A stretch of 64,000 bases of DNA from SAR86 cluster bacterium AG-422-O05 (lineage in GTDB: Bacteria > Pseudomonadota > Gammaproteobacteria > Magnimaribacterales > D2472): assembly GCA_003213495.1 (NCBI GenBank), contig QCMW01000001.1, forward strand, positions 434,001 through 498,000, given 5' to 3'. Below are positions 1 through 64,000 of the stretch, one piece after another. The notes under the pieces are model-generated. The model worked only from the letters and a program-made list of their open reading frames with translations. It was not told the DNA's origin and did no database searches. A program made the position numbers and the translations under genes. Positions within the stretch are counted from its first letter, which is position 1; every line of letters starts with the position of its first letter.

Positions 1-2
1 GA

Positions 3-1796
3 GGTTTAAGCAAATACAAAATAGGATATCTAGAATCTATAAAGTCAGATAAGACAATAATATTTAGCGACACACTTCTTCCTCCCGAAATTGACCTGAT
101 AAAATCAAATATTATTGATATGAGATCTAATGCCTTTACAGATTCAGATAAATCATTTGTAGATAAAGTTAAAACTAATCTTAATTTATTGAATAAGAAT
201 AAGTGCTTTTACATAGCAAATTTTGGGGAATCTAGTCCAGTGTTAGCACAAGAACAAGAGCTTAGAGATCAAGAAATATATTTATTTAATATAGATAAAA
301 ATTTACACAAGAGCCAAAAAAAACTTCAAGATGATTTAACAAATTATTTTAAATTATATGAAGCAGATGCTGAGGATTTAATCAATATTGGATTAGTACC
401 TGTAGATCTGAAACAAAATATCATAAATAGTATTCACAATATCAATGAAAATATAAAGATGATGACAGGATCCGGCGGCTCCGCATTTCTTGATTATAAA
501 GAAATTAAATACCCAATTTTATTAAGAGATGATTCAAATTTTGATATTTATCTTTCCATGGAATCACTAATAGAGCAGTTAGATGTTAATTTGTCACTTA
601 AAGATAAACAGATTTGCAATCAACGTTTTACACAGTTTGAAATCCCGCTGCTAGTTAAAAAATTGTCTGATAGAGACAGTTTAAGCTTTTCATCATATGA
701 GGATCTGGTTGAAAAAGTTAGCTTCTCTCTCAATAAAACAGATGGAAAAAACGATGTTTATATGGGAATTTCGAAAGATTTATCTTTTAAAGATAATAAA
801 AATAATATTAAAACTGCAGCGCTTGTAGAGCTAGCTCTTCCATCAACGAAAAAGTCTAGTGCAGTGAAAACTTTATACAAAGACCAGTTATGCATTGTTG
901 ATGGTGTTGAAAAAATAAATTCTGTAATTTCATTCAATATTGATGTTGAAAGAATTACAAATGTTTCAATAGAGGATGGCATTTTTGGGGCTGAATTTTA
1001 CTTAGACATAACCTCACAAAACGAAGATCCTATTAATTCTATTAAATTTAATAATCTCAGCTCATTAAATCCTAAACATGAAGTCAGAAGAATAGAACAT
1101 AAACAAGTTGATAATTTATATTCTGGAAGATACACCGTTACATCGAATTTTGACTTTAATCCCATTGCTGATAACTATCCTTTTGATGAACAGTTTATAT
1201 ATATTGCAGTTACAGGTACTGATGAAAATTCTCAAGTTCAACCAGTGCCAGAGCAATATCTTGATGTTGAATTCAAGATAGATGGCTGGTCGCTTATTTA
1301 TGCAAAATGTGGAATTAATAGGAAGAAAAATTGGATTGCATTAAATAGCAACTTACAAACGATTTCAAAAATTAATGAAGAAATTAGACTAGGGTGGGAG
1401 CTTAAAAGGGAAAACTCGATGACACTATTAAAGATAGGCATACCTCTATTTTTTTTATATATTCTCCTTTATTACACTTTATTTGTCCCTGTTGATCAGG
1501 TAGAAAGTGCTTTCAACAATATTAACCTTGCTTTCCTATCAAGCATCGCACTTTATTTTTCAACAGAAAGACCTCAGCCCTTGAAGATGACAACAATAGA
1601 TGTGGTATTTGCCTTTTTCTATATTATGGCTGGTATTTCCTTAATATCGATTGTCTTTGTTCAGTTTTATCCAGAGTATTATGATCTGCTTACAAAGCCA
1701 TTAAGATTCTTATTACCAGTATCGATAATTGCGTTAGGGGTTTTTATCAAAAGAAGACTGTCTTCAAAAAAATATAAACCTTCAATTACTAAATAA
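3..1796 (+). CDS. Pentameric ligand-gated ion channel-like membrane protein (5' end outside window)
   Basis: The reading frame stays open to the left edge, so the methionine at 120 is probably internal and the gene starts outside the window. Numbered from that Met, residues ~1-255 form a soluble region of unknown type. Residues ~265-430 look like the beta-sandwich extracellular domain of Cys-loop-type channels, with the signature YPFDEQ at 353-358. Four hydrophobic segments follow at ~437-456, 463-481, 492-515 and 525-545; the loop before the third contains RPQPLKMTTID, like the M2-M3 loop of these channels. The PFD motif followed by four C-terminal helices is what the pLGIC family shows. An extra N-terminal domain is known in some bacterial members. 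Ligand and ion selectivity cannot be read. An unrelated four-helix membrane sensor remains possible. Confidence 0.55.
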   Translation, partial: GLSKYKIGYLESIKSDKTIIFSDTLLPPEIDLIKSNIIDMRSNAFTDSDKSFVDKVKTNLNLLNKNKCFYIANFGESSPVLAQEQELRDQEIYLFNIDKNLHKSQKKLQDDLTNYFKLYEADAEDLINIGLVPVDLKQNIINSIHNINENIKMMTGSGGSAFLDYKEIKYPILLRDDSNFDIYLSMESLIEQLDVNLSLKDKQICNQRFTQFEIPLLVKKLSDRDSLSFSSYEDLVEKVSFSLNKTDGKNDVYMGISKDLSFKDNKNNIKTAALVELALPSTKKSSAVKTLYKDQLCIVDGVEKINSVISFNIDVERITNVSIEDGIFGAEFYLDITSQNEDPINSIKFNNLSSLNPKHEVRRIEHKQVDNLYSGRYTVTSNFDFNPIADNYPFDEQFIYIAVTGTDENSQVQPVPEQYLDVEFKIDGWSLIYAKCGINRKKNWIALNSNLQTISKINEEIRLGWELKRENSMTLLKIGIPLFFLYILLYYTLFVPVDQVESAFNNINLAFLSSIALYFSTERPQPLKMTTIDVVFAFFYIMAGISLISIVFVQFYPEYYDLLTKPLRFLLPVSIIALGVFIKRRLSSKKYKPSITK

Positions 1797-1802
1797 ATTT
1801 TA

Positions 1803-2645
1803 ATGATTAACACTGTAGATCATTTAATTATTGCTGTACAAGACTTAAATGAAGCAGAGCAAGATTATAAAAAATTATTTGGAATTGAACCCGTCTGGCG
1901 AGGAGAGCATAAGGAGCTTGGAACAGAAAATGTAATTTTTAATTTTAAAAATACATATCTTGAGCTTCTATCTGCAAAGGGAGAGGGGCTTGGAGCCATG
2001 TTAGTTAATAATACAATACAAGAGAATGGCGATGGATTGATTGGAGTGGTTTTTGGTGTTGAAAATATTAAAGAAGCTTCAAAGTCTCTTATATCAGAAG
2101 GTTTTGCAATTACAGAAGTATCAGATGGAGAAGGTAGGAACAATATCTCAAAAGAGTTAAGAAAATGGAAAAATTTTTTCTTACCACAAGAACTAACCCG
2201 TGGAATATTTTCTTTTATTATTGAGCATACAGAAGGCTCGTTAAGAAAAATTGACGAGTACCCTAGCGATTCAATTAATAAATTAGATCATTTGGTAATA
2301 AATACTAATGATGCAGATGGTTTTATACATATATATCAAGATATTTTTAAAATAAGACTCGCGCTTGATAAAGTTATAGAACACTGGGATAGCAGGATGT
2401 TGTTTTTTAGATTGAACAAAACAACTATCGAAGTAATCGAAAAACGAGACGACAAAGAACCTAAAGATAGTTTGTGGGGACTCGCATGGGAAGTTGAAAA
2501 TATAAAAAAGGCTCATAAAAGATTAACCAACCGTGGAGTTGAGATGACTCCTATTAAGAGTGGTCTAAAGGAAAATACACTTGTTTCAACAATAAAATCT
2601 CATACCCATAATGTTCCTACCTTATTAATAGAACATATTGGTTAA
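1803..2645 (+). CDS. VOC superfamily protein with two glyoxalase-like domains
   Basis: The 280-residue protein has two vicinal-oxygen-chelate-like halves, residues ~1-145 and ~160-280. Each begins with a DHL(I/V)I segment (VDHLIIAVQDL near the N-terminus, LDHLVINTNDA near 161), which is the usual first strand of the fold. A Glu lies in late strands of both halves (LELLSAK, IEVIEKR). VOC proteins bind a metal and include lyases, isomerases, dioxygenases and resistance proteins, so the substrate is unknown. It lies 6 bases after the channel-like gene, and its stop overlaps the start of the next gene (TAATG), so it is probably cotranscribed with the YeiH-like transporter. Confidence 0.8.
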   Translation: MINTVDHLIIAVQDLNEAEQDYKKLFGIEPVWRGEHKELGTENVIFNFKNTYLELLSAKGEGLGAMLVNNTIQENGDGLIGVVFGVENIKEASKSLISEGFAITEVSDGEGRNNISKELRKWKNFFLPQELTRGIFSFIIEHTEGSLRKIDEYPSDSINKLDHLVINTNDADGFIHIYQDIFKIRLALDKVIEHWDSRMLFFRLNKTTIEVIEKRDDKEPKDSLWGLAWEVENIKKAHKRLTNRGVEMTPIKSGLKENTLVSTIKSHTHNVPTLLIEHIG

Positions 2646-3547
2646 TGAGATATCTTCTTTGTGTTATTTTTATTTTTATTGCTGTAGTTGTGAATATTCC
2701 TGTTCTTGCTTTGATGTTGGGAACAGTTTTTGTCTCAATTAAATCTCAGCAAAATTTAATAGCACCAAACATAGGCACACAGCTTCTTCAGACAGGAATT
2801 GTTATTATAGGCTTTACGATATCCTCATCTACAGCCATTAATTTAATATCAGAATTTTTTCTGCAGGTTTCTTTATTTGTTATTGCAATATTCTGCATTG
2901 GTATATTGCTAGCTAAAATATTTAACATCAATAACTCTTTGGGTTTGTTGATATCATCTGGAACTGCCATCTGCGGTGCCACAGCTATTGCAGCTATAGC
3001 GCCAATAATTAAGTCAAAACCAAAAGAATTATTAATTTCGCTATCAATAATTTTTATATTTAATGCTGTCGCAATACTTATTTTTCCTTTTATAGGGCAA
3101 TCACTTGAAATGTCTTATATTCAGTTTGGAGCTTGGGTGGCTATGGCTATACACGACACAGGTTCGGTGATTGGGACTGCTATGTCTTATGGCGGAAACA
3201 GTGCAGAAGTGGCAGCAACCTTAAAGCTTGGAAGAACGCTATGGCTAATTCCTTTAATTATTATTTTAGGCAGCTTCAAGAATGAAAATGCTAAGGTTAA
3301 GTTACCTATATTTGTAATTATTTTTATATTGGCAATTTTTATGGGCTCAACTTTTAATATAAAAAATGAAATTCTTCTTGTGCTTAATTATTTAAGTGAT
3401 GCTTTAATTATCGCTGCGTTATTCTGTATTGGGGCTCAAATAAATTATCACTCCATTAAAGAGATTAATTTAAAGGTCATTTCGTTTGCTTTTGTTTTGT
3501 GGGTATTTGCACTAATATTTTCATATGCACTTTTAATGATGCTTTGA
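2645..3547 (+). CDS. YeiH/UPF0324-family putative anion exporter
   Basis: The 300-residue protein is hydrophobic throughout, with about nine or ten predicted membrane helices. It carries family hallmarks: SSGTAICGATAIAAIAP near residues 102-120, AMAIHDTGSVIGTA near 166-181, and a KLGR segment near 194. This matches the YeiH/PF03601 family, often annotated as putative sulfate exporters, although transport has been shown for few members. The start overlaps the stop of the VOC gene by one base, so translation is likely coupled. The usual length is about 330 to 350 residues, so this copy is slightly short at the N-terminus but keeps the conserved core. The substrate is not known. Confidence 0.85.
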   Translation: MRYLLCVIFIFIAVVVNIPVLALMLGTVFVSIKSQQNLIAPNIGTQLLQTGIVIIGFTISSSTAINLISEFFLQVSLFVIAIFCIGILLAKIFNINNSLGLLISSGTAICGATAIAAIAPIIKSKPKELLISLSIIFIFNAVAILIFPFIGQSLEMSYIQFGAWVAMAIHDTGSVIGTAMSYGGNSAEVAATLKLGRTLWLIPLIIILGSFKNENAKVKLPIFVIIFILAIFMGSTFNIKNEILLVLNYLSDALIIAALFCIGAQINYHSIKEINLKVISFAFVLWVFALIFSYALLMML

Positions 3548-3560
3548 GGGAGATTAAAAT

Positions 3561-3953
3561 ATGTTTAGTCATGTGATGATTGGCACAAACGACATAGAGG
3601 AATCTAGAATATTCTATGACAAACTATTTGAGGCACTTGGATCTGATTCTGGGAAAATGTATCCAAATCTAACAGGCCAAAAGAGATATTTTTATAATTT
3701 CAATGGAACAAGTTTTGTTATCACACAGCCAATAGATGGTAATGCTGCAACAGTCGCAAACGGATCAACCATTGGATTCAATATAGAAAGCATAGAACAG
3801 GGTGATGCGTGGCATAAGGCAGGGATTGATAATGGCGGAACTTCAATAGAAGAACCACCTGGCATACGTAATTATGAAAAATTTTCTATGTATTTAGCTT
3901 ATCTTAAAGACCCGACCGGCCATAAATTATGTGCTGCTATGGTAATTGATTAA
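3561..3953 (+). CDS. Single-domain VOC (glyoxalase/bleomycin resistance-like) protein
   Basis: The 130-residue protein starts with the VOC strand FSHVMIGTNDIEESRIFYDKL and ends with YLAYLKDPTGHKLCA, the usual last strand where an acidic metal ligand often sits; here the position is not acidic, so metal binding is uncertain. A GGGAG ribosome-binding site precedes the ATG. The shape matches small VOC proteins similar to lactoylglutathione lyase, but active-site residues do not allow a reaction to be named. It is in line with the VOC and YeiH genes upstream, with 13 bases between. Confidence 0.8.
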   Translation: MFSHVMIGTNDIEESRIFYDKLFEALGSDSGKMYPNLTGQKRYFYNFNGTSFVITQPIDGNAATVANGSTIGFNIESIEQGDAWHKAGIDNGGTSIEEPPGIRNYEKFSMYLAYLKDPTGHKLCAAMVID

Positions 3954-3956
3954 AAT

Positions 3957-4355
3957 ATGACGATGAAAAGTATTTTTATATTTTTATTATTATTTGGAAC
4001 AAATTTTCTATATGCCGGAGAAGTTAATTCATGGGACTGCAATAAATTTGATGGCGCTAAGATTATTAGTGGAGATGGTGAGTTTCTGGGAGTTCTTGGT
4101 CCGAGATGGATGACAGATTCAATTTTTAATGATTCATCATCCTATGCAAGCACTTGGTCACAAAACAGCATATTTAACACGAGTTCTGATTATGGCAATT
4201 CATATTCTAGTCTTTCAGTATTTAATGATGGAGCATCAAATCCGCCTATGATTATAGGTAGTTATGGATTGGTTGGATATTTGTCTATTGGGCCATCATG
4301 GGACAGCGATAGATATTCACCTTATGATATAAAGTACACTTGCGACTGGGATTAA
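3957..4355 (+). CDS. Secreted small protein with three Ser/Tyr-rich 'IFN' repeats
   Basis: An N-terminal signal peptide is visible (KSIFIFLLLFGTNFLYAGE, cleavage after YA-G), so the mature protein of about 110 residues is exported. It contains three imperfect repeats with SIFN/SVFN cores followed by Ser/Tyr-rich stretches (near residues 57, 71 and 85). Repeats of the kind (I/V)(F/W)N-x-YG-x-Y-S are widespread in small uncharacterised secreted bacterial proteins, and no function is established. Two Cys residues (near 26 and 130) could form a disulfide. Two ATGs lie six bases apart, at 3957 and 3963; either could start the signal peptide. Confidence 0.6.
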   Translation: MTMKSIFIFLLLFGTNFLYAGEVNSWDCNKFDGAKIISGDGEFLGVLGPRWMTDSIFNDSSSYASTWSQNSIFNTSSDYGNSYSSLSVFNDGASNPPMIIGSYGLVGYLSIGPSWDSDRYSPYDIKYTCDWD

Positions 4356-4359
4356 AAAT

Positions 4360-4809
4360 ATGAAAGACAGCCAAGAGGGAAGATGTCAGTGCGGCGATAT
4401 AAGCTACTCATTGAAGAAGAATAAAATAATTTCTGCACATCATTGTCATTGTAAAGATTGTCAGAGAATAACAGGTTCAGGAAAAGCAACGATAATCTTT
4501 ATCGCAAAAAAATATGTAGATTTAAAAGGAGAACCAAAATATTTTGAAAGCAAAGGCACGTCTGGATCCCACGTAAGAAGAGGCTTTTGCTCTACTTGTG
4601 GGTCTGGGATCTTAAGCTATGCTAGAGAACTCCCACATATATTATTCATAAAAGCTGGAACCTTAGATGATTCAAGCTGGGTAAAGATTGATTCTAATTT
4701 TTTTACAAAATCTGCTAACGACTGGAATAAGCCCGATGAATCAATTAAGTGCTTTGAAGGAAATCCTGGGATTATGTACAATCTAAAAACTTTAATTAAA
4801 TCTTTTTAA
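4360..4809 (+). CDS. GFA-family zinc-binding protein (glutathione-dependent formaldehyde-activating-like)
   Basis: The protein has 149 residues. The zinc ligands of the GFA fold are visible: C9-x-C11, C29-x-C31-xx-C34 and a later GFCSTCGSG (CxxC). Members include the Paracoccus Gfa enzyme, named for formaldehyde-glutathione adducts, but most are uncharacterised and adduct chemistry is disputed. The order and spacing of Cys residues match the family well. No formaldehyde pathway gene lies next to it, so its substrate is open. It is four bases after the repeat protein and probably in the same transcript. Confidence 0.85.
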   Translation: MKDSQEGRCQCGDISYSLKKNKIISAHHCHCKDCQRITGSGKATIIFIAKKYVDLKGEPKYFESKGTSGSHVRRGFCSTCGSGILSYARELPHILFIKAGTLDDSSWVKIDSNFFTKSANDWNKPDESIKCFEGNPGIMYNLKTLIKSF

Positions 4810-4814
4810 TAAAT

Positions 4815-5195
4815 ATGGATTTTGAAGATCTAAAATCAATTGAATTAACGATTCAACAAATGTTTAATGAATTTTTAAATGTAGATCATGAAAATCATTT
4901 TTTTCAGTACTATATAAGCAAGACCAAAAATGTATATATAAAAGGTATCACTAAGGATAAAAACACTATACAGCTTGAAATGCATGGACCAATAATTTCG
5001 AATGCAGATATAGCGAGACTTTTAAGAAATTATGGATGGGAAATAGGAGAGTCTTCCGGTACAAATATTATTAATTCAACCATGCAAGAGTTTAAAAATG
5101 GAAATGCAGCGCTCTTTATATTTCAATCCTTAAGAGCTTATGACTTATCATATGATGATATTAATTTTGAAGGATATGAAATTAAGACTCTCTAA
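4815..5195 (+). CDS. Hypothetical protein, 126 residues
   Basis: I do not recognise this protein. It has no signal peptide or membrane helix and is rich in acidic and aromatic residues. An N-terminal helical stretch (residues ~3-25) is followed by alternating beta-like segments (YIKGITKD, TIQLEMHGP) and a helix (ADIARLLRNYGW). It looks like a small soluble alpha/beta protein. It sits at the end of a same-strand run, five bases after the GFA gene and convergent with the MAPEG gene, which supports it being real. Confidence 0.6.
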   Translation: MDFEDLKSIELTIQQMFNEFLNVDHENHFFQYYISKTKNVYIKGITKDKNTIQLEMHGPIISNADIARLLRNYGWEIGESSGTNIINSTMQEFKNGNAALFIFQSLRAYDLSYDDINFEGYEIKTL

Positions 5196-5205
5196 TTTGC
5201 TTTTT

Positions 5206-5634
5206 CTAAAATATCAAAAATATTCCAAGATCAATCATTAAATAAAAGGTGGATAAGAAACCAATTGCCCAAAAAATACTTCTTGGACTGGGATTCTTTT
5301 TTGTAGCAATTTTATAGTAAAGAATCATATGAATAATTCTTGAAATAGCATACATCCAAATGATAATTGACAATTTATTTGAGTCATATTCAGACATCAG
5401 TGCTATGACTACAAGTCCTAACAGTGGAATTAAATTTTCTAATGAGTTTTGAAGAGTTCTATGAGTTCTAAAAACTATGGAAGCATGATCAAGCGATGGT
5501 TTTAAGATCCCTGGTGAATAACCACCTTCTTGTCGCCTGTGTATTCGAACAGCAATCATTGCCTGAACAATAATCGTAGCCACTATTAGCCACAAACCAA
5601 TGAAAGTTGATTGATAAACTTCAAACATGCTCAC
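5206..5634 (-). CDS. MAPEG-family membrane protein
   Basis: The 142-residue protein has four hydrophobic segments (residues ~9-30, 67-82, 90-107 and 120-142). It carries the MAPEG signature around residues 55-70, FRTHRTLQNSLENLIP, whose Arg, Asn and Glu are conserved in eicosanoid/glutathione-metabolism membrane proteins. Bacterial MAPEG proteins include glutathione transferases, but many have no known substrate. A GGGGTGAG ribosome-binding site precedes the ATG. The gene is divergent from the SRPBCC gene at 5705. Confidence 0.85.
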   Translation of the reverse strand: MSMFEVYQSTFIGLWLIVATIIVQAMIAVRIHRRQEGGYSPGILKPSLDHASIVFRTHRTLQNSLENLIPLLGLVVIALMSEYDSNKLSIIIWMYAISRIIHMILYYKIATKKNPSPRSIFWAIGFLSTFYLMIDLGIFLIF

Positions 5635-5704
5635 CCCTTACAGTTGATTATTAATAATAGTTATAGACATAATAACAATATGAGAGTTTTTAGCCTATTT
5701 ATTA

Positions 5705-6094
5705 ATGAAGATTATTAAAGAAATTATTAATTTTGACTGCGATGCAAAAGAATTGTGGAAAATATTAACAGATGTATCAAGGTGCGATTGGGTTCCCTCT
5801 GTAGACAAAATAATAATTGAAGATGATTGTCGTGTGTTTGAAATGGAAGGCATCGGGCAGGTTAAAGAAAAGATTTTATTAAATGATACTAAAAATATGA
5901 CTCTTAAATATTCAGCAATTCAAACAGTAGTTCCGTTAAACCATCATCTTGCAACAATGAATGTTTTATATGTTGACGATGATTCCTGCAAGCTTGAATG
6001 GACAACTGAAATTGATCCAGATATTTTTGCAGATGCAATTCATCATGGCATGATAATTTCAATAAAGGGAATCAAAGAGGTAATAAAACAATGA
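5705..6094 (+). CDS. SRPBCC (START/polyketide-cyclase-like) family protein
   Basis: The 129-residue sequence has the SRPBCC layout: a first strand (KIIKEIINFDCDAKELWKIL) leading into a helix with the W-x-x-L-T-D-x-x-x-x-x-W-V-P pattern, several beta-strands, and a long C-terminal helix. The family forms a hydrophobic cavity for lipids or aromatic ligands, and the ligand cannot be inferred. The ATG is the first after the divergent promoter region at 5635-5704. The stop overlaps the next gene by four bases (ATGA), so translation of the two is likely coupled. Confidence 0.75.
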   Translation: MKIIKEIINFDCDAKELWKILTDVSRCDWVPSVDKIIIEDDCRVFEMEGIGQVKEKILLNDTKNMTLKYSAIQTVVPLNHHLATMNVLYVDDDSCKLEWTTEIDPDIFADAIHHGMIISIKGIKEVIKQ

Positions 6095-6432
6095 GGATAT
6101 TTTTTATTTTAATTTTAACGCCAATAATATTTTGCTCAGAGAATGAAATTAATAAAGCCTGGTGTTCAAACATCGATGGAAGTGATCAATTCATAACAAA
6201 ATATGGAACCTATGTTGATTGTTTAACAGAAGATTATGCAATAGAGGCGGAGTTTGATTACAAATGGAAGGAGGCTATTGGCCAGTCCTTACATTATGCA
6301 GAGGCTACAAAAAAGAAAGCAGCCATATTGTTAATCAAGAGAAAACAAAGCAACAAAGATTATTACAATGAGTTGATGAACGTCATAAATAAATATAACT
6401 TACCAATTAGAGTTTTTACAATTGATGAGTAA
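6091..6432 (+). CDS. Exported small protein with restriction-nuclease-like core motifs
   Basis: An N-terminal signal peptide (IFFILILTPIIFC) precedes a mature protein of about 98 residues. The block YVDCLTEDYAIEAEFDYKWK followed by EAIGQSLHYA resembles a conserved family of secreted hypothetical proteins. D43, E52-x-E54, Q65 and Y69 sit where PD-(D/E)xK-fold proteins have their acidic residues and QxxxY helix, but the usual Lys after E-x is replaced by Glu, so catalysis is doubtful. The Cys at the signal-peptide end (residue 15) could be a lipobox Cys. The start overlaps the SRPBCC stop (ATGA). Confidence 0.6.
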   Translation: MRIFFILILTPIIFCSENEINKAWCSNIDGSDQFITKYGTYVDCLTEDYAIEAEFDYKWKEAIGQSLHYAEATKKKAAILLIKRKQSNKDYYNELMNVINKYNLPIRVFTIDE

Positions 6433-6826
6433 GATATATAAAATATTGACAGAAAAAGAATGGAAAAACTCTAATCTGCTTGGATATGTAAAAACAGATT
6501 TAGATGAAAAAGACGGGTTTATTCATTGCTCAACTGCAAAACAATTAGCTTTAACGCTTTATCTTTATTTTAAAAACGAGAAGAGCTTATTTCTATGCGA
6601 GATTGATGAGAGCAATTTAAATAGAAGTGAATACTGCTTTGAGAAAGCATTAAGTGACAACAGGGCAGAACAAGATTTTCCTCATATTTATGGTAAATTG
6701 AGTATCGAACAAATTTCTAAGACTTGGAGACTTGAAAAAAAAGCATTTCAGATACCAAAGGAGATTTTAATAGATCTCGAAGAGAATACTATATACTCTA
6801 GTCATTTAAGCAAGCTACATAAATAA
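6425..6826 (+). CDS. DUF952 family protein
   Basis: The protein shows the DUF952 pattern: IYKILTEKEW at the N-terminus, DGFIHCSTAKQL near residue 36, and a late FPHIYGKLSIEQI segment. These soluble proteins of about 110 to 130 residues have an ADP-ribosyltransferase-like fold in structures, but no activity is established. I chose the ATG at 6425 over a TTG three bases upstream. The start lies inside the end of the previous gene (8-base overlap), consistent with one operon. Confidence 0.8.
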   Translation: MSKIYKILTEKEWKNSNLLGYVKTDLDEKDGFIHCSTAKQLALTLYLYFKNEKSLFLCEIDESNLNRSEYCFEKALSDNRAEQDFPHIYGKLSIEQISKTWRLEKKAFQIPKEILIDLEENTIYSSHLSKLHK

Positions 6827-6832
6827 ATTTAT

Positions 6833-7669
6833 ATGACCAATTTAACAATAAATGAAGTTTACGCAATTGGAGCGCCAATAGTATTGGCAATGATTTTATT
6901 AGAAGTCCTTTTTTCTAGTCTAAATAACAAGAATCTTTATAAAAAAGAAGATACTTTATGTACGATCGGACTACTCTCAGGAAACATTTTGATGGTTTTT
7001 ATGCTAAAGGGAGTAACATTAGCACTTCATTTTTATTTATTTCAGTTTAAATTGATTAATCTTTCTGAAATTATGCCTATTTGGGTTTTGTGGCTTGTTA
7101 CATTTGTATTGATTGACTTGGTGTTTTATATTTACCACAGGATTTCTCATAGAGTAAATTTTTTATGGGCAATTCATATGAGTCATCACTCTAGCGAGGA
7201 AATGAATTTTGCTGTCTCGTTTCGTCAAGCCTGGTTTGGACCAATATCAAAAATACCTTTCTTTATGATATTACCTTTGCTTGGTTTTGATCCCACAATT
7301 ATTGCAGTCGCTGGTGTTATAAGTACTCTTTGGGGAATAGTCGGACATACACAGATTGTTGGTAAATTAGGTCCTATAGATTGGGTTTTTAATACTCCAT
7401 CGCATCATAGAGTCCACCATGGGTCAAATGAACAATATATAGATAAAAACTACGGTAATTTATTAATTATATGGGATCGAATGTTTGGCACTTTCGAGCC
7501 AGAAGAAGAATCAGTAAAGTACGGATTGGTAAAAAATGTAAACACATATGATCCAACCAAAATTACTTTTATGGGCTGGCAGGAAATGTTCAATAATATT
7601 AAGAGTTCAAATAATTTTAAAGAAGCCTTATATTTTATATTTGGGCCGCCTAAAACAAGGAGTGAATAA
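6833..7669 (+). CDS. Fatty acid hydroxylase / sterol desaturase superfamily protein
   Basis: The 278-residue integral membrane protein has helices at residues ~12-30, 42-70 and 82-100, then the di-iron histidine set: H102-R-I-S-H106, H115-M-S-H118-H119, H172, and the cluster H191-H192-R-V-H195-H196. This is the motif layout of the ERG3/fatty acid hydroxylase superfamily (PF04116), which uses a non-haem di-iron centre to hydroxylate or desaturate lipids or sterol-like molecules. The substrate is unknown. Its stop overlaps the next start (TAATG), so it is coupled to the DUF4399 protein. Confidence 0.88.
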   Translation: MTNLTINEVYAIGAPIVLAMILLEVLFSSLNNKNLYKKEDTLCTIGLLSGNILMVFMLKGVTLALHFYLFQFKLINLSEIMPIWVLWLVTFVLIDLVFYIYHRISHRVNFLWAIHMSHHSSEEMNFAVSFRQAWFGPISKIPFFMILPLLGFDPTIIAVAGVISTLWGIVGHTQIVGKLGPIDWVFNTPSHHRVHHGSNEQYIDKNYGNLLIIWDRMFGTFEPEEESVKYGLVKNVNTYDPTKITFMGWQEMFNNIKSSNNFKEALYFIFGPPKTRSE

Positions 7670-8136
7670 TGAAAATATTAATTTTAATTCTTTTAATGTC
7701 TCCATTTGTAATATCTTTAGAGAGAATGGATCATGAATGCTCAAATGTAGAACTTTATTTTAAAAGTCCACAAGACGGGTTTAAGTCAAAGGCTAAAGAG
7801 TTTAAGGTTGAATTTGGTTCAAAAAATATACTTATCAGTCCAGCAGGAGTAAAAGTTGAGAAAGTAAAGAAATGTTTTGTAAGTGGACATCATCATTTAA
7901 TAATTAATGGAGCATATGACGTTTTAAGCAATGCCAAACAGCCAATTCCCTATGGTAAAAATATTTTACATTTTGGTGGAGGACAAACAGAAGCAAATTT
8001 ATCACTTCCCCCTGGTAAGTACTCTCTGCAACTTGTTCTTGGCGATTATGAGCATAGACCAATAGCAGCACCCGATACAACACTAGTCAATAATGTTATT
8101 TTATCTGAAATTATAGATATAGAAATATTGCCATAA
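7669..8136 (+). CDS. Exported DUF4399 protein
   Basis: A short signal peptide (ILILILLMSPFVISLE) precedes a mature domain with DUF4399 features: VELYFKSPQDG, the central SGHHHLIIN block near residues 81-90, and LPPGKYSLQLVLGDYEH. The family is periplasmic, beta-sandwich-like and uncharacterised; the HHH cluster could bind metal, though that is inference. It begins on the stop codon of the sterol-desaturase-like gene (TAATG). Confidence 0.8.
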   Translation: MKILILILLMSPFVISLERMDHECSNVELYFKSPQDGFKSKAKEFKVEFGSKNILISPAGVKVEKVKKCFVSGHHHLIINGAYDVLSNAKQPIPYGKNILHFGGGQTEANLSLPPGKYSLQLVLGDYEHRPIAAPDTTLVNNVILSEIIDIEILP

Positions 8137-8196
8137 GCCAATTTTTTTCTTAATTTATACTTATAACGGAATAAGATAGTATTATTAATAATAATT

Positions 8197-8850
8197 ATGA
8201 AAAAAAACCTAAAACTATCTTTTTTGTTGCTTTTCATTGCAGCCATAAATGCAAGCGATCCTCTATTTGTAAAATACTCAGAATCAGCAATTAATTTATC
8301 TTCATTAGTAGAAAGAAACGGAACTAAATATAAAATTAATAGCCAGAAGCCTTTCTCAGGTAAATTTATTGGATTTGAAGATGAGTTTGGGTTCTGTGTT
8401 GTTGAGGCGGGGACATTTAAGAATGGCCTTTTCCATGGAGCTTATGAATCCTATGAAGGATGCGGAGTGGCATACTCTGAAAAGATAAACTATAAAAATG
8501 GTTTACAGCATGGTGACTATATTTTGTATGAAGAAGGCTATCTTGCGATGGAGGGGCAATTTTATAACGACTTGTTAGTAGGCGAATGGAAGGGCTATGA
8601 ATATGGTTTGCTAATGTGGACAGAGGCTTATAAAAATGATGAGCTTCTAAGTTATGTACTCTTTGAATATCATGATAATGGCCAGATTGCATTAAAAGAA
8701 TCTTATGACGGTATGGACAAACTTGATGGAATCTCGGAGGCATATCATTCAAACGGACAACTAAAGTCTAAGATCCAGTATAAAGATGGAAATATAGTTA
8801 AAGTTTTAGAAAAATATGACTTTAATGGTTATTCATTACCACTAGAATGA
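8197..8850 (+). CDS. Exported MORN-2 repeat protein (YwqK-like)
   Basis: A signal peptide (residues ~1-21) is followed by repeated MORN-2-type units: FKNGLFHGAYESY, YKNGLQHGDYILYE, FYNDLLVGEWKGY, YHDNGQIALKESY and YHSNGQLKSKIQYKDG. Such repeats build beta-hairpin solenoids; YwqK-type proteins are annotated as antitoxins, but this exported copy has no toxin partner nearby. The stop overlaps the next start by four bases (ATGA). The 60-base gap upstream is almost pure A/T and could hold a promoter. Confidence 0.75.
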   Translation: MKKNLKLSFLLLFIAAINASDPLFVKYSESAINLSSLVERNGTKYKINSQKPFSGKFIGFEDEFGFCVVEAGTFKNGLFHGAYESYEGCGVAYSEKINYKNGLQHGDYILYEEGYLAMEGQFYNDLLVGEWKGYEYGLLMWTEAYKNDELLSYVLFEYHDNGQIALKESYDGMDKLDGISEAYHSNGQLKSKIQYKDGNIVKVLEKYDFNGYSLPLE

Positions 8851-10073
8851 AAAATATAAGCTGCAAATTTCTTGTTTTTGTTTTCTTTCTAAGTTTAAGC
8901 ATTAGTGGAAAAGATATTTTAATAGAGCCAGGCCCAAATGCTCATGAGCGTCTTCAGGAAGCCATGATTCTTATAAATGAGGGCGATACTCTGATAATAG
9001 AGTCAGGATATTATGAATTCGAAGATGGCTTGTCACTGGATGTGGATGGTGTAACTGTGGTTGGGCGCGGAATGAAAGAAACCATTCTTGATTTTAAGAA
9101 TCAACAATCAGGCGCTCAAGGCTTTTTAGTAACTTCGAATGGAGTAACGCTTAAAGATTTCTCTATATTAGATGCCAAGGGCGATGCCTTAAAGGTTATT
9201 GGAGCTAAAGGTATCAGCATGATTAATTTAAGGACCGAATGGACTGGTGGGCCAAAAAGTACAAATGGCGCATATGGTTTTTATCCAGTTGAATCTGAAG
9301 ATGTATTAATTGATGGTTGTGTTGCAATAGGTGCGTCTGACGCTGGAATATATGTAGGCCAGTCTAAAAATATAATTGTTCGAAATAGTATTGCTCAATA
9401 CAACGTTGCTGGTATAGAAATTGAAAACTCATACTATGCAGATGTATACGACAATCTTGCATCTCATAATACAGGAGGGATACTAATTTTTGATCTTCCT
9501 GATTTGCCTCAACAAGGAGGACATCATATAAGGGTTTTTGACAATGAATCTATTAATAATGACACTGATAATTTTGCTCCTGAAGGTAACATTGTTGGAG
9601 AGGTTCCAAGAGGCACCGGCATTATAATTATGGCAAATTCAAATGTTGAAGTTTTTAACAATCTAATGAGCGGCAACGGAACCGTAAATTTATCAATAGT
9701 CTCTTATTCTGATGAAACTGATGATCCAAATTATTATCCTCACCCCAGAGGAATTCAGGTACACAATAATACTTATGGACCAAGCGGTTTTGATCCAGAT
9801 GTTGGTACTGGTGATTTAGCTAAGGCATTATTTGAGATAAGTGATGGAAATATGCCAGATATTTTTTGGGATGGAGTTGTTCCTATGTCTCAAATGTTAT
9901 TTGGTCAGCCAAAAGATGAAAAGTTAGTAATGGTTGAAGGAGAAGAAGTGAGTTTTCTTACAATAAGCCCCATTAAATATATGTTGGGCATTTCTTCACC
10001 AATTAGAACAGATAAAAGTGAGTTTAAAGGGGTCATTAATCCACTGGAGCCTATTAATATAAACGGCATATAG
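8847..10073 (+). CDS. Exported right-handed parallel beta-helix protein (TIGR03805 type)
   Basis: After a signal peptide (residues ~1-22) the 408-residue protein shows successive beta-helix turns, such as DGVTVVGRGM, NGVTLKDFSIL, EDVLIDGCVAIG, KNIIVRNSIAQYN and YYADVYDNLASHN. Sequence and genomic pairing match the TIGR03805 family, which occurs regularly next to a TIGR03806 diheme cytochrome; the pair's function is unknown. Beta-helix folds are common in polysaccharide-active enzymes, but no catalytic site is recognised. The start overlaps the MORN gene stop, and the cytochrome gene begins 7 bases downstream. Confidence 0.82.
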   Translation: MKNISCKFLVFVFFLSLSISGKDILIEPGPNAHERLQEAMILINEGDTLIIESGYYEFEDGLSLDVDGVTVVGRGMKETILDFKNQQSGAQGFLVTSNGVTLKDFSILDAKGDALKVIGAKGISMINLRTEWTGGPKSTNGAYGFYPVESEDVLIDGCVAIGASDAGIYVGQSKNIIVRNSIAQYNVAGIEIENSYYADVYDNLASHNTGGILIFDLPDLPQQGGHHIRVFDNESINNDTDNFAPEGNIVGEVPRGTGIIIMANSNVEVFNNLMSGNGTVNLSIVSYSDETDDPNYYPHPRGIQVHNNTYGPSGFDPDVGTGDLAKALFEISDGNMPDIFWDGVVPMSQMLFGQPKDEKLVMVEGEEVSFLTISPIKYMLGISSPIRTDKSEFKGVINPLEPININGI

Positions 10074-10080
10074 GGAGATA

Positions 10081-11121
10081 ATGAAAAAGATATTCAGTAG
10101 TTTACTTGTGCTTTATATGTGCACTAATCTTCATGGCGTAAATAATGAACTAATTCTTTCAGATACATTTCCAAATAAATTATCTGAGTTTAACTTCTTT
10201 ATAGATAATTCGGCACAGGTTCCTCATGACAAAGTTGTTCCATATGAGTTAATTTCAACCTTGTTTTCAGATTATTCATATAAACAACGATGGGTCTACG
10301 TCCCTATTAATCAAAAAGCGACTTACTATAAAGAGAGCTCAGTTTTTGATTTCCCTGTTGGATCGGCCCTAATTAAAACCTTTTATTATCCCATTGACGA
10401 GCGAGATCCAAGGCAAGGCATGAATTTATTAGAAACAAGATTATTGCTAAGAAAAGAAAGTGGTTGGGAGGCTGTTTCATATGCTTGGAATGATGAACAA
10501 AATGAGGCATTTAAGAAGATAGCCGGGAAAACTATTAACGTTTCATGGATCAACTTTTTTGGTGAAGAGCAAGATGTAAGGTACAGAGTCCCAAATGTAA
10601 ATCAGTGTAAAGAGTGCCATGCTGCAGACGATATGATTACTCCAATTGGACCAAAAGCAAGGAACATTAATAAAGATTTTAAATATGATGACGGTGAATT
10701 TAATCAATTAAATTATTGGATGACGAAACAAATTATTGATTCTTATCCTTTAGATCTAGTTTCACCCGTTGATTGGAGTGATGAATCACAAAATATTAAC
10801 GACAGAGTTAGATCATATTTAGATGTTAATTGTGGTCATTGTCATTCACCAAAAGGAAATGCAAATTCAACTGGATTATACTTACATTTAGATGAAACTA
10901 GAGACATTCATCTGGGCGTATATAAAAAACCTGTTGCAACTGGAAGAGGCAGTGGCGGCTTGAAATATTCAATTGTGCCTGGAAAGCCAGAAGAATCAAT
11001 CCTACTGCATAGGATGATTTCTCTTGATCCAGGAGTAATGATGCCAGAGTCAGGAAGAGCATTATCGCATAAGGAAGCAGTTGAGATGGTCAGAGATTGG
11101 ATTTTACTTCTTAAAGAATAA
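10081..11121 (+). CDS. SO2930/TIGR03806-family diheme c-type cytochrome
   Basis: The exported 346-residue protein has a signal peptide (residues ~1-19) and two haem c motifs: C176-KE-C179-H180 and C251-GH-C254-H255. The second is followed by a GLYLHLDE...PGKPEESILLHRM region and a C-terminal MMPESGR, where Met may be an axial ligand. This is the known partner of the beta-helix protein upstream. The pair is thought to act in the periplasm, with unknown substrate. A GGGAG ribosome-binding site sits 6 bases before the ATG. Confidence 0.85.
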   Translation: MKKIFSSLLVLYMCTNLHGVNNELILSDTFPNKLSEFNFFIDNSAQVPHDKVVPYELISTLFSDYSYKQRWVYVPINQKATYYKESSVFDFPVGSALIKTFYYPIDERDPRQGMNLLETRLLLRKESGWEAVSYAWNDEQNEAFKKIAGKTINVSWINFFGEEQDVRYRVPNVNQCKECHAADDMITPIGPKARNINKDFKYDDGEFNQLNYWMTKQIIDSYPLDLVSPVDWSDESQNINDRVRSYLDVNCGHCHSPKGNANSTGLYLHLDETRDIHLGVYKKPVATGRGSGGLKYSIVPGKPEESILLHRMISLDPGVMMPESGRALSHKEAVEMVRDWILLLKE

Positions 11122-11141
11122 CAACTAGGTTACTTTGCAAA

Positions 11142-11687
11142 ATGAAGTATTTTATTTTTATTTCAATTATATTTTTTTTGATATCTTGTGAAGTAGAGGA
11201 ATCAAAAAATGTATATTTAGAACCAAAGGCGCCTCCATTTTTTGATTATGTGCAAAAAAATAAACGATATACAAAAGATAGTATTGATAACCTAAAGCAA
11301 AATCTATCAATATTGCTTGGCGCTGAGGTAACAAACCTAAGAGAAATTAAAATTAATTTTGATAATGCAAAAATTGCAGATTACATAGACTGTGGAAGAA
11401 TGAATGATGAAATATATGTAGACTATATAGATCGAATTTTTGATTCATATCTTGAAGTAGTTATAAATTTTAATCTTACTCAAGATAAAAATAATTTTAT
11501 TATTAATAATAAAGATATTAGATATACTTTTTTTTCAAAAGAAACTGGAACAAGATGGAAGTTTAAGACTAATCAACCAAAGGTTTTGCTGGTTGGAAAT
11601 CCTGTATATGATGATAATCCGTACCGAACATGTTTATCAAAAAACATACTTGAGAGTAGAATTTTAAACATACTAAATAATTTATAA
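11142..11687 (+). CDS. Hypothetical lipoprotein
   Basis: The N-terminus (FIFISIIFFLISCEVEE) is a lipoprotein signal with a lipobox Cys at residue 16. The mature region of about 165 residues is charged, with two later Cys residues (near 84 and 174), and I do not recognise a family. A helical stretch (DSIDNLKQNLSILLG) is followed by beta-like strands (YLEVVINFNL, NFIINNKDIRYTFF). The gene is in line with the cytochrome pair, 20 bases after it, and precedes the DUF2147 gene by 3 bases, so it may belong to the same transcript. Confidence 0.6.
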   Translation: MKYFIFISIIFFLISCEVEESKNVYLEPKAPPFFDYVQKNKRYTKDSIDNLKQNLSILLGAEVTNLREIKINFDNAKIADYIDCGRMNDEIYVDYIDRIFDSYLEVVINFNLTQDKNNFIINNKDIRYTFFSKETGTRWKFKTNQPKVLLVGNPVYDDNPYRTCLSKNILESRILNILNNL

Positions 11688-11690
11688 CAT

Positions 11691-12176
11691 ATGACAAATT
11701 ATCTTTATAAAAATTTCTTATTTTTAGCCTTGGTGACAGTCTCTAGCTCAATTAGTTCTGAATCAAAGGAAACTATGGAAGGTTATTGGTTAACATCTCA
11801 GTCAATAGTTCAAGTTAAAAATTGCGATAAAAATCTGTGTGCTACCATTGAACACCTCTTTGTAGATGACGACATAGATCCCAAGTCCATAATGGATTCA
11901 AATAATAAAAAAAGATCCTTAAGAGACAGGCCTTTAATAGGCATTAATTTATTAGAAGACTTTCCTTCTAGTGCTTTGGGCATGAAAGTCCTTAAAAATG
12001 GAAAAATTTATGATCCAGGCAGAGGCAGAGTCTTTAAGTCTAATCTTTATCTGTTAGATGATGGAACTTTAAAAGTTGAGGGATGCTTGATTAGTATTTG
12101 TGATCATGAAATATGGCAGCCCTTAGTTGTTACCATTAATGAGGATGGTACAAGGACTGCAGAGCCTTTAAAATAA
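11691..12176 (+). CDS. Exported DUF2147 family protein
   Basis: A signal peptide (residues ~1-23) precedes a lipocalin-like DUF2147 domain with the pattern GYWLTSQSIVQVKNC near residue 31, DRPLIGINLL near 79, WxxGxIYDPxxGRVFKS-like KNGKIYDPGRGRVFKS near 101, and LKVEGCL near 124. DUF2147 proteins are small periplasmic beta-barrels with unknown ligands. Its 3' end is convergent with the M28 peptidase gene, with one base between stops, so no space is left for a classical terminator. Confidence 0.82.
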   Translation: MTNYLYKNFLFLALVTVSSSISSESKETMEGYWLTSQSIVQVKNCDKNLCATIEHLFVDDDIDPKSIMDSNNKKRSLRDRPLIGINLLEDFPSSALGMKVLKNGKIYDPGRGRVFKSNLYLLDDGTLKVEGCLISICDHEIWQPLVVTINEDGTRTAEPLK

Positions 12177-12177
12177 T

Positions 12178-13632
12178 TTATCTTAGTTCTTCAAGAGATA
12201 ATTCATTCACATCTTCGACCATTCCGATAAATGCTTTTGTTGCTCTCTTCATTCCCTCAGCAGGTACAAGCTCTGGAATGTCAAAGGTAGTGTGATAAAT
12301 AACATGGTCAATAATGTGAAATCCAGGAGCTCTGTCAGTCAGTTTGGGTTTGTCTGTCATATAGTTATAAATTGAAACTCCATTTTCTTTGAGCCTCTTT
12401 TTAAAAATTTTTTCAAGTTTTTCGCTTCCTGTTACATTCCATCTAAAGGATCCAATTGCATTTGAAACTACAATATTTTCATTGAACCAATAAAGTTGAG
12501 ATTGACTAGGATGCTCTAGAGTTAAAACAACGGCAACGTTATCCCAATCATAATATTCTTCTACCTCTCGGACACTATACTCTCCATGATGATGATCAGG
12601 ATATAGGAAGAAAGTTATGGTTCTTTGTCTATCTAATTTCTCCATTTTTGAATAGTATTCAGCCATCTCTAAACCAACTGCAATGCCACTTGCATTATCC
12701 ATAGCTCCGGCAAAATAACCGTCTGTATGAGCACCTATAAAAATTTCTTCCTCTGACAATCCATCTAATTTGGCAATCATATATGTAGTTTTAAGATTAT
12801 TTAACACATCAATTTTTAAATTGAATTCTACAAAAATCTTTTCTTTTAACATTCTGTCTCTTAAAAGAAAGCCTTCATCTTGGCTTATAGTTATTATAGG
12901 AGCTTCATATGATGATGCAGGCTTTCCACTGGTTCCATGAAACGCTCCCCCAGCAAATTGTCCATCTCCAGGAACACCCATAATATTTATAATTAGTGCA
13001 GCACCTCTGTCGGATGCGATTTCATTAGCATTAAACAATTTAGCCCTGTTACTAGCAGAATGACTTCTTCCACCTGGAACAAAGAAACTATATATTACAA
13101 CAGCCTTTCCTTTTATATCTTTATTCATGAAGTCAGCTTCTGAGCCCAACCCAACCCATACAAGCTCAGCATTAACATTACTATCGATATGATTTATATT
13201 TTCTCCGGTAGGAAAGGCTGATTTAATTGAATAAAATTTATTATTAAATTTATAGCCCAAAGACCACTCAGTTGGACGCCACTCTTTAGTTATAAATACG
13301 TCCTTTTTTTCAATACTAAAACCCAATTTTTTTAATTTACTTTCAATATAATCCATAGTTTTTTTGTCTTCAGGAGTTCCGGGCAGTCTTCCCCAGTATG
13401 GAGTTCTATTCTTGCTTTCAAGAGCAATATTTGAAATATCAATAACAATATCCTTCATTCTTTGTGGATTTATGGATTCATACTTTCCAGTTTCCCATAT
13501 TGGATAAGAGGAATCGCTTGGGATCAATTCATCTGAATCTCTAGGCAGGCCTTTGCCATAAGTAGGATAGGCTTCTTCTGAAATAAGTAAAAAAGAAAAA
13601 ACTAGAATAAATGAAATCTGTAAGCTTTTCAT
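12178..13632 (-). CDS. Exported M28-family metallopeptidase with inserted PA-like domain
   Basis: The 484-residue protein has a signal peptide (residues ~1-19). The peptidase domain is split: residues ~55-125 and ~285-480 form the M28 fold, and residues ~140-270 look like a protease-associated insert. Zinc-site residues are visible in AHTDGY (H302, D304) and MDNASG (D312). The usual GEE element reads HHHGEYS near 347-353, and EHPS follows near 373. The replacement of GEE is unusual, so activity is probable but not certain. Secreted M28 enzymes trim peptides for uptake. Confidence 0.82.
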   Translation of the reverse strand: MKSLQISFILVFSFLLISEEAYPTYGKGLPRDSDELIPSDSSYPIWETGKYESINPQRMKDIVIDISNIALESKNRTPYWGRLPGTPEDKKTMDYIESKLKKLGFSIEKKDVFITKEWRPTEWSLGYKFNNKFYSIKSAFPTGENINHIDSNVNAELVWVGLGSEADFMNKDIKGKAVVIYSFFVPGGRSHSASNRAKLFNANEIASDRGAALIINIMGVPGDGQFAGGAFHGTSGKPASSYEAPIITISQDEGFLLRDRMLKEKIFVEFNLKIDVLNNLKTTYMIAKLDGLSEEEIFIGAHTDGYFAGAMDNASGIAVGLEMAEYYSKMEKLDRQRTITFFLYPDHHHGEYSVREVEEYYDWDNVAVVLTLEHPSQSQLYWFNENIVVSNAIGSFRWNVTGSEKLEKIFKKRLKENGVSIYNYMTDKPKLTDRAPGFHIIDHVIYHTTFDIPELVPAEGMKRATKAFIGMVEDVNELSLEELR

Positions 13633-13677
13633 AATTTTATTTTAGCATTTACCGAAATGTACTAATATAAAACTAAT

Positions 13678-14037
13678 ATGAAAAAAATAAATTTCAAATC
13701 TAAATTTCAAAAATTTGACGAACATTGGTCTCCCAAAGTAATTGCTGAAATGAATGATTATCAATTTAAGCTCGTCAAGATAGAAAGGGACTTTATTTGG
13801 CATCAACATGATGAAACAGACGAAGTGTTTATTGTAATAGAAGGAAAAATATTTATTGAATTTAAAGATGAAATAGTTGAGATTAGTGAAGGAGAGATGA
13901 TTGTTGTCCCAAAGGGCGTTAAACATAAACCCTATGCAGAAGAAGAGGCAAAAATTATGTTAATTGAGCCCACAGGAACAGTAAACACTGGTGATATAGA
14001 GGATAAGCTCACAGCTCCAAACGATCAATGGATTTAA
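13678..14037 (+). CDS. Small cupin-domain protein
   Basis: The 119-residue protein carries both cupin motifs: WHQHDETDEVFIVIEGK (residues ~40-57) with metal-binding His and Glu, and VPKGVKHKPYAEE (residues ~78-90) with the third His. It resembles small cupins of the mannose-6-phosphate isomerase-like type with no assigned substrate. The ATG at 13678 lies 45 bases from the divergent M28 start. The end overlaps the next gene by 10 bases. Confidence 0.85.
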   Translation: MKKINFKSKFQKFDEHWSPKVIAEMNDYQFKLVKIERDFIWHQHDETDEVFIVIEGKIFIEFKDEIVEISEGEMIVVPKGVKHKPYAEEEAKIMLIEPTGTVNTGDIEDKLTAPNDQWI

Positions 14038-15479
14038 GAAGCGATTTTTTTAAACTAAACTTCTTTTTTCATTTCATACTTTGTTTAGTAATTTCAAGTT
14101 GTGGTGGATCAGCTGGATCCTCCAATCAACCATTATTAGATATTAGCGCGGGAGCGGTAATGAAACCATTATTTAACTCCAATCCTATTATTATTGATGA
14201 TGCGGCTAGCTACTATTCTCATGCTTGCAATGATCCAACTTTTCAATTTTTGATTCCTTTAAATATGAATGATGACGAACATATAGATTTTATTAGTCAT
14301 TTTTGGTGTGACAGCTTAACTCCCGGCGAATATGATCAAACACCAGTACCTGATGCACTCGTTGCAAATCTAAATGATGGATACGGTAATTACTCTATAA
14401 GCAACTTAAGTGTTTTTGGTGAAATCTATCCAAAACTTGGTGGTGCAAGCAGAAAATATGCAATAGGTGATATAAATAATGACGGCAAGCAAGATGTTGC
14501 ATTTGCAATGAATTGGGAAGATGGAAGGGCTTCTTATGATCATGATTCTCTGATTTCAAATTATTCTAGACCAGCTTTGATATTAAGCAATGGCAATAGT
14601 TATATGATAGTTAAATTAGGTGAACCTGATTGGGGCCATTCAGTTCAGATTAAAAACAATAAGGTTTTTTTTGCAGGACATAAGTCGCAAGTATTTGAAT
14701 TAGATACAAACGGTTGGAATGATATATCAGACAGTTATCCTCAATTAAGCTTTGCAAGCTTCCTTCTTTTTGATGAATACATAATTAATAGCGTCAGAAG
14801 AGATTCATCTCAAGGATTGGAATTAATTAAAGATAACAAAATTATTTCGTCAATAATGTTTGAGGAATCTTTTAAAGTTAATTTTGAAAGTTGGAACAAT
14901 GCTGGAACAAATTATTACACCGAGCTTGGTGTATACAATATACGTGGAGAAAATTATTTTGATGGAATGATATCTGAGATGTGTAAAAAAGAAGACATTA
15001 TCGTAGCGTCTATAAATGCTAGCAAACTTATTTCAGGCGAAATCATTGAAGGTGGTTTTTATTCAGAATCTGATACAACTCCAGTTGTTATGTTGGCCTT
15101 ATACAAGATCGAGAATGATAAGCTTGTTGCTTTCGATAAAACCATTAAAGATGAGGAAATACATCACAATTATAATTTTTTTGATTGCATAGATGTAAAC
15201 AATGATAACAAAAGAGATATCACAGCAAGTGTTTTTAGTCAGCAATGGAATGACTATGATAATAATAGAGGCGTTCCCGAGATTTATATAAATGCTGATG
15301 ATTATTATTACAATCTGGATACATCAAATTGGCCAACATATAGTGATAACGAGGATACTCAGGGTTATTTGTTTGATATAGATATGAGCGGGACCTTAGA
15401 TTTAGTTATCTTTCCCACCAAAGTTAATTCATCAAGCAAAGTAGAAATATACACAACAAATAAAAATTTAACTGATTAA
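14028..15479 (+). CDS. FG-GAP/VCBS-like repeat lipoprotein
   Basis: A lipoprotein signal (FHFILCLVISSCGGSAG, Cys near residue 25) leads into a 450-residue extracytoplasmic region. Calcium-loop-like repeats are visible: NMNDDEHIDF near 82, DINNDGKQDV near 147, DVNNDNKRDI near 394 and DIDMSGTLDL near 449. These resemble the metal loops of FG-GAP/VCBS beta-propellers. The protein is likely an outer-membrane-anchored beta-propeller. Its partner is unknown. The start lies inside the end of the cupin gene. Confidence 0.72.
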   Translation: MDLRSDFFKLNFFFHFILCLVISSCGGSAGSSNQPLLDISAGAVMKPLFNSNPIIIDDAASYYSHACNDPTFQFLIPLNMNDDEHIDFISHFWCDSLTPGEYDQTPVPDALVANLNDGYGNYSISNLSVFGEIYPKLGGASRKYAIGDINNDGKQDVAFAMNWEDGRASYDHDSLISNYSRPALILSNGNSYMIVKLGEPDWGHSVQIKNNKVFFAGHKSQVFELDTNGWNDISDSYPQLSFASFLLFDEYIINSVRRDSSQGLELIKDNKIISSIMFEESFKVNFESWNNAGTNYYTELGVYNIRGENYFDGMISEMCKKEDIIVASINASKLISGEIIEGGFYSESDTTPVVMLALYKIENDKLVAFDKTIKDEEIHHNYNFFDCIDVNNDNKRDITASVFSQQWNDYDNNRGVPEIYINADDYYYNLDTSNWPTYSDNEDTQGYLFDIDMSGTLDLVIFPTKVNSSSKVEIYTTNKNLTD

Positions 15480-15494
15480 CAATTATATTTACCA

Positions 15495-15509
15495 AAGTTA
15501 TGATAACTT
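15495..15509. promoter_or_regulatory. Perfect 15-base inverted repeat upstream of serine hydrolase gene
   Basis: AAGTTAT, one base (G), then ATAACTT form a perfect dyad just 6 bases before the ATG at 15516. It could be an operator or a weak RNA hairpin covering the ribosome-binding region. No T-run follows, so it is not a standard terminator. In AT-rich DNA some dyads arise by chance. Confidence 0.3.
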
Positions 15510-15515
15510 GTATTT

Positions 15516-16724
15516 ATGAGTAAAGTTTTATTATTCCTATTATTTACTTTTTTATCTTTATTGATTTTTTATAGCCCAAATTTATACAGGCTATACAAGC
15601 TAGCTAATTTATATAATGAAGATAAAATATCTCATAATTTTATAAATATGGAAGATTTCTTTCATACTTCTAATCCAATTCCAGCATCAAAATCACCATA
15701 TGTCTTTGAAAAATCTTTGTTAGATCTTCCAGAAACTTATACGTTTGAAGGTCAAGAATTAAATCTAAATGAGGGTCTAAAATATTTTAATACGGATGGG
15801 CTCATTATATTGCATGATAACAAAGTGCTTTATGAACAATATTGGAATGGAAATAATCAACATAGCAAGCATATCTCATGGTCTGTAGCAAAATCATTTC
15901 TTTCTGCATTGATTGGGATTGCTCTTGATGAAGGCCTTATTGATAGCATTGATGACCCAGCGACTAAATATTTGCCTGACTTTGTTGGCACAGGATATGA
16001 AGGAGTAAAGATTAAAAATATTTTACAAATGTCTTCTGGAGTAGCCTTTAATGAGGATTATGCAGATCCAAACTCTGATATTAATAAGTTTGGGCGAGCT
16101 GCGGCAAGAGGAAAGTCTTTTAGAGACTTCGCCAAAACATTACAAAATGGAAAAGAACAGGGTACATATAATCATTATGTAAGTATTGATACTCAGGTGC
16201 TTGCGATGATTCTCGAATCTGTCACCGACATGCCTCTAAGGGAGTATTTATCAAAAAAAATATGGAACAAAATTGGTATGGAAAGTGATGCGTATTACAT
16301 CACAGATAAAGGTGGAGTAGATATGGCTTTGGGAGGCTTAAATGCTACCTTAAGAGATTATTCAAAGTTTGGATATTTATATCTAAATAATGGTAATTGG
16401 TTTGGTGAACAAATTGTTCCGGAGGATTGGGTTGAAAAATCTCATACTCCTGATGCACCTCATTTGATGCCAAATGCTGGCGAATTGTCTTCTAGTGATT
16501 GGGGTTATGGTTATCAATGGTGGGTGCCAGGTAATCCAATTAGTGATTACACAGCACACGGAGTTTACAATCAATTTATTTATATTGATCCTGAATCAAA
16601 AATTGTTATTGCAAAAACTTCTTCAAATTTTAGATTTAGAGATGAAAAAGAATATTCAAAGGCAGCACATATAGCAATGTTTAGATCCATAACAAAGCAT
16701 ATAAAAAAAGAGTACAAAGAATAG
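15516..16724 (+). CDS. Serine hydrolase (beta-lactamase/PBP4-like, PF00144)
   Basis: The 402-residue protein has one N-terminal membrane helix (residues ~3-20) that anchors it to the inner membrane with a periplasmic domain. Catalytic motifs are S123-V-A-K126 (SxxK, inside HISWSVAKSF) and Y221-V-S223 (the YxS/YxN element). AHGVYNQFIYIDPES near 354 occupies the place of the KTG/HxG motif. The family includes class C beta-lactamases, esterases and D-aminopeptidases. Lack of a clear KTG suggests esterase or peptidase activity rather than antibiotic resistance, but this is inference. Confidence 0.82.
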   Translation: MSKVLLFLLFTFLSLLIFYSPNLYRLYKLANLYNEDKISHNFINMEDFFHTSNPIPASKSPYVFEKSLLDLPETYTFEGQELNLNEGLKYFNTDGLIILHDNKVLYEQYWNGNNQHSKHISWSVAKSFLSALIGIALDEGLIDSIDDPATKYLPDFVGTGYEGVKIKNILQMSSGVAFNEDYADPNSDINKFGRAAARGKSFRDFAKTLQNGKEQGTYNHYVSIDTQVLAMILESVTDMPLREYLSKKIWNKIGMESDAYYITDKGGVDMALGGLNATLRDYSKFGYLYLNNGNWFGEQIVPEDWVEKSHTPDAPHLMPNAGELSSSDWGYGYQWWVPGNPISDYTAHGVYNQFIYIDPESKIVIAKTSSNFRFRDEKEYSKAAHIAMFRSITKHIKKEYKE

Positions 16725-16737
16725 ATTTGTATTAAAT

Positions 16738-16758
16738 TTAATTCTTTCATAGAATTAA
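16738..16758. promoter_or_regulatory. Inverted repeat in the leader of the His-rich exported protein gene
   Basis: TTAATTC and GAATTAA are perfect 7-base arms around a 7-base loop. They lie 13 bases after the serine hydrolase stop and 31 bases before the next ATG, which has a strong AGGAGAG ribosome-binding site. It may be a hairpin separating the two genes or an operator. No U-tract follows. Confidence 0.3.
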
Positions 16759-16789
16759 TTAACATTTATAAAATTTAATAGGAGAGAAA

Positions 16790-17401
16790 ATGAATACTAT
16801 TTTAAAAAGTTTTTTAGTTTTAGTTTTTGCTCTAGGCGTTTCAGCTGGATCCGATCATGATGGTCATCATATGCATGGAAATTCAGATGCTTGGCAAATT
16901 AAAGCTTATACCAGTGCAGCTCCAGCATTTATAGGAGATCATGCAACCGTCATTAGTGCTGATGGGCGAGTATTGCGAGAAGGAACAAATGGATGGACAT
17001 GTCGAAATCTTGTTCCTATGCCTGATGGAGGATTTGCAGATGCTCATGCAACAGCAGCAGCTTGCTCTGATCCAAATGCAGTAGCATGGGTCGAGGCTTA
17101 CATAGCTGATAAAACACCTCAATTAAAAGGTGACGGCTGGATTTGGATGAAGCATGGTGACTTAGGAGTAGATAACTTTAAACCATACACAGATGGTCAA
17201 AAAGATGCTGGACATAAACACTATATTGAGTCTGGAGCACATATGATGTTAATGCCAAAAGATCCGACATCACTTGATGGACAAACCACAGACTATACTA
17301 CTGGAGCTCCATATGTAATGTTTAAGGGAACAAAGTTTGTTCATTTAATGATTCCACTTGATGGTTACTATGATTACCAGCCTGGGGCTGCACCAAAATA
17401 A
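16790..17401 (+). CDS. Exported protein of unknown function with His-rich N-terminus
   Basis: A signal peptide (residues ~1-20, ending VSAGS) is followed by the His-rich start HDGHHMHGN, which could bind metal. The mature protein of about 183 residues has conserved-looking blocks GRVLREGTNGWTCRN, DGWIWMKHGDLG, SGAHMMLMPKDP and GTKFVHLMIPLDGYYDY. I do not recognise a characterised family. The AGGAGAG ribosome-binding site 6 bases before ATG is among the strongest in the window. The following DUF1330 gene begins 10 bases later. Confidence 0.65.
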   Translation: MNTILKSFLVLVFALGVSAGSDHDGHHMHGNSDAWQIKAYTSAAPAFIGDHATVISADGRVLREGTNGWTCRNLVPMPDGGFADAHATAAACSDPNAVAWVEAYIADKTPQLKGDGWIWMKHGDLGVDNFKPYTDGQKDAGHKHYIESGAHMMLMPKDPTSLDGQTTDYTTGAPYVMFKGTKFVHLMIPLDGYYDYQPGAAPK

Positions 17402-17411
17402 TTTATAGATT

Positions 17412-17723
17412 ATGGAAGAAGTCAAAGTTTATATGATCGCAAACCTGCAAATTCATGATGCAGACAGATATAGAGAATACGAAAAGGGATTTTTTCCATT
17501 ATTAAAAAAACATGGTGGTGAGTTTATAACTTATGACGATAATATTGTTAATGTTGAGGGTGAAAAACCTATGGAGGGAAGAGTTATATTGTTTAGCTTT
17601 CCTTCCGCTGAGCATGCGGAGAATTGGTATTCAGATCCTGAATATCAAGATTTGTCAGAACACAGACGAGCAAGCGTTACAACAACTTTGACTAGAATCA
17701 GCGGCTTACCACCAAGGAAGTAA
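17412..17723 (+). CDS. DUF1330 family protein
   Basis: The 103-residue protein is a ferredoxin-like alpha/beta barrel protein of the DUF1330 type. The start VYMIANLQIHDADRYREYEKG and a later EGRVILFSFPSAEHAENWYSDPEYQ match the family (IxFPSxExAxxWYxSPEYQ). Members resemble dimeric alpha-beta barrel enzymes; no function is established. It is four bases before the DUF962 gene and likely cotranscribed. Confidence 0.85.
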   Translation: MEEVKVYMIANLQIHDADRYREYEKGFFPLLKKHGGEFITYDDNIVNVEGEKPMEGRVILFSFPSAEHAENWYSDPEYQDLSEHRRASVTTTLTRISGLPPRK

Positions 17724-17727
17724 AGTT

Positions 17728-18033
17728 ATGGAGCGTTACAAAACATTTAAAGATTTTTATCCTTATTACCTATCTGAACACGACAATAAATATACTAAGC
17801 TTACACATTTTATCGGAACAAGTATTGGAATATTTTTCTTGATACAGTTTTTCTTGTCCTTTAATTTTTTATTTATTTTGTATGCATTATTGTCTGGGTA
17901 TGGTTTTGCATGGGTGGGACATTTTTTTATAGAAAAAAACAAGCCAGCAACTTTTAAATATCCATTTTATAGTTTTATTGGGGATTACAAAATGTATTTT
18001 GAAATCCTTCAAGGAAAACATAAGATATTTTAA
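17728..18033 (+). CDS. DUF962/Mpo1-like membrane protein
   Basis: The 101-residue protein contains FKDFYPYYLSEHDNKYTKLTHFIGT near the N-terminus, two membrane segments (residues ~33-50 and 49-72 overlapping a turn), and GHFFIEKNKPATFKYPFYSF. This is the DUF962 pattern with H, H and H-x(3)-E-like residues. Yeast Mpo1, of this family, is a dioxygenase in phytosphingosine alpha-oxidation; whether bacterial members do related lipid oxidation is unknown. It lies four bases after the DUF1330 gene. Confidence 0.85.
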   Translation: MERYKTFKDFYPYYLSEHDNKYTKLTHFIGTSIGIFFLIQFFLSFNFLFILYALLSGYGFAWVGHFFIEKNKPATFKYPFYSFIGDYKMYFEILQGKHKIF

Positions 18034-18057
18034 GAATAATTAAAGCCTTATAATTTA

Positions 18058-18840
18058 ATGGATACCATTAATGAAGATTTTTGGTCTAGCCCTCCGTGGG
18101 GCACTGGCGAGAAAAAATACCGTATGGGGTTAAAACCTATAGAAATAGATTCATGGCTTGATAGAACTCCAAACAAAAAACTTATAGAGCATAAAAAAAA
18201 TCTTTTTTCAAAAAGTTATGAAAAAGTAGTAGCTACAACAGCTTGTTCAAAAGATGCTCAAAAACATCTTGGAGAAATTTTTGGTATTCAAAAAACATCC
18301 TATCCAGATTTGATAGCAGAGCTTAGTTTATGTATTCAAGATGACTTATGCTTGTTGGAATCTAGCGGAGAACAAAGATTGCTTGCGGCAAGTATATGTT
18401 CACCAAGTTATTGGGATGTAAGAACTAAGATAGGAAAACCATTAAAGATAATACATAGTCCTGTTACCTCTCTTGAAGATAAGATTGGAGATAAAATATC
18501 AAAATTTATTAAGCAAGCCCCAATATTAAAACCATTTGCAAGACAAAATTGGTTAATACATGGAGATACAAAAAGATTTCATCTTACAGAAGAGGAAGAG
18601 TTAAAGACTCATCCATCAGACTGGTTTATTAGGTCCGAAAAAGAGACTCTTTGTAGATTTCATAACAACTATTCTTTATTTACGATTAATGTTATTTTTC
18701 AGCCATTAAAGCTTATTCATGAGTATCCCGATCAAAAAAATGCACTAATTCAAAGCTTAAATTCTTTTGATGAAGATGAATCTAAATACTTTGGCGGCAT
18801 TAATAAAATAAATTCTGTATTGGAATACCTAAAAGCCTAA
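18058..18840 (+). CDS. DUF3445 / haem-dependent oxidative N-demethylase-like protein
   Basis: The 260-residue protein starts with WSSPPWGTGEKKYRMGLKPI and has the blocks ICSPSYWDVRTKIGKPLKIIH near 121, IHGDTKRF near 174, and DWFIRSEKETLCRF near 191. These match the DUF3445 family; a few members are haem-dependent oxidative N-demethylases that release formaldehyde from small amines. The usual partner subunits of that complex are absent here, so the reaction is not assigned. It precedes the lysine-catabolic pair with a 53-base gap. Confidence 0.75.
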   Translation: MDTINEDFWSSPPWGTGEKKYRMGLKPIEIDSWLDRTPNKKLIEHKKNLFSKSYEKVVATTACSKDAQKHLGEIFGIQKTSYPDLIAELSLCIQDDLCLLESSGEQRLLAASICSPSYWDVRTKIGKPLKIIHSPVTSLEDKIGDKISKFIKQAPILKPFARQNWLIHGDTKRFHLTEEEELKTHPSDWFIRSEKETLCRFHNNYSLFTINVIFQPLKLIHEYPDQKNALIQSLNSFDEDESKYFGGINKINSVLEYLKA

Positions 18841-18841
18841 C

Positions 18842-18868
18842 TATAGTAAAATACTATATCGGGAGGAG
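18842..18868 (+). promoter_or_regulatory. Inverted repeat plus strong Shine-Dalgarno ahead of the ALDH7 gene
   Basis: TATAGTA, AAA, TACTATA is a perfect 7-base dyad at 18842-18858. It is followed at once by GGGAGGAG (18861-18868). The dyad could be an operator for the downstream pair. The Shine-Dalgarno is oddly distant, about 25 bases, from the ATG at 18894, and an in-frame TAA immediately precedes that ATG, so the start cannot be moved upstream. Confidence 0.4.
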
Positions 18869-18893
18869 AGCTATCAAAGCTGCTGCTTATTAA

Positions 18894-20267
18894 ATGGATA
18901 AAAATAAATATTCTGAATTAGTTACAAAATCAAAAGCAATTTCAAATAAATGGAGATCATTGCCTGCTCCTCAGAGGGGAGAATATATTAGGCTTTTTGG
19001 TGAAGAGCTTCGTACTAAGAAAGAAGCTCTTGCTTCAACCATTACTAAAGAGGCTAGAAAAATAAAAACAGAATCACTTGGAGAAGTACAAGAAGCTATT
19101 GATATGTGTGACTTTGCTGTAGGTTTAAGTAGGCAACTTTATGGACTAACAATGCCATCAGAGCGTCCTAATCATAGGCTTCAAGAATTATGGCATCCAT
19201 TAGGAGTGGTTGGTTGCATAACAGCTTTTAACTTTCCAATGGCAGTTTTTGCATGGAATTTTTGCTTAGCAGCAGTTTGCGGTAATTCTATTATATGGAA
19301 GCCAAGTCCACACTCAAATGGCTGTGCTATAGGTATGAAAGAGGTTTGGGATAAAGTAAGTGGTGAGTTTGCTGATTTAGTCTTAGTTCTTGAAGGTGGA
19401 AATGAAGAGGCTGTGGCGCTATGTGAAGATAAAAGAATAGATTTAATTTCTGCGACAGGAAGCACACAAATGGGCAAAGAGCTAGCACCAATTGTTTCAG
19501 CAAGGCTTGGAAAACTTTTACTAGAATTAGGAGGTAATAACGCTGCAATTGTTTGTCCATCTGCTGATTTAGATTTAACAATAAAAGGAATAGCTTTCTC
19601 TGCATGTGGAACGACAGGACAAAGATGTACATCTTTGAGAAGACTTTTTGTGCATGAGGATATATATGAAGATTGTACGAAAAGACTTCAAAAGTGCTTT
19701 GATGAGTTGGTAATAGGTTGCCCAACAAAAGAATCATCACAAATTGGACCGCTAATTTCTGAAGCAAGTTTTAATTCTATGCAAGATACCATTAATTCTT
19801 TGAAGGATAAGGGTATTAATATATCTGGAGGCGATCGTATTGAAATCGAGGATCCAAATGAGTTCTATGTAAAACCTGCCTTGGTTCTTGTAAATCAAAT
19901 AGAAGAAGAGATGTTATCAGAGACCTTCGCACCTATACTTTATGTAAAAAGTTATAAAAATATTGAAGAAGCTATCCAAATGCAAAATGATGTTTCTCAA
20001 GGTTTAAGCAGTTCAATTTTTACAAATGATATGAGAGAGTCAGAGCTTTTTCTCAGCGAAGCAGGAAGTGATTGTGGTATTGCGAATGTAAATATAGGTA
20101 CAAGTGGCGCTGAAATTGGAGGAGCTTTTGGCGGGGAAAAAGACACTGGAGGAGGAAGAGAATCAGGATCAGACGCTTGGAAAAACTATATGAGAAGAAT
20201 GACAGTAACTGTCAACTATGGTGAAGATTTACCACTTGCACAAGGAGTTGAGTTTGATGAAAACTAA
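18894..20267 (+). CDS. ALDH7-type aldehyde dehydrogenase, probable piperideine-6-carboxylate/aminoadipate semialdehyde dehydrogenase
   Basis: The 457-residue protein has the full ALDH signature: FNFP near 112-115, WKPSP near 135, ATGSTQMG near 187 (NAD site), E211 in ELGGNN, and catalytic C245 in GTTGQRCTSLRR. The GQRCTS and WELWHPLGV-type segments are typical of ALDH7 (antiquitin/AmaB), which oxidises alpha-aminoadipate semialdehyde to alpha-aminoadipate in lysine breakdown. It is slightly shorter than the usual ~500 residues at the N-terminus. It overlaps the following saccharopine-dehydrogenase-fold gene by 11 bases, which supports the lysine assignment. Confidence 0.8.
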   Translation: MDKNKYSELVTKSKAISNKWRSLPAPQRGEYIRLFGEELRTKKEALASTITKEARKIKTESLGEVQEAIDMCDFAVGLSRQLYGLTMPSERPNHRLQELWHPLGVVGCITAFNFPMAVFAWNFCLAAVCGNSIIWKPSPHSNGCAIGMKEVWDKVSGEFADLVLVLEGGNEEAVALCEDKRIDLISATGSTQMGKELAPIVSARLGKLLLELGGNNAAIVCPSADLDLTIKGIAFSACGTTGQRCTSLRRLFVHEDIYEDCTKRLQKCFDELVIGCPTKESSQIGPLISEASFNSMQDTINSLKDKGINISGGDRIEIEDPNEFYVKPALVLVNQIEEEMLSETFAPILYVKSYKNIEEAIQMQNDVSQGLSSSIFTNDMRESELFLSEAGSDCGIANVNIGTSGAEIGGAFGGEKDTGGGRESGSDAWKNYMRRMTVTVNYGEDLPLAQGVEFDEN

Positions 20268-21264
20268 AATTGCTATTGTTGGAAGTGGAAATATTGGCTG
20301 GGCGCTAAAACAATTACTTAGAGAAGATTATGATATTAAACAGGGAGATATTACTGATGGATTTGATGCAACCGATATCTCTCAAGTTAAAGAATTTTTA
20401 GATGGAGTGGACGCTGTAATATCTGCAGGACCATTTGCAGTAAATAAAAATATAGCACAGGTAGCCTCTGAAGAAAGTATTGGTTATTTTGATTTGACGG
20501 AGGACGTTGAAACTACTGATTTCGTAAAATCACTAAAATCAAACAATATCATTATGCCCCAGTGTGGACTAGCGCCTGGCGCTATAAATATATGCGCAGC
20601 TGGAATGATGGAAGAGTTTGATACTGTCAATGAAGTGCTTATGAGAGTTGGAGCCTTGCCAAGATTTACTACAAACGAGATGAGTTATTATCTAAGCTGG
20701 TCAACAAACGGATTAATCAATGAATATTGTAATGAAGCTGATGCAATTTATGAGGGCAGGCAAGTAAAAGTAATGCCACTTGAGGGCGCAGAAAAAATTG
20801 TGATTGATGGAGAAAGCTTTGAAGCCTTTAATACAAGTGGAGGTTGTGCAACCATGTGTGAAACTTATCAAAATAAAGTTCAAAATCTTTCATACAAAAC
20901 AATCAGATATCCAGGACATCTTAATCATATGAAATTTTTATTTAATGATCTTCATTTAAAAAAGAATAAAGAAGTTCTTGAGAAATTGTTTGATAAAGAG
21001 GTACCAAGGACTAAAAACGATGTAATAATCTTTTTTGTTAAAGTGATAGGCATAATTGATGGCGTGCTTCAAGAAAAAACTTATTTAAGAAAAATATATG
21101 GAAATGAAAAGTTTAGCGCAATTCAGTTAACTACAGCCTCTGGAGCATGTAGCGTTCTGAAGATGTATCTAGATGGAAAAATTAACCAAAAAGGATTTAT
21201 GAAGCAAGAATCAATTTCTTGGCAAGACTTTGTTGAAAATAAATTTGGTCAAGTATATGCTTAA
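20257..21264 (+). CDS. Saccharopine dehydrogenase-fold protein, possible lysine 6-dehydrogenase
   Basis: I chose the ATG at 20257, whose product begins with the Rossmann motif KTKIAIVGSGNIGWALKQLL (GxGxxG), over an upstream GTG at 20218 that would place 13 residues inside the ALDH gene. Residues ~1-95 bind NAD(P); PQCGLAPGAINICAAGM near 101 and ASGACSVLKM near 294 follow saccharopine dehydrogenase/reductase-type enzymes. At about 335 residues it is shorter than saccharopine reductase and nearer to lysine 6-dehydrogenase. Paired with ALDH7, a two-step route from lysine to alpha-aminoadipate is likely, but this is inference. Confidence 0.7.
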   Translation: MKTKIAIVGSGNIGWALKQLLREDYDIKQGDITDGFDATDISQVKEFLDGVDAVISAGPFAVNKNIAQVASEESIGYFDLTEDVETTDFVKSLKSNNIIMPQCGLAPGAINICAAGMMEEFDTVNEVLMRVGALPRFTTNEMSYYLSWSTNGLINEYCNEADAIYEGRQVKVMPLEGAEKIVIDGESFEAFNTSGGCATMCETYQNKVQNLSYKTIRYPGHLNHMKFLFNDLHLKKNKEVLEKLFDKEVPRTKNDVIIFFVKVIGIIDGVLQEKTYLRKIYGNEKFSAIQLTTASGACSVLKMYLDGKINQKGFMKQESISWQDFVENKFGQVYA

Positions 21265-21295
21265 TAATTGTATTAATAATATGAGATAATAAGAT

Positions 21296-21781
21296 ATGAA
21301 AAATCTACTCACAACTTTGGTAATTTTAGTCATCTTTTCAGGTTGCGCGATTTTTACTGATGAATATCAGCAAAATCAAAGAAAGGTTATTGCTTATCTT
21401 TTAGAAGATTTGCCATTGCCCGATGATGCTCAAATTGTTAAAGCACCTACTGTTTTATTAGGAACTGGTGAGGCAATATCAGGAAGAATCATATTAACAT
21501 CTGGCTTTAGCCCAGCTGAAAACCTAATTTTTTATGGAACAGAAACTTTATCAACTGGATGGCGATTAATCTCGTCTAAAGTTGGAGAAGAAATAACGCT
21601 TGTTTATGAAAAATCTGGAAGATATGCAACAATTTATTTAGCACCAAGAGGCACTTTTGCAGGTTTTATAGCAGGAGACTACGGTAGTGATATAGATATA
21701 TCAGTTGTTCATCCAGACGCAATTGGTATTCAAAATCCTTATGAAGAACTAGATTACGATAATTTACCTGAATCTCCATAA
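21296..21781 (+). CDS. Hypothetical lipoprotein
   Basis: A lipoprotein signal (LLTTLVILVIFSGCAIF, Cys at residue 17) is followed by a soluble domain with segments LEDLPLPDDAQIVKAPTVLLGTG, SGRIILTSGFSPAENLIFY and GWRLISSKVG. The arrangement suggests a small alpha/beta lipoprotein related to uncharacterised outer-membrane proteins of marine bacteria; I cannot assign a family. It lies 31 bases after the lysine pair and 15 bases before the membrane protein gene. Confidence 0.6.
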   Translation: MKNLLTTLVILVIFSGCAIFTDEYQQNQRKVIAYLLEDLPLPDDAQIVKAPTVLLGTGEAISGRIILTSGFSPAENLIFYGTETLSTGWRLISSKVGEEITLVYEKSGRYATIYLAPRGTFAGFIAGDYGSDIDISVVHPDAIGIQNPYEELDYDNLPESP

Positions 21782-21796
21782 GAAACTTACTTCAGC

Positions 21797-22486
21797 ATGA
21801 AAGAATTCGATCTTTTAGATCCTTCTCATATTATTTTTGCTTTAATATGTATCGGTATAATCATATTTTTGCCAAGATTATTTGTTGGCAAAAGTGATGT
21901 AAGTAAAAACATATTAATATCAGCAATAATTGGTCTAATGCTAATTAATCATGGTATGGATTTCTATAAAGAAGGATATTTAGTTCATTGGAAGCTTGGG
22001 CTTCCGCTGCATTTATGTGACTTTTCTTCAGCATCAATAATTTTACATTTGATAACAAAAAAAAGAGCATTTTTTCTGTTTGCCTTTTTTGCAGGATTCT
22101 CTGGTGCTGGAATGGCTATAATTACCCCTGACTCTACGTACGCCTTCCCAGACATACACTATATTAGGCATATGATTGGCCATGCAATGATTCTCTTAGG
22201 AGTAACTTATGCAATGATTGTTGATGGACAGAGACCTTATATTAAAGATGTACATAGGGTCTTGTTTGTTTTATCAATATTTTTGGTAGTTATTTATATA
22301 ATTAATCATTTATTAGGTCCTCCTGCAAATTATTGGTACGTTGCAGAAAAACCGCCTGGACTAAATGTTACTAGCCTAATGAGAGATGAGCCATATCATA
22401 TGATTGATATATATTTATTAGCGGTTTTTGTTTGTTATTTAATATATCTTCCATATTTTATTCAAGATAAAGTGAAACAAAAATAA
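21797..22486 (+). CDS. TIGR02206/YwaF-like integral membrane protein
   Basis: The 229-residue protein has about seven membrane helices. It contains the family hallmarks GLPLHLCDFS near residue 70 and a later IGHAMILLG near 126, and the Bacillus YwaF-like layout (PF14808, TMEM164 relatives). TMEM164-type proteins are linked to lipid metabolism in animals, where the Cys of LPLHLCD is important for acyl transfer. Whether this holds in bacteria is unknown. It precedes the acyltransferase gene by six bases, which makes a lipid role plausible. Confidence 0.75.
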   Translation: MKEFDLLDPSHIIFALICIGIIIFLPRLFVGKSDVSKNILISAIIGLMLINHGMDFYKEGYLVHWKLGLPLHLCDFSSASIILHLITKKRAFFLFAFFAGFSGAGMAIITPDSTYAFPDIHYIRHMIGHAMILLGVTYAMIVDGQRPYIKDVHRVLFVLSIFLVVIYIINHLLGPPANYWYVAEKPPGLNVTSLMRDEPYHMIDIYLLAVFVCYLIYLPYFIQDKVKQK

Positions 22487-22492
22487 TCTTTT

Positions 22493-23095
22493 ATGCCTAG
22501 CGTATCAAATAAGCAAATACCTAAAAGTTTTAGAGCAAACAGGCCAAAAATTCTTCAATGGCTAGGAAGGACGGTACTGTCTATTTTTGGATGGAAGGTA
22601 AACGGAAGTATTGCAGAGGAGTATGCTGGAAAAAATTTAGTCGTTATTGTTGCTCCTCATACTTCAAATTGGGATGGCATACTAGGTGTTGCGACAGTTG
22701 CAGGACTAGATGCAAGAATCACTTTCATTGGAAAACACACAGTCTTTAGATATGGTCTAGGCTCTTTTTTGAGATATATGGGAGGTATCCCTGTAGATAG
22801 ATCTAAACCAGGAGGAATAATCCAAGATGCACTTAATCAAATTAAAGATTTAGAAGGAGCTTTAATTGCTATGTCGCCAGAGGGAACTAGATCAAAAGTG
22901 AAAGAATGGAAAACTGGTTTTTTACGGATTGCAAAAGAATTGAACACTAAAATAATTCCAGCTTCTATAGATTTTGCAAAGAAAGAAATATTACTTGGTA
23001 ATCCTTTTACGCCTTCGGGAAATAATCCTCAAGACATAATTAATTTAAAAAAGTACTACAGTATTTTTACACCCAAATATCCTGAAAAGTACTAA
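22493..23095 (+). CDS. Lysophospholipid acyltransferase (PlsC-like) family protein
   Basis: The 200-residue protein contains the acyltransferase signature HTSNWD (HxxxxD, residues ~55-60), GKHTVFR near 82, GGIPVDRS near 97, SPEGTRS near 130 and a PASIDF segment. It transfers an acyl chain to a glycerol-phosphate-like acceptor; 1-acylglycerol-3-phosphate acyltransferase is likely but not proven. It lacks long membrane helices. The stop overlaps the convergent DUF885 gene by four bases. Confidence 0.85.
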   Translation: MPSVSNKQIPKSFRANRPKILQWLGRTVLSIFGWKVNGSIAEEYAGKNLVVIVAPHTSNWDGILGVATVAGLDARITFIGKHTVFRYGLGSFLRYMGGIPVDRSKPGGIIQDALNQIKDLEGALIAMSPEGTRSKVKEWKTGFLRIAKELNTKIIPASIDFAKKEILLGNPFTPSGNNPQDIINLKKYYSIFTPKYPEKY

Positions 23096-24918
23096 TTCTT
23101 AAAGTTAGCAATCATATTGTCCACCATTTCTTCCACTATAAATAAGGGTGGATTACCATGGTCTAATACAGCAGAATGAAAATCTTTGATGTTAAAGTCA
23201 TCTCCTAATTCATCCATTGCTTTTTGTCTTAGTTCTAACATTTTTATCATACCCACTTTGTAGCTTAGTGCTTGACCAGGCCAAACAATATATCTTTCTA
23301 TTTCAACTCTTACTTCAGTATCAGACATTCCAGTATTAGCTTTCATGTATTCCATAGCTTCTTCACGAGTCCATCTCTTATAGTGCATGCCAGTATCAAC
23401 GACCAATCTTACTGCCCTTAATATTTCAGCCTGAAGAATTCCTAATTCATCATACGGATTTTCTGCAAGACCTACTTCTAATGATAATCTTTCAGCATAT
23501 AGGGCCCATCCTTCTGAAAAAGCTGATGTACCATATCCAAATCTTCTATAGAGTGTAAGCTCTTCATTCTCAAGAGAGTGTGCTATTTGATGATGGTGAC
23601 CAGGTGTTGCTTCATGATACGTTAACGTTCTCATGCTGTATTTTGGTGTTTGTTTTATGTCATATAAATTTGCATAAAATACCCCTGGACGACTTCCATC
23701 AAGAGCAGGGGGCTGATAATAACCTCCAGCAGCAGTTTGCTCTGAGTATTCTGGTACCGCTTTTACAATAACTTCAGATTTTGGCATTGTATGAAAATAA
23801 TCTGTCATTACATTTATTGCCTCATGCATCATTTCTGTATAGTCACTTACTACAATTTCTTTTCTATTGGGTGTGTCTTCATACAAAAATTGTGGATCTT
23901 CATTAAGCTCATTCATGAGTTCTCCTACAGTTTTGTTTTTGTCATAGCCTAGCTCTGTAAGAATTTCTCTCATTCTTGAAGATATTCTATTTACTTCTTT
24001 AAGACCCATTTGATGTATTTCTTCTGGGGAATAGTCAGTTGTTGTATAAGATCTTATTCTTAGTTTGTAATACTCATCGCCATTTGGTTGCGACCAAATG
24101 CCATGATTTTTATTTGCATACTGTTTGGTTCGCATCATAAAATCTTTAAGGATTTTAAAACCAGGCGTTACACTTTCATCGATTGCTTTTTTAATTTGAT
24201 CTTCAAATATTTTTTCTTTCTCTTCACCTACATTTAGTTCTTTTACCTTTCTTAAGAACTGAGTATAAAGAGGGTGTTCGTTGTAGTCATAGCTAATAAA
24301 TTCACTTAATTGATCTATGACATGATCATAAACAAATTCAGGAGGGAAAATACCAGCACTAGCTTGTTCTTCAAGATCAGCAAGAACTCCTTCATAAACT
24401 TTCTTTATTAAATTTGCTCTTTTAATAAAATCTTCAGCTTCAGATTCATTTCTAATAGGGTGCATGTTGCTCAAAAATTCTATTGTATTTAAATGTATTC
24501 CACCTATTTGATTGAGTGGATAGTCATGATGGGGAAATTCTTTTACCTGTTTCAGATTATTTTCAGCATCAAATAACGCAATTTTTTTTGTATTTCTTTG
24601 CACTTGCGAAAGACTTGAATCGTCATACTTGTATAAAGTTCTAATTACTTGCTCATATTGTTTAATACTATTCTCCCGATCATCTTTTTTTGGAATTGAG
24701 AAATTAGAATTATGTCTTGTAAGCCAATTAAACCTATCAAAAACGCCTATGTATGTCATAGCTTCAGGAGAATCAACCAGATCAAGCACCAATTCCTTAC
24801 CAAGAAAGTGATCAATAGAATAAGGCTTCATAAAAAATAAGTTGAATAGGTATATACCAACAAGGCCTAAACATAAAAGAATAAGATTTTTTGTATACTT
24901 AAGAATTTTTTTAATCAT
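23092..24918 (-). CDS. DUF885-family (M32-like) zinc peptidase, membrane-anchored
   Basis: The 608-residue protein has an N-terminal membrane helix (residues ~9-30) and then a large periplasmic domain. The metal motif H435-EATPG-H441-H442 is characteristic of DUF885, preceded by AAGGYYQPPALDGSRPG and followed by EGWALYAE near 466, the third ligand region. DUF885 members are distant relatives of carboxypeptidase Taq-like M32 enzymes, and few are characterised. Length is typical. It fits the theme of extracytoplasmic peptide degradation in this window. Confidence 0.85.
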   Translation of the reverse strand: MIKKILKYTKNLILLCLGLVGIYLFNLFFMKPYSIDHFLGKELVLDLVDSPEAMTYIGVFDRFNWLTRHNSNFSIPKKDDRENSIKQYEQVIRTLYKYDDSSLSQVQRNTKKIALFDAENNLKQVKEFPHHDYPLNQIGGIHLNTIEFLSNMHPIRNESEAEDFIKRANLIKKVYEGVLADLEEQASAGIFPPEFVYDHVIDQLSEFISYDYNEHPLYTQFLRKVKELNVGEEKEKIFEDQIKKAIDESVTPGFKILKDFMMRTKQYANKNHGIWSQPNGDEYYKLRIRSYTTTDYSPEEIHQMGLKEVNRISSRMREILTELGYDKNKTVGELMNELNEDPQFLYEDTPNRKEIVVSDYTEMMHEAINVMTDYFHTMPKSEVIVKAVPEYSEQTAAGGYYQPPALDGSRPGVFYANLYDIKQTPKYSMRTLTYHEATPGHHHQIAHSLENEELTLYRRFGYGTSAFSEGWALYAERLSLEVGLAENPYDELGILQAEILRAVRLVVDTGMHYKRWTREEAMEYMKANTGMSDTEVRVEIERYIVWPGQALSYKVGMIKMLELRQKAMDELGDDFNIKDFHSAVLDHGNPPLFIVEEMVDNMIANFKN

Positions 24919-24950
24919 GTTAAAATTTCCTTACATTTATAAATAGTATT

Positions 24951-25643
24951 ATGTCAGAAAAAATAGCTACAATTAAAAAAGAAGATGATATATCAATAAT
25001 TACATTGAACGATGGAAAGGCAAATGTATTTTCGCCTGAAATGTCAAACCAATTAAACGCGTGTTTGGATGAAGTTGATACAGAATCTGGATGTTTAATC
25101 ATCACCGGCAGAGAGGGAATGTTTTCTGCTGGATTAGATCTTAAGATAATCCAAAGCGGCGATGTTGATCGCATAGTAGAAATGTCTTCAAATGCCTTTA
25201 AACTTCTTGCAAGAATATTTTCTTTTCCAAGACCAGTAATTGCAGCATGTTCTGGGCATGGAATTGCGCTTGGAACATTTCTAATTTGTTGTTGCGATTA
25301 TAGAATAGGTATTAAAGGAGACTTCATGCTTGGAGCCAATGAGATGAGAACTAACATGGTAATTCCCACACCAATTTTAGAATTAATTAAGTTTAGAGTA
25401 AACGAGTCTCACAAATACAGAGCTGTTCTCGGTGCGGAGATGTACAACTATTCTCAGGCTCAAGAGGCTGGGTTAATTGATGATGTTGTTGAAGTTGACA
25501 ATTTAATGACTACCGCGAAAGATAAGGCAAAAGATTTAGCAACGATGGGCCATCCAAGCTACTCAATGACAAAAGAGTTGTTTATTGCTGAACCAATGGC
25601 GAAAATCAACGAGGCAATAAAAGAACACCAAAAAGAATCATAA
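24951..25643 (+). CDS. Crotonase/enoyl-CoA hydratase-isomerase family protein
   Basis: The 230-residue protein shows crotonase landmarks: GREGMFSAGLDLKII (residues ~53-67), the oxyanion-hole region ACSGHGIALGTFLICCCDYRIG (residues ~97-118), and LGAEMYNYSQAQEAGLIDDV. It probably acts on enoyl-CoA or a related thioester. Shortness relative to ~260 residues and absence of a Glu pair in the active-site helix leave hydratase versus isomerase open. It is divergent from the DUF885 gene across 32 bases. Confidence 0.8.
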   Translation: MSEKIATIKKEDDISIITLNDGKANVFSPEMSNQLNACLDEVDTESGCLIITGREGMFSAGLDLKIIQSGDVDRIVEMSSNAFKLLARIFSFPRPVIAACSGHGIALGTFLICCCDYRIGIKGDFMLGANEMRTNMVIPTPILELIKFRVNESHKYRAVLGAEMYNYSQAQEAGLIDDVVEVDNLMTTAKDKAKDLATMGHPSYSMTKELFIAEPMAKINEAIKEHQKES

Positions 25644-25655
25644 AGACTGTTGTTT

Positions 25656-26177
25656 ATGAAAAATTTTGGAGCTTACTCAATACAAGAATTTTGTAGCTCT
25701 AGTTTTTTTGATTCACAATCACTTAAAGCAATATACGCCTTAAATCAAACAAATGCTCCAGAAGTAGGTTTTTTAGATTCTGTTGAATATTTGAAAGAAC
25801 TGATAGAAAAAAGCTATATAAACTTTTGCGTTAAGAATAATGAAGAGATTATAGGCCTTATGGTTTGCTTCATAGAGGACGCTGATTATTCATCTAAAAA
25901 TTATAAATTTTTTTCTGATAATGAGAATAATTTTTTATATATTGATAGGGTTGTCATTAAAGAAGAATACAGAAGAAAGGGCATTGCCAATCATTTGTAT
26001 AGTTTAATTGAGAAACTTGCTAATGATTTAGGATCTCCTCTTTGTTGTGAAGTAAATACCTTTCCAGAAAACAAACCCTCAATAGAATTTCATAAAAAAT
26101 TTGGTTTTGTAGATATTGGAAAGAATGATTTTGAGGAGAATTCAGTAGTTTATTATAAAAAATTTATAACACCATAA
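25656..26177 (+). CDS. GNAT-family N-acetyltransferase
   Basis: I prefer the ATG at 25656 over a TTG six bases upstream. The core acetyl-CoA motif is visible as YIDRVVIKEEYRRKGIANHLYSLIEKLA (residues ~88-115 in part), followed by LCCEVNTFPENKPSIEFHKKFGF. GNAT enzymes acetylate amines, and the substrate is unknown. The gene follows the crotonase by 12 bases. Confidence 0.82.
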   Translation: MKNFGAYSIQEFCSSSFFDSQSLKAIYALNQTNAPEVGFLDSVEYLKELIEKSYINFCVKNNEEIIGLMVCFIEDADYSSKNYKFFSDNENNFLYIDRVVIKEEYRRKGIANHLYSLIEKLANDLGSPLCCEVNTFPENKPSIEFHKKFGFVDIGKNDFEENSVVYYKKFITP

Positions 26178-26205
26178 GTCATGTTAATCCAAACTTCATT
26201 ACTAT

Positions 26206-26898
26206 TTAAAACTTTAGTTTGTAACTGAGGCTTACTGATGAATCAAATATTTTACTAGACATCATTTCTAATGTAACAGCACTCCTTTTATTTATATTGT
26301 ATTGAAGTCCTCCACCAAATTTTTGGTCAGTTTTATCAGCTAATTCATATTCAACTAATTGTGTACATATCTGACCTGCTGGACATTCATTTATTTTAAT
26401 TTCAGAGTCCTTTGAAAAGTCTACGAAAAGATTCCCTTCCCAGCCAGATGGATTACCAAATCTTATTCCGGCAATCACATTTGCTTGAGAGTCGTCTTCT
26501 GAAAATGAAACAATGTCTGTTTCGTAGGAAGTACTTTTAAGACCAAGCTCTGCATAGACATCAAAAAAATTTTTGACATCCAACTTGATTCCATTAGATG
26601 AAATAGATTCAAAAATATCTCCTATGCCGGCATGTATACCAAGTCGAGCAGCATTTATAATTCTATCGTAGGAATCATCGGAGGTATCTACACCTTCAGC
26701 CTTTCTTTGAAGCACAATATAAAGTCCTCCTGGTAGTGGCAAAGAAGCACTAAGGCCAATAGCAGTATCATCTGTTTGTATCAAGTCTAGCTTTAAATGC
26801 GAGTATTTAAAATCTTTAGAGCTTTCTTCATCTTCCTTATCAGCAAGAATTTGGGTAGAAAAAATAGTAACGAGAAACGCTATAAAATAAATTTTCAT
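26206..26898 (-). CDS. Predicted small outer-membrane beta-barrel protein
   Basis: A signal peptide (residues ~1-19) precedes alternating hydrophobic strands (YSHLKLDLIQT, GLSASLPLPGGLYIVLQRK, VYAELGLKSTSYE, GGLQYNINKRSAVTLEMM) ending in a terminal aromatic residue (SLSYKLKF), as in outer-membrane barrels. At about 210 mature residues an eight- to ten-strand barrel is plausible. The family is not recognised. It is followed, on the same strand upstream, by the PDZ lipoprotein gene. Confidence 0.65.
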   Translation of the reverse strand: MKIYFIAFLVTIFSTQILADKEDEESSKDFKYSHLKLDLIQTDDTAIGLSASLPLPGGLYIVLQRKAEGVDTSDDSYDRIINAARLGIHAGIGDIFESISSNGIKLDVKNFFDVYAELGLKSTSYETDIVSFSEDDSQANVIAGIRFGNPSGWEGNLFVDFSKDSEIKINECPAGQICTQLVEYELADKTDQKFGGGLQYNINKRSAVTLEMMSSKIFDSSVSLSYKLKF

Positions 26899-26954
26899 TG
26901 TCTATATTATCAAATAATTTAATATTGGGGAGTAATGCTCCCCATATTTAATAC

Positions 26955-27695
26955 TTATCTAGTAATTGACCAACCTTGTTGTTCAAGAACAAATCTATCT
27001 TCAGATAGATCACCAACCCAAGAAACTTTGCCCTCATCATTAAACTCAAATCTTGTTGTTGTAAAAGCATTAGCTTTGTAGCCAGTAGAATCTTCAATAA
27101 ACTCAGCCCAATGAAGGACATATACTACTCCTTCATCTGTAACTGCAGTTTCTATGACATTAAATTCCTCTGGACCCCATGTTTCTGCATCACCTGATTC
27201 AAAATTACTTAGAACTTGTTCTTTAGAATATCTAACTTGAACTGGTCCGCGTGCAAATGATATGGGCATTTCCATCCCATCCCTAAGTATGACAGCATTG
27301 ACATTCTCTCCAGGCATGCCCCTAAAACCAAGTTGATTTCTGTTGTCATTAGTTAGTCTAACGCCATTTACTTCAACAAAGGCGTCTCCTTCTTTTAGAA
27401 CAGAATCAGCAGGACTGTCTGGTACAACATAATCTACCAACATTCCATCGCCTTCCGGATTCCAAATAAAACCAAATCCTACATAACGATCTCCAACCGA
27501 TACACCATCTTCGGCCATATTATTTTTGACCATTTCAATAGCTTCAGATTTTCCAGTATAACCAGCTGTAACCCATGAAGTTGCAAGATTCATACTCGAT
27601 GTATTACTTTTCATCTCAGTATTCATGTCGCTTCCACCACATGCATAAATAAAAAATATTGCCAGAGGTAAAAAATAACTTTTATATATTTTCAT
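26955..27695 (-). CDS. PDZ-domain lipoprotein
   Basis: The N-terminus (YFLPLAIFFIYACGGSDM) has a lipobox Cys near residue 19. Residues ~85-150 form a PDZ-like domain (GDGMLVDYVVPDSPADS, then EGDAFVEVNGVRLTN, then GEN-x-V-x-V-L-R-D). A beta-rich C-terminal segment resembles an NTF2-like or SnoaL fold, but this is uncertain. A strong AGGAG site precedes the ATG. PDZ domains bind peptide ends, so a role in periplasmic protein binding is possible. Confidence 0.72.
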   Translation of the reverse strand: MKIYKSYFLPLAIFFIYACGGSDMNTEMKSNTSSMNLATSWVTAGYTGKSEAIEMVKNNMAEDGVSVGDRYVGFGFIWNPEGDGMLVDYVVPDSPADSVLKEGDAFVEVNGVRLTNDNRNQLGFRGMPGENVNAVILRDGMEMPISFARGPVQVRYSKEQVLSNFESGDAETWGPEEFNVIETAVTDEGVVYVLHWAEFIEDSTGYKANAFTTTRFEFNDEGKVSWVGDLSEDRFVLEQQGWSITR

Positions 27696-27738
27696 TAATT
27701 TCTCCTTAATTTCTTTAGATACTAATATATCAATTTTA

Positions 27739-27767
27739 TTTACTTAATAAAAATCAATATGTATATA
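27739..27767 (+). promoter_or_regulatory. Candidate sigma-70 promoter for the M20 peptidase gene
   Basis: TTTACT (27739-27744), a 17-base spacer and TATATA (27762-27767) match the -35/-10 pattern in four of six positions each. It lies in the 103-base divergent gap between the PDZ lipoprotein and the M20 peptidase. In A/T-rich DNA such matches arise by chance, so support is weak. Confidence 0.25.
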
Positions 27768-27798
27768 AATATAATTACTAATTATTTATAATCTTTTC

Positions 27799-29115
27799 AT
27801 GAAAAAATTAACCATATTTCTAATGAGTTTTATGTCTTTCTATGGTTCTTCTGATCTGAGAACTAATTTAGAAAAAGATTTAGACAACTTAATGAGTAAA
27901 GTTATTGATTGGCGCCACGATATTCATCAATATCCAGAGCTTGGAAATAGAGAATTTCGAACTGCAAAGAAAGTTGAAGACCATTTACGTTCTCTTGGAA
28001 TGAAAGTAGAAACCAAAATTGCATATACTGGAGTAGTTGGCATTCTTGAAGGTGATTTGCCAGGACCAACAATAGCTTTAAGAGCTGATATGGATGCTTT
28101 GCCTGTGGAAGAGAAAACAGGACTGCCTTTTGCTTCAAAAGTGAGAACCACATATTTAGGAAATGATGTTGGTGTTATGCATGCTTGTGGACATGACGCA
28201 CACGTTGCTATTTTAATGGGCGTTGCTGAATTTCTTGCAAAGAACAAAGCTTATTTAAAGGGTAAAGTTATGTTTATATTTCAGCCGGCAGAAGAGGGAC
28301 CACCCGAAGGAGAAGGTGGTGGTGCTGAAATGATGTTAGCTGAAGGAATTTTTGATAGACACGGTCCAGAAGTTATCTTTGGATTGCATGTTACAAATAT
28401 CCCAAACGGAGTTCTGTCAGTAACTTCAGGTCCAGCTATGGCAGCAGCATCAGCATATAGAATTAAAATCAAAGGTGAACAGACGCACGGCTCAACTCCA
28501 TGGTCAGGAATTGATCCAATTATGGCAACTGCTGAGCTAATTGAAGCTCTTAATACTATTGTTAGCAGAAGAATTAATATTATTAACAACCCAGCTGTAA
28601 TTTCCGTAGGATTGGTCAAAGCAGGAACACGAAATAATATTATTCCTGAAGATTCAATGATCATGGGGACCATTAGAACTTTTGATCCTGAATTAAGAAA
28701 AGAAATTTATGATGAAATAGAACAGATTGCAGAAGGTGTAGCTCTCGGAACAGGTACTGAAATATCCGTCGAGTTTGATGTGGGTGGTTTTTATCCAGTT
28801 ACTTTTAATGAACCAGAATTAGTAAAAGCAATGATACCTTCATTAATGGATGCTTCTCCAGGAAGATTTTATAAATCTAATACGCCTGTCACAGGTGCAG
28901 AAGACTTCTCATATTTTTCTCAGGAAATTCCAGGCATGTATTTTTGGCTTGGAGTAAATAAACCAGGCATGGGGTTAGATTCAGCTAATTTTGGCGAAAG
29001 AACTGAAGTAGCAGGCAATCACTCACCTTATTTTTATGTAGACGATTCTGCCTTAGACGAAGGTGTTAGAGCCTTTGTTTACCTAGTTGATGACTACCCG
29101 AATAAATACCAGTAA
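27799..29115 (+). CDS. M20D-family amidohydrolase/peptidase, exported
   Basis: The 438-residue enzyme has a short hydrophobic N-terminus (residues ~1-18) that suggests export. M20 metal-site motifs are visible: ALRADMDALPVEEKT near 92, MHACGHDAHVA near 127, QPAEEGPPEGEGGG near 162 and GAEDFSYF near 375. This set matches hippurate hydrolase/amidohydrolase-like enzymes that cleave N-acyl amino acids. The natural substrate is unknown. The next gene, a nitronate monooxygenase, follows by 16 bases. Confidence 0.85.
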   Translation: MKKLTIFLMSFMSFYGSSDLRTNLEKDLDNLMSKVIDWRHDIHQYPELGNREFRTAKKVEDHLRSLGMKVETKIAYTGVVGILEGDLPGPTIALRADMDALPVEEKTGLPFASKVRTTYLGNDVGVMHACGHDAHVAILMGVAEFLAKNKAYLKGKVMFIFQPAEEGPPEGEGGGAEMMLAEGIFDRHGPEVIFGLHVTNIPNGVLSVTSGPAMAAASAYRIKIKGEQTHGSTPWSGIDPIMATAELIEALNTIVSRRINIINNPAVISVGLVKAGTRNNIIPEDSMIMGTIRTFDPELRKEIYDEIEQIAEGVALGTGTEISVEFDVGGFYPVTFNEPELVKAMIPSLMDASPGRFYKSNTPVTGAEDFSYFSQEIPGMYFWLGVNKPGMGLDSANFGERTEVAGNHSPYFYVDDSALDEGVRAFVYLVDDYPNKYQ

Positions 29116-29131
29116 ATAAAAGGAGATTAAA

Positions 29132-30106
29132 GTGCCAATACCGAAACATATACAAGAAAATATTTCAATGCCAGTAATTGGAGCCCCACTTTTTTTGGTT
29201 TCGGGTCCAGATTTAGTAATAGCTCAATGCAAAGCAGGAATTATAGGTTCTTTTCCAGCATTAAATGCAAGACCTCAACATGTCCTTGAAGAGTGGATTG
29301 TTAGGATCAAGTCAGAGTTAGCAGAATATCAAGAAGAAAATCCTGATGCAAAAGTTGCTCCTTTTGCGGTCAATCAAATTTGTCATGGATCAAATGATAG
29401 ATTAATGCAAGACATGGAGACCTGTGTAAAACATGAAGTTCCTATAATCATTACATCTCTCAGACCTCCTGCTGAAGTAGTAGAGGCAGCTCATAGTTAT
29501 GGTGGTTTAGTATTTCATGATGTTATAAGTGTTCGTCATGCAAAAAAAGCTGCTGAGCAAGGCGTTGATGGTTTAATTTTGGTTTGTGCTGGTGCTGGTG
29601 GTCATGCTGGTGCTTTATCACCATTTGCATTACTGAGAGAAGTAAAAGAATGGTTTGAAGGCACAGTAATATTGTCTGGCTCTATCGGCGATGGCCATGC
29701 TGTAGCATCTGCTATAGCTTTGGGTGCTGATTTTGCATATTTAGGCACAAGATTTATAGCTACTAAAGAGGCTAATGCTGACTCTGAGTATAAGAAAATG
29801 TTAGAAGAAAGTGCTGCTGCAGATATAGTTTATTCATCATTATTTACAGGAGTCCTTGGTAATTATTTAAAACCATCTATAAAGAATGCAGGCCTAGACC
29901 CCGATAATCTTCCCGATGCTGATAAATCTGCTATGAACTTTGGTTCTGGAGGTAATACTGATTCAAAAGCATGGAAGGATATATGGGGCTCAGGACAAGG
30001 AATCGGAGGAATAAAGGATTCACCATCTGTTGCAGAATTGGTCGGTAGAATAAAATCCGAATATGAGCAAGCTTTTGTTGATTTTAAATCTAAGATAGAG
30101 AGTTAA
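29132..30106 (+). CDS. Nitronate monooxygenase (2-nitropropane dioxygenase-like)
   Basis: The 324-residue FMN-dependent TIM-barrel enzyme starts at a GTG preceded by AGGAG. Motifs VIGAPLFLVSGPDLVIAQCKAG near the start, ICHGSNDRL near 88, VCAGAGGHAGALSP near 150, and SGSIGDGHAVASAIALGADFAYLGTRFIA near 185 are typical of the family. These enzymes oxidise alkyl nitronates, though many homologues have other or unknown roles. It is followed by a tiny membrane-protein gene and a 3-hydroxyisobutyrate-dehydrogenase-like gene with stop-start overlap, implying one operon. Confidence 0.88.
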   Translation: MPIPKHIQENISMPVIGAPLFLVSGPDLVIAQCKAGIIGSFPALNARPQHVLEEWIVRIKSELAEYQEENPDAKVAPFAVNQICHGSNDRLMQDMETCVKHEVPIIITSLRPPAEVVEAAHSYGGLVFHDVISVRHAKKAAEQGVDGLILVCAGAGGHAGALSPFALLREVKEWFEGTVILSGSIGDGHAVASAIALGADFAYLGTRFIATKEANADSEYKKMLEESAAADIVYSSLFTGVLGNYLKPSIKNAGLDPDNLPDADKSAMNFGSGGNTDSKAWKDIWGSGQGIGGIKDSPSVAELVGRIKSEYEQAFVDFKSKIES

Positions 30107-30112
30107 AATAAT

Positions 30113-30280
30113 ATGATTGAAGTAGCAATATTAGTTCCAATAATGTGGATAGTAATGTCTGCTTTATATATGTTTCTTCTTAAAAATATTGAGGGGACTA
30201 AAGGTATAACCTCCGAATATCAAACAAAAGATGGCATTAAAAGAACTGCAAAAAAAGATAGAGAAGACTTTATAGTATGA
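30113..30280 (+). CDS. Small single-pass membrane protein (55 residues)
   Basis: A short reading frame begins at ATG 30113, 6 bases after the nitronate monooxygenase, and ends in TGA overlapping the next ATG (ATGA). Residues ~4-24 are a hydrophobic helix (VAILVPIMWIVMSALYMFLL) and the rest is Lys/Arg/Asp-rich with a cytoplasmic-tail character (KDGIKRTAKKDRED). The tight coupling on both sides supports a real gene. No family is recognised. Confidence 0.6.
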   Translation: MIEVAILVPIMWIVMSALYMFLLKNIEGTKGITSEYQTKDGIKRTAKKDREDFIV

Positions 30281-31143
30281 CAAAAGCCATTGGCTTTATT
30301 GGTTTAGGGGTTATGGGATTTCATATGGCAGGCCATCTATCGAAACACAATCAAATTGCGGTATTCAATCGAACTAAAAAGAAATCTGAAATTTGGTCCG
30401 CTAAATATAACGGTAAAATTTGTAGCTCACCTGCTGACCTTGCAAAAATATCTGATGTCATCATATTGTGTGTTGGTAATGATGGCGATGTAAGAGATAT
30501 AGTTACAGGCTATCAAGGATTGCTTAAAAACTTAAAGCCAGGATCGATAATTGTTGACCATACTACAACTTCTGCAAAACTAGCCAAAGAAATATATGAA
30601 TTATTAGATTCGAATGGTATTTTTTATATTGATGCGCCAGTGTCTGGTGGTGAAGTGGGTGCTCAGTCAGGGATGCTATCGATAATGGCTGGTGGCAACA
30701 AAGATGCTTACGAACAAATTAAAAGTATTTTAGAACCTTACACAAAACTTATTAAATATATGGGCTTAAGTGGTTCTGGTCAGTATACAAAAATGGTCAA
30801 TCAAATATGTATAGCTGGACTAATACAAGCACTAGCAGAAGGCATAAATTTTTCTGAAAAGGTAGGGTTAGATACTAAGAGTGTCTTAGAGGTTGTGTCT
30901 AATGGAGCTGCTCAATCATGGCAAATGGATAATAGATGGCTGACAATGTTAGATGATAATTACGATCACGGCTTCGCCGTCGACTTAATGAGAAAAGATT
31001 TAGAAATAGTTTTAGACGAAGCAAATTTAAACAACATAAATATTGAAATAACAAAAATCATCAATGAATTTTATAAGGATATACAAAAAGCAGGAGGTGG
31101 GAAATGGGATACTTCAAGCTTGCTAAAAAGAATAGAAAACTAA
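30277..31143 (+). CDS. NAD(P)-dependent 3-hydroxyisobutyrate dehydrogenase-like protein
   Basis: The 288-residue enzyme has a GFIGLGVMGFHMAGHL N-terminal nucleotide-binding motif (residues ~5-20) and the beta-hydroxyacid-dehydrogenase signature DAPVSGGEVGAQSG (residues ~119-132). A catalytic Lys is in SGQYTKMVNQICIAG near 168-182. Members oxidise 3-hydroxyisobutyrate, tartronate or glyoxylate derivatives; specificity is not assigned. It shares a four-base overlap with the upstream small gene and another with the convergent gene at its end. Confidence 0.85.
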   Translation: MTKAIGFIGLGVMGFHMAGHLSKHNQIAVFNRTKKKSEIWSAKYNGKICSSPADLAKISDVIILCVGNDGDVRDIVTGYQGLLKNLKPGSIIVDHTTTSAKLAKEIYELLDSNGIFYIDAPVSGGEVGAQSGMLSIMAGGNKDAYEQIKSILEPYTKLIKYMGLSGSGQYTKMVNQICIAGLIQALAEGINFSEKVGLDTKSVLEVVSNGAAQSWQMDNRWLTMLDDNYDHGFAVDLMRKDLEIVLDEANLNNINIEITKIINEFYKDIQKAGGGKWDTSSLLKRIEN

Positions 31144-31508
31144 ATTAAAAATAACTTTGATGAGTATACAAATACTCCATAACCAATAACAATTAACGCA
31201 GAGGCTATTTCAAGTGAATCAATTTCAGTTGGGTTTAGATTAAGCTTCGAATAGTAATTCTCAGGATTTGAGATCAACCAAAAAACTCCAGCTATATGTG
31301 TAAACATAATTAAAGCCACTATCCAGTTAAATGGTTGGGAACTAAAAACAATTATCGAACCTAAGATAATGAATATGAATTCTATTGTTAGGACGACATT
31401 GATATTTTTTCTTTTTAATAGATATCTTAATAAACTGTAGTTCTTGATATAGGTGTAAAAAAGCACAAAACCATATACGAAATAAAGTGATGACAAAATA
31501 TAAATCAT
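31140..31508 (-). CDS. Small membrane protein of unknown family
   Basis: The 122-residue protein has about four membrane segments (residues ~2-18, 38-55, 62-80 and 100-118). A basic loop, RYLLKRKNINV, lies before the second. I do not recognise the family. It is convergent with the hydroxyisobutyrate-dehydrogenase-like gene, overlapping its stop by four bases. Confidence 0.55.
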   Translation of the reverse strand: MIYILSSLYFVYGFVLFYTYIKNYSLLRYLLKRKNINVVLTIEFIFIILGSIIVFSSQPFNWIVALIMFTHIAGVFWLISNPENYYSKLNLNPTEIDSLEIASALIVIGYGVFVYSSKLFLI

Positions 31509-31571
31509 AGTTGAATTTTATATTACATCCGTCTTTGCAGATAATTTATTTTGAAGCTATAGTTAGTAGAG

Positions 31572-33059
31572 ATGTTATCTAAGTCTAAATTTATCCTTGG
31601 TCAGCAATGTGCTAAATCATTTTGGCTAGATCTTAATAATGTACCGCCGACTAATGAGGAAGATGATGCAGCCAAAGATAGATTAAGGGCTGGTGACGAA
31701 GTTGGCGAAATCGCAAAAGAAATATTTCCTGGAGGCAAAGAAGTCCCATACTTAATTGGCAATCATAAGGAGATGTTTGAAATAACTAAAGATTTAATTA
31801 AAGAGGGCGCAACTACTATCTACGAAGCTTCATTTATTTATGATGATATTTTTGTTCGTGTAGACCTTATGAACAAAACAGATAAAGGTTGGGATATTTA
31901 TGAGGTCAAATCTTCAACAAAAATTAAACCTTATCATGAGTACGATGCTAGCATTCAATGGCATGTCTTAAAGGAGCTTAAATTGTTAAGTTTAAATGAT
32001 GTTTTCATTGTAACTTTAAACAATCAGTATGAAAAAGAAGAAAACATCATTCCACTAAAATATTTTACTATCGATCCAATCACCAATGTTGCAAATGAAA
32101 AAAAGAATGAAGTAAAACATAAAATCCTAGAATTAAAAAATATTTCAAACTTTGATAAAGAACCTTTAGTAGATATTGGATCACATTGCAAAAAACCACA
32201 TAGTTGCGTCTATTTGGATAAATGCTGGCCAGAGAGCATGAATGACGTTGATTCGATATTTAGACTTTACAGATTACCTTTAAAAAAGAAACTTGATTTT
32301 TATAATAAAGGAATAGATAGATTTGAAAACATAAAAGATGTTTCATCTTTAACGTCGACACAGCAAAATCAATTTAAAGCATATCAAACACGATCTCCAG
32401 TAATAGATAAAAAAAAGCTAGATGATTTTATTTCAAAAGTTGAATATCCAATAACTTATTTTGATTTTGAAACTTTTACAGATGCTGTGCCAGTATTTAA
32501 AAAGCAGAGACCTCACATGCAGATGCCTTTTCAGTATTCTATGCACATTCAATCTTCTAGAGATGAGTTATTAGATATCAATGACCCACACCCAGAATTT
32601 ATTGCAAATCACTTAGATGATCCAAGACGGCAGATAGCTGAAAGTTTAATCAACAACTTTCCTAAAAGTGGAACAATCATGGCCTACAACGAGTCATTTG
32701 AAAAAAGCTGTATTGAAACTTTGGCTGAGTTTTGTCCTGATCTTGAGAGCAAACTTCTAGGTCTTAATGATCGATTTCTTGATTTAATTATTCCTTTCCG
32801 TGGAGGCGCTTATTACGATTCAAATTTTTATGGAAGTTTCTCAATAAAAAAAGTATTGCCAGCACTCTGTCCTGATGATAAAAATTTAGACTATAAATCA
32901 TTAGAAATTAGTAATGGTGGGCTAGCATCAAGTTCCTATAAAAAATTAAGAGGCCAAACAGATAAAGAAATAGCACATACTAGAGAGGAACTATTTAAAT
33001 ACTGTCGTCTTGATACTTTTGCTATGTACGAAATTTATCGGAAACTATTATCACTTTAG
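31572..33059 (+). CDS. Cas4/AddB-like nuclease fused to a DEDD-exonuclease-like DUF2779 domain
   Basis: The 495-residue protein appears to have two enzymatic parts. Residues ~1-225 resemble a Cas4/AddB-type PD-(D/E)xK nuclease: D98, E111-V-K113 in YEVKSS, Q129, and four Cys at 13, 206, 212 and 218 that could hold an Fe-S cluster. Residues ~290-495 (DUF2779) show an RNase H-like DEDD pattern with D298-F-E300, acidic residues near 400-404, and Y477-CRL-D481. The combination implies a DNA or RNA processing enzyme. DUF2779 proteins have no established job. Confidence 0.7.
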   Translation: MLSKSKFILGQQCAKSFWLDLNNVPPTNEEDDAAKDRLRAGDEVGEIAKEIFPGGKEVPYLIGNHKEMFEITKDLIKEGATTIYEASFIYDDIFVRVDLMNKTDKGWDIYEVKSSTKIKPYHEYDASIQWHVLKELKLLSLNDVFIVTLNNQYEKEENIIPLKYFTIDPITNVANEKKNEVKHKILELKNISNFDKEPLVDIGSHCKKPHSCVYLDKCWPESMNDVDSIFRLYRLPLKKKLDFYNKGIDRFENIKDVSSLTSTQQNQFKAYQTRSPVIDKKKLDDFISKVEYPITYFDFETFTDAVPVFKKQRPHMQMPFQYSMHIQSSRDELLDINDPHPEFIANHLDDPRRQIAESLINNFPKSGTIMAYNESFEKSCIETLAEFCPDLESKLLGLNDRFLDLIIPFRGGAYYDSNFYGSFSIKKVLPALCPDDKNLDYKSLEISNGGLASSSYKKLRGQTDKEIAHTREELFKYCRLDTFAMYEIYRKLLSL

Positions 33060-33806
33060 TTAAAAAGAATAAATAAAACTTGAACTAAATGTTTGGTCTG
33101 ATTTTTCAGCTAAGTCAGGAGGATCATTGTCAAAAGATTCAGAGATTTTGAATTTTATTAAAAAATTTTCTGAAACAGGGATGTTATAAGATAACGAGAC
33201 AGAATATTTATAGTCGTTACTAAAATCCTTAAAGGAAGGTTGAAAAAATATAGATCCTGAGAGAAAGGAATTATTTTCAAAGCTTATGCTCCTATTTAAA
33301 AATAAACTAGCTCTGTTGGTTGATTTTTTATCTCCCAATAAACTATTTTCGCTTTCATGTAAGATACTTACACTTAATATAATATGTTTGATTTCAGAAA
33401 ATCTTAAACCAAAACCAACAAGATCTCGTTTTTTGTAGCTTTGAAAAGGATTTTCACTAGACTGAAAATATGTTTCAAAGTTATAGTTTTTTTCTTCATT
33501 TTTCCAAAGGTATCTTGCGTGCAAGAAAAAAGATTCATCCTCAACAACATCTTCATTAGTTCTTTCTGATTTTTCCAAAAGAAACATACTTTCTGATTTA
33601 AGAGTGTTTTTAACTAGAGCTATACCAATATCGTAATCATCTCTTTCTTCATTTCCTCTTGTTCCACTAAATGCAAATTCTATATCCCTAAAACTACCAA
33701 CCTCATTCGATCTTCGAACATCTTCTATGTTAGCAATTGGGGAAGCACTAATTGTTAAAGCAGGTATTAAAAATATAAATAAAAGAATTTTATTTAAATC
33801 GAACAA
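33060..33806 (-). CDS. Predicted outer-membrane beta-barrel protein with TTG start
   Basis: No ATG precedes the signal-like segment, so TTG at 33806 is the best start; the product begins with a hydrophobic stretch (ILLFIFLIPALTISA). The remaining ~230 residues contain many alternating strands (NNSFLSGSIFFQPSF, YKYSVSLSYNIP) ending with SSFIYSF, a terminal Phe typical of barrels. It is preceded, on the same strand, by the ion channel gene with two bases between, so the two are likely cotranscribed. Confidence 0.55.
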   Translation of the reverse strand: MFDLNKILLFIFLIPALTISASPIANIEDVRRSNEVGSFRDIEFAFSGTRGNEERDDYDIGIALVKNTLKSESMFLLEKSERTNEDVVEDESFFLHARYLWKNEEKNYNFETYFQSSENPFQSYKKRDLVGFGLRFSEIKHIILSVSILHESENSLLGDKKSTNRASLFLNRSISFENNSFLSGSIFFQPSFKDFSNDYKYSVSLSYNIPVSENFLIKFKISESFDNDPPDLAEKSDQTFSSSFIYSF

Positions 33807-33808
33807 TT

Positions 33809-34519
33809 TTATTTACTCGAAGTCTCTGTTTGTTTATTTAAAACAACATCAACAACAATACCTACGAAAAGATTTAATACAACTATTCCGCAAATAAATA
33901 TATAACTTACAAAATAGGACCATCCATAAGGAATAGTATCTGTAATTGGTTTCATCACGTTCTCCCAGCTCGACATTGTACCTACCTGAACTAATGTAAT
34001 CATAGATTCGCCTAATGTATTGAATTGGGCATTAGGTATTTCAGAAAAATAGATAGTTCCAACAACAGCGTATATATAAGTAATAATGAATATTAATAAT
34101 AATATGTAGATGCTTTTCCTAAGTGATACAAATAAATTCTCCACTACATTTTGTAGCTCAGGCACAAATGAAATAATTCTTAACAATCTAAACAAACGAA
34201 GCAGCCTAAGGAGCAATACAGATTCTGTAAGACTTGCGGGTATTAAAGATCCTATAACAATAATCAGATCAAAAACATTCCACCCATCAGAAAAAAATTC
34301 TTTGGTTGTCTTTTCTCCAAGAAATCTAATAATTATTTCAATTAAAAAAAATACCGTTACAGCTATATCAGCGATTAGTATTAGATTGTAAATGTTTGGA
34401 TTTAGTGAATAGGTCTTAATTCCAATAGTTAAGGAAGATATAAGTATTACAGCAATAACAGTATATTGAAAACTTTTTTTCTGCTTAAGATTCTCACAGA
34501 ATTCAGCAATTTTTTTCAT
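33809..34519 (-). CDS. Six-helix voltage-gated-type ion channel
   Basis: The 236-residue single-domain channel subunit has S1-S4 and pore helices. The voltage-sensor S4 has four Arg three apart (R105, R108, R111, R114 in LLLRLLRLFRLLRII). The pore segment reads TLVQVGTMSSWENV, so the filter is T181-M-S-S-W185. Bacterial sodium channels such as NaChBac have TLESW, so the acidic filter residue is replaced by Ser. The overall architecture, with a tetramer expected, is clear; ion selectivity is not. It begins at ATG 34519 and is followed closely by a barrel gene. Confidence 0.78.
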   Translation of the reverse strand: MKKIAEFCENLKQKKSFQYTVIAVILISSLTIGIKTYSLNPNIYNLILIADIAVTVFFLIEIIIRFLGEKTTKEFFSDGWNVFDLIIVIGSLIPASLTESVLLLRLLRLFRLLRIISFVPELQNVVENLFVSLRKSIYILLLIFIITYIYAVVGTIYFSEIPNAQFNTLGESMITLVQVGTMSSWENVMKPITDTIPYGWSYFVSYIFICGIVVLNLFVGIVVDVVLNKQTETSSK

Positions 34520-34571
34520 GATGGAATCTATTTTTTACACAGGTATCAATTATTAGAAACTGATTAGATAT

Positions 34572-34868
34572 CTATCGAATGAATGTTTGCCAAATTGCTG
34601 CAACAAATACATCTGAAAGAGACTCTGATCCTTTAATCATTCTCTTAATGTCTTTAACTTTTGCTTTTCGACTGCTACCAGTGCCATCTCTGATATCACC
34701 ATTTTTGACATTGCATAATGTAGAACTTCCAGTACCCCGCCTAACTTTATCATCTCTTACATTACATAATGTAGAACTACCAGTTCCCTTTCTTAGTTTA
34801 TCACCCCTAATGTTAGCAATGGTCTTACCGCCGTCTTTTAGCTGTTCTCTTCTGTACTCTAATTTCAT
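34572..34868 (-). CDS. Beta-flower-type repeat protein (98 residues)
   Basis: The protein is built from tandem copies of a unit of about 17 residues, with cores NIRGDKLRKGTGSST, NVRDDKVRRGTGSST and NVKNGDIRDGTGSS. This matches the 4-fold beta-flower repeat family (RGDKIREGTGSS pattern) seen in many bacterial hypothetical proteins. The short basic C-terminal segment (KVKDIKRMIKGS, DVFVAAIWQTFIR) follows. A GAGGAG site precedes the ATG. The function is unknown. Confidence 0.65.
   Translation of the reverse strand: MKLEYRREQLKDGGKTIANIRGDKLRKGTGSSTLCNVRDDKVRRGTGSSTLCNVKNGDIRDGTGSSRKAKVKDIKRMIKGSESLSDVFVAAIWQTFIR
34708..34809. repeat. Tandem 51-base imperfect repeat inside the beta-flower gene
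   Basis: Two adjacent 51-base units (34708-34758 and 34759-34809) each begin with ACATT(G/A)CATAATGTAGAAC and encode one protein repeat. A degenerate third unit flanks them. Near identity at the DNA level suggests recent duplication and possible copy-number change by slippage. Confidence 0.7.
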
Positions 34869-34968
34869 TTTGACTCCTCAATTCAATGAATACTTTAGAT
34901 AAAAATATAGATGTTTATTAAACATATTGCAAACTGCGAGAAGCTCTAATTACATATTTATAACGATA

Positions 34969-35040
34969 TTACCTATTTAAGGAACCAATTCCTGATGCTC
35001 CGGCTGTTATTACTACATTAAGATTTTTAAGATGATTCAT
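34969..35040 (-). pseudogene. Truncated short-chain dehydrogenase (SDR) 5' remnant
   Basis: A 23-codon reading frame (ATG at 35040, TAA at 34969-34971) encodes NHLKNLNVVITAGASGIG and then diverges to a stop. The TxGxxGIG motif is the NAD-binding start of SDR enzymes, so this is very likely the stump of an SDR gene lost after its first 19 residues. It begins four bases after the GIY-YIG stop. The gene body is absent in the neighbouring DNA. Confidence 0.65.
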
Positions 35041-35044
35041 CTCG

Positions 35045-35848
35045 TCAGGGAAGGTTAATTATTTTATTATTTTTATCAAATTTATAGACTTCTCCTTTCT
35101 TGTTATAGCTATAGTGATCGGGTGATCCTCGAGCTCTAATATATTTTTTTACTGACTTGCCAATGTATAGTTTTGCGAATTTGGTGTGAGGCTCTATTAA
35201 CCTACCAACAAATTCAAATCTTTCTCTAATTCCATAATCTTTCAAGTAATATTGATGACTTGGGTCATTTCTATAGTGAAATGTTGTACCATCTGGATAC
35301 CAGGCTGCAATTTTATAAACTCTCTTAACAACCCCTTGATGAACTAAAAAAGCATATTCAGCAAAATCTTTTTTTGGCCCAAGATTCCATGCAGATCTAG
35401 TTCTGTCATAATGAAGGGCTTCTGATACATCAGGATTCCATGGATTTCTAACTATCATAATAACCTTATGCTTTATGGTTACATCTTTTGCATTGTAATG
35501 ATCAATAAGTTCTTGAGGGCTAGAATTAGTTAATCCAGAACCACTTCCTTTAACAGCGTTGGCAAGGTTATCTTTACCAAATAATGCTATCGCTGCCGTT
35601 TCAGCTGCTTTAGCTTGCTGCAAGCTGAGACCATGGATAATTATTTTTACTGTCGGCCGCATTCCCGACTTTCTTATTTTATTTATTATGGTTCGGACTT
35701 CAGAATTATGCGACTGCTTTAGATGTTCAAAAGCTCTATTTTCAGTACCCCGACCAATATAAAAAGGAAAATTCGTTTTATCTGTTGGATCATAATATGC
35801 ATATAGATAGTGTCTTAATGAATTATAAATATTTGATGGGAACTTCAT
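35045..35848 (-). CDS. LEM-3-like GIY-YIG domain protein with extra C-terminal domain
   Basis: The N-terminal part (residues ~13-100) has the GIY-YIG signature: HYLYAYYDP followed by FYIGRGTENRAFEHL (Y30-I-G32), and an AAETAAIALFG helix. LEM-3-like GIY-YIG proteins are nucleases or nuclease-like. A C-terminal region (~120-255), with LHYDRTRSAWNLGPKKDFAEY and YKIAAWYPDG, is seen in other hypothetical bacterial proteins and may bind nucleic acid; this is inference. GC-richer patches and a neighbouring broken SDR hint at transfer. Confidence 0.7.
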   Translation of the reverse strand: MKFPSNIYNSLRHYLYAYYDPTDKTNFPFYIGRGTENRAFEHLKQSHNSEVRTIINKIRKSGMRPTVKIIIHGLSLQQAKAAETAAIALFGKDNLANAVKGSGSGLTNSSPQELIDHYNAKDVTIKHKVIMIVRNPWNPDVSEALHYDRTRSAWNLGPKKDFAEYAFLVHQGVVKRVYKIAAWYPDGTTFHYRNDPSHQYYLKDYGIRERFEFVGRLIEPHTKFAKLYIGKSVKKYIRARGSPDHYSYNKKGEVYKFDKNNKIINLP

Positions 35849-35864
35849 AATAATGATCTATTAT

Positions 35865-36281
35865 TTATAGATCTCCATCTTTTCGAATTTCACTTCTTTG
35901 AATCTCAAATTTTTCACCATATCTAGCAGCTAATTTCTCTTGATTTTCATTTATTACTTCATAAGGATCTAAACCAAGAGCTGCACATGCTGTAATCCAA
36001 TACCACATTATGTCCCCAAGCTCTCTTTTCATGTGAAATATATTATCTTCTGATGGAGGCTTGCCTTGTAAAAATATTTTTTTAACAATTTCTACAAATT
36101 CACCAGCTTCACTTCCTAGCCCAAGTGCTGCAGTTAACAATCTAGGTGTTTTTATAGAGGATTCTTTCTCAATTTTGTTAAAGCTCTCTGATAGAGCCTC
36201 AAGATCTAGGCTAGGATTACTAGTAACTTTTGTAACAAAATCTGTGTAAGTTTCAAAAAACTTTTTTACTTCTTCGGTCAT
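35865..36281 (-). CDS. MazG-like nucleotide pyrophosphohydrolase
   Basis: The 138-residue helical protein carries the MazG metal motifs EAGEFVEIVKK (ExxE-like, near residue 56) and KRELGDIMWYW (ExxD, near 85-95). These enzymes hydrolyse (d)NTPs to monophosphates and pyrophosphate, often clearing damaged nucleotides. A GGGAGAAA site precedes the ATG. It sits between the GIY-YIG gene and the RpiR regulator on the same strand. Confidence 0.85.
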   Translation of the reverse strand: MTEEVKKFFETYTDFVTKVTSNPSLDLEALSESFNKIEKESSIKTPRLLTAALGLGSEAGEFVEIVKKIFLQGKPPSEDNIFHMKRELGDIMWYWITACAALGLDPYEVINENQEKLAARYGEKFEIQRSEIRKDGDL

Positions 36282-36301
36282 ATTTTTCTCCCATTTCCAT
36301 A

Positions 36302-37147
36302 TTAATTGTCTACTTTTAAAGACCTTTGACTATCAGCAATATTATATAAATGATCCTGAGCTTCTGGTTTTAGTTGAGCGACACCCATGGTTAAAACATC
36401 TATTACAGCGGTATAAGCAATCCTTGATGTTACAGGTTTAGAGATTCTGTTATTGGATCCAACATTTATGGTTAGAGGAAAATCACATATATTGGCCAAT
36501 GGGGTATCACCTGGCATTATTCCTATCACTTTAGCTCCATTTTTTCTTACAATTTTAATGCTTTCGATTAAAGCAGCAGTTGTACCAGACTGAGATATTG
36601 CAACCACCACATCGTCCTTGCCAAGCGAATTAGCTGACATGAATTGAAGATGGGGATCAGATATATATGATGAAGATATCTTCAGTCTAAAAAATTTATG
36701 CTGACCATCCATTGCTACAGGTGCTGAGCCACCAAATGCATAAAACTCAACTCTCTGTGCATTTACTAAAGTTTCAATAGCACTCTCGAGTATATTTTGA
36801 TCTATTTGGGAACGAACATTTAAAATCTCACTTATTGTCGTATCAAAAACTTTTTCACATAATTCATGAATGGAATCCTCTTCTTTTATTTCGTACATTA
36901 CAAAATAATCATCTGCAGCAAGCTGTTGTGATAGATTAATTTTTAATTCTTGAAATCCAGAGAATCCAATTGCTTTACAAAATCTTATTAGGGTCGGTTC
37001 GCTAATTCCCATTGCTTCTGAGGCTTCAGCTGTTTTCATGGTAATAATTGATTTTGGATCTTTTAAGATAAACTCCCCAACAATTTTTTCTGATTTTCTT
37101 AAATCAGGCAACGAATTTTTAATTTGTCTCAATAATTTTGTCGACAT
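36302..37147 (-). CDS. RpiR/MurR-family transcriptional regulator, HexR-like
   Basis: The 281-residue regulator has an N-terminal helix-turn-helix of the RpiR type (SEAMGISEPTLIRFCKAIGFSGFQELK) at ~residues 42-70 and a C-terminal SIS sugar-phosphate-binding domain (~120-270), with VVVAISQSGTTAALIE. It is closest in pattern to HexR, which in gammaproteobacteria senses a sugar-phosphate intermediate and controls central carbon genes. The operon content does not identify its targets. A dyad lies directly upstream. Confidence 0.8.
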   Translation of the reverse strand: MSTKLLRQIKNSLPDLRKSEKIVGEFILKDPKSIITMKTAEASEAMGISEPTLIRFCKAIGFSGFQELKINLSQQLAADDYFVMYEIKEEDSIHELCEKVFDTTISEILNVRSQIDQNILESAIETLVNAQRVEFYAFGGSAPVAMDGQHKFFRLKISSSYISDPHLQFMSANSLGKDDVVVAISQSGTTAALIESIKIVRKNGAKVIGIMPGDTPLANICDFPLTINVGSNNRISKPVTSRIAYTAVIDVLTMGVAQLKPEAQDHLYNIADSQRSLKVDN

Positions 37148-37150
37148 AAG

Positions 37151-37165
37151 GTTAGAATATCTAAC
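37151..37165. promoter_or_regulatory. Dyad operator candidate between RpiR-like regulator and uvrD
   Basis: GTTAGA, ATA, TCTAAC is a perfect inverted repeat with 6-base arms. It sits four bases upstream of the regulator ATG and 25 bases before uvrD. Its length resembles HexR operators (15-base dyads) although the consensus TGTARTTWWATTACA is not matched. Autoregulation is inference. Confidence 0.4.
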
Positions 37166-37189
37166 TTAAACACAAAAATGAATCCCTAA

Positions 37190-39364
37190 ATGGATGTATC
37201 TCATATTTTAGATAATTTAAATGATGATCAGAGGAATGCTGTTACCTCTGAAAAGCAACATTTATTGGTTTTAGCTGGCGCTGGCTCAGGTAAAACACGT
37301 GTTCTTGTTCATAAGATTGCATGGGAGGTTGAAGCGCTCGGCAGAAACCCATCTTCCATAATGGCTGTTACTTTCACCAACAAAGCAGCTAATGAGATGC
37401 GCTCAAGAATTGAGGAGCTTCTTCAGTCACCAATGTTAGATTCTTGGGTAGGAACTTTTCATGGCTTATCACACAAACTTTTAAAAAGATTTCACAAGGA
37501 AGCTGGCTTATCTAGTGGATTTACTATTTTAGATTCAGATGATCAGCTTAGAATTATTAAAAGAATATCAAAAGACCTTAACTTAGATGAAGCAACTTGG
37601 CCAGCAAGACAGAGCCAATGGCAAATTAATACTTGGAAGGATGATGGATATAGAAGCAAAGACGTCAATGAGAAAGGAGATTTTTATACTGAAACCATTA
37701 ATAAAATTTATAAAGAGTATGAGGAGCTTTGTATCAGAGATGATTTAGTAGATTTTGGAGAACTATTACTAAAGTCCTACGAGGTGCTAGTATATTCTTC
37801 TTCAGTAAAAGATTTTTTTCAAACTAGGTTTCAATCTATTCTCATCGATGAGTTTCAAGATACCAATACAATTCAATATAAATGGCTAAGAGAGATCGCC
37901 TCAAAAAAAGCGAATGTAACTGCAGTAGGAGATGATGATCAATCTATTTATGGCTGGAGAGGTGCGAAAGTAGAGCATGTAAATTCATTTACTGATGATT
38001 ACAAAAATACTGAAATAGTAAGACTAGAGCAGAACTATAGATCAACAAATGTAATTTTAAATGCAGCCAATGCTTTAATCGATAACAATCAAGACAGGCT
38101 TGGGAAGAATTTATGGACAGAAAAGCTTGAGGGCGAACAAATTATTTTATATCAGGCCTATAACGAACAAGATGAAGCTAGGTTTGTTGCAGATGTTTTA
38201 AAAGATTGGATGAACAAGGGCGGAGTATACGAAGAAACCGCAGTGCTTTATAGATCAAATGCTCAATCTAGAGCACTAGAAGAGGCTCTGTTACGAGTAA
38301 GCATTCCTTACAGAATATATGGTGGATTAAGATTCTATGAGAGATTAGAAATTAAAAATGCAATCGCTTATCTTAAAATTATCTTTAATAACAAAGATAA
38401 TCCATCTTTTGAAAGGTCAATTTCAAATCCTACGAGAGGAGTTGGAGAAAAAACGCTTGGAAAGATTAGACAGGCCGCAAAGAAATTTAACATTTCTTAT
38501 ATCAAAGCATCTGCAAAACTAATTGATGAGGGATCAATCGGTGGAAGAGGTGGAGCTGGTCTAAAAGACTATCTTGAATTCATCATCGGTTGTAAACAAT
38601 TTATTGAAGACAATACTTTATCTGAGCTAATGGAATTAATAATAAAAGAATCTGGTTTGTATGCTTACCATGCAAAAGAAGCTGGTGAGAAAGGTAAAAC
38701 AAGAACAGAAAATTTAGAAGAACTTATTACTGCAACTAAGAACTTTGAGCAAAGCATCAAAGATGAAAAAACAAATGCAGAAATTGCAGAGAGCTATCTT
38801 GATGTGATTTCTCTTGATTCTGGTGACAGACAAGCATCAGAACATGATGATGCAGCACAGCTTATGACCATGCATTCAGCAAAAGGTTTAGAATTTAAAT
38901 TAGTTTTGTTAACTGGATTAGAAGAAAGTCTTTTTCCTCATGGCAGATCTATGGAGTCAGCCTCGCAATTAGAAGAAGAAAGAAGACTTTGTTATGTTGC
39001 TATAACAAGAGCAATGGAGAAACTATATATTACCCATGCAGAATCAAGACGACTGCACGGAACAGATACTTTTAACCCTCCATCGAGATTTCTTCGTGAG
39101 ATTCCTAAAGAGCTTATTGATGAAATAAGACCTAGAGCCCAAACCAATATTCCTTATAATAGAAAAGGCTTCAACGAAACAAAAATGGAGTTTGAGGAGG
39201 AGATAGGTATTGCGCTAGGCCAAAAAGTTAAACATAAAAAGTTTGGCGAAGGCATTGTTCTCAATTATGAAGGATCTGGCGATTCGGCAAGAGTTCAGGT
39301 TAATTTTGATGAATCAGGAACAAAGTGGTTAGTAATGGCATACGCAAATCTTGAAAAATTATAA
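37190..39364 (+). CDS. uvrD: DNA helicase UvrD (helicase II)
   Basis: The 724-residue superfamily-1 helicase has Walker A GAGSGKT (residues 30-36), VTFTNKAANEM near 58, DEFQDTN (motif II) near 223, GDDDQSIYGWRGA near 254, MTMHSAKGLEFKLV near 565 and RRLCYVAITRAMEKLY. A C-terminal VKHKKFGEGIVLNYEG block is the UvrD tail that binds partners. It unwinds DNA in nucleotide excision and mismatch repair. Its stop overlaps the next ATG by one base (TAATG). Confidence 0.95.
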   Translation: MDVSHILDNLNDDQRNAVTSEKQHLLVLAGAGSGKTRVLVHKIAWEVEALGRNPSSIMAVTFTNKAANEMRSRIEELLQSPMLDSWVGTFHGLSHKLLKRFHKEAGLSSGFTILDSDDQLRIIKRISKDLNLDEATWPARQSQWQINTWKDDGYRSKDVNEKGDFYTETINKIYKEYEELCIRDDLVDFGELLLKSYEVLVYSSSVKDFFQTRFQSILIDEFQDTNTIQYKWLREIASKKANVTAVGDDDQSIYGWRGAKVEHVNSFTDDYKNTEIVRLEQNYRSTNVILNAANALIDNNQDRLGKNLWTEKLEGEQIILYQAYNEQDEARFVADVLKDWMNKGGVYEETAVLYRSNAQSRALEEALLRVSIPYRIYGGLRFYERLEIKNAIAYLKIIFNNKDNPSFERSISNPTRGVGEKTLGKIRQAAKKFNISYIKASAKLIDEGSIGGRGGAGLKDYLEFIIGCKQFIEDNTLSELMELIIKESGLYAYHAKEAGEKGKTRTENLEELITATKNFEQSIKDEKTNAEIAESYLDVISLDSGDRQASEHDDAAQLMTMHSAKGLEFKLVLLTGLEESLFPHGRSMESASQLEEERRLCYVAITRAMEKLYITHAESRRLHGTDTFNPPSRFLREIPKELIDEIRPRAQTNIPYNRKGFNETKMEFEEEIGIALGQKVKHKKFGEGIVLNYEGSGDSARVQVNFDESGTKWLVMAYANLEKL

Positions 39365-40449
39365 TGAAGAAATTTTTAACACTTTTTATCATTTTAGGTA
39401 TTACCAGCTGCACAAACGAAACCACAGATTCAGAAACTGTTTCTACAGATAAGGATAAAACTTATAACTGGAGACTGGTTACGTCCTGGCCAAAAAATTA
39501 TCCTGGTCTAGGAATGGCACCTGAAAGAATTGCTGATTTAGTTGAAGAGATGAGTGACGGTCAAATGACTATCACTGTTTACGGAGCTGAGGAACAGGTT
39601 CCAGCGTTTGGGGTATTTGATGCAGTATCTAGCGGCTCTCATCAAATGGGTCATAGTGGAGGTTACTTTTGGAAGGGAAAAGTCCCAGCTGCTCAATTTT
39701 TTACTAGTGTTCCCTTTGGTCTTACAGCAGATGAAATTAATGCCTGGGTTAATAGAGGTGGAGGACTAGAATTATGGAGAGAGATTTACGAACCGTTTAA
39801 TATTTATCCCATTCCAGCTGGAAATACAGGCACCCAAATGTTTGGCTGGTTTAACAAAGAAATTAATTCCTTAGAAGATGTTAAAGGACTCAAAATGAGA
39901 ATTCCTGGCATTGGTGGAGAGGTATTGAAAGAAGCAGGTGGCATTCCAGTAACCTTGCCTGGCGGAGAGTTATTTACAGCTCTTCAAACAGGAGTTATTG
40001 ATGCTACTGAATGGGTTGGTCCTTATAATGATTTAACATTTGGATTTCATCAAGCAGCAAAATATTATTATTATCCTGGCTGGCATGAGCCTGGCCCCAT
40101 GCTTGAATTAATCATCAATCTAGATGAATGGAATTCATTACCAAAACACCTTCAAGTTATTATTGAGACCGCAACCAAAGCAGTAAATCAAGATATGCTT
40201 GATGAATATCTCGCTAAGAATAATCAAGCACTGACAGAATTAGTTGAAGTGCATGGGGTTGAGCTCAGAAGGTTACCAGATGATGTTATTGAAGAATTTA
40301 AAACTATCTCTGATCAGATTCTTGAAGAGTTAGCGCAAGAAGATGAAACCATCGCAAAAGTCTATAATTCCTACAAAAGTTTTAAAGAGGATGTATCTGA
40401 ATATCATAAGATTTCAGAGGATGCCTTCATTGAAGCAAGAAACAAATAG
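39364..40449 (+). CDS. TRAP transporter substrate-binding lipoprotein (DctP/TakP-like)
   Basis: The 361-residue protein has a lipoprotein signal (TLFIILGITSCTN, Cys near 16). The family pattern is visible as WRLVTSWPKNYPG near 42, VPFGLTADEINAW near 117, AGNTGTQMFGWFNKEI near 149, KMRIPGIGGEVLKEAGG near 177 and IDATEWVGPYND near 212. The SWPK and EW-GPYND motifs resemble TakP, a binder of alpha-keto acids in some proteobacteria; the ligand here is not proven. The matching permease genes are at 43053-44851, convergent, with lipB, lipA and two DUF805 genes between. Confidence 0.85.
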   Translation: MKKFLTLFIILGITSCTNETTDSETVSTDKDKTYNWRLVTSWPKNYPGLGMAPERIADLVEEMSDGQMTITVYGAEEQVPAFGVFDAVSSGSHQMGHSGGYFWKGKVPAAQFFTSVPFGLTADEINAWVNRGGGLELWREIYEPFNIYPIPAGNTGTQMFGWFNKEINSLEDVKGLKMRIPGIGGEVLKEAGGIPVTLPGGELFTALQTGVIDATEWVGPYNDLTFGFHQAAKYYYYPGWHEPGPMLELIINLDEWNSLPKHLQVIIETATKAVNQDMLDEYLAKNNQALTELVEVHGVELRRLPDDVIEEFKTISDQILEELAQEDETIAKVYNSYKSFKEDVSEYHKISEDAFIEARNK

Positions 40450-41051
40450 TGCTTGAAGATTTAACTTTTAAATCTCTTGGGGTTGTAAATTATCATGAGA
40501 CGCTTGATTTGATGAAGTCTCATATCCAACAAGCAGATTTTAGTAATGAGATATGGTTACTTGAACATCCTCCAATCTTTACTCTAGGCACAGCTGCGGA
40601 TAAAAACCATATTTTAGAGGCAAAAGATATTCCAGTAGTTCAGTCTGATAGAGGCGGCGAAGTGACTTATCATGGCCCAGGTCAATTGGTAATCTATTTC
40701 TTACTTGATGTGAAAAAGCTAAATTATGGCCCCAAGATGCTAGTCAGTACTATCCAAGAATTTGTAAAAAATCTTTTAGCAGACCTATCGATTGATTGTA
40801 ATTTTGTAGAAGGCGCACCAGGAGTATATGTAGACAAAAAGAAGATTGCATCGATAGGTTTAAGAATATCTAAAGGAAAGTCTTATCACGGCATTAGCAT
40901 TAATTTTGATATGGATTTATCTCCTTTTAAACAAATCAATCCTTGTGGATACGAGGGCTTAGAAGTTACTCAGATAAAAGATTTAAATAAGCATGTTTCT
41001 AAATTACAATTAGAGAAAATGGTGATAAATTTACTTAAAAATACTTTTTAA
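40449..41051 (+). CDS. lipB: Octanoyltransferase LipB
   Basis: The 200-residue protein carries the LipB signature [17 protein letters not shown] near 72, the Lys in [18 protein letters not shown] (~135-152), and the catalytic Cys in [13 protein letters not shown] near 173-186. It transfers octanoyl from acyl carrier protein to lipoyl domains. The start is GTG overlapping the upstream TAG stop (TAGTG), and lipA follows by two bases, giving the usual lipB-lipA pair. Confidence 0.92.
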
Positions 41052-41053
41052 AA

Positions 41054-42037
41054 ATGGAAATAATAGCAACAACTAAGATCACTAACCGGGATGGCATTAA
41101 GGCCATTAAGAACGGTCAAAAAGCAAATAAGTATGCTGATATTCCTACGCCTAAAAAACCTAGTTGGTTAAAAATTAAAGCTGAATTCAATCCTAACTTT
41201 CACAAAGTAAAAGAGCAGGTTAAAAGTAAGCAGTTATATACCGTTTGTGAAGAAGCACATTGTCCTAATATTAGTGAGTGTTGGTCAGCTGGAACCGCTA
41301 CTTTTATGTTAATGGGTTCGGTATGTACTAGGGCCTGCAAGTTTTGTTCAGTGGATACTGGTAATCCTAATGGTTGGCTTGATAAGGATGAGCCCATGAA
41401 CACTGCTAAGGCAGTAGCAATTATGAAACTTAAGTATGTGGTATTAACCTCGGTCAATAGAGATGATCTTCCTGATGGAGGTGCTCAACATTTTGCAGAT
41501 ACAGTAAAACTTATAAAAGAATTAAATCCTAATACAGCTGTTGAAGCATTAACACCTGACTTTAAAGGCTTGTCATCGTCAATTAACACCTTAGTTAATT
41601 GTGGACTCGAGGTATTTGCCCAAAACATCGAAACAGTTGAAAGACTAACGCATCAAGTGAGAGATATCAGAGCAGGATATCAACAAACACTAGATGTTCT
41701 TTCAGAATCTAAACGCATTAATCCAAAAGTCTTAACAAAAACTAGCATTATTCTTGGTCTTGGTGAGACAGATGAAGAAATAGAAAAGACTATGGATGAC
41801 CTAATTGCTAATAAAGTAGATATTCTTACAATTGGACAATATCTTAGACCAACCAGGAATCATCATCCTATTGAAAGATGGGTTACTCCAAAAGAATTTG
41901 AGCAATATAGACAAATAGGTCTCAAAAAAGGCTTCTTAGAGGTCGTTTCAGGTCCCATGGTCCGATCTAGCTATAGAGCAGAAAGGGCGCTTGAAAAAAA
42001 CAATGCAGGAATAGCTAAAATTAATTATGACAAATGA
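41054..42037 (+). CDS. lipA: Lipoyl synthase LipA
   Basis: The 327-residue radical SAM enzyme has both iron-sulfur clusters: C65, C70 and C76 (auxiliary cluster, [12 protein letters not shown]) and C91, C95 and C98 (SAM cluster, CTRACKFC). A C-terminal VRSSYRAE, bearing the Ser ligand of the auxiliary cluster, is present. It inserts two sulfurs into the octanoyl chain put on by LipB. The gene end overlaps the DUF805 start by 11 bases. Confidence 0.95.
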
Positions 42038-42476
42038 AAAGCAAAATATAGATATGGTAATGGCTATAAAGCTATTTTTTATTAATTATTTAAATTTTTC
42101 AGGTAGGGCTAGCAGAGCAGAGTTTTGGTGGGTTTATCTTGCATTAACAATAATAGGTTTTGTTCCATTGGTGGGTATTTTCATACAGCTTGTAGCCTCT
42201 ATTGGACTTATTTCGCTGACATCTCGAAGATTACAAGATGTTGGATTTTCAGGTTGGTATCAGTTAGTACCATATTCAATTTTAAGTCTGTCAATAGGAT
42301 TGAGCTTAGCTGAAATTTCTTCTTCTCCATTTGCTATTTTTATATCTGTCATAGCGTACATAACTTTTATAGTTTTTCTTGCTAAACCATCAATCGGTGA
42401 AGATAATCAGTGGGGCAAAAAAAATGAACATAGCACTAGCAATTATTCTTTAGGAAATAATCCAAAGGACTGGTAA
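42027..42476 (+). CDS. DUF805 membrane protein, copy 1
   Basis: The 149-residue protein has the DUF805 pattern: [25 protein letters not shown], then [19 protein letters not shown] and a C-terminal [14 protein letters not shown]. Three membrane helices are predicted. Family members are poorly characterised. It overlaps lipA by 11 bases, and a paralogue follows by 9 bases. Confidence 0.88.
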
Positions 42477-42485
42477 TAATTAATT

Positions 42486-43037
42486 ATGACAAAAGTTATT
42501 CAACAAATGGATATGACGAAAGCTGCAAAGTTATTTATCACGAATTATTTTGATTTTTCTGGTCGTGCTAGCCGAGGAGAGTTTTGGTGGGCTTATTTGG
42601 CATTTTTTATCGTTAGCATTATTCTTGCCATTGTTGATGCTGTAATAGGGGGCATTATTTTTGGGTTTACTGATAGCGAATTTTTATTAAACAATGGATT
42701 TTTTTCAAATCTTTTTTCTCTAGTAACTTTTATTGGCTGGATATCTCTTACTTCAAGACGACTTCAAGATAATGGACATTCAGGATGGTGGCAGTTAGCT
42801 TATTTGAGTGTAATTCCAACAATTTTTCTTTGGGTATTCTTTATTTCTGCTGATGGTAATCCAGTTTTGTTATCATTCTCAATTATTTTTACAATAATCA
42901 CTTTAGCTCTATATATACTGATTCTGGTATGGCTAATTTTGCCCCCAACTGAAGATGAGAATAAATGGGGACTGAATCCACTTTACAACGAAAATCAAGA
43001 TAAAACATTTATGGGTGCTGATCCTAAGGATTGGTAA
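42486..43037 (+). CDS. DUF805 membrane protein, copy 2
   Basis: This 183-residue paralogue of the preceding gene has the same blocks ([52 protein letters not shown]) and an insert of about 30 residues after the first helix. It arose probably by tandem duplication, with later divergence. Its 3' end faces the TRAP permease stop. Confidence 0.88.
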   Translation: MTKVIQQMDMTKAAKLFITNYFDFSGRASRGEFWWAYLAFFIVSIILAIVDAVIGGIIFGFTDSEFLLNNGFFSNLFSLVTFIGWISLTSRRLQDNGHSGWWQLAYLSVIPTIFLWVFFISADGNPVLLSFSIIFTIITLALYILILVWLILPPTEDENKWGLNPLYNENQDKTFMGADPKDW

Positions 43038-43052
43038 AATTTTTTTCTTTTC

Positions 43053-44390
43053 CTATAAAATAAAAACAGGAAAAAGCATTACTATTATTAGCACGAATAG
43101 TTGTATTAAAATAAAAGGAACCACCCCTCTATATATTTCAGCTGTTTGAATGCTTTGATCAGCTACTCCTCTTAAATAAAATAAAGAAAATCCAAAGGGC
43201 GGTGTTAAAAAAGAAGTCTGTAGATTAATTGCAAATAAAATTGCTAACCACACCGGATCAAATCCCATCATCAAAAGTGGCGGAGCAATCAGAGGAACAA
43301 TTACGTAGCATATCTCGATAAAGTCTAGAATAAATCCTAATAAAAATATCACTAATAGTACAAAAATAAGTGCTGTGTATGAACCGCCAGGAATAGAGCC
43401 AAAAATTAGGTTTATCAATTCATCTCCTCCAACACCTCTAAAAATTAATGAAAAGATTGAGGCCCCAATAAGAATCGTAAATATCATTGTTGAAACTATT
43501 GCAGTCTTTTCTGAAGACTCTTTAACAAATGCAAAAGTAATTTTTCCATTTACTAATGCAATAATTAGTGCACCAAATGCTCCAATTGCCGCAGCTTCAG
43601 TCGGGGTAGCTATTCCAGCAAAGATTGAACCTAGTACTAAGAAAATTAATAGGAATGGTAGAGCTAAAGTTTTAAATAAACTTATTATGTTAATCTTTGA
43701 ATCAATAGTGTGGTCATTAATACTTGGATTTGTTTGGTTTTTATAAATAGTGTAAATAAGATAGCCAATACAAATTAATACACCAGGCACTATTGCTCCA
43801 ATAAATAAATCGCCAACAGTAACTGTTTGCTGTGAAAAAATTCCCATATCATTCTGAGCTCTTTGGTAAGCATTAGACATAACATCGCCAAGCAAAACCA
43901 ATGCAATGGATGGTGGAATAATTTGTCCAAGTGTTCCAGTTGATGCAACTAGTCCCGCAGAGAAGCTTTTATCGTATCCTTGATTAATAAGAATGGGGAG
44001 AGACATTAATCCCATAGTCACAACTGTTGCTCCAACAATTCCTGTACTTGCAGCAAGCAAAGCCCCAACCATAATAATTGAAATAGACAAACCGCCCTTA
44101 ACACTTCTAAAAGCTAATGCCATATTTTTCAACATACTTGCAGCAATACCTGATTTTTCAAGAATAGTTCCCATAAAAATAAATAATGGAACTGCAAGCA
44201 AGGTTACATTATTCATAATACCGAAAATTCTAATCGGTATGCTTCCAAAAATGGTGGGATCAAATATTCCAAAAGGAATGCAAATCAATGCAAACAAAAT
44301 TGATATACCACCTAAAGTTAAAGCCACGGGATATCCTGCCAAAAGAGCTGCACATATTATGATAAGAAGCAGTAGAGGAATTAGTTCCAT
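43053..44390 (-). CDS. TRAP transporter large permease (DctM-like)
   Basis: The 445-residue protein has 12 or so membrane segments and TRAP-M landmarks: VPLFIFMGTILEKSGIA near 67, ASTGIVGATVVTMGLMSLPILI near 114, STGTLGQIIPPSIALVLLGD near 150 and TPTEAAAIGAFGALI near 262. It transports organic acids with sodium, together with the small permease and the binding protein at 39364. Its start overlaps the small permease end by 10 bases. Confidence 0.9.
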   Translation of the reverse strand: MELIPLLLLIIICAALLAGYPVALTLGGISILFALICIPFGIFDPTIFGSIPIRIFGIMNNVTLLAVPLFIFMGTILEKSGIAASMLKNMALAFRSVKGGLSISIIMVGALLAASTGIVGATVVTMGLMSLPILINQGYDKSFSAGLVASTGTLGQIIPPSIALVLLGDVMSNAYQRAQNDMGIFSQQTVTVGDLFIGAIVPGVLICIGYLIYTIYKNQTNPSINDHTIDSKINIISLFKTLALPFLLIFLVLGSIFAGIATPTEAAAIGAFGALIIALVNGKITFAFVKESSEKTAIVSTMIFTILIGASIFSLIFRGVGGDELINLIFGSIPGGSYTALIFVLLVIFLLGFILDFIEICYVIVPLIAPPLLMMGFDPVWLAILFAINLQTSFLTPPFGFSLFYLRGVADQSIQTAEIYRGVVPFILIQLFVLIIVMLFPVFIL

Positions 44391-44851
44391 TTTTTGCTCA
44401 AAATTTGATATATAAAGGTAAAAGTCAAAGTAATTGGAAAGAGAATAACTAGTGTTTTCTGAAGGTAAACATATTTAAGACCTCCTGCCTCAGTAGAGGC
44501 TTCTTTTATTTTCCATGACATTTCGATTAAATCTATAGAGTAAAATCCCACCACAAAGCATACCGGCAATAAAAACAATAAACTCAGATAAAAATTGATG
44601 TTACTTTTATAATTATTTGATGAATCTCTATAGAAAATATCAACTCTAACGTGTTCATTTTTATAATGAACATATCCAGCGCAACCAAGAAAGACTAGAG
44701 CATGTATATACATTACAAACTCTTGAAGTCCAGTAAGACCAATTCCAAAGGAATATCGAGCAACTATTATCACTATCATCAATAATGTCATAACAGGAAT
44801 CATCAACGATATGAATTTTCCTATTGAATTTATTATTTTTTCTATAAACAT
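44381..44851 (-). CDS. TRAP transporter small permease (DctQ-like)
   Basis: The small TRAP subunit has four membrane helices and the conserved RYSFGIGLTGLQEFVMYIHALVFLGCAGY-type region (segments RYSFGIG and LQEFVMYIHALVFLG). I prefer the ATG at 44851, giving 156 residues, because the longer reading begins at TTG and adds 12 residues of poor membrane character. It is transcribed with the large permease, away from yaaA. Confidence 0.82.
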   Translation of the reverse strand: MFIEKIINSIGKFISLMIPVMTLLMIVIIVARYSFGIGLTGLQEFVMYIHALVFLGCAGYVHYKNEHVRVDIFYRDSSNNYKSNINFYLSLLFLLPVCFVVGFYSIDLIEMSWKIKEASTEAGGLKYVYLQKTLVILFPITLTFTFIYQILSKKWN

Positions 44852-44889
44852 TATTGAATAAGTCTCTAAGTATTCGTTAAAATACAAAC

Positions 44890-45660
44890 ATGATTATAGT
44901 ACTTTCTCCAGCAAAAACACTTGATTACGAATTTGAGTCTAATCACAAGCATTCTGTTCCTGCGTTTTTAAATAATTCTTCAAAATTAATTGGTGAGCTT
45001 AAAGAAAAAGAGCCAAAAGATATTGCATCTTTAATGGGGCTCAGTGACAAATTAGCTTTGTTAAACTATGACAGATACCAATCTTGGTCTGCTGCAAAAA
45101 CAGTTTCTAAAGATTCAAAGCCATCGATGTTAGTTTTTAAAGGAGATGTGTATCAAGGATTACAGGCAGAAGACTTAAGTAAAGCAGAGATGAAGTTTGC
45201 TCAAAAACATATCAGAATCTTGTCTGGTTTATATGGCATATTAAGACCATTAGATGTGATGAAACCTTATAGACTTGAAATGGGAACAAAGCTTGAGACA
45301 TCTGAAGGTAAAAATTTATATGAGTTCTGGGGCAACAAAGTGCAAAATAATGTTTTAGAAGAATTAAAAAATCAAAAATCTGATCTTTTAATTAATCTTG
45401 CTTCAAAAGAATATTTTACTGTATTAGGAAAGTTGCCTGAGGATGTGAACGTTGTTACTCCAACTTTTAAAGATTACAAAAATGGCAAATTCAAAATTAT
45501 TAGTTTCTATGCTAAAAAAGCCAGAGGAATGATGGCGAGGTGGATAATAGAAAACAAGATTACTGATTTTGAAAAGCTTTCTGGTTTTAACGTTGATGGT
45601 TATAAGTATTCTAAAGCTGAGTCAACAGCTACTACACCTGTTTTCTTGAGAAAAGCTTAA
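44890..45660 (+). CDS. yaaA: Peroxide stress protein YaaA (DUF328)
   Basis: The 256-residue protein begins with the YaaA signature MIIVLSPAKTLDYE and has FKGDVYQGL near 84, RILSGLYGILRPLD near 107 and FYAKKARGMMARW near 206. Family members bind DNA and lower free iron during peroxide stress in E. coli. Its stop overlaps the convergent crotonase gene by four bases. Confidence 0.92.
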   Translation: MIIVLSPAKTLDYEFESNHKHSVPAFLNNSSKLIGELKEKEPKDIASLMGLSDKLALLNYDRYQSWSAAKTVSKDSKPSMLVFKGDVYQGLQAEDLSKAEMKFAQKHIRILSGLYGILRPLDVMKPYRLEMGTKLETSEGKNLYEFWGNKVQNNVLEELKNQKSDLLINLASKEYFTVLGKLPEDVNVVTPTFKDYKNGKFKIISFYAKKARGMMARWIIENKITDFEKLSGFNVDGYKYSKAESTATTPVFLRKA

Positions 45661-46523
45661 GAGTCTGATTCGTTAAACTTTTTTACTTCAACAAGATCGT
45701 TAAACGATGCATCTCTTTTTTCCATATTAGCTGTTATAGCCTCAGTCATATCTTTTTGGCTTAACATTGCACCGCTCCATAAAGCATTATATTCAAGACC
45801 TTCGCTAACGCTATGGTCTCTAGAATAGTTCATCACCGCTTTTAATCCATAAATTGCAACAGGTGATTTTGAGGCAATGACTTTAGCAAGCTCATTAGCA
45901 GCTGCAAGCATTTCTTCTTGAGACTCATAAGTATCACTAACCAAACCAGTTTCTTTTGCTTCGTCTGCATACATTCTTCTGCCGGTATAGGCCATTTCAC
46001 GCATTTTTGAATCTGGAATAATTTTTGGAAGTCTTTGCAGAGTTCCAACATCAGCAGCCATACCTATATTAATTTCTTGTATACAGAAAAATGCATCCTT
46101 AGAGGCAAGTCTAATATCACATGCTGTGACAAGATCAACAGCACCACCGATACATCCTCCATGAATTGCTGCAATCACTGGCACTCTAATTTTTTCTAAG
46201 CTAGTGATATATCCTTGTAATTCTTTTGCTACTCTGTAAACAGCTTCACCTATTCGTGCATGGTCAGGTTTTTTTTCATCTGGAATGTTATCAACACCGT
46301 TTGAGAAAGCACTTAGATCCATACCTGCACAAAAATGTTTTCCCGTCGATGACATCACTACAACTCGCACCTCTGAATTTTTATTTATTTCTTCTAGAAC
46401 ATCACCAAGCTCAACCCAAAAATCTCTGGACATTGTATTCAACTCATCTGGTCTTGATAAAACTAGATTTGCTACGTGATCTGAGATATTAACTTTGAAA
46501 CTTTTATATTTTTTACTACTCAT
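45657..46523 (-). CDS. Crotonase-family enoyl-CoA isomerase/hydratase
   Basis: The 288-residue protein has GKHFCAGMDLSAFS near 57, IHGGCIGGAVDLVTACDIRLAS near 118 (oxyanion hole) and EINIGMAADVGTLQRLPKII near 150. The D in MAADVG and a Glu in the preceding block resemble delta-3,5-delta-2,4-dienoyl-CoA isomerase. The start ATG overlaps the stop of a 53-residue gene upstream by four bases (ATGA). Confidence 0.85.
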   Translation of the reverse strand: MSSKKYKSFKVNISDHVANLVLSRPDELNTMSRDFWVELGDVLEEINKNSEVRVVVMSSTGKHFCAGMDLSAFSNGVDNIPDEKKPDHARIGEAVYRVAKELQGYITSLEKIRVPVIAAIHGGCIGGAVDLVTACDIRLASKDAFFCIQEINIGMAADVGTLQRLPKIIPDSKMREMAYTGRRMYADEAKETGLVSDTYESQEEMLAAANELAKVIASKSPVAIYGLKAVMNYSRDHSVSEGLEYNALWSGAMLSQKDMTEAITANMEKRDASFNDLVEVKKFNESDS

Positions 46524-46681
46524 TGTTTATTAGCCATTTCAATTGATTCATTTACGATAGCTCTCATTTTTTCAACATGCTCAAAAGTTTTGTGATGCGA
46601 TAAAACCACTTTTCTTTCTTCACTGAGAAGAACTAACATTTTCTTTAACTGTTCTAGATTTTCTATTATCTTATTTTCCAT
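46520..46681 (-). CDS. Small alpha-helical protein (53 residues)
   Basis: Starting at ATG 46681, the product MENKIIENLEQLKKMLVLL... is rich in Lys, Glu and Leu, with a coiled-coil-like heptad pattern. A longer TTG-started reading would add nine residues. The stop overlaps the crotonase start by four bases, which suggests translational coupling. No family is recognised. Confidence 0.5.
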   Translation of the reverse strand: MENKIIENLEQLKKMLVLLSEERKVVLSHHKTFEHVEKMRAIVNESIEMANKQ

Positions 46682-46736
46682 AAATATTTTATTTATAAGT
46701 TTTTGCAATCATAAAGGATTATAATGCTCTTACACA

Positions 46737-47570
46737 ATGAAATCACTAAGACAAATTTTTTTAATTTTATTTATTTTTTTTAATAACAACACATTTTCAT
46801 CTGAAGATGACAAAACATTTCAAGAGCAATCAATGCTATCAGTATTGTATGCCCAAACTTCAGCTGAATTTTCTGCTAATAATATACAAACTTACAATAA
46901 CGCTAAAGTTCACCTAGACAAAGCTTTAGCAGATGATTCTTGGACTGCTGCTCTTGAACAAAAGGATAATTATCAAAATAAAAAACCAGCAATTATATTA
47001 GATATAGATGAAACAGTTTTTGATAATTCGCCATTCCAAGCAAGGACAATAATCAAAGGTTTGTCATATCCAAATGGCTGGGTTGAATGGGCTAATGAAG
47101 GACAAGCAACCGCGGTAGCAGGCGTGTCAGATTTTTTAAAATATGCAGACAAAAAAGGAGTTAAAATTTTTTATGTTACTAATAGGATACATATTCTTGA
47201 AAAAGCAACAAAAAAAAATTTGATTGAACTCGGATTGCCCTTTGATGATGATATAGATGTTTTATTGATGAAAGAAGAAAATGGATGGACTAGTGATAAA
47301 ACTTCAAGACGAGAATTAATAGCAAAAGATTATCGAATATTGCTTATGGTAGGAGATCAATTGACCGACTTTATTTCAGCAGATGAAGCATATGTCCACC
47401 ATGTTGAAAGAAAAAAAATAGCTTCTAAATACTCAGATATGTGGGGAAAAAAATGGTTTGTAATAACCAATCCTATGTACGGAAGGTGGGAGTACTCAAT
47501 TTATGATAATGAAACTCCTGAATCTGAAGAAGCAGCAAAAGCTATAAGAATAAATTCACTTCGCCCTTAA
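46737..47570 (+). CDS. HAD-type acid phosphatase, lipoprotein e(P4) family
   Basis: The 277-residue exported enzyme has a signal peptide (residues ~1-22) and the HAD motif I D89-I-D91-ET93 in IILDIDETVFDNS. Other motifs are VTNR near 142 and the metal-binding GDQLTDF near 210. It resembles e(P4) 5'-nucleotidase/acid phosphatases that dephosphorylate NMN and nucleotides in the periplasm. No lipobox Cys is seen, so it may be soluble or anchored by the signal. It precedes the alkaline phosphatase by four bases. Confidence 0.85.
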   Translation: MKSLRQIFLILFIFFNNNTFSSEDDKTFQEQSMLSVLYAQTSAEFSANNIQTYNNAKVHLDKALADDSWTAALEQKDNYQNKKPAIILDIDETVFDNSPFQARTIIKGLSYPNGWVEWANEGQATAVAGVSDFLKYADKKGVKIFYVTNRIHILEKATKKNLIELGLPFDDDIDVLLMKEENGWTSDKTSRRELIAKDYRILLMVGDQLTDFISADEAYVHHVERKKIASKYSDMWGKKWFVITNPMYGRWEYSIYDNETPESEEAAKAIRINSLRP

Positions 47571-47574
47571 GACA

Positions 47575-48702
47575 ATGAGACAGTTGATAGTAATAATTTT
47601 TACTTTGCTTATTTTAATTGGCTGTAGCAGTCAAAAGACTGAGGTTGTGAAGATGGGTAACAAAGATTCTGACTTATTAGAAATACAAAACTTTTCAGAT
47701 ACAAAAAAACCAAAAAACATAATCTTAGCAATTGCAGATGGCGCTGGATTAAATCATATTACCGTCTCAAGGTTAGCCATTGGGGGCCCAAATCACAAAC
47801 TTTATATAGATCAACTACCTATTAATGGCACCTCTACAACTCATGCTTATGAAAACCTTATTACAGATTCAGCCGCAGCTGCAACTGCTTGGGCGACAGG
47901 AAATAAGACTAAAAACAGATATTTATCACTAGATAAGGATAAAAAAAATCTCACAACTATTTTTGAGATGCTTGATAAAAAAGGATACTTAAAAGGAATA
48001 GTCGCTACATCTTCGGTTACACATGCCACACCTGCTGCATTTTATGCTCATATTGATTCAAGATACAAAGAAAAAGAAATCGCTAAACAGTTGCTTAATT
48101 CTTCGGTAGACATTGCGTTAGGAGGAGGACAAGAATTTTTTAATTTAGAGCAAGCAAGCAAAACTCACTATCTTATGACTCAGAAAGCAGCTTTAGAAAA
48201 AAATTATGATGGTTTAAAAAAAATAGTTGGTTTGTTTGATGAAGATGGAATGGAGAGAGGTCCTGATATGCCAACTCAAAGAGAGATGACCAATTATGCT
48301 TTAGATTACTTAAATGATAAGTGCAATGGATTTTTCTTAATGACCGAAGGTAGTCAGATAGATTGGGCAGGTCATAGTAATGATATAGATTATATGATCA
48401 GGGAATTTAAAGACTTAGATTTAACAATTAAAGATTTAATAAATTTTGTTTCAAACAATAAGGAAACACTTTTACTAATTACAGCTGACCACGAAACGGG
48501 CGGACTTCGACTTATGAAGCAAAAAGATGACTCTTTTGAAGTTCAGTGGGGAACCGGCAGTCATACAGGTGAGCCTGTAAGTGTTTATGCTTATGGCCCA
48601 GGTAGTCAAAATTTTAACGGCATCATGGATAATACTGACATTTTCTATAAGATTTTAGAGATCTTAGATTATCAAAATTTAACAAACTCATCTTGCGATT
48701 AA
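47575..48702 (+). CDS. Alkaline phosphatase (PhoA-like) lipoprotein
   Basis: The 375-residue enzyme has a lipobox (TLLILIGCSS, Cys at 17). The alkaline phosphatase site is visible as AIADGAG (D55) and TDSAAAATAWATGNK, with the catalytic Ser at 99, followed by WAGHSNDI near 261 and TADHETGG near 301 (metal ligands). It releases phosphate from organic monoesters. Length is typical of the small PhoA-type enzymes. Neighbouring phosphatases suggest a phosphate-scavenging cluster. Confidence 0.88.
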   Translation: MRQLIVIIFTLLILIGCSSQKTEVVKMGNKDSDLLEIQNFSDTKKPKNIILAIADGAGLNHITVSRLAIGGPNHKLYIDQLPINGTSTTHAYENLITDSAAAATAWATGNKTKNRYLSLDKDKKNLTTIFEMLDKKGYLKGIVATSSVTHATPAAFYAHIDSRYKEKEIAKQLLNSSVDIALGGGQEFFNLEQASKTHYLMTQKAALEKNYDGLKKIVGLFDEDGMERGPDMPTQREMTNYALDYLNDKCNGFFLMTEGSQIDWAGHSNDIDYMIREFKDLDLTIKDLINFVSNNKETLLLITADHETGGLRLMKQKDDSFEVQWGTGSHTGEPVSVYAYGPGSQNFNGIMDNTDIFYKILEILDYQNLTNSSCD

Positions 48703-48706
48703 AATA

Positions 48707-49519
48707 ATGATTGATAAGTTATTTATTGATACACATCTTGGAGGATTAAAGGAGTGTGTTAAAGATGCATCAAATGCAATACTAGAGGTTTATGAGAGCA
48801 GTGACTTTGGCGAGATTAAGAAACAGGATGGATCTCCATTAACAATCGCAGATAAAAACGCAAATGAAATCATACTGAATAGACTAAACCTTTTAACTCC
48901 AGATATACCTATAATTTCCGAGGAAACCTTTGAAGTGGAATCACTGCAAAGCTTAAGTAAGACATATTGGCTTGTTGATCCACTTGATGGAACAAAAGAA
49001 TTCATCAATAAAACAGGCGAGTTTACTGTAAACATAGCTTTGATTAATAACAGAAGCACTATCTTTGGTATCGTTGCTGCTCCAGTTAGTGGAAAGGTTT
49101 GGCATGGCTCTATCTTTAGTAAACAACCCAAAGTCGATTCAGCTCCACAAAATATTAGGATTGTTATGAGCAAAAGTCATAAAAATGAAAATGATGAAAA
49201 ATTTCTAGAATTTTTAGATATGAATAAAGTGCAATATCAAACTGTTGAGAAGGGTAGTTCTTTAAAGTTATGCAGCCTTGCTGACAACGAAGCCGATATT
49301 TATTCAAGATTTGGTCCAACTTCAGAGTGGGATATTGCTGCTGCACATGCAGTGTTAAATAGTTGTGGAGGAAGTGTTATAAATATTAAAGAAGAAAGAG
49401 AGTTAGACTATGCAAAAAAATCCACTATTCTTAATCCATATTTCATGGCATTTAGAAATAAGGCTTTGGAAAATGAATTTTTAGACCTTTTAAGAGATTT
49501 TTTTAAAAAATTGGTATAA
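48707..49519 (+). CDS. cysQ: 3'(2'),5'-bisphosphate nucleotidase CysQ
   Basis: The 270-residue protein has the inositol monophosphatase-fold metal motifs ISEET near 70 and LVDPLDGTKEF near 89-99, plus WDIAAAHAVLNSCGG near 207. It hydrolyses 3'-phosphoadenosine 5'-phosphate, supporting sulfate assimilation. It lies four bases after the alkaline phosphatase and so may be cotranscribed with the two phosphatases; rpoH follows. Confidence 0.9.
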   Translation: MIDKLFIDTHLGGLKECVKDASNAILEVYESSDFGEIKKQDGSPLTIADKNANEIILNRLNLLTPDIPIISEETFEVESLQSLSKTYWLVDPLDGTKEFINKTGEFTVNIALINNRSTIFGIVAAPVSGKVWHGSIFSKQPKVDSAPQNIRIVMSKSHKNENDEKFLEFLDMNKVQYQTVEKGSSLKLCSLADNEADIYSRFGPTSEWDIAAAHAVLNSCGGSVINIKEERELDYAKKSTILNPYFMAFRNKALENEFLDLLRDFFKKLV

Positions 49520-49561
49520 TTTCCTATTACACATAATTAATTGATATAATTAATTATAAAT
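49511..49561 (+). promoter_or_regulatory. rpoH leader with two TATAAT boxes and a hairpin-forming A/T stretch
   Basis: Two TATAAT hexamers occur at 49515-49520 and 49545-49550, and TAATTAAT/ATTAATTA arms around the second could form an A/T hairpin just before the start codon. Good -35 boxes are not obvious. In some bacteria rpoH leaders fold to control translation by temperature; whether this one does is inference. Confidence 0.3.
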
Positions 49562-50434
49562 ATGATTTATAACATGGGCACACAATTACAACCCTCACAA
49601 TTAAATAGTCCAGGTAAAGATATTGAATCTTATCTTTCATCTGTTCACTCAATCCCTATTCTATCTAAAGAAGAGGAGAAAGAACTTGCATTAAAGTTGT
49701 ATGAAGAAGATGATTTAGATGCTGCAAGACAGCTTGTTATTCATCATTTAAGATTTGTTGTTCATATAGCACGTTCATATCAAGGTTACGGCCTCCCTCT
49801 TGGTGATATTGTTCAGGAAGGAAATGTTGGATTAATGAAAGCGGTTAATAAATATGATCCACATAGAGGAGTTAAATTGGTATCCTTCGCAGTTCACTGG
49901 ATAAAGGCAGAAATCCACGAATACATTCTTAGAAACTGGAGACAGGTTAAAATTGCTACAACTAAAGCTCAAAGAAAGCTTTTTTTTAATCTTAGAAGTA
50001 AAAAGAAATCTCTTGATTGGTTAACAAAAGAAGAGGCTGAAAAAATCGCCAAAGATCTAAATGTTGATGTAAAAGATGTGTTGCATATGGAGAACCGTTT
50101 ATCCTCAAATGATTCATCGTTTGATACACCAGTAGCAACTGGAAACGATGATGAAATTATGTCTCCATCACAATACTTAGAAGACAAAAGATATGACCCA
50201 GAAGTTATTGTCGCATCTGATCAAGCAGATCAAGTTAATAAACAAGAATTATTTGCTGCACTAAAGTCACTTGACGATAGAAGCAAAGATATTCTACAAA
50301 GAAGATATCTATCAGATGATAAAGCTACTCTTCATGATTTGGCGGATGAATATGATGTTTCTGCTGAAAGAATAAGACAAATAGAAAATGCTGCCCTTAA
50401 AAAATTAAAATCATTGATGGTAGACTTCGCGTAA
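49562..50434 (+). CDS. rpoH: RNA polymerase sigma factor RpoH (sigma-32)
   Basis: The 290-residue sigma factor contains region 2 (RFVVHIARSYQGYGLPLGDIVQEG), VSFAVHWIKAEIHEYILRNWR with the region 2.4 promoter reader, the RpoH box QRKLFFNLR near 138, and a region 4 helix-turn-helix (TLHDLADEYDVSAERIRQIENAA). It directs transcription of heat-shock genes. Start could be ATG at 49562 or the in-frame ATG at 49574. Confidence 0.95.
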   Translation: MIYNMGTQLQPSQLNSPGKDIESYLSSVHSIPILSKEEEKELALKLYEEDDLDAARQLVIHHLRFVVHIARSYQGYGLPLGDIVQEGNVGLMKAVNKYDPHRGVKLVSFAVHWIKAEIHEYILRNWRQVKIATTKAQRKLFFNLRSKKKSLDWLTKEEAEKIAKDLNVDVKDVLHMENRLSSNDSSFDTPVATGNDDEIMSPSQYLEDKRYDPEVIVASDQADQVNKQELFAALKSLDDRSKDILQRRYLSDDKATLHDLADEYDVSAERIRQIENAALKKLKSLMVDFA

Positions 50435-50448
50435 TTATTCACTCTTTT

Positions 50449-51102
50449 ATGCGTTTAAAGTTTCTTCCTTCTTTTGTAAAAAGAAGGGGCCGAATAACAA
50501 AAAAGCAAGAGCATTCACTTCGTAAATTAGATAATTATTCCATCAAAAATTTAAGCGAGATAATTAGTCTTTCTAGAGCATATGAATGTTGTACACTTGA
50601 AATAGGATTTGGAGACTCAGAATATTTACAAAGACAGGCCATGGAGAATCCAAGTACTCTTTTCATAGGCTCAGAGGTTTATTTATCAGGCATTGGAACT
50701 TTAATAGGAGCAATTGAAGAAAAAAAATTGAGCAACATCAGAATTTTTCCTGACGACGCAAGAATTTTACTAGATCAAGCGGGTGAAAGTATTTTTGACG
50801 AGGTAGTAATATTATGTCCTGATCCATGGCCAAAAGATCGTCATCACAAAAGAAGATTATTACAACCAGAATTTATTGAGATGTTACTTAAGTTTCTTAA
50901 ATGGAATGGGCGTCTATATATTTCAACTGACTGGCAACATTATGCTGATGAAATTAAAGCCAATTTAAATCATCCCTCTCTTAAAAAAAGAAATTCTTTA
51001 AATGAGTCTAGAGCATCAACAAAATTTGAAAATAGAGGCATAAAAGAAGGAAGAAAAGTTTATATGTTTGATTATATAAAAACTAAACTAGAGTCGAATT
51101 GA
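50449..51102 (+). CDS. trmB: tRNA (guanine-N7-)-methyltransferase TrmB
   Basis: The 217-residue SAM-dependent methyltransferase has EIGFGDSEYL near 51, IGSEVYLSGIG near 72, the TrmB signature VVILCPDPWPKDRHHKRRLLQPEF near 113-135 (in part) and WQHYADEIK. It forms m7G46 in tRNA. The N-terminal RGRITKKQ motif is typical. The gene ends 20 bases inside the rdgB gene on the opposite strand. Confidence 0.92.
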   Translation: MRLKFLPSFVKRRGRITKKQEHSLRKLDNYSIKNLSEIISLSRAYECCTLEIGFGDSEYLQRQAMENPSTLFIGSEVYLSGIGTLIGAIEEKKLSNIRIFPDDARILLDQAGESIFDEVVILCPDPWPKDRHHKRRLLQPEFIEMLLKFLKWNGRLYISTDWQHYADEIKANLNHPSLKKRNSLNESRASTKFENRGIKEGRKVYMFDYIKTKLESN

Positions 51103-51685
51103 AAATATCCACAAACTTTTTAGTTGCAATTGCTCTATGGCTGACGTTATTTTTAGTTTCTTGATTCATCGAAGCCATAGAGTGTGAATATCCTCTTGGA
51201 TAAAAAATCTTATCATAACCAAAACCGCCATCTCCAGAGCTTTTGATGCTAACTTTTCCATGAATTTCACCATGAGTAATTATCGGCATTGGATCACTAT
51301 AACTTCTAAGGCCTACCAAAACGCATACATAATATGCATTGAGTTCTAATATATTTTTTTGATTTAATTTTTCAATAATTTTTTCTCTATTTTGTTGATC
51401 GGTTGAATTTTCTCCAGCATAGCGTGCTGAATAAATACCTGGTTCATAATTAAGATCTGGAACTACCAAGCCAGAATCATCAGCAATAGTAAACATTTCT
51501 GATCTTTTGGCGCCGTGTTTGGCTTTAATTAAAGCATTTTCTAAGAAAGAATAACCATCTTCCACAGCATCATTTATTTTTAAATCTGTAAGCGAGAATA
51601 TTTTGTATTCTTTGAAAAGATTTTTAAATTCTTTTATCTTGCCTTTGTTAGATGAAGCTATCAGAATTTCATTTTTATTTTTCAA
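51083..51685 (-). CDS. rdgB: XTP/dITP diphosphatase RdgB
   Basis: I set the start at TTG 51685, whose product KNKNEILIASSNKGKIKEF matches RdgB-type N-termini, and which has an AAGGAG site 9 bases upstream. The reading from 51709 uses an earlier TTG and adds eight residues within metW. Motifs ASSNKGK, ADDSGL near 70, and GDGGFGYDKIF near 156 are present. It hydrolyses non-canonical purine triphosphates. It overlaps metW upstream by 11 bases and trmB by 20 on the other strand. Confidence 0.9.
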   Translation of the reverse strand: MKNKNEILIASSNKGKIKEFKNLFKEYKIFSLTDLKINDAVEDGYSFLENALIKAKHGAKRSEMFTIADDSGLVVPDLNYEPGIYSARYAGENSTDQQNREKIIEKLNQKNILELNAYYVCVLVGLRSYSDPMPIITHGEIHGKVSIKSSGDGGFGYDKIFYPRGYSHSMASMNQETKNNVSHRAIATKKFVDIFNSTLV

Positions 51686-52265
51686 GCAAGTATACTCCTT
51701 CAACCGCAAGAAGGTTCGGGATTAGTGAAGTAAATTTTCCTCTTTTGCCGCTTCTGTTAAGAAAAACTTTATCAATGATATTAATTTTTTCATCAGCACA
51801 AAGTTTTTCAAAATCTTTTATAGTACAAAGGTGTATATTTTCTGTTTCATACCAACTCGATGGCAGCTCTGGTGTTACAGGCATTCTGCCATTCATAATA
51901 TTAAGCCTACATTTCCAATAGCCAAGATTTGGAAGAGTCACAACACATCTTTTAGACAAACTTAACATTCTATTGAGAGCAAGATTAGGATTTTTTAAAC
52001 ATTGAATCGATCTTGCCATTATAGATAGATCAAAATTTGCAGATTCAAATTCATTAATTCCCATGTCAATATCTTGTTTAATAACCGGCACTCCTTTAGC
52101 TATGCATTCTTGAATTTTTATATCGTTAATTTCAACTCCGTAGCCAAATACATTTTTTTCTATCATTAATTCTTTTAATAAAGACCCTTCACCACAACCA
52201 AAGTCTATAACTTTGCTTTTGTTTGAAACCCAATCTTTAATAATATTTGATAGTTCTAAAGCCAT
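51675..52265 (-). CDS. metW: Methionine biosynthesis protein MetW
   Basis: The 196-residue methyltransferase-fold protein has VIDFGCGEGSLLKELM near 18-33, GYGVEIN near 37, SIMARSIQCLKNP near 80 and LPNLGYW near 109. MetW is needed with MetX for homoserine acylation activity in some species. It overlaps metX by one base upstream (TAATG) and rdgB at its 3' end. Confidence 0.9.
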   Translation of the reverse strand: MALELSNIIKDWVSNKSKVIDFGCGEGSLLKELMIEKNVFGYGVEINDIKIQECIAKGVPVIKQDIDMGINEFESANFDLSIMARSIQCLKNPNLALNRMLSLSKRCVVTLPNLGYWKCRLNIMNGRMPVTPELPSSWYETENIHLCTIKDFEKLCADEKINIIDKVFLNRSGKRGKFTSLIPNLLAVEGVYLLEK

Positions 52266-53350
52266 TATGATGTAATAAATTTTCTGATAATTTTTGAGTA
52301 CATGTCTGTATGAAATAGAAAACTATCATGTCCATGGTCTCCTGCAAGGATGACGTAAGAAGAGTTAATATTATTTTGCATTGCAGCTAGTTGAATCTCC
52401 TTGCCACGTTCTGGTGGATATAGCCAATCAGAATAGAAACCAACAATAAGTAGTTTTGCTTTTATGTTTTTAAGACTTTCAATAAGGCCTTTAGATTTTC
52501 CAGCATCGTAGTTATCCATTGCTTTTGTCATAAGGATATATGAATTTGCATCAAACGATTCGGAAAACTGATCTCCCTTGTATTGTAGATAGTTCTCTAT
52601 TTCAAAGTCGATGCCTTTATTCATTTTTGATTCTGAGTCCTGGAACCTCCTGCCAAATCTATTGTCCATATGCTCCTCAGACAAATAAGTAATATGCCCA
52701 AGCATACGAGCAGTTTTTAGACCATCTTTTGGAATTACGTCATGATCATGATAATTGCCATCATAAAAATTTTTATCCTTTCTAATAGATTCGCGAGCAA
52801 CTTCATTCATTGCTATATTTTGTGTGCTTGATTTTGGTGCTGCTGCGAAAATACCAGACCTTTTCACTTTATCTGGATATGCAATTGTCCATTGAAGAGC
52901 TTGCATTCCACCAAGGCTACCGCCAGCAACCATCTCCCAATATGGAATATTTAATTTGTCCATTAACATTTTTTGTGATTTGACCCAATCCTCAACACTT
53001 ACTTGAGGAAAAGCACTACCATAAATTTTATCTGTGTCAGGATTAATTGTGTTGGGTCCAGATGACCCTGCACAGCCACCTAAATTATTACAACATACAA
53101 CATAGTATTTATTTGTATCTAAGGCTTTATCGGGCCCTACTATTTGATCCCACCATCCTTTACCTAACTCTTTATCTTCACCAGCAACATGATGATTGCC
53201 AGAAAATGCATGACACACAAGGATAGCATTAGATTTTGATTCGTTAAGCTCCCCATAGGACTCTATCATTAAATCAAAAGAATTTAGAATATAGCCAGAT
53301 TCAAGCGTAATACCATCTGGAAATGAAATTAACTGACTGTTTTTTTTCAT
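52265..53350 (-). CDS. metX: Homoserine O-acyltransferase MetX
   Basis: The start is the ATG at 53350, which overlaps the yggT TGA (ATGA); a TTG four codons upstream is less likely. The alpha/beta hydrolase has the nucleophile Ser in GGSLGGMQALQW near 144, NNLGGCAGSSGP near 90, and the Asp and His triad near LIVGFYSDWLYPP and GDHGHDSF. It acylates homoserine in methionine synthesis; gammaproteobacterial MetX often uses succinyl-CoA. Confidence 0.9.
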   Translation of the reverse strand: MKKNSQLISFPDGITLESGYILNSFDLMIESYGELNESKSNAILVCHAFSGNHHVAGEDKELGKGWWDQIVGPDKALDTNKYYVVCCNNLGGCAGSSGPNTINPDTDKIYGSAFPQVSVEDWVKSQKMLMDKLNIPYWEMVAGGSLGGMQALQWTIAYPDKVKRSGIFAAAPKSSTQNIAMNEVARESIRKDKNFYDGNYHDHDVIPKDGLKTARMLGHITYLSEEHMDNRFGRRFQDSESKMNKGIDFEIENYLQYKGDQFSESFDANSYILMTKAMDNYDAGKSKGLIESLKNIKAKLLIVGFYSDWLYPPERGKEIQLAAMQNNINSSYVILAGDHGHDSFLFHTDMYSKIIRKFITS

Positions 53351-53871
53351 TGAATAGCCCAATAAATATCAGATAAAAAACTTTCAAGTAAATTTACTAA
53401 TATCAATATAAATATCGGTGAGAAATCTAATCCTCCTGCTGAAGGAATGTATTTTCGTATCGGTGATAATGTTTTATCTGACATTTCTTCAACTAATTGA
53501 AGAGCAGGGTTAGAGTTTTGGGGAGACACCCAACTTAAAATAACACCACCAATAACTGCATAAAAGATAATTCTAATGCCAGTGAGCAATGTTAGTACCA
53601 TTGCCATTCCGATCAGATTAAGAATTTCATGTTGGTCACCAACATATATATACATACCAGCAAGTTTTAAAATTATTGCCAACAAGAAAATATTTATTGT
53701 TTGATTAGGGAAAAGAAAGAGAATTCTAGAAATTGGTTTATATATTTTTATGCAGAAAGAAACGATTGGATTGTAGTAATTGATTTTTAAAAAACTAAAT
53801 AAAAAGAGCAATATAAAAAAATAATTTAATATGCCCAGCAATAAAGTAATAATTCCAAGACTAGTACTCAT
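53347..53871 (-). CDS. yggT: YggT-family membrane protein
   Basis: The 174-residue integral membrane protein has two YggT domains with the pattern I-x(2)-W-V-S-P (VILSWVSPQNSNPALQL) and the C-terminal LSPIRKYIPSAGGLDFSPIFILILVNLL. It is conserved in the pyrroline reductase-methionine gene block of gammaproteobacteria; function is linked loosely to osmotic or membrane processes. It overlaps proC by 11 bases. Confidence 0.88.
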   Translation of the reverse strand: MSTSLGIITLLLGILNYFFILLFLFSFLKINYYNPIVSFCIKIYKPISRILFLFPNQTINIFLLAIILKLAGMYIYVGDQHEILNLIGMAMVLTLLTGIRIIFYAVIGGVILSWVSPQNSNPALQLVEEMSDKTLSPIRKYIPSAGGLDFSPIFILILVNLLESFLSDIYWAIQ

Positions 53872-54649
53872 TTGATATTTCTCCAGATCTTTTTATTGCA
53901 GCTTTTAGACCTTTCTCGAAAACCTTATTTAACTTATTTTCTTTAAAAGATTTTAAACCTGCTTCTGTAGTTCCTTTCTTTGAAGCAACTGCAGAGATTA
54001 GTTTATCTAAATCTTTATCATTTTCTACAGATGCTCCAACACCTTTCATTAAATTTACAATAATCTCATTTACCTTTTCTTTATTTCCATCACAAAGCTC
54101 AAGAAGTTTTTTTTCATAGGATTTTAATAAATAGAAAAAATATGCCGGACCACTTCCTATCATTCCAGTAAATGTGTCAATTTTCTTTTCTTCCTTAAGA
54201 GTAATTACTATTCCAACCTTTTCAAATAATTTTATTACTCTAGATAAATCTTTTTGTTTGAATGAAGAGTTATATATTGCGGTAATACCTAAGCCAAATT
54301 TAGATGATGTATTTGGCATCGCTCTCATAATTTTAATATTTTTTCCAAAGCTTTTATATCTTTTAGTTTTTAAACCTGCTACAAGGCTCACAATTTTTGG
54401 TTTTGTATCTTCATTTAGAATTGTTTGAAATGCAGAAGTCGCATCTTTTGGTTTTACTGCCAAAATATAAAGATCAATTTTATTTTTTGCATCAGCAAGC
54501 TTTTTGATGCCAAGTTTTTTTAATACCTTTTGATTATTATCATTTCTATCGACGAAGAAGATATTTTTTGGACTATAACCCGAGTTTATTAATCCTTTTA
54601 TAATTGACTGGGAAATATTACCACCACCAAAAAAAGCTAAATTTTTCAT
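53861..54649 (-). CDS. proC: Pyrroline-5-carboxylate reductase ProC
   Basis: The 262-residue protein has the Rossmann motif LAFFGGGNISQSIIKGLI near 3-20, RAMPNTSSKFGLGITAIY near 109, and the C-terminal signature MIGSGPAYFFYLLKSYE and SKKGTTEAGLKSFKEN. It makes proline from pyrroline-5-carboxylate using NADPH. It overlaps yggS by four bases (ATGA). Confidence 0.92.
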   Translation of the reverse strand: MKNLAFFGGGNISQSIIKGLINSGYSPKNIFFVDRNDNNQKVLKKLGIKKLADAKNKIDLYILAVKPKDATSAFQTILNEDTKPKIVSLVAGLKTKRYKSFGKNIKIMRAMPNTSSKFGLGITAIYNSSFKQKDLSRVIKLFEKVGIVITLKEEKKIDTFTGMIGSGPAYFFYLLKSYEKKLLELCDGNKEKVNEIIVNLMKGVGASVENDKDLDKLISAVASKKGTTEAGLKSFKENKLNKVFEKGLKAAIKRSGEISNEY

Positions 54650-55332
54650 AGTCTTTTTCCGAAAATAGACTCACCAATTCTTAACATTGTCGAACCATGC
54701 GCTATTGCTTCTTCAAAATCTGATGTGGTCCCAAGTGAAATAGCATTTGCATCACCATTTATAGACTGGAGTTTCAAACTTAATTCTTTTACTAAACTCA
54801 TAGCTCTTTTACGCTCAACCAAATCACTGTTCAGCCTTGGAAGAGCCATTAAGCCTTTCAAATTAATATTTCTCATTGATTCTACTAGCTTTCCAATTTC
54901 AATTAAATCCTCAGGATCACAACCATTTTTTGTATCTTCATTTGAAATATTTACTTGAATAAATGCATTCATAATCTTGTCAATACTCTCACATTCAGAA
55001 TTAAGTTTTTTGATAACCTTTTCTCTATCAAGTGTATGCACCCAATGAGCATGTTGAGCAATAATTTTAATTTTGTTAGTTTGGATAGGTCCTATGAAAT
55101 GCCAAACTATTTTGTCAGAATTGATTGTTTCAGATTTTTCTTTCATTTCTTGAGCATAATTTTCACCAAAATTTTTAACTCCACAATCTAAGGCAAACTC
55201 AATCAACTCATTATTTTTTCTTTTTGAAACGGCAACTAAAGTTATGTCATGGATATTTCTATTACTCGCAGCACAAGCACTATTTATACGATTGTTTATA
55301 ACATCGATATTTGTATTTATTTCTGTTCGCAT
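54646..55332 (-). CDS. yggS: PLP homeostasis protein YggS (YBL036C family)
   Basis: The 228-residue protein has the PLP-lysine motif TLVAVSKRKNNELI near 31, KNFGENYAQEM near 51, VWHFIGPIQTNKI near 75, LKGLMALPR near 153 and STMLRIGESIFGKR at the C-terminus. It binds pyridoxal phosphate and balances vitamin B6 pools. Start is ATG 55332, inside the end of the SPOR-domain gene. Confidence 0.92.
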   Translation of the reverse strand: MRTEINTNIDVINNRINSACAASNRNIHDITLVAVSKRKNNELIEFALDCGVKNFGENYAQEMKEKSETINSDKIVWHFIGPIQTNKIKIIAQHAHWVHTLDREKVIKKLNSECESIDKIMNAFIQVNISNEDTKNGCDPEDLIEIGKLVESMRNINLKGLMALPRLNSDLVERKRAMSLVKELSLKLQSINGDANAISLGTTSDFEEAIAHGSTMLRIGESIFGKRL

Positions 55333-55847
55333 CTTGTTCTTAAAGTTGGTTCAAAGCCTTCAATGGTAATCTTTTCTTTAGCATTGTTAGCTGCAGATTT
55401 ATTTTTATAAGGTCCCGATATAACACTATTTAAAAGCTTACCTGGTTGTAGGCTACTGTAAACTTCAGTTATAGAGATATTAGGTATTTGATTTGAAAGC
55501 ATGCTTTCCGCTTCGATTGCATATTTTTTATTACCATAAGCTCCTATCTGCACAAAATACTCACATTCAAGTGAATCTATTTCTTCAGTAACTTCAATCA
55601 AAACAGGATTTTCAAGTAAAGATGTAGTGAAGTTTATTGCAATTGAATTAGAAACGTCCTCTCTTTTTATAGATTCAACATCAGTTTTTAAATAAAAAAG
55701 TGCAATAGAAAGCATCACAATACTAATCATAAGCACTGCGGTAATCGTTTTTGTTGAGATTGTTCTCTGAGAAGATCTATTTAAAGTAAAAATTGATTTA
55801 TTTTTTCTTTGTTTTTTTTTCTTATTTTTACCAGCAAAATCTTTCAT
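55317..55847 (-). CDS. SPOR-domain cell-division-type membrane protein
   Basis: The 176-residue protein has a basic N-terminus (KKKKQRKNK), one membrane helix (ITAVLMISIVMLSIALFYL, residues ~34-52) and a C-terminal SPOR domain (CEYFVQIGAYGNKKYAIEAE...). SPOR domains bind denuded peptidoglycan at division sites, as in FtsN. Its position directly after argS matches gammaproteobacterial FtsN-like genes, but it is shorter than FtsN. It overlaps yggS by 16 bases. Confidence 0.85.
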   Translation of the reverse strand: MKDFAGKNKKKKQRKNKSIFTLNRSSQRTISTKTITAVLMISIVMLSIALFYLKTDVESIKREDVSNSIAINFTTSLLENPVLIEVTEEIDSLECEYFVQIGAYGNKKYAIEAESMLSNQIPNISITEVYSSLQPGKLLNSVISGPYKNKSAANNAKEKITIEGFEPTLRTRCEQK

Positions 55848-55851
55848 GTCA

Positions 55852-57615
55852 TTACATTTTTTTGATTGGTGTGATTCCCAAAAGATTTAAACCATTTGAA
55901 ATAACAATTCCTACCGAAGACAAGCAAAAAATTATTGCCTCAATATTATCATTTGATTCAGATAAAACATGATTATCATTGTAATAACTGTGAAATAGTT
56001 GAGATAAATCTCTCAAATAAAAAATAATTAAATGTGGTTGTAATGTGTTTGAAGCTTTAGTTACCACATCGGGGTACTTTGATATTTCATGAATTAATTC
56101 ATCGCACTGATTGTAGGAATTTTTTTCAATACTAGAAAGATTTAGATTTTTAATGCCCGCATTTTTATTGTATTTATCTAATAGCGAACAAATTCTGGCG
56201 TGAGCGTATTGGATGTAATAAAAAATATTTTCTTTATTATCTGATTGCGCAAGGTCTAAATCAAAATCTAAATGTTGATCCGCTTGTTTTGAAAGATAAT
56301 AAAATCTTGATGCATCTGATCCAATTTCATCAATCAAATTTCCTAGTGTGAAAAAATCTCCTGACCTTGTAGACATTTTAACCTTTTTGCCATTTTTATA
56401 GAGATTTGCAAATTGTACCAACTTAACAATCATTTTTTCTTTTTTAGAACCCAATGCTTCTATTGAGGCCTCAATTCTTTTTATATATCCATGATGATCT
56501 GCTCCCCAAACGTTTATAAGCGTATCAAAACCTCTATCAACTTTATCTTTATGATATGCAACATCTGAGGCAAAGTATGTAGGCCTTCCATCGTCCCTAA
56601 CCAAGACTCTGTGTTTATCATCTCCGCTTGATTCAGTATTTAACCAAATTGCATTATCTTTTTCGTATGCATGGCCATCTTTCTTAAGCTTATTTATTGA
56701 CGATGAAATAATTGATGAATTTTCATTAATATTTCCCAAGGATGATTCTCTGAACCAGTTGTTAAATGACACATTAAATTTTTTTAAGTCATTCTCTATT
56801 GAGTAGACAATCTCATTCACAGAAAGTTTTTTTACTGAATCCCAAAAATCAATATTTAGGTTTTTAAGACTTAATATTACTGCATCAATTTCTTTTTCAT
56901 CATCAACTTTTGAATCCAAGAAAGATTTTTGAACATTTAAAACTGAGTCAAGATTTTGATAAGTTACTTTTGCTTTTTCTTCAAATTTTTTACTGATTTC
57001 ATTTATATATTCACCCTTATATGCATTTTCTGGGAAATAATCTCCAATCTCTTTAGAGATACTTTTTAAGATTACACTTGCCGTAAGGATATCAATTTGT
57101 CTTCCAGCATCATTGATATAGTATTCTTTTTGAACATCGTAACCTGTAGCTTTTAAAATTCTGCCAATTGCATCTCCATAAGCAGCGCCTCTACCATGAC
57201 CAACATGCAAAGGTCCTGTAGGGTTTGCAGAGACAAACTCGATTTGTATTTTTTTTCCATTGCCAATATTAGATTCACCATACTTTTCTTTATTATCATT
57301 AATGGAGTTAATTATTGATACGAAATCTTCTCTACGCAGAGTTATATTAATAAAGCCTGGACCTGCTGTTTCAACTGTTTCAAACAAATTTAATAGATTT
57401 AGTTTTTCAACTAATTTTGAGGCGAGCTCAATTGGATTTAATTTTAAGTTACTGGCAGCAACCATACAAACATTAGTTGTGATATGACCATTCTTAAGGG
57501 TTTCTGTTATTGATATAGAGTATTTTTTGATTATTTTATTAATCTCTTCTTTGTTTGTATGGTCGGCCAAAGACAGCAAGAATGAATTAATTTCTTTGTC
57601 AATATTTACAATCAA
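55852..57615 (-). CDS. argS: Arginyl-tRNA synthetase ArgS
   Basis: The 587-residue class I synthetase has NPTGPLHVGHGRGAAYGDAIGR near 130 (HIGH motif as HVGH), WGADHHGYIKR near 369, and KMSTRSGDFFTLGNL near 423 (KMSK-type loop). A C-terminal anticodon-binding domain (~470-587) is present. It starts at TTG 57615, overlapping the efp TGA (TTGA); no earlier ATG is available. Confidence 0.93.
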   Translation of the reverse strand: MIVNIDKEINSFLLSLADHTNKEEINKIIKKYSISITETLKNGHITTNVCMVAASNLKLNPIELASKLVEKLNLLNLFETVETAGPGFINITLRREDFVSIINSINDNKEKYGESNIGNGKKIQIEFVSANPTGPLHVGHGRGAAYGDAIGRILKATGYDVQKEYYINDAGRQIDILTASVILKSISKEIGDYFPENAYKGEYINEISKKFEEKAKVTYQNLDSVLNVQKSFLDSKVDDEKEIDAVILSLKNLNIDFWDSVKKLSVNEIVYSIENDLKKFNVSFNNWFRESSLGNINENSSIISSSINKLKKDGHAYEKDNAIWLNTESSGDDKHRVLVRDDGRPTYFASDVAYHKDKVDRGFDTLINVWGADHHGYIKRIEASIEALGSKKEKMIVKLVQFANLYKNGKKVKMSTRSGDFFTLGNLIDEIGSDASRFYYLSKQADQHLDFDLDLAQSDNKENIFYYIQYAHARICSLLDKYNKNAGIKNLNLSSIEKNSYNQCDELIHEISKYPDVVTKASNTLQPHLIIFYLRDLSQLFHSYYNDNHVLSESNDNIEAIIFCLSSVGIVISNGLNLLGITPIKKM

Positions 57616-58178
57616 GACTTAGATCTCCCAATATAGCTCAAATCTCTTGTATCAACTTTAATAGTTTCACTCTCATTTACAAACAGCGGAACCTGAACTT
57701 CAACACCAGTTTCTAATATTGCTTTTTTAGTTGCACCTGAAACAGTATCTCCTTTTACGCCTGGCTCTGCTGACGTTATTTTTAGTTCAACTATAACAGG
57801 AGCATTCACCTCAATAGCATCTCCATTCCATAAGACTATTTCACAAACTTCTTGGCCTATAAGCCATTTCTTTGTATCACCAATTTGAGCAGAATTTATT
57901 TCAATTTGTTCATAGGTACTAGTATCCATAAAATGCCAAGATTCACCATCTTGATATAAAAATTCCATTTCTTTATGAATAACATCTGCAGCTTCAACAG
58001 TTTCTCCAGATTTAAAAGTTTTATCATTCGTATTACCAGTTAGCAGATTTTTATATTTTATTCTCATCACAGCTTGACCTTTTCCTGGCTTATGAAATTC
58101 ATGACTAACTATTGAGCAGGGTGCATTATCTATTATTAATTTTGTACCGTTCTTAAATTGGTTTGTTGAAATTTTCAT
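57612..58178 (-). CDS. efp: Elongation factor P
   Basis: The 188-residue protein starts at ATG 58178, giving KISTNQFKNGTKL. The conserved Lys loop is in HKPGKGQAVMRIKYKN (Lys near position 34 in GKGQ), the site of beta-lysylation in many gammaproteobacteria. KV-K-E-(I/L) domain and the C-terminal VPLFVNESETIKVDTRDLSYIGR are typical. It relieves ribosome stalling at polyproline. It overlaps argS by four bases. Confidence 0.93.
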   Translation of the reverse strand: MKISTNQFKNGTKLIIDNAPCSIVSHEFHKPGKGQAVMRIKYKNLLTGNTNDKTFKSGETVEAADVIHKEMEFLYQDGESWHFMDTSTYEQIEINSAQIGDTKKWLIGQEVCEIVLWNGDAIEVNAPVIVELKITSAEPGVKGDTVSGATKKAILETGVEVQVPLFVNESETIKVDTRDLSYIGRSKS

Positions 58179-58220
58179 ATTCAATTTTTTTTATGTTATT
58201 TTAATATCGAGGTATAACAA

Positions 58221-60035
58221 ATGAAAAAATATTTAAGCATTTATTTAATAGTACTTATTGTAGCTTCTTGTGTTCCTGGTAGCGAACAAATAGATAGAAA
58301 TAAAGAATTAGAAGATTTTTTAAATAATATTGAAGAAGAAAATAAAAAAGATGGCCCAATAATTTATTCAGCCTCATGGATAAGTTCAAATTTCATTACA
58401 TACGATTCTCAGAAGGTCATTACTGATTATGGAACAAGATATACGTTAAAGTCATTAGAAAGATCTAGAGAAGCCTCTGCTTATGATGACTTATCTACAT
58501 CCACTGAGAATAGGAGAATGCTAAATATTTTAAAGAGTTCTTTTGTAATGCCACCTCCTCTTAATAAAGAACTTGCATCAGAACTTTCTTCAATTACAAC
58601 TAGTTTAGAGGCAATGTATGGAAGTGGAGAACATTGTTATGAGGATGGAAGTTGCTACGATTTAGAAGCATTTGAATCAATCATTGATAATTCCAGAAAT
58701 CCTGAAGAATTGCTTAAAGCATGGCATGGATGGCATGAGATAGGTAAACCTATGAAACCAATGTATATGAGAATGGTGGATATAGGTAATCAGGGAGCTA
58801 GAGATCTAGGTTATCAAGGACTGAGTGATTTATGGTTTAGTAAGTATGACATGCCTGCTGATGACTTTTTGAATGAAACTGATAGGGTTTGGGAAGAGGT
58901 AAAACCTTTATATGATGCCCTTCATTGTCATGTCAGAGCAAAATTAAACGAACATTATGGGGATGATGTAGTTCCTGAATCAGGACCACTACCTGTTCAT
59001 TTATTAGGTAATATGTGGGGACAGTCGTGGTCTAATATTTATGATTTAGTTTATACAGAAGAATCTCAGCAAAATTCAGTTGATGTTACAAAGATAATTG
59101 AAGAAAAGGGATTGAATGAAACTGAGATGGTCGAATATGCTGAAGACTTCTTTTTATCCATTGGTTTTGAGCCATTGCCGGATACTTTCTGGGAAAGGTC
59201 ATTATTTGTAAAGCCTAGAGATAGATCTGTTGTTTGTCATGCATCTGCATGGAATTTAGATCCTGCAAATAATGACCTGAGAATTAAAATGTGTATTCAA
59301 AAAAATGAAGAGGATTTTGTAACTATTCATCATGAGCTGGGACATATTTTTTATTATCAAGCATATAATCACTTACCTACTTTATTTCAGGGTGGAGCTA
59401 ATGATGGTTTTCATGAAGCATTTGGTGACCTTTTGACTTTATCCATAACTCCAGATTATTTAACACAAATAGATTTTATTTCTGAAAAAGAAGCGTCATT
59501 AGCTAAAGAAGATCCGATAGGACTATTAATGAAGCAAGCTCTTGATGGTGTTGTTGTTGTTCCTTGGGCCTTAATGTTGGATAAATGGAGATCAGGAGTC
59601 TTCAATGGAGAAATAGATGAAACGAACCTGAATTCATCATGGTGGAGACTAAGAGAATATTATCAGGGTATTAGTACGAGCACTGAAAGATCCGAAGAAT
59701 ATTTTGATCCTGGCGCAAAGTACCATATTCCTGGAAATACTCCCTACACAAGATATTATCTTGCTAGAATAATGCAGTATCAGTTTCATGAAGCTTTATG
59801 TAATGAAATTGAGTTTGATGGTTTATTACATGAGTGTTCAATATACGGAAGTAAAAAAGCAGGTGATAAGATAATATCTACAATGGCTTTGGGAGAAAGT
59901 CTTCCATGGCAAGACGCTTTTGAAAATTTAACCAGCACAAGACAATTGAGTGGAAAATCAATTTTAAATTATTATGCTCCTTTAAAAGATTGGCTCGACG
60001 AACAAAATAAAAATAGAACCTGTGGGTGGAATTAA
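58221..60035 (+). CDS. M2-family peptidyl-dipeptidase (ACE-like) lipoprotein
   Basis: The 604-residue protein has a lipobox signal (IVASCVPG, Cys17). The gluzincin site reads H371-ELG-H375 inside TIHHELGHIFYY, with the third ligand E399 in FHEAFGD. Length and the GANDGFHEAFGDLL block match the M2 family (angiotensin-converting enzyme homologues), which removes C-terminal dipeptides. It probably acts in the periplasm on imported peptides. A GAGG site precedes the ATG. The DUF1295 gene follows by two bases. Confidence 0.92.
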   Translation: MKKYLSIYLIVLIVASCVPGSEQIDRNKELEDFLNNIEEENKKDGPIIYSASWISSNFITYDSQKVITDYGTRYTLKSLERSREASAYDDLSTSTENRRMLNILKSSFVMPPPLNKELASELSSITTSLEAMYGSGEHCYEDGSCYDLEAFESIIDNSRNPEELLKAWHGWHEIGKPMKPMYMRMVDIGNQGARDLGYQGLSDLWFSKYDMPADDFLNETDRVWEEVKPLYDALHCHVRAKLNEHYGDDVVPESGPLPVHLLGNMWGQSWSNIYDLVYTEESQQNSVDVTKIIEEKGLNETEMVEYAEDFFLSIGFEPLPDTFWERSLFVKPRDRSVVCHASAWNLDPANNDLRIKMCIQKNEEDFVTIHHELGHIFYYQAYNHLPTLFQGGANDGFHEAFGDLLTLSITPDYLTQIDFISEKEASLAKEDPIGLLMKQALDGVVVVPWALMLDKWRSGVFNGEIDETNLNSSWWRLREYYQGISTSTERSEEYFDPGAKYHIPGNTPYTRYYLARIMQYQFHEALCNEIEFDGLLHECSIYGSKKAGDKIISTMALGESLPWQDAFENLTSTRQLSGKSILNYYAPLKDWLDEQNKNRTCGWN

Positions 60036-60037
60036 AA

Positions 60038-60910
60038 ATGAAATCAATGATTAATATTCTTATAGCGGCATTTGCATTTGTAACAGCATTTGGGATTGCA
60101 ATCTTAACTGGTAACAATCTAGTAAAACATGCTGTTTTATTAGCGTTTGTTATCAATTGGATAGCTTATGTTCCTGCTTATTTATTACAGACTGAAAAGT
60201 TCTATGACTTAACTGGAACCATAACTTATTTAGCTGTTATTTGGACGACCTATGTTCTATCGAGTTCAAAGCTTTCATCAATACCAGTAGGGAATTTAAT
60301 TCTTGTTTTATTAATTTCATTTTGGGCGGCAAGATTAGGAAGTTTCTTATTTATGAGAATTCACAAAGATGGGGAAGATAAAAGATTTAGAACAATAAAA
60401 ACATCAGCATCACAATTTTTTATGACTTGGACGCTCCAAGGTCTATGGGTTTCAATGTGTTCGATGTGCGCAATTGCTGCAATTGCCGGCGTAGGCATAA
60501 TAATTAATGTAATCTCAATAATTGGAATAGTAATATTTTTGCTAGGCTTTGTAATCGAAATTATTGCCGATCAACAGAAATCACAGTTTAGGTCAATATC
60601 AGAAAATAAAGACAGATTCATAACTTCTGGTTTATGGTCAAAATCAAGGCATCCTAATTATTTTGGTGAAATTCTTTTATGGTTCGGTGTAGCTATAATT
60701 TCCTTACCAGCTTTATTGACAGCTGTAAGAACTGGCGAATATTTGCCAATAGTATTCATAACCTTAATCTCACCCTTATTTACTTATTTACTTTTAGTTT
60801 ATGTAAGTGGTGTAAGAATGCTAGAAGCTAGAGGCGATATTAAGTGGGGCAATCTTGAGGCTTATAAAAAATATAAAGAAGAAACACCAATGCTATTTCC
60901 TAAATTTTAA
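60038..60910 (+). CDS. DUF1295 membrane protein (steroid/isoprenylcysteine-reductase-like)
   Basis: I take ATG 60038, after a GGTGGA site, in preference to GTG 60026. The protein has about seven membrane helices and the DUF1295 C-terminal block QKSQFRSISENKDRF, LWSKSRHPNYFGEILLWFGV (residues ~195-215), seen in SRD5A/ICMT-like enzymes. Members reduce or methylate lipid or steroid-like molecules, and the substrate is unknown. Confidence 0.85.
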   Translation: MKSMINILIAAFAFVTAFGIAILTGNNLVKHAVLLAFVINWIAYVPAYLLQTEKFYDLTGTITYLAVIWTTYVLSSSKLSSIPVGNLILVLLISFWAARLGSFLFMRIHKDGEDKRFRTIKTSASQFFMTWTLQGLWVSMCSMCAIAAIAGVGIIINVISIIGIVIFLLGFVIEIIADQQKSQFRSISENKDRFITSGLWSKSRHPNYFGEILLWFGVAIISLPALLTAVRTGEYLPIVFITLISPLFTYLLLVYVSGVRMLEARGDIKWGNLEAYKKYKEETPMLFPKF

Positions 60911-61056
60911 ATGATTCACCTATAACAAGAAAAAATATACAATATAGATATATAAAAGTTTGTTAATATGAGTTTTTTCTGTTCATAAAAAAGTATAAAA
61001 AAATTTTATTTATTAAGCGCAGACTGTTAACATTATCAGACTTTAGGGAGTACATA
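60911..61056 (+). promoter_or_regulatory. 146-base leader of the TonB-type operon
   Basis: No gene is visible in this gap. A TATAAA box occurs at 60994-60999, and TTGTTA (60960-60965) with an 18-base spacer leads to CATAAA (60984-60989); neither is strong. A GGGAG site lies 10 bases before the ATG at 61057. The operon that follows probably starts here. Confidence 0.3.
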
Positions 61057-61824
61057 ATGCTTATATTATTGAAGAAAATATCTTTACCAATAATTTTCGC
61101 CTTCAGTATTTTAGTTTCGGCGAACGATATGAATGTTGAGGTGAACATGGAAAATGTTCTAGAGGTTGGTAGAGAAAATCAAACACTTTCTGCATCTTCG
61201 CAAGATAAAATTGATCAGACAGAAAGACAAACAGACAAAATAGTTAACGAATACAAAGTTGTTTCTAAGCAAGTTGAAGGTCTGAAACTTTATAACGCTC
61301 AAAAAAGGATTCAAATTCAAGCTCAGCTTGATCTTATGGATAAACTTGATGAGCAATTGGTTCAGGTGGTTGTTATGCAGCGACAGATACCTCCACTTGC
61401 ACAGAAAATGCTTGATACCTTGGAAAACTTTATTCAAATTGATACTCCTTTTAGACAAGAAGAAAGAAGAGGAAGAGTTGATTTAGTGCGGTCATCTTTA
61501 GCAAAGCCAAAAGTCACAGCATCTGAGCAAGTTAGGCAAGTTCTGGAGGCATATAACATTGAAGCAGAATACGGCAGAAAAATTGATACTTATGAAGATA
61601 AACTTCAAGACGGCACTGTTGTGAATATTCTTGTTATTGGAAGAATTGGTATGTTCTATCAAACTAAAGACGAAAGAACGAGCGGCAGATGGAATAATGA
61701 AACTGGTGAGTGGGAAGAGCTTTCTTCAACCTATAGGAAACCTATTAGGGATGGAATAAGGATGGCTAAGAAGCTAGCACCTACAGATATGTTGTTAATG
61801 CCAGTTGTAAAGGGAGAGGCATAA
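61057..61824 (+). CDS. Exported DUF3450 protein (TonB-system accessory)
   Basis: A signal peptide (residues ~1-22) is followed by a long coiled coil (~residues 35-115, rich in Gln, Glu and Lys) and a compact end (EYGRKIDTYED, LVIGRIGMFYQTKDE). This is the DUF3450 pattern of periplasmic proteins found at the start of ExbB/ExbD/TonB clusters in marine gammaproteobacteria. The stop overlaps the next ATG (TAATG). Confidence 0.85.
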   Translation: MLILLKKISLPIIFAFSILVSANDMNVEVNMENVLEVGRENQTLSASSQDKIDQTERQTDKIVNEYKVVSKQVEGLKLYNAQKRIQIQAQLDLMDKLDEQLVQVVVMQRQIPPLAQKMLDTLENFIQIDTPFRQEERRGRVDLVRSSLAKPKVTASEQVRQVLEAYNIEAEYGRKIDTYEDKLQDGTVVNILVIGRIGMFYQTKDERTSGRWNNETGEWEELSSTYRKPIRDGIRMAKKLAPTDMLLMPVVKGEA

Positions 61825-63215
61825 TGAAGAATTTATTATCAATTATATTTGTTATATCTTTATCCCTTAGCGCAATAGTTACTGCACAAGAATCTGATAA
61901 TGCCGAAGCTCCAGAAGTATCTACAGTTCAAGAATTATTGATGTTAGTTAAAGAGGGTAAAACTAAGGAGCAAACAGAAAATTCAAAAAGAGAAGCTGAA
62001 TTTTTGGCAAATAAGAATAAACAAGCTGAAATTCTTGCTGCTGAAAAAAGAGAACTTGCAAGACAAGAAAGAATAGCTGATCAGCTAGAAGCTGAATACA
62101 AAAAGAATGAGGAAATCCTTAGGGTAAAAGAAGAGGCCTATCAAAAAGAGCTAGGCTCATTAGTAGAACTTTTTGGTCATCTTCAGAGCTCAGCTGGAGA
62201 GGCTGCTGTTCAATTTTCTGGATCTTTAACAAGTGCACAATTTGGAACTGAACGTGTTGATTTCTTAAACAATTTAACTTCTAAAATGTCAGAAACAACT
62301 GAATTACCTACAATTAGAGAAATTGAAGGTCTGTGGTTTGAATTACAAAGAGAAATGGCTGCTAGTGGTGAGGTTGTCTCTTTTGATACAACTGTTGTAG
62401 ATGTTGATGGAGAAACATCTACTTGTAATGTTACTAGAGTTGGACTTTTCAACGCTGTTTGTGATGGAAAATATCTTGAATATGTTGCTGCTACTGGACA
62501 ATATGCGTTTTTACCAAGGCAACCCGCTGGTAGATACACTAAAACTGCTAACAAGGTTGGTGACGCAGAGGTAGGTGAGCAGGTTAAATTTGGAATAGAT
62601 CCTACTGGACCTACAGGTGGAAGTTTATTAGCAAATTTAATACAGACACCTTCTTTAGCGGAGAGAGCTGCGCAAGGAAGAGAGGTTGGGTACGCAATTA
62701 TTTTTGTTGGTTTAATAGGTATAGGTTTGGCTTTTTGGAAATTATGGAGCCTATATGTGTTAGGTAAAGCTGTAAGAGCACAGGCTGGATCACAAACATT
62801 AGATGTTAGAAATCCACTAGGTAGAGTTCTTAAAGTAGGAGAGGAAAACTTCAAGAAAGATATAGATACTTTGGAGCTAAAGCTAGCTGAAGCAATTATG
62901 GCAGAGAGACCTTCTATTGAAAGAGGTATAGGTGCTGTTAGGATAATCTCAGTTGTAGCGCCTTTAGCAGGATTACTTGGTACTGTGACAGGTATGATCG
63001 TAACGTTCCAGATGATTACTTTGTATGGAACAGGAGATCCAAAACTGATGGCTGGTGGTATATCGCAAGCTCTTGTGACTACCGTATTAGGATTATTGGT
63101 TGCTATACCTACTACTCTTTTACATTCATTTACAGCATCATCTGCTAAAGGAATTATTAGTGTTTTAGAAGAACAAAGTACAGGAATTCTCGCTGAGAGA
63201 GCTGAGGGTAGTTAG
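61824..63215 (+). CDS. Long MotA/TolQ/ExbB-family protein with periplasmic coiled coil
   Basis: The 463-residue protein has a signal-like N-terminus (residues ~1-21), a coiled coil (~35-115), a beta-rich periplasmic region (~130-270), then three membrane helices with ExbB motifs: GYAIIFVGLIGIGLAFWKLWSLY near 290, and IISVVAPLAGLLGTVTGMIVTFQ near 372, followed by GGISQALVTTVLGLLVAIPT. It belongs with the shorter ExbB and ExbD downstream and energises outer-membrane transport. Its extra periplasmic part distinguishes it from classical ExbB. Confidence 0.88.
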   Translation: MKNLLSIIFVISLSLSAIVTAQESDNAEAPEVSTVQELLMLVKEGKTKEQTENSKREAEFLANKNKQAEILAAEKRELARQERIADQLEAEYKKNEEILRVKEEAYQKELGSLVELFGHLQSSAGEAAVQFSGSLTSAQFGTERVDFLNNLTSKMSETTELPTIREIEGLWFELQREMAASGEVVSFDTTVVDVDGETSTCNVTRVGLFNAVCDGKYLEYVAATGQYAFLPRQPAGRYTKTANKVGDAEVGEQVKFGIDPTGPTGGSLLANLIQTPSLAERAAQGREVGYAIIFVGLIGIGLAFWKLWSLYVLGKAVRAQAGSQTLDVRNPLGRVLKVGEENFKKDIDTLELKLAEAIMAERPSIERGIGAVRIISVVAPLAGLLGTVTGMIVTFQMITLYGTGDPKLMAGGISQALVTTVLGLLVAIPTTLLHSFTASSAKGIISVLEEQSTGILAERAEGS

Positions 63216-63224
63216 TAACTAATT

Positions 63225-63755
63225 ATGTGGTTTGCGATCACTGAAACATTCTCTTCCATAAGAGATTTCATGGAAGCAGGCGGCAGTGTATTATGGCTAA
63301 TAGCTATTTTGGTATTTTTTATGTGGGCGATGATTTTTGAGAGAATTTGGTATTTTTCTCATGGTCATGAGTTTTATGTTCAAGATCTTTCTAGTAAATG
63401 GAACAACAGAAGTGATAAAACATCTTGGCATGCTCTTCAAATAAGAGAAAAAATGCTTTCACAAGCTAAAGTAGAAATAAATCGAAATTTATCAATCATA
63501 CAGACTTGTGTTGTTCTGGCTCCATTGTTTGGACTATTAGGTACCGTCACTGGGATGATTGAAGTTTTTCAGGTTATGGCATTTAACGGAGGGGGTGATG
63601 CAAGAGCAATGGCAGGAGGTGTATCGAAAGCAACTTTACCAACAATGGCTGGAATGGTTGTAGCTTTATCTGGAGTTTTTGCAAGCATATATTTAAATAG
63701 TGCCTCTGACAGACACACAAATGACTTAAGAGATTTAATTAAAAGAGAGTTATAG
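63225..63755 (+). CDS. exbB: ExbB-family biopolymer transport protein
   Basis: The 176-residue protein has three membrane helices and the ExbB motif VLAPLFGLLGTVTGMIEVFQ near 95-115, followed by GGVSKATLPTMAGMVVAL. It forms the proton-driven ExbB-ExbD motor for TonB. It is shorter than most ExbB proteins and lies 9 bases after the long ExbB gene and 10 bases before exbD. Confidence 0.9.
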   Translation: MWFAITETFSSIRDFMEAGGSVLWLIAILVFFMWAMIFERIWYFSHGHEFYVQDLSSKWNNRSDKTSWHALQIREKMLSQAKVEINRNLSIIQTCVVLAPLFGLLGTVTGMIEVFQVMAFNGGGDARAMAGGVSKATLPTMAGMVVALSGVFASIYLNSASDRHTNDLRDLIKREL

Positions 63756-63765
63756 GAGAAAATTT

Positions 63766-64000
63766 ATGAGAAGAAATGCAATTAGCAGCGCAGTTAAAGA
63801 TGAAGAGAGTGAGATAAATTTAACTCCAATGCTTGATGTTGTTTTCATCATGCTTATCTTCTTTATTGTCACTGCAAATTTTATCAAAGAGCCAGGACTC
63901 GAAATTAATAGGCCTGATTCAGATACTGCAGAAACTCAAGAAAACGCAGCCATTTTAATAGCTGTTGGCCCAACAGGGGAAGTCTGGATGGATGGTAGAA
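63766..64000 (+). CDS. exbD: ExbD-family biopolymer transport protein (3' end outside window)
   Basis: The gene starts at ATG 63766 after GGAG and runs off the right edge; 78 codons are visible. The N-terminus is followed by INLTPMLDVVFIMLIFFIVTA, a single membrane helix carrying the essential proton-accepting Asp (D24), and a periplasmic part (KEPGLEINRPDSD...). This is the classic ExbD layout. A TonB protein and further genes are expected just downstream, outside the window. Confidence 0.9.
   Translation, partial: MRRNAISSAVKDEESEINLTPMLDVVFIMLIFFIVTANFIKEPGLEINRPDSDTAETQENAAILIAVGPTGEVWMDGR

Follow-up and report, generated by a model that had tools for sequence, protein, structure and literature searches.

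What is left of a gene when a short open reading frame begins like a known enzyme and stops almost at once? SAR86 bacteria are abundant in the surface oceans, and one of their genomes (G000, 1.28 Mb) raises this question. A 23-codon frame that starts like a short-chain dehydrogenase (SDR) stands beside a gene for a GIY-YIG nuclease, and its truncation might be tied to that gene. The window analysed here is a stretch of 64,000 nucleotides of this genome, and positions without a locus name refer to it. Around the frame the following features were found.

35865–36281, minus strand: mazG-like gene, fixed border of the hotspot (Pfam MazG; same place in relatives)
35045–35848, minus strand: PD-T4-3/CMoRE-like nuclease gene of the GIY-YIG type, 267 aa, with mazG on one side and the SDR remnant on the other (PADLOC, PDB)
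34969–35040, minus strand: 23-codon open frame, MNHLKNLNVVITAGASGIGSLNR* (sequence; flagged in the first-pass annotation)
34981–35040, minus strand: SDR remnant, codons 1–20 of the lost short-chain dehydrogenase, MNHLKNLNVVITAGASGIGS (comparison with L039, and position weight matrix)
34977–34980, minus strand: TTAA between the two remnants (sequence; putative reading of the junction)
34950–34976, minus strand: probable remnant of a quinone oxidoreductase (QOR) gene, last codons, IGNIVINM* (position weight matrix and position)

The frame is the start of a lost SDR gene

A position weight matrix (PWM) was trained on eight intact SDR starts. The score of the remnant was reached at 1 of the 127,930 window positions on both strands, and the same count was obtained when the two nearest references were left out of the matrix. 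The SDR-like start at 34981–35040 is not a chance match. BLASTN aligned 59 bases of it at 83% identity with the SDR start of L039, a locus in which the SDR gene lies directly after mazG, and 49 of 60 bases were identical. Nine of the 11 differences, counted by eye, fell at third codon positions (binomial P = 0.0014). This suggested that the piece was probably under protein-level selection, as coding sequence, until recently.

Aligned with the intact starts, the remnant contained TAGASGIG, the glycine-rich N-terminal cofactor-binding motif that it shares with the SDR family. It differs from the family in that the remainder of the enzyme is gone, leaving a pseudogene scar. A complete SDR enzyme is expected to carry a catalytic YxxxK. 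Here the frame stops after 23 codons, nothing SDR-like was seen in the window past codon 20, and the genome gave no SDR match at E ≤ 1e-40. The first-pass annotation had thus been right that the motif is real and that the rest of the gene is missing. Its length of 19 residues was a count to GIG, and 20 of the 23 codons are SDR-like. The gap of 4 bases that it gave between the ATG of the frame and the stop of the GIY-YIG gene was confirmed (35041–35044).

An intact SDR gene beside mazG was then to be expected in relatives, as the annotation had proposed, and it was found at exactly this place. Among 34 SAR86 genomes of the same genus (G000 counted), eight carried a full 261-aa SDR starting 8–17 bases past the mazG stop and followed by a zinc-type quinone oxidoreductase (QOR) of 326–327 aa. 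A search of all 34 genomes (SDR at E ≤ 1e-40, QOR at E ≤ 1e-60) gave both genes in the identical eight, each in single copy and at the mazG site, with no second copy. Neither gene was matched in the window genome at these thresholds. A further locus outside the 34, L070, had the pair at the same place, with the QOR gene cut by the contig end. Most of the relatives are incomplete single-cell or metagenome assemblies (60–97% complete), so that absences are lower bounds. No parent of the window's own SDR-QOR pair was found among them.

A second lost gene and the junction

The bases after the SDR fragment resembled the 3′ end of QOR, and the fragment is therefore best read as an SDR 5′/QOR 3′ scar. 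After TTAA came ATAGGTAATATCGTTATAAATATGTAA, which reads IGNIVINM*; intact QOR ends read IGNIVIE(I/V)* or IGNIVVEV.*. The QOR-like tail started 4 bases past the SDR remnant and was out of frame with it, and a clean in-frame fusion would need one base fewer at the join. The TTAA probably reflects decay or a frameshift at the junction.

Plain local alignment of the 114-base stretch after the SDR piece with seven QOR ends, against shuffled controls, was weak (P = 0.04–0.46). As this was not convincing, a position-specific test was applied. With a PWM built on eight intact QOR ends, for a 7-codon block picked after the match had been noticed, 4 of 127,960 window positions scored as high, and 0.0009 such hits were expected within 30 bases after the SDR break. 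The match is partial and covers 27 bases. Because the block was chosen post hoc and the plain alignment was weak, the QOR half is held as probable: the window scar probably carries the QOR 3′ end, short of proof. This second lost gene and its probable tail had been missed in the first-pass annotation, as had the phage-defence family of the GIY-YIG gene.

Scars with another junction in other genomes

Three other loci, L035, L042 (genome G020) and L043 (genome G004), carried SDR 5′/QOR 3′ scars with a junction different from that of the window. In each, a frame of 13–14 codons started with SDR codons 1–10 and ran into the QOR tail at TAATATTGT. The intact SDR and QOR genes of L039 each contain this 9-base word, and the two genes of L040 each contain an 8-base variant of it. 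The position of the window junction, elsewhere than that of the other three, made at least two losses likely.

These loci were recognised in a scan that covered 77 of 80 mazG loci on the first pass, in which the eight training loci of the matrix necessarily score. With an expectation of at most 0.0007 chance hits in the stretch, L035, L042 and L043 stood out. L076, L051 and L058 (0.01–0.05) were at about the level of chance for 77 tests and were not counted. L041 and L084 looked scar-like by eye and did not pass the PWM scan. The SDR-start scan gave no hit in L069, L077, L080, L082 and L111, and the QOR-end scan covers the other loci. The PWM scan detected no scar in the nearest relative, L084, and no intermediate stage was seen. 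The core-gene tree interleaved scarred and intact genomes. With recombination acting at the locus, we make no claim for a single origin of the shared scar with later spread or for several origins.

A deletion as the best explanation

We consider it highly probable that the locus combines a deletion scar, a GIY-YIG gene that arrived separately, and a hotspot with recombined cargo. The ancestor would have had mazG, SDR and QOR in a row, the order still kept by relatives. About 1.7 kb would have been lost, from just past SDR codon 20 to about 8–10 codons before the QOR end. The breakpoint on the SDR side is shown by the comparison; that on the QOR side is probable. The loss would likely have run through a short repeat at the join, of the GGTTCC type, where the SDR reads ..IGS and the QOR ..SGS. 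The leftover would later have drifted out of frame. The GIY-YIG gene would have entered the gap between mazG and SDR, most simply as a separate event, while the cargo of the hotspot would have been gained, lost and exchanged through homologous recombination in the conserved flanks. Of the alternatives left by the first-pass annotation, an insertion or a deletion, the comparison points to the deletion. The loss of the two genes is ordinary gene loss in a defence-type hotspot.

Alternatively, the SDR start could be the edge of an imported block of beta-flower, channel, DUF481 and DUF2779 genes, with the recombination having ended inside the SDR gene. The block does stand directly after the scar, recombination does exchange cargo at the hotspot, and the QOR-tail evidence against import is moderate. 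Nevertheless, an internal deletion, unlike the import of foreign sequence, is expected to leave a QOR tail right after an SDR start, and such a deletion was seen in three related genomes. We regard import as unlikely and retain the deletion.

The GIY-YIG gene

The GIY-YIG protein matched the PADLOC PD-T4-3 model PDLC04031 (E = 5.7e-30) over positions 5–254 of 256, near full length, and the CMoRE crystal structures 9U75 (E = 5.3e-19, residues 2–247) and 9U7U (E = 7.9e-19, residues 2–248). It also matched PHROG 5356 (function unknown; E = 2.6e-37) and the Pfam LEM-3-like GIY-YIG family. The tyrosines of the GIYxY-YIG motif, Y14, Y16 and Y30, aligned to Y17, Y19 and Y31 of CMoRE (taken as PDB chain residues 22, 24 and 36, by an inferred offset of 5) and were invariant in all five SAR86 copies. 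R38 and E83 were likewise invariant in the five and aligned with an R and an E of 9U75; from our reading of the fold they would be the catalytic Arg and Glu. An AlphaFold2 structure from the five-sequence alignment had a mean pLDDT of 43.9, too poor to use.

CMoRE belongs, according to its published description (PMC12923530), to the type IV modification-dependent nucleases and in E. coli cuts DNA that carries hydroxymethylcytosine (hmC) or its glucosylated form (ghmC), and PD-T4-3 is reported to be active in its native E. coli host as well (PMC12409345). The window gene resembles them in being a single gene with an N-terminal GIY-YIG domain and a C-terminal region aligned to residue 248. On the other hand, it lacks the four consecutive acidic residues of CMoRE, in a loop called autoinhibitory there (PMC12923530), and the two 4-residue inserts that flank this loop. 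The DDDD of 9U75 aligned with HNSE, and the corresponding loop of the five SAR86 copies had at most two consecutive acidic residues. The gene was therefore filed as PD-T4-3/CMoRE-like and not as CMoRE proper. Unlike PD-T4-3 and CMoRE, it has its place in a hotspot on the chromosome of a marine bacterium with a streamlined genome, and its function is putative. The most likely role of its product is that of a phage-defence nuclease of the PD-T4-3/CMoRE kind, encoded by a single gene.

The PD-T4-3 family was present in 5 of 203 genomes of the SAR86 order. For the class, 369 genomes were sampled and 11 had it; G000 is counted here, and some of the genomes are short fragments. All five copies of the order sat in the mazG hotspot, in different slots: between mazG and the scar in the window, after QOR in G015, before a gene for a membrane-type protein (TM120) in L033 and L083, and between TM120 and the next flanking gene (HIBDH) in L035. 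Phage homologues were 26–31% identical among the 15 records listed of 19 matched. Viral contigs held one weak relative (32% over 74 residues); no phage vector was thus found.

The nuclease gene and the loss

The first-pass annotation had suggested that the loss was linked to acquisition of the GIY-YIG gene. This link was not borne out. The same GIY-YIG family stood beside an intact SDR-QOR pair in G015. G020 and G004, in which L042 and L043 are scarred, had no GIY-YIG match genome-wide, at a completeness of 87% and 76%. In L035 the gene and the scar were about 3 kb apart. G015, G020 and G004 suggested that the gene did not necessarily cause the loss.

The same genomes bear on the possibility that the gene encodes a free-standing homing endonuclease and, having inserted ahead of SDR, caused the SDR loss by the break that this enzyme makes. 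The gene does lie 4 bases before the remnant. Homologues in the large phages OBP (26.7% identity) and N1M2 (29.0%) carry the annotation of a putative homing nuclease, which applies to 4 of the 15 records listed of 19 matched, and a group I intron endonuclease model matched weakly (17.7 bits against a cut-off of 56). A homing endonuclease, unless housed in an intron or intein, would be expected at one conserved insertion site, whereas the gene occupied at least four different hotspot slots in five genomes. G015 carries the gene with SDR-QOR intact, and G020 and G004 are scarred without it. The match to PD-T4-3 and CMoRE, moreover, was near full length with the C-terminal region included, and the best phage homologue, PhiR41_1, also matched the PD-T4-3 model (E = 1.6e-23). 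We judge this origin improbable, a little more so than import of the neighbouring block.

It is very unlikely that the 23 codons form a genuine small gene, or encode a leader peptide, with an SDR-like start: the frame has an ATG and a stop and starts 4 bases past the GIY-YIG stop, yet the same short frame occurred in none of the 80 mazG loci (130 bases after mazG examined), the three other short frames end elsewhere, running into the QOR tail, and the homologous frame elsewhere is a 261-aa enzyme. The two results named beforehand as speaking against a broken SDR gene, a short frame conserved in relatives and a lack of SDR in any neighbourhood, were both not seen.

A variable hotspot between mazG and TM120

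With the deletion scar and a separately arrived nuclease gene as the preferred reading, the remaining genes of the spot were compared. Beyond the scar, the window reads as follows.

34572–34868, minus strand: beta-flower protein, cargo (Pfam Bflower_3, E = 9.1e-7, below the curated cut-off)
33809–34519, minus strand: ion-channel gene, cargo (Pfam Ion_trans)
33060–33806, minus strand: DUF481 protein, cargo (Pfam)
31572–33059, plus strand: DUF2779/Cas4-like nuclease protein, cargo (Pfam DUF2779, E = 9.5e-37; weak PADLOC Cas4, E = 5e-7)
31140–31508, minus strand: TM120, 122-aa membrane-type protein, the other border (adjoins mazG in empty-spot relatives)
30277–31143, plus strand: beta-hydroxyacid (3-hydroxyisobutyrate) dehydrogenase-type gene (HIBDH), fixed flank (NCBIfam matches all below curated cut-offs)

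The junctions between core genes were surveyed in 30 rows from 29 genomes, L046 and L051 being two contigs of one MAG. The window and G015 were included; the other 5 of the 34 genomes were without a complete mazG match. The gap between mazG and TM120 exceeded 500 bp in 12 of the 29 rows that had both genes, and 16 of these 29 spots were empty or nearly so. Such gaps were also present between RpiR and mazG (9 of 28 rows) and between TM120 and HIBDH (1 of 28, L035). Five of the eight core junctions examined had none: LipB–TRAP, TRAP–UvrD, UvrD–RpiR and HIBDH–FMN2 (28 rows each) and FMN2–amidohydrolase (21 rows). The interval from mazG to TM120 is a variable hotspot, and the variable spot of the first-pass annotation is thereby upheld. 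Its cargo comprised the metabolic pair, defence nucleases, channels and beta-flower proteins. The beta-flower gene of the window was 84% identical to that of L050 as DNA.

In L056 and L036, the SDR, QOR and TM120 genes were 98–99% identical as DNA, against 79–82% for UvrD, RpiR, HIBDH and FMN2. From the 3′ part of mazG to TM120, identity was 96–100% in 120-base steps. UvrD, RpiR and FMN2 of L056 were 95–97% identical to those of L057, which is without SDR-QOR. This pattern marks L056 as one clear exchange by homologous recombination through the flanks. Exchange of this kind is shown for this one genome and is presumed for the rest.

Several smaller observations were made along these loci. The side between RpiR and mazG is a second variable spot, where 8 of 28 rows have some 1.7 kb of additional sequence (L040, L041, L043, L044, L056, L057, L058 and L122 being examples of extra sequence there) and L048 has 2.4 kb. 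L048:9272–10414 (SAR86A) holds a partial tandem duplication of mazG, in which about 102 residues of a 229-aa frame make up the upstream copy. L122:19094–19399 (minus strand) is a truncated KAP NTPase, a further gene stump of this hotspot; its 101 aa agree at 90% identity with the beginning of the L083 gene (697 aa). The DUF2779 frame at L079:11407–11970 (minus strand) has 187 residues, the others about 495, and adjoins a KAP NTPase gene. Repeat units like GATCAAAAACATAGAGCTGAT, read by eye, lie ahead of the channel gene at L084:13200–13450; one frame appears DQKHIADLKIY-like, possibly a beta-flower-like repeat protein. The beta-flower copies of the hotspot diverge strongly: that at 34572–34868 was 37% identical to L122:16925–17233, although the L050 copy was 90% identical to that of the window.

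Defence-type islands

The neighbours of the GIY-YIG genes in the hotspot were KAP NTPases, a DNA methylase–HNH protein, DUF2779 proteins, channels and beta-flower proteins. Ten islands were counted, leaving out loci with SDR-QOR only or whose extra genes fell only in clusters C3, C4 and C14. The PADLOC tally refers to gene clusters, each judged by representative members that were scanned. Eight of the ten islands (L033, L035, L067, L068, L079, L083, L122 and the window) had at least one recognised family. L050 and L084 would have one only if the weak match of DUF2779 to Cas4 were accepted. As a control, 10 flanking core proteins were scanned; nine were silent, and UvrD was hit strongly by the DRT helicase and GajB models. 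A lone PADLOC match to a helicase, NTPase or methylase is therefore no proof of defence.

A PvuRts1I-like SRA nuclease (PDLC03210) was found in 7 of 203 genomes, three of which also had PD-T4-3. We take the specificity of PvuRts1I-like nucleases to be hydroxymethylcytosine DNA. In all three genomes the two nucleases were in the same island with other genes between. The hypergeometric P for this co-occurrence was 0.00025, for genomes that are not independent, since two of the three share one gene block.

A block of a beta-flower gene, then a 103-aa-type gene, then an opposite-strand DUF2779 gene recurred in L068, L079, L122 and L067. In L067, two small genes lay between, and in L147 a PvuRts1I-like gene lay within the block.

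From these gene contents we tentatively propose, as a possibility that falls short of an even chance, that the mazG spot may be a phage-defence hotspot of SAR86 with two unrelated families of hmC-DNA nucleases, and that its recurring uncharacterised neighbours (the beta-flower protein, its 103-aa partner, the DUF2779 nuclease and the voltage-gated-type channels) may be new defence genes.

Discussion

Aquatic prokaryotes exchange flexible genomic islands through homologous recombination (Lopez-Perez et al. 2014, PMC4033161), and the spot resembles these islands in having variable cargo between fixed core genes and exchange through the flanks. The replacement islands of that account are present in all strains and typically encode exposed structures. 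At the mazG spot, by contrast, 16 of 29 rows were empty or nearly so, with more than 500 bp in 12 of the 29 and an island after TM120 in L035, and much of the cargo matched defence models; exchange by recombination in flanking core genes was seen in one case (L056/L036).

A hypervariable region of SAR86 that holds genes for outer-membrane modification has been reported (Rusch et al. 2013, PMC3569297), which its authors liken to islands thought to alter interactions with predators or phages. The mazG spot differs from the region described there in being small, beside mazG and made up of other genes. Hypervariable segments have also been described for marine populations (PMC1821060). No published description of the mazG spot was found among the literature matches listed, and none of these, by titles and the starts of abstracts, had SAR86 defence genes as its topic. 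The phage defences of SAR86 seem to be little described.

A fixed address that collects defence genes would allow such genes to be harvested from SAR86 genomes. In the scars, gene loss from a streamlined genome can be seen in clean form, probably having taken place between short repeats. If two hmC nuclease families do share islands, phages with modified DNA would be expected among the viruses of SAR86, and the co-occurring families of modified-cytosine nucleases would offer a direct test for modified phage DNA.
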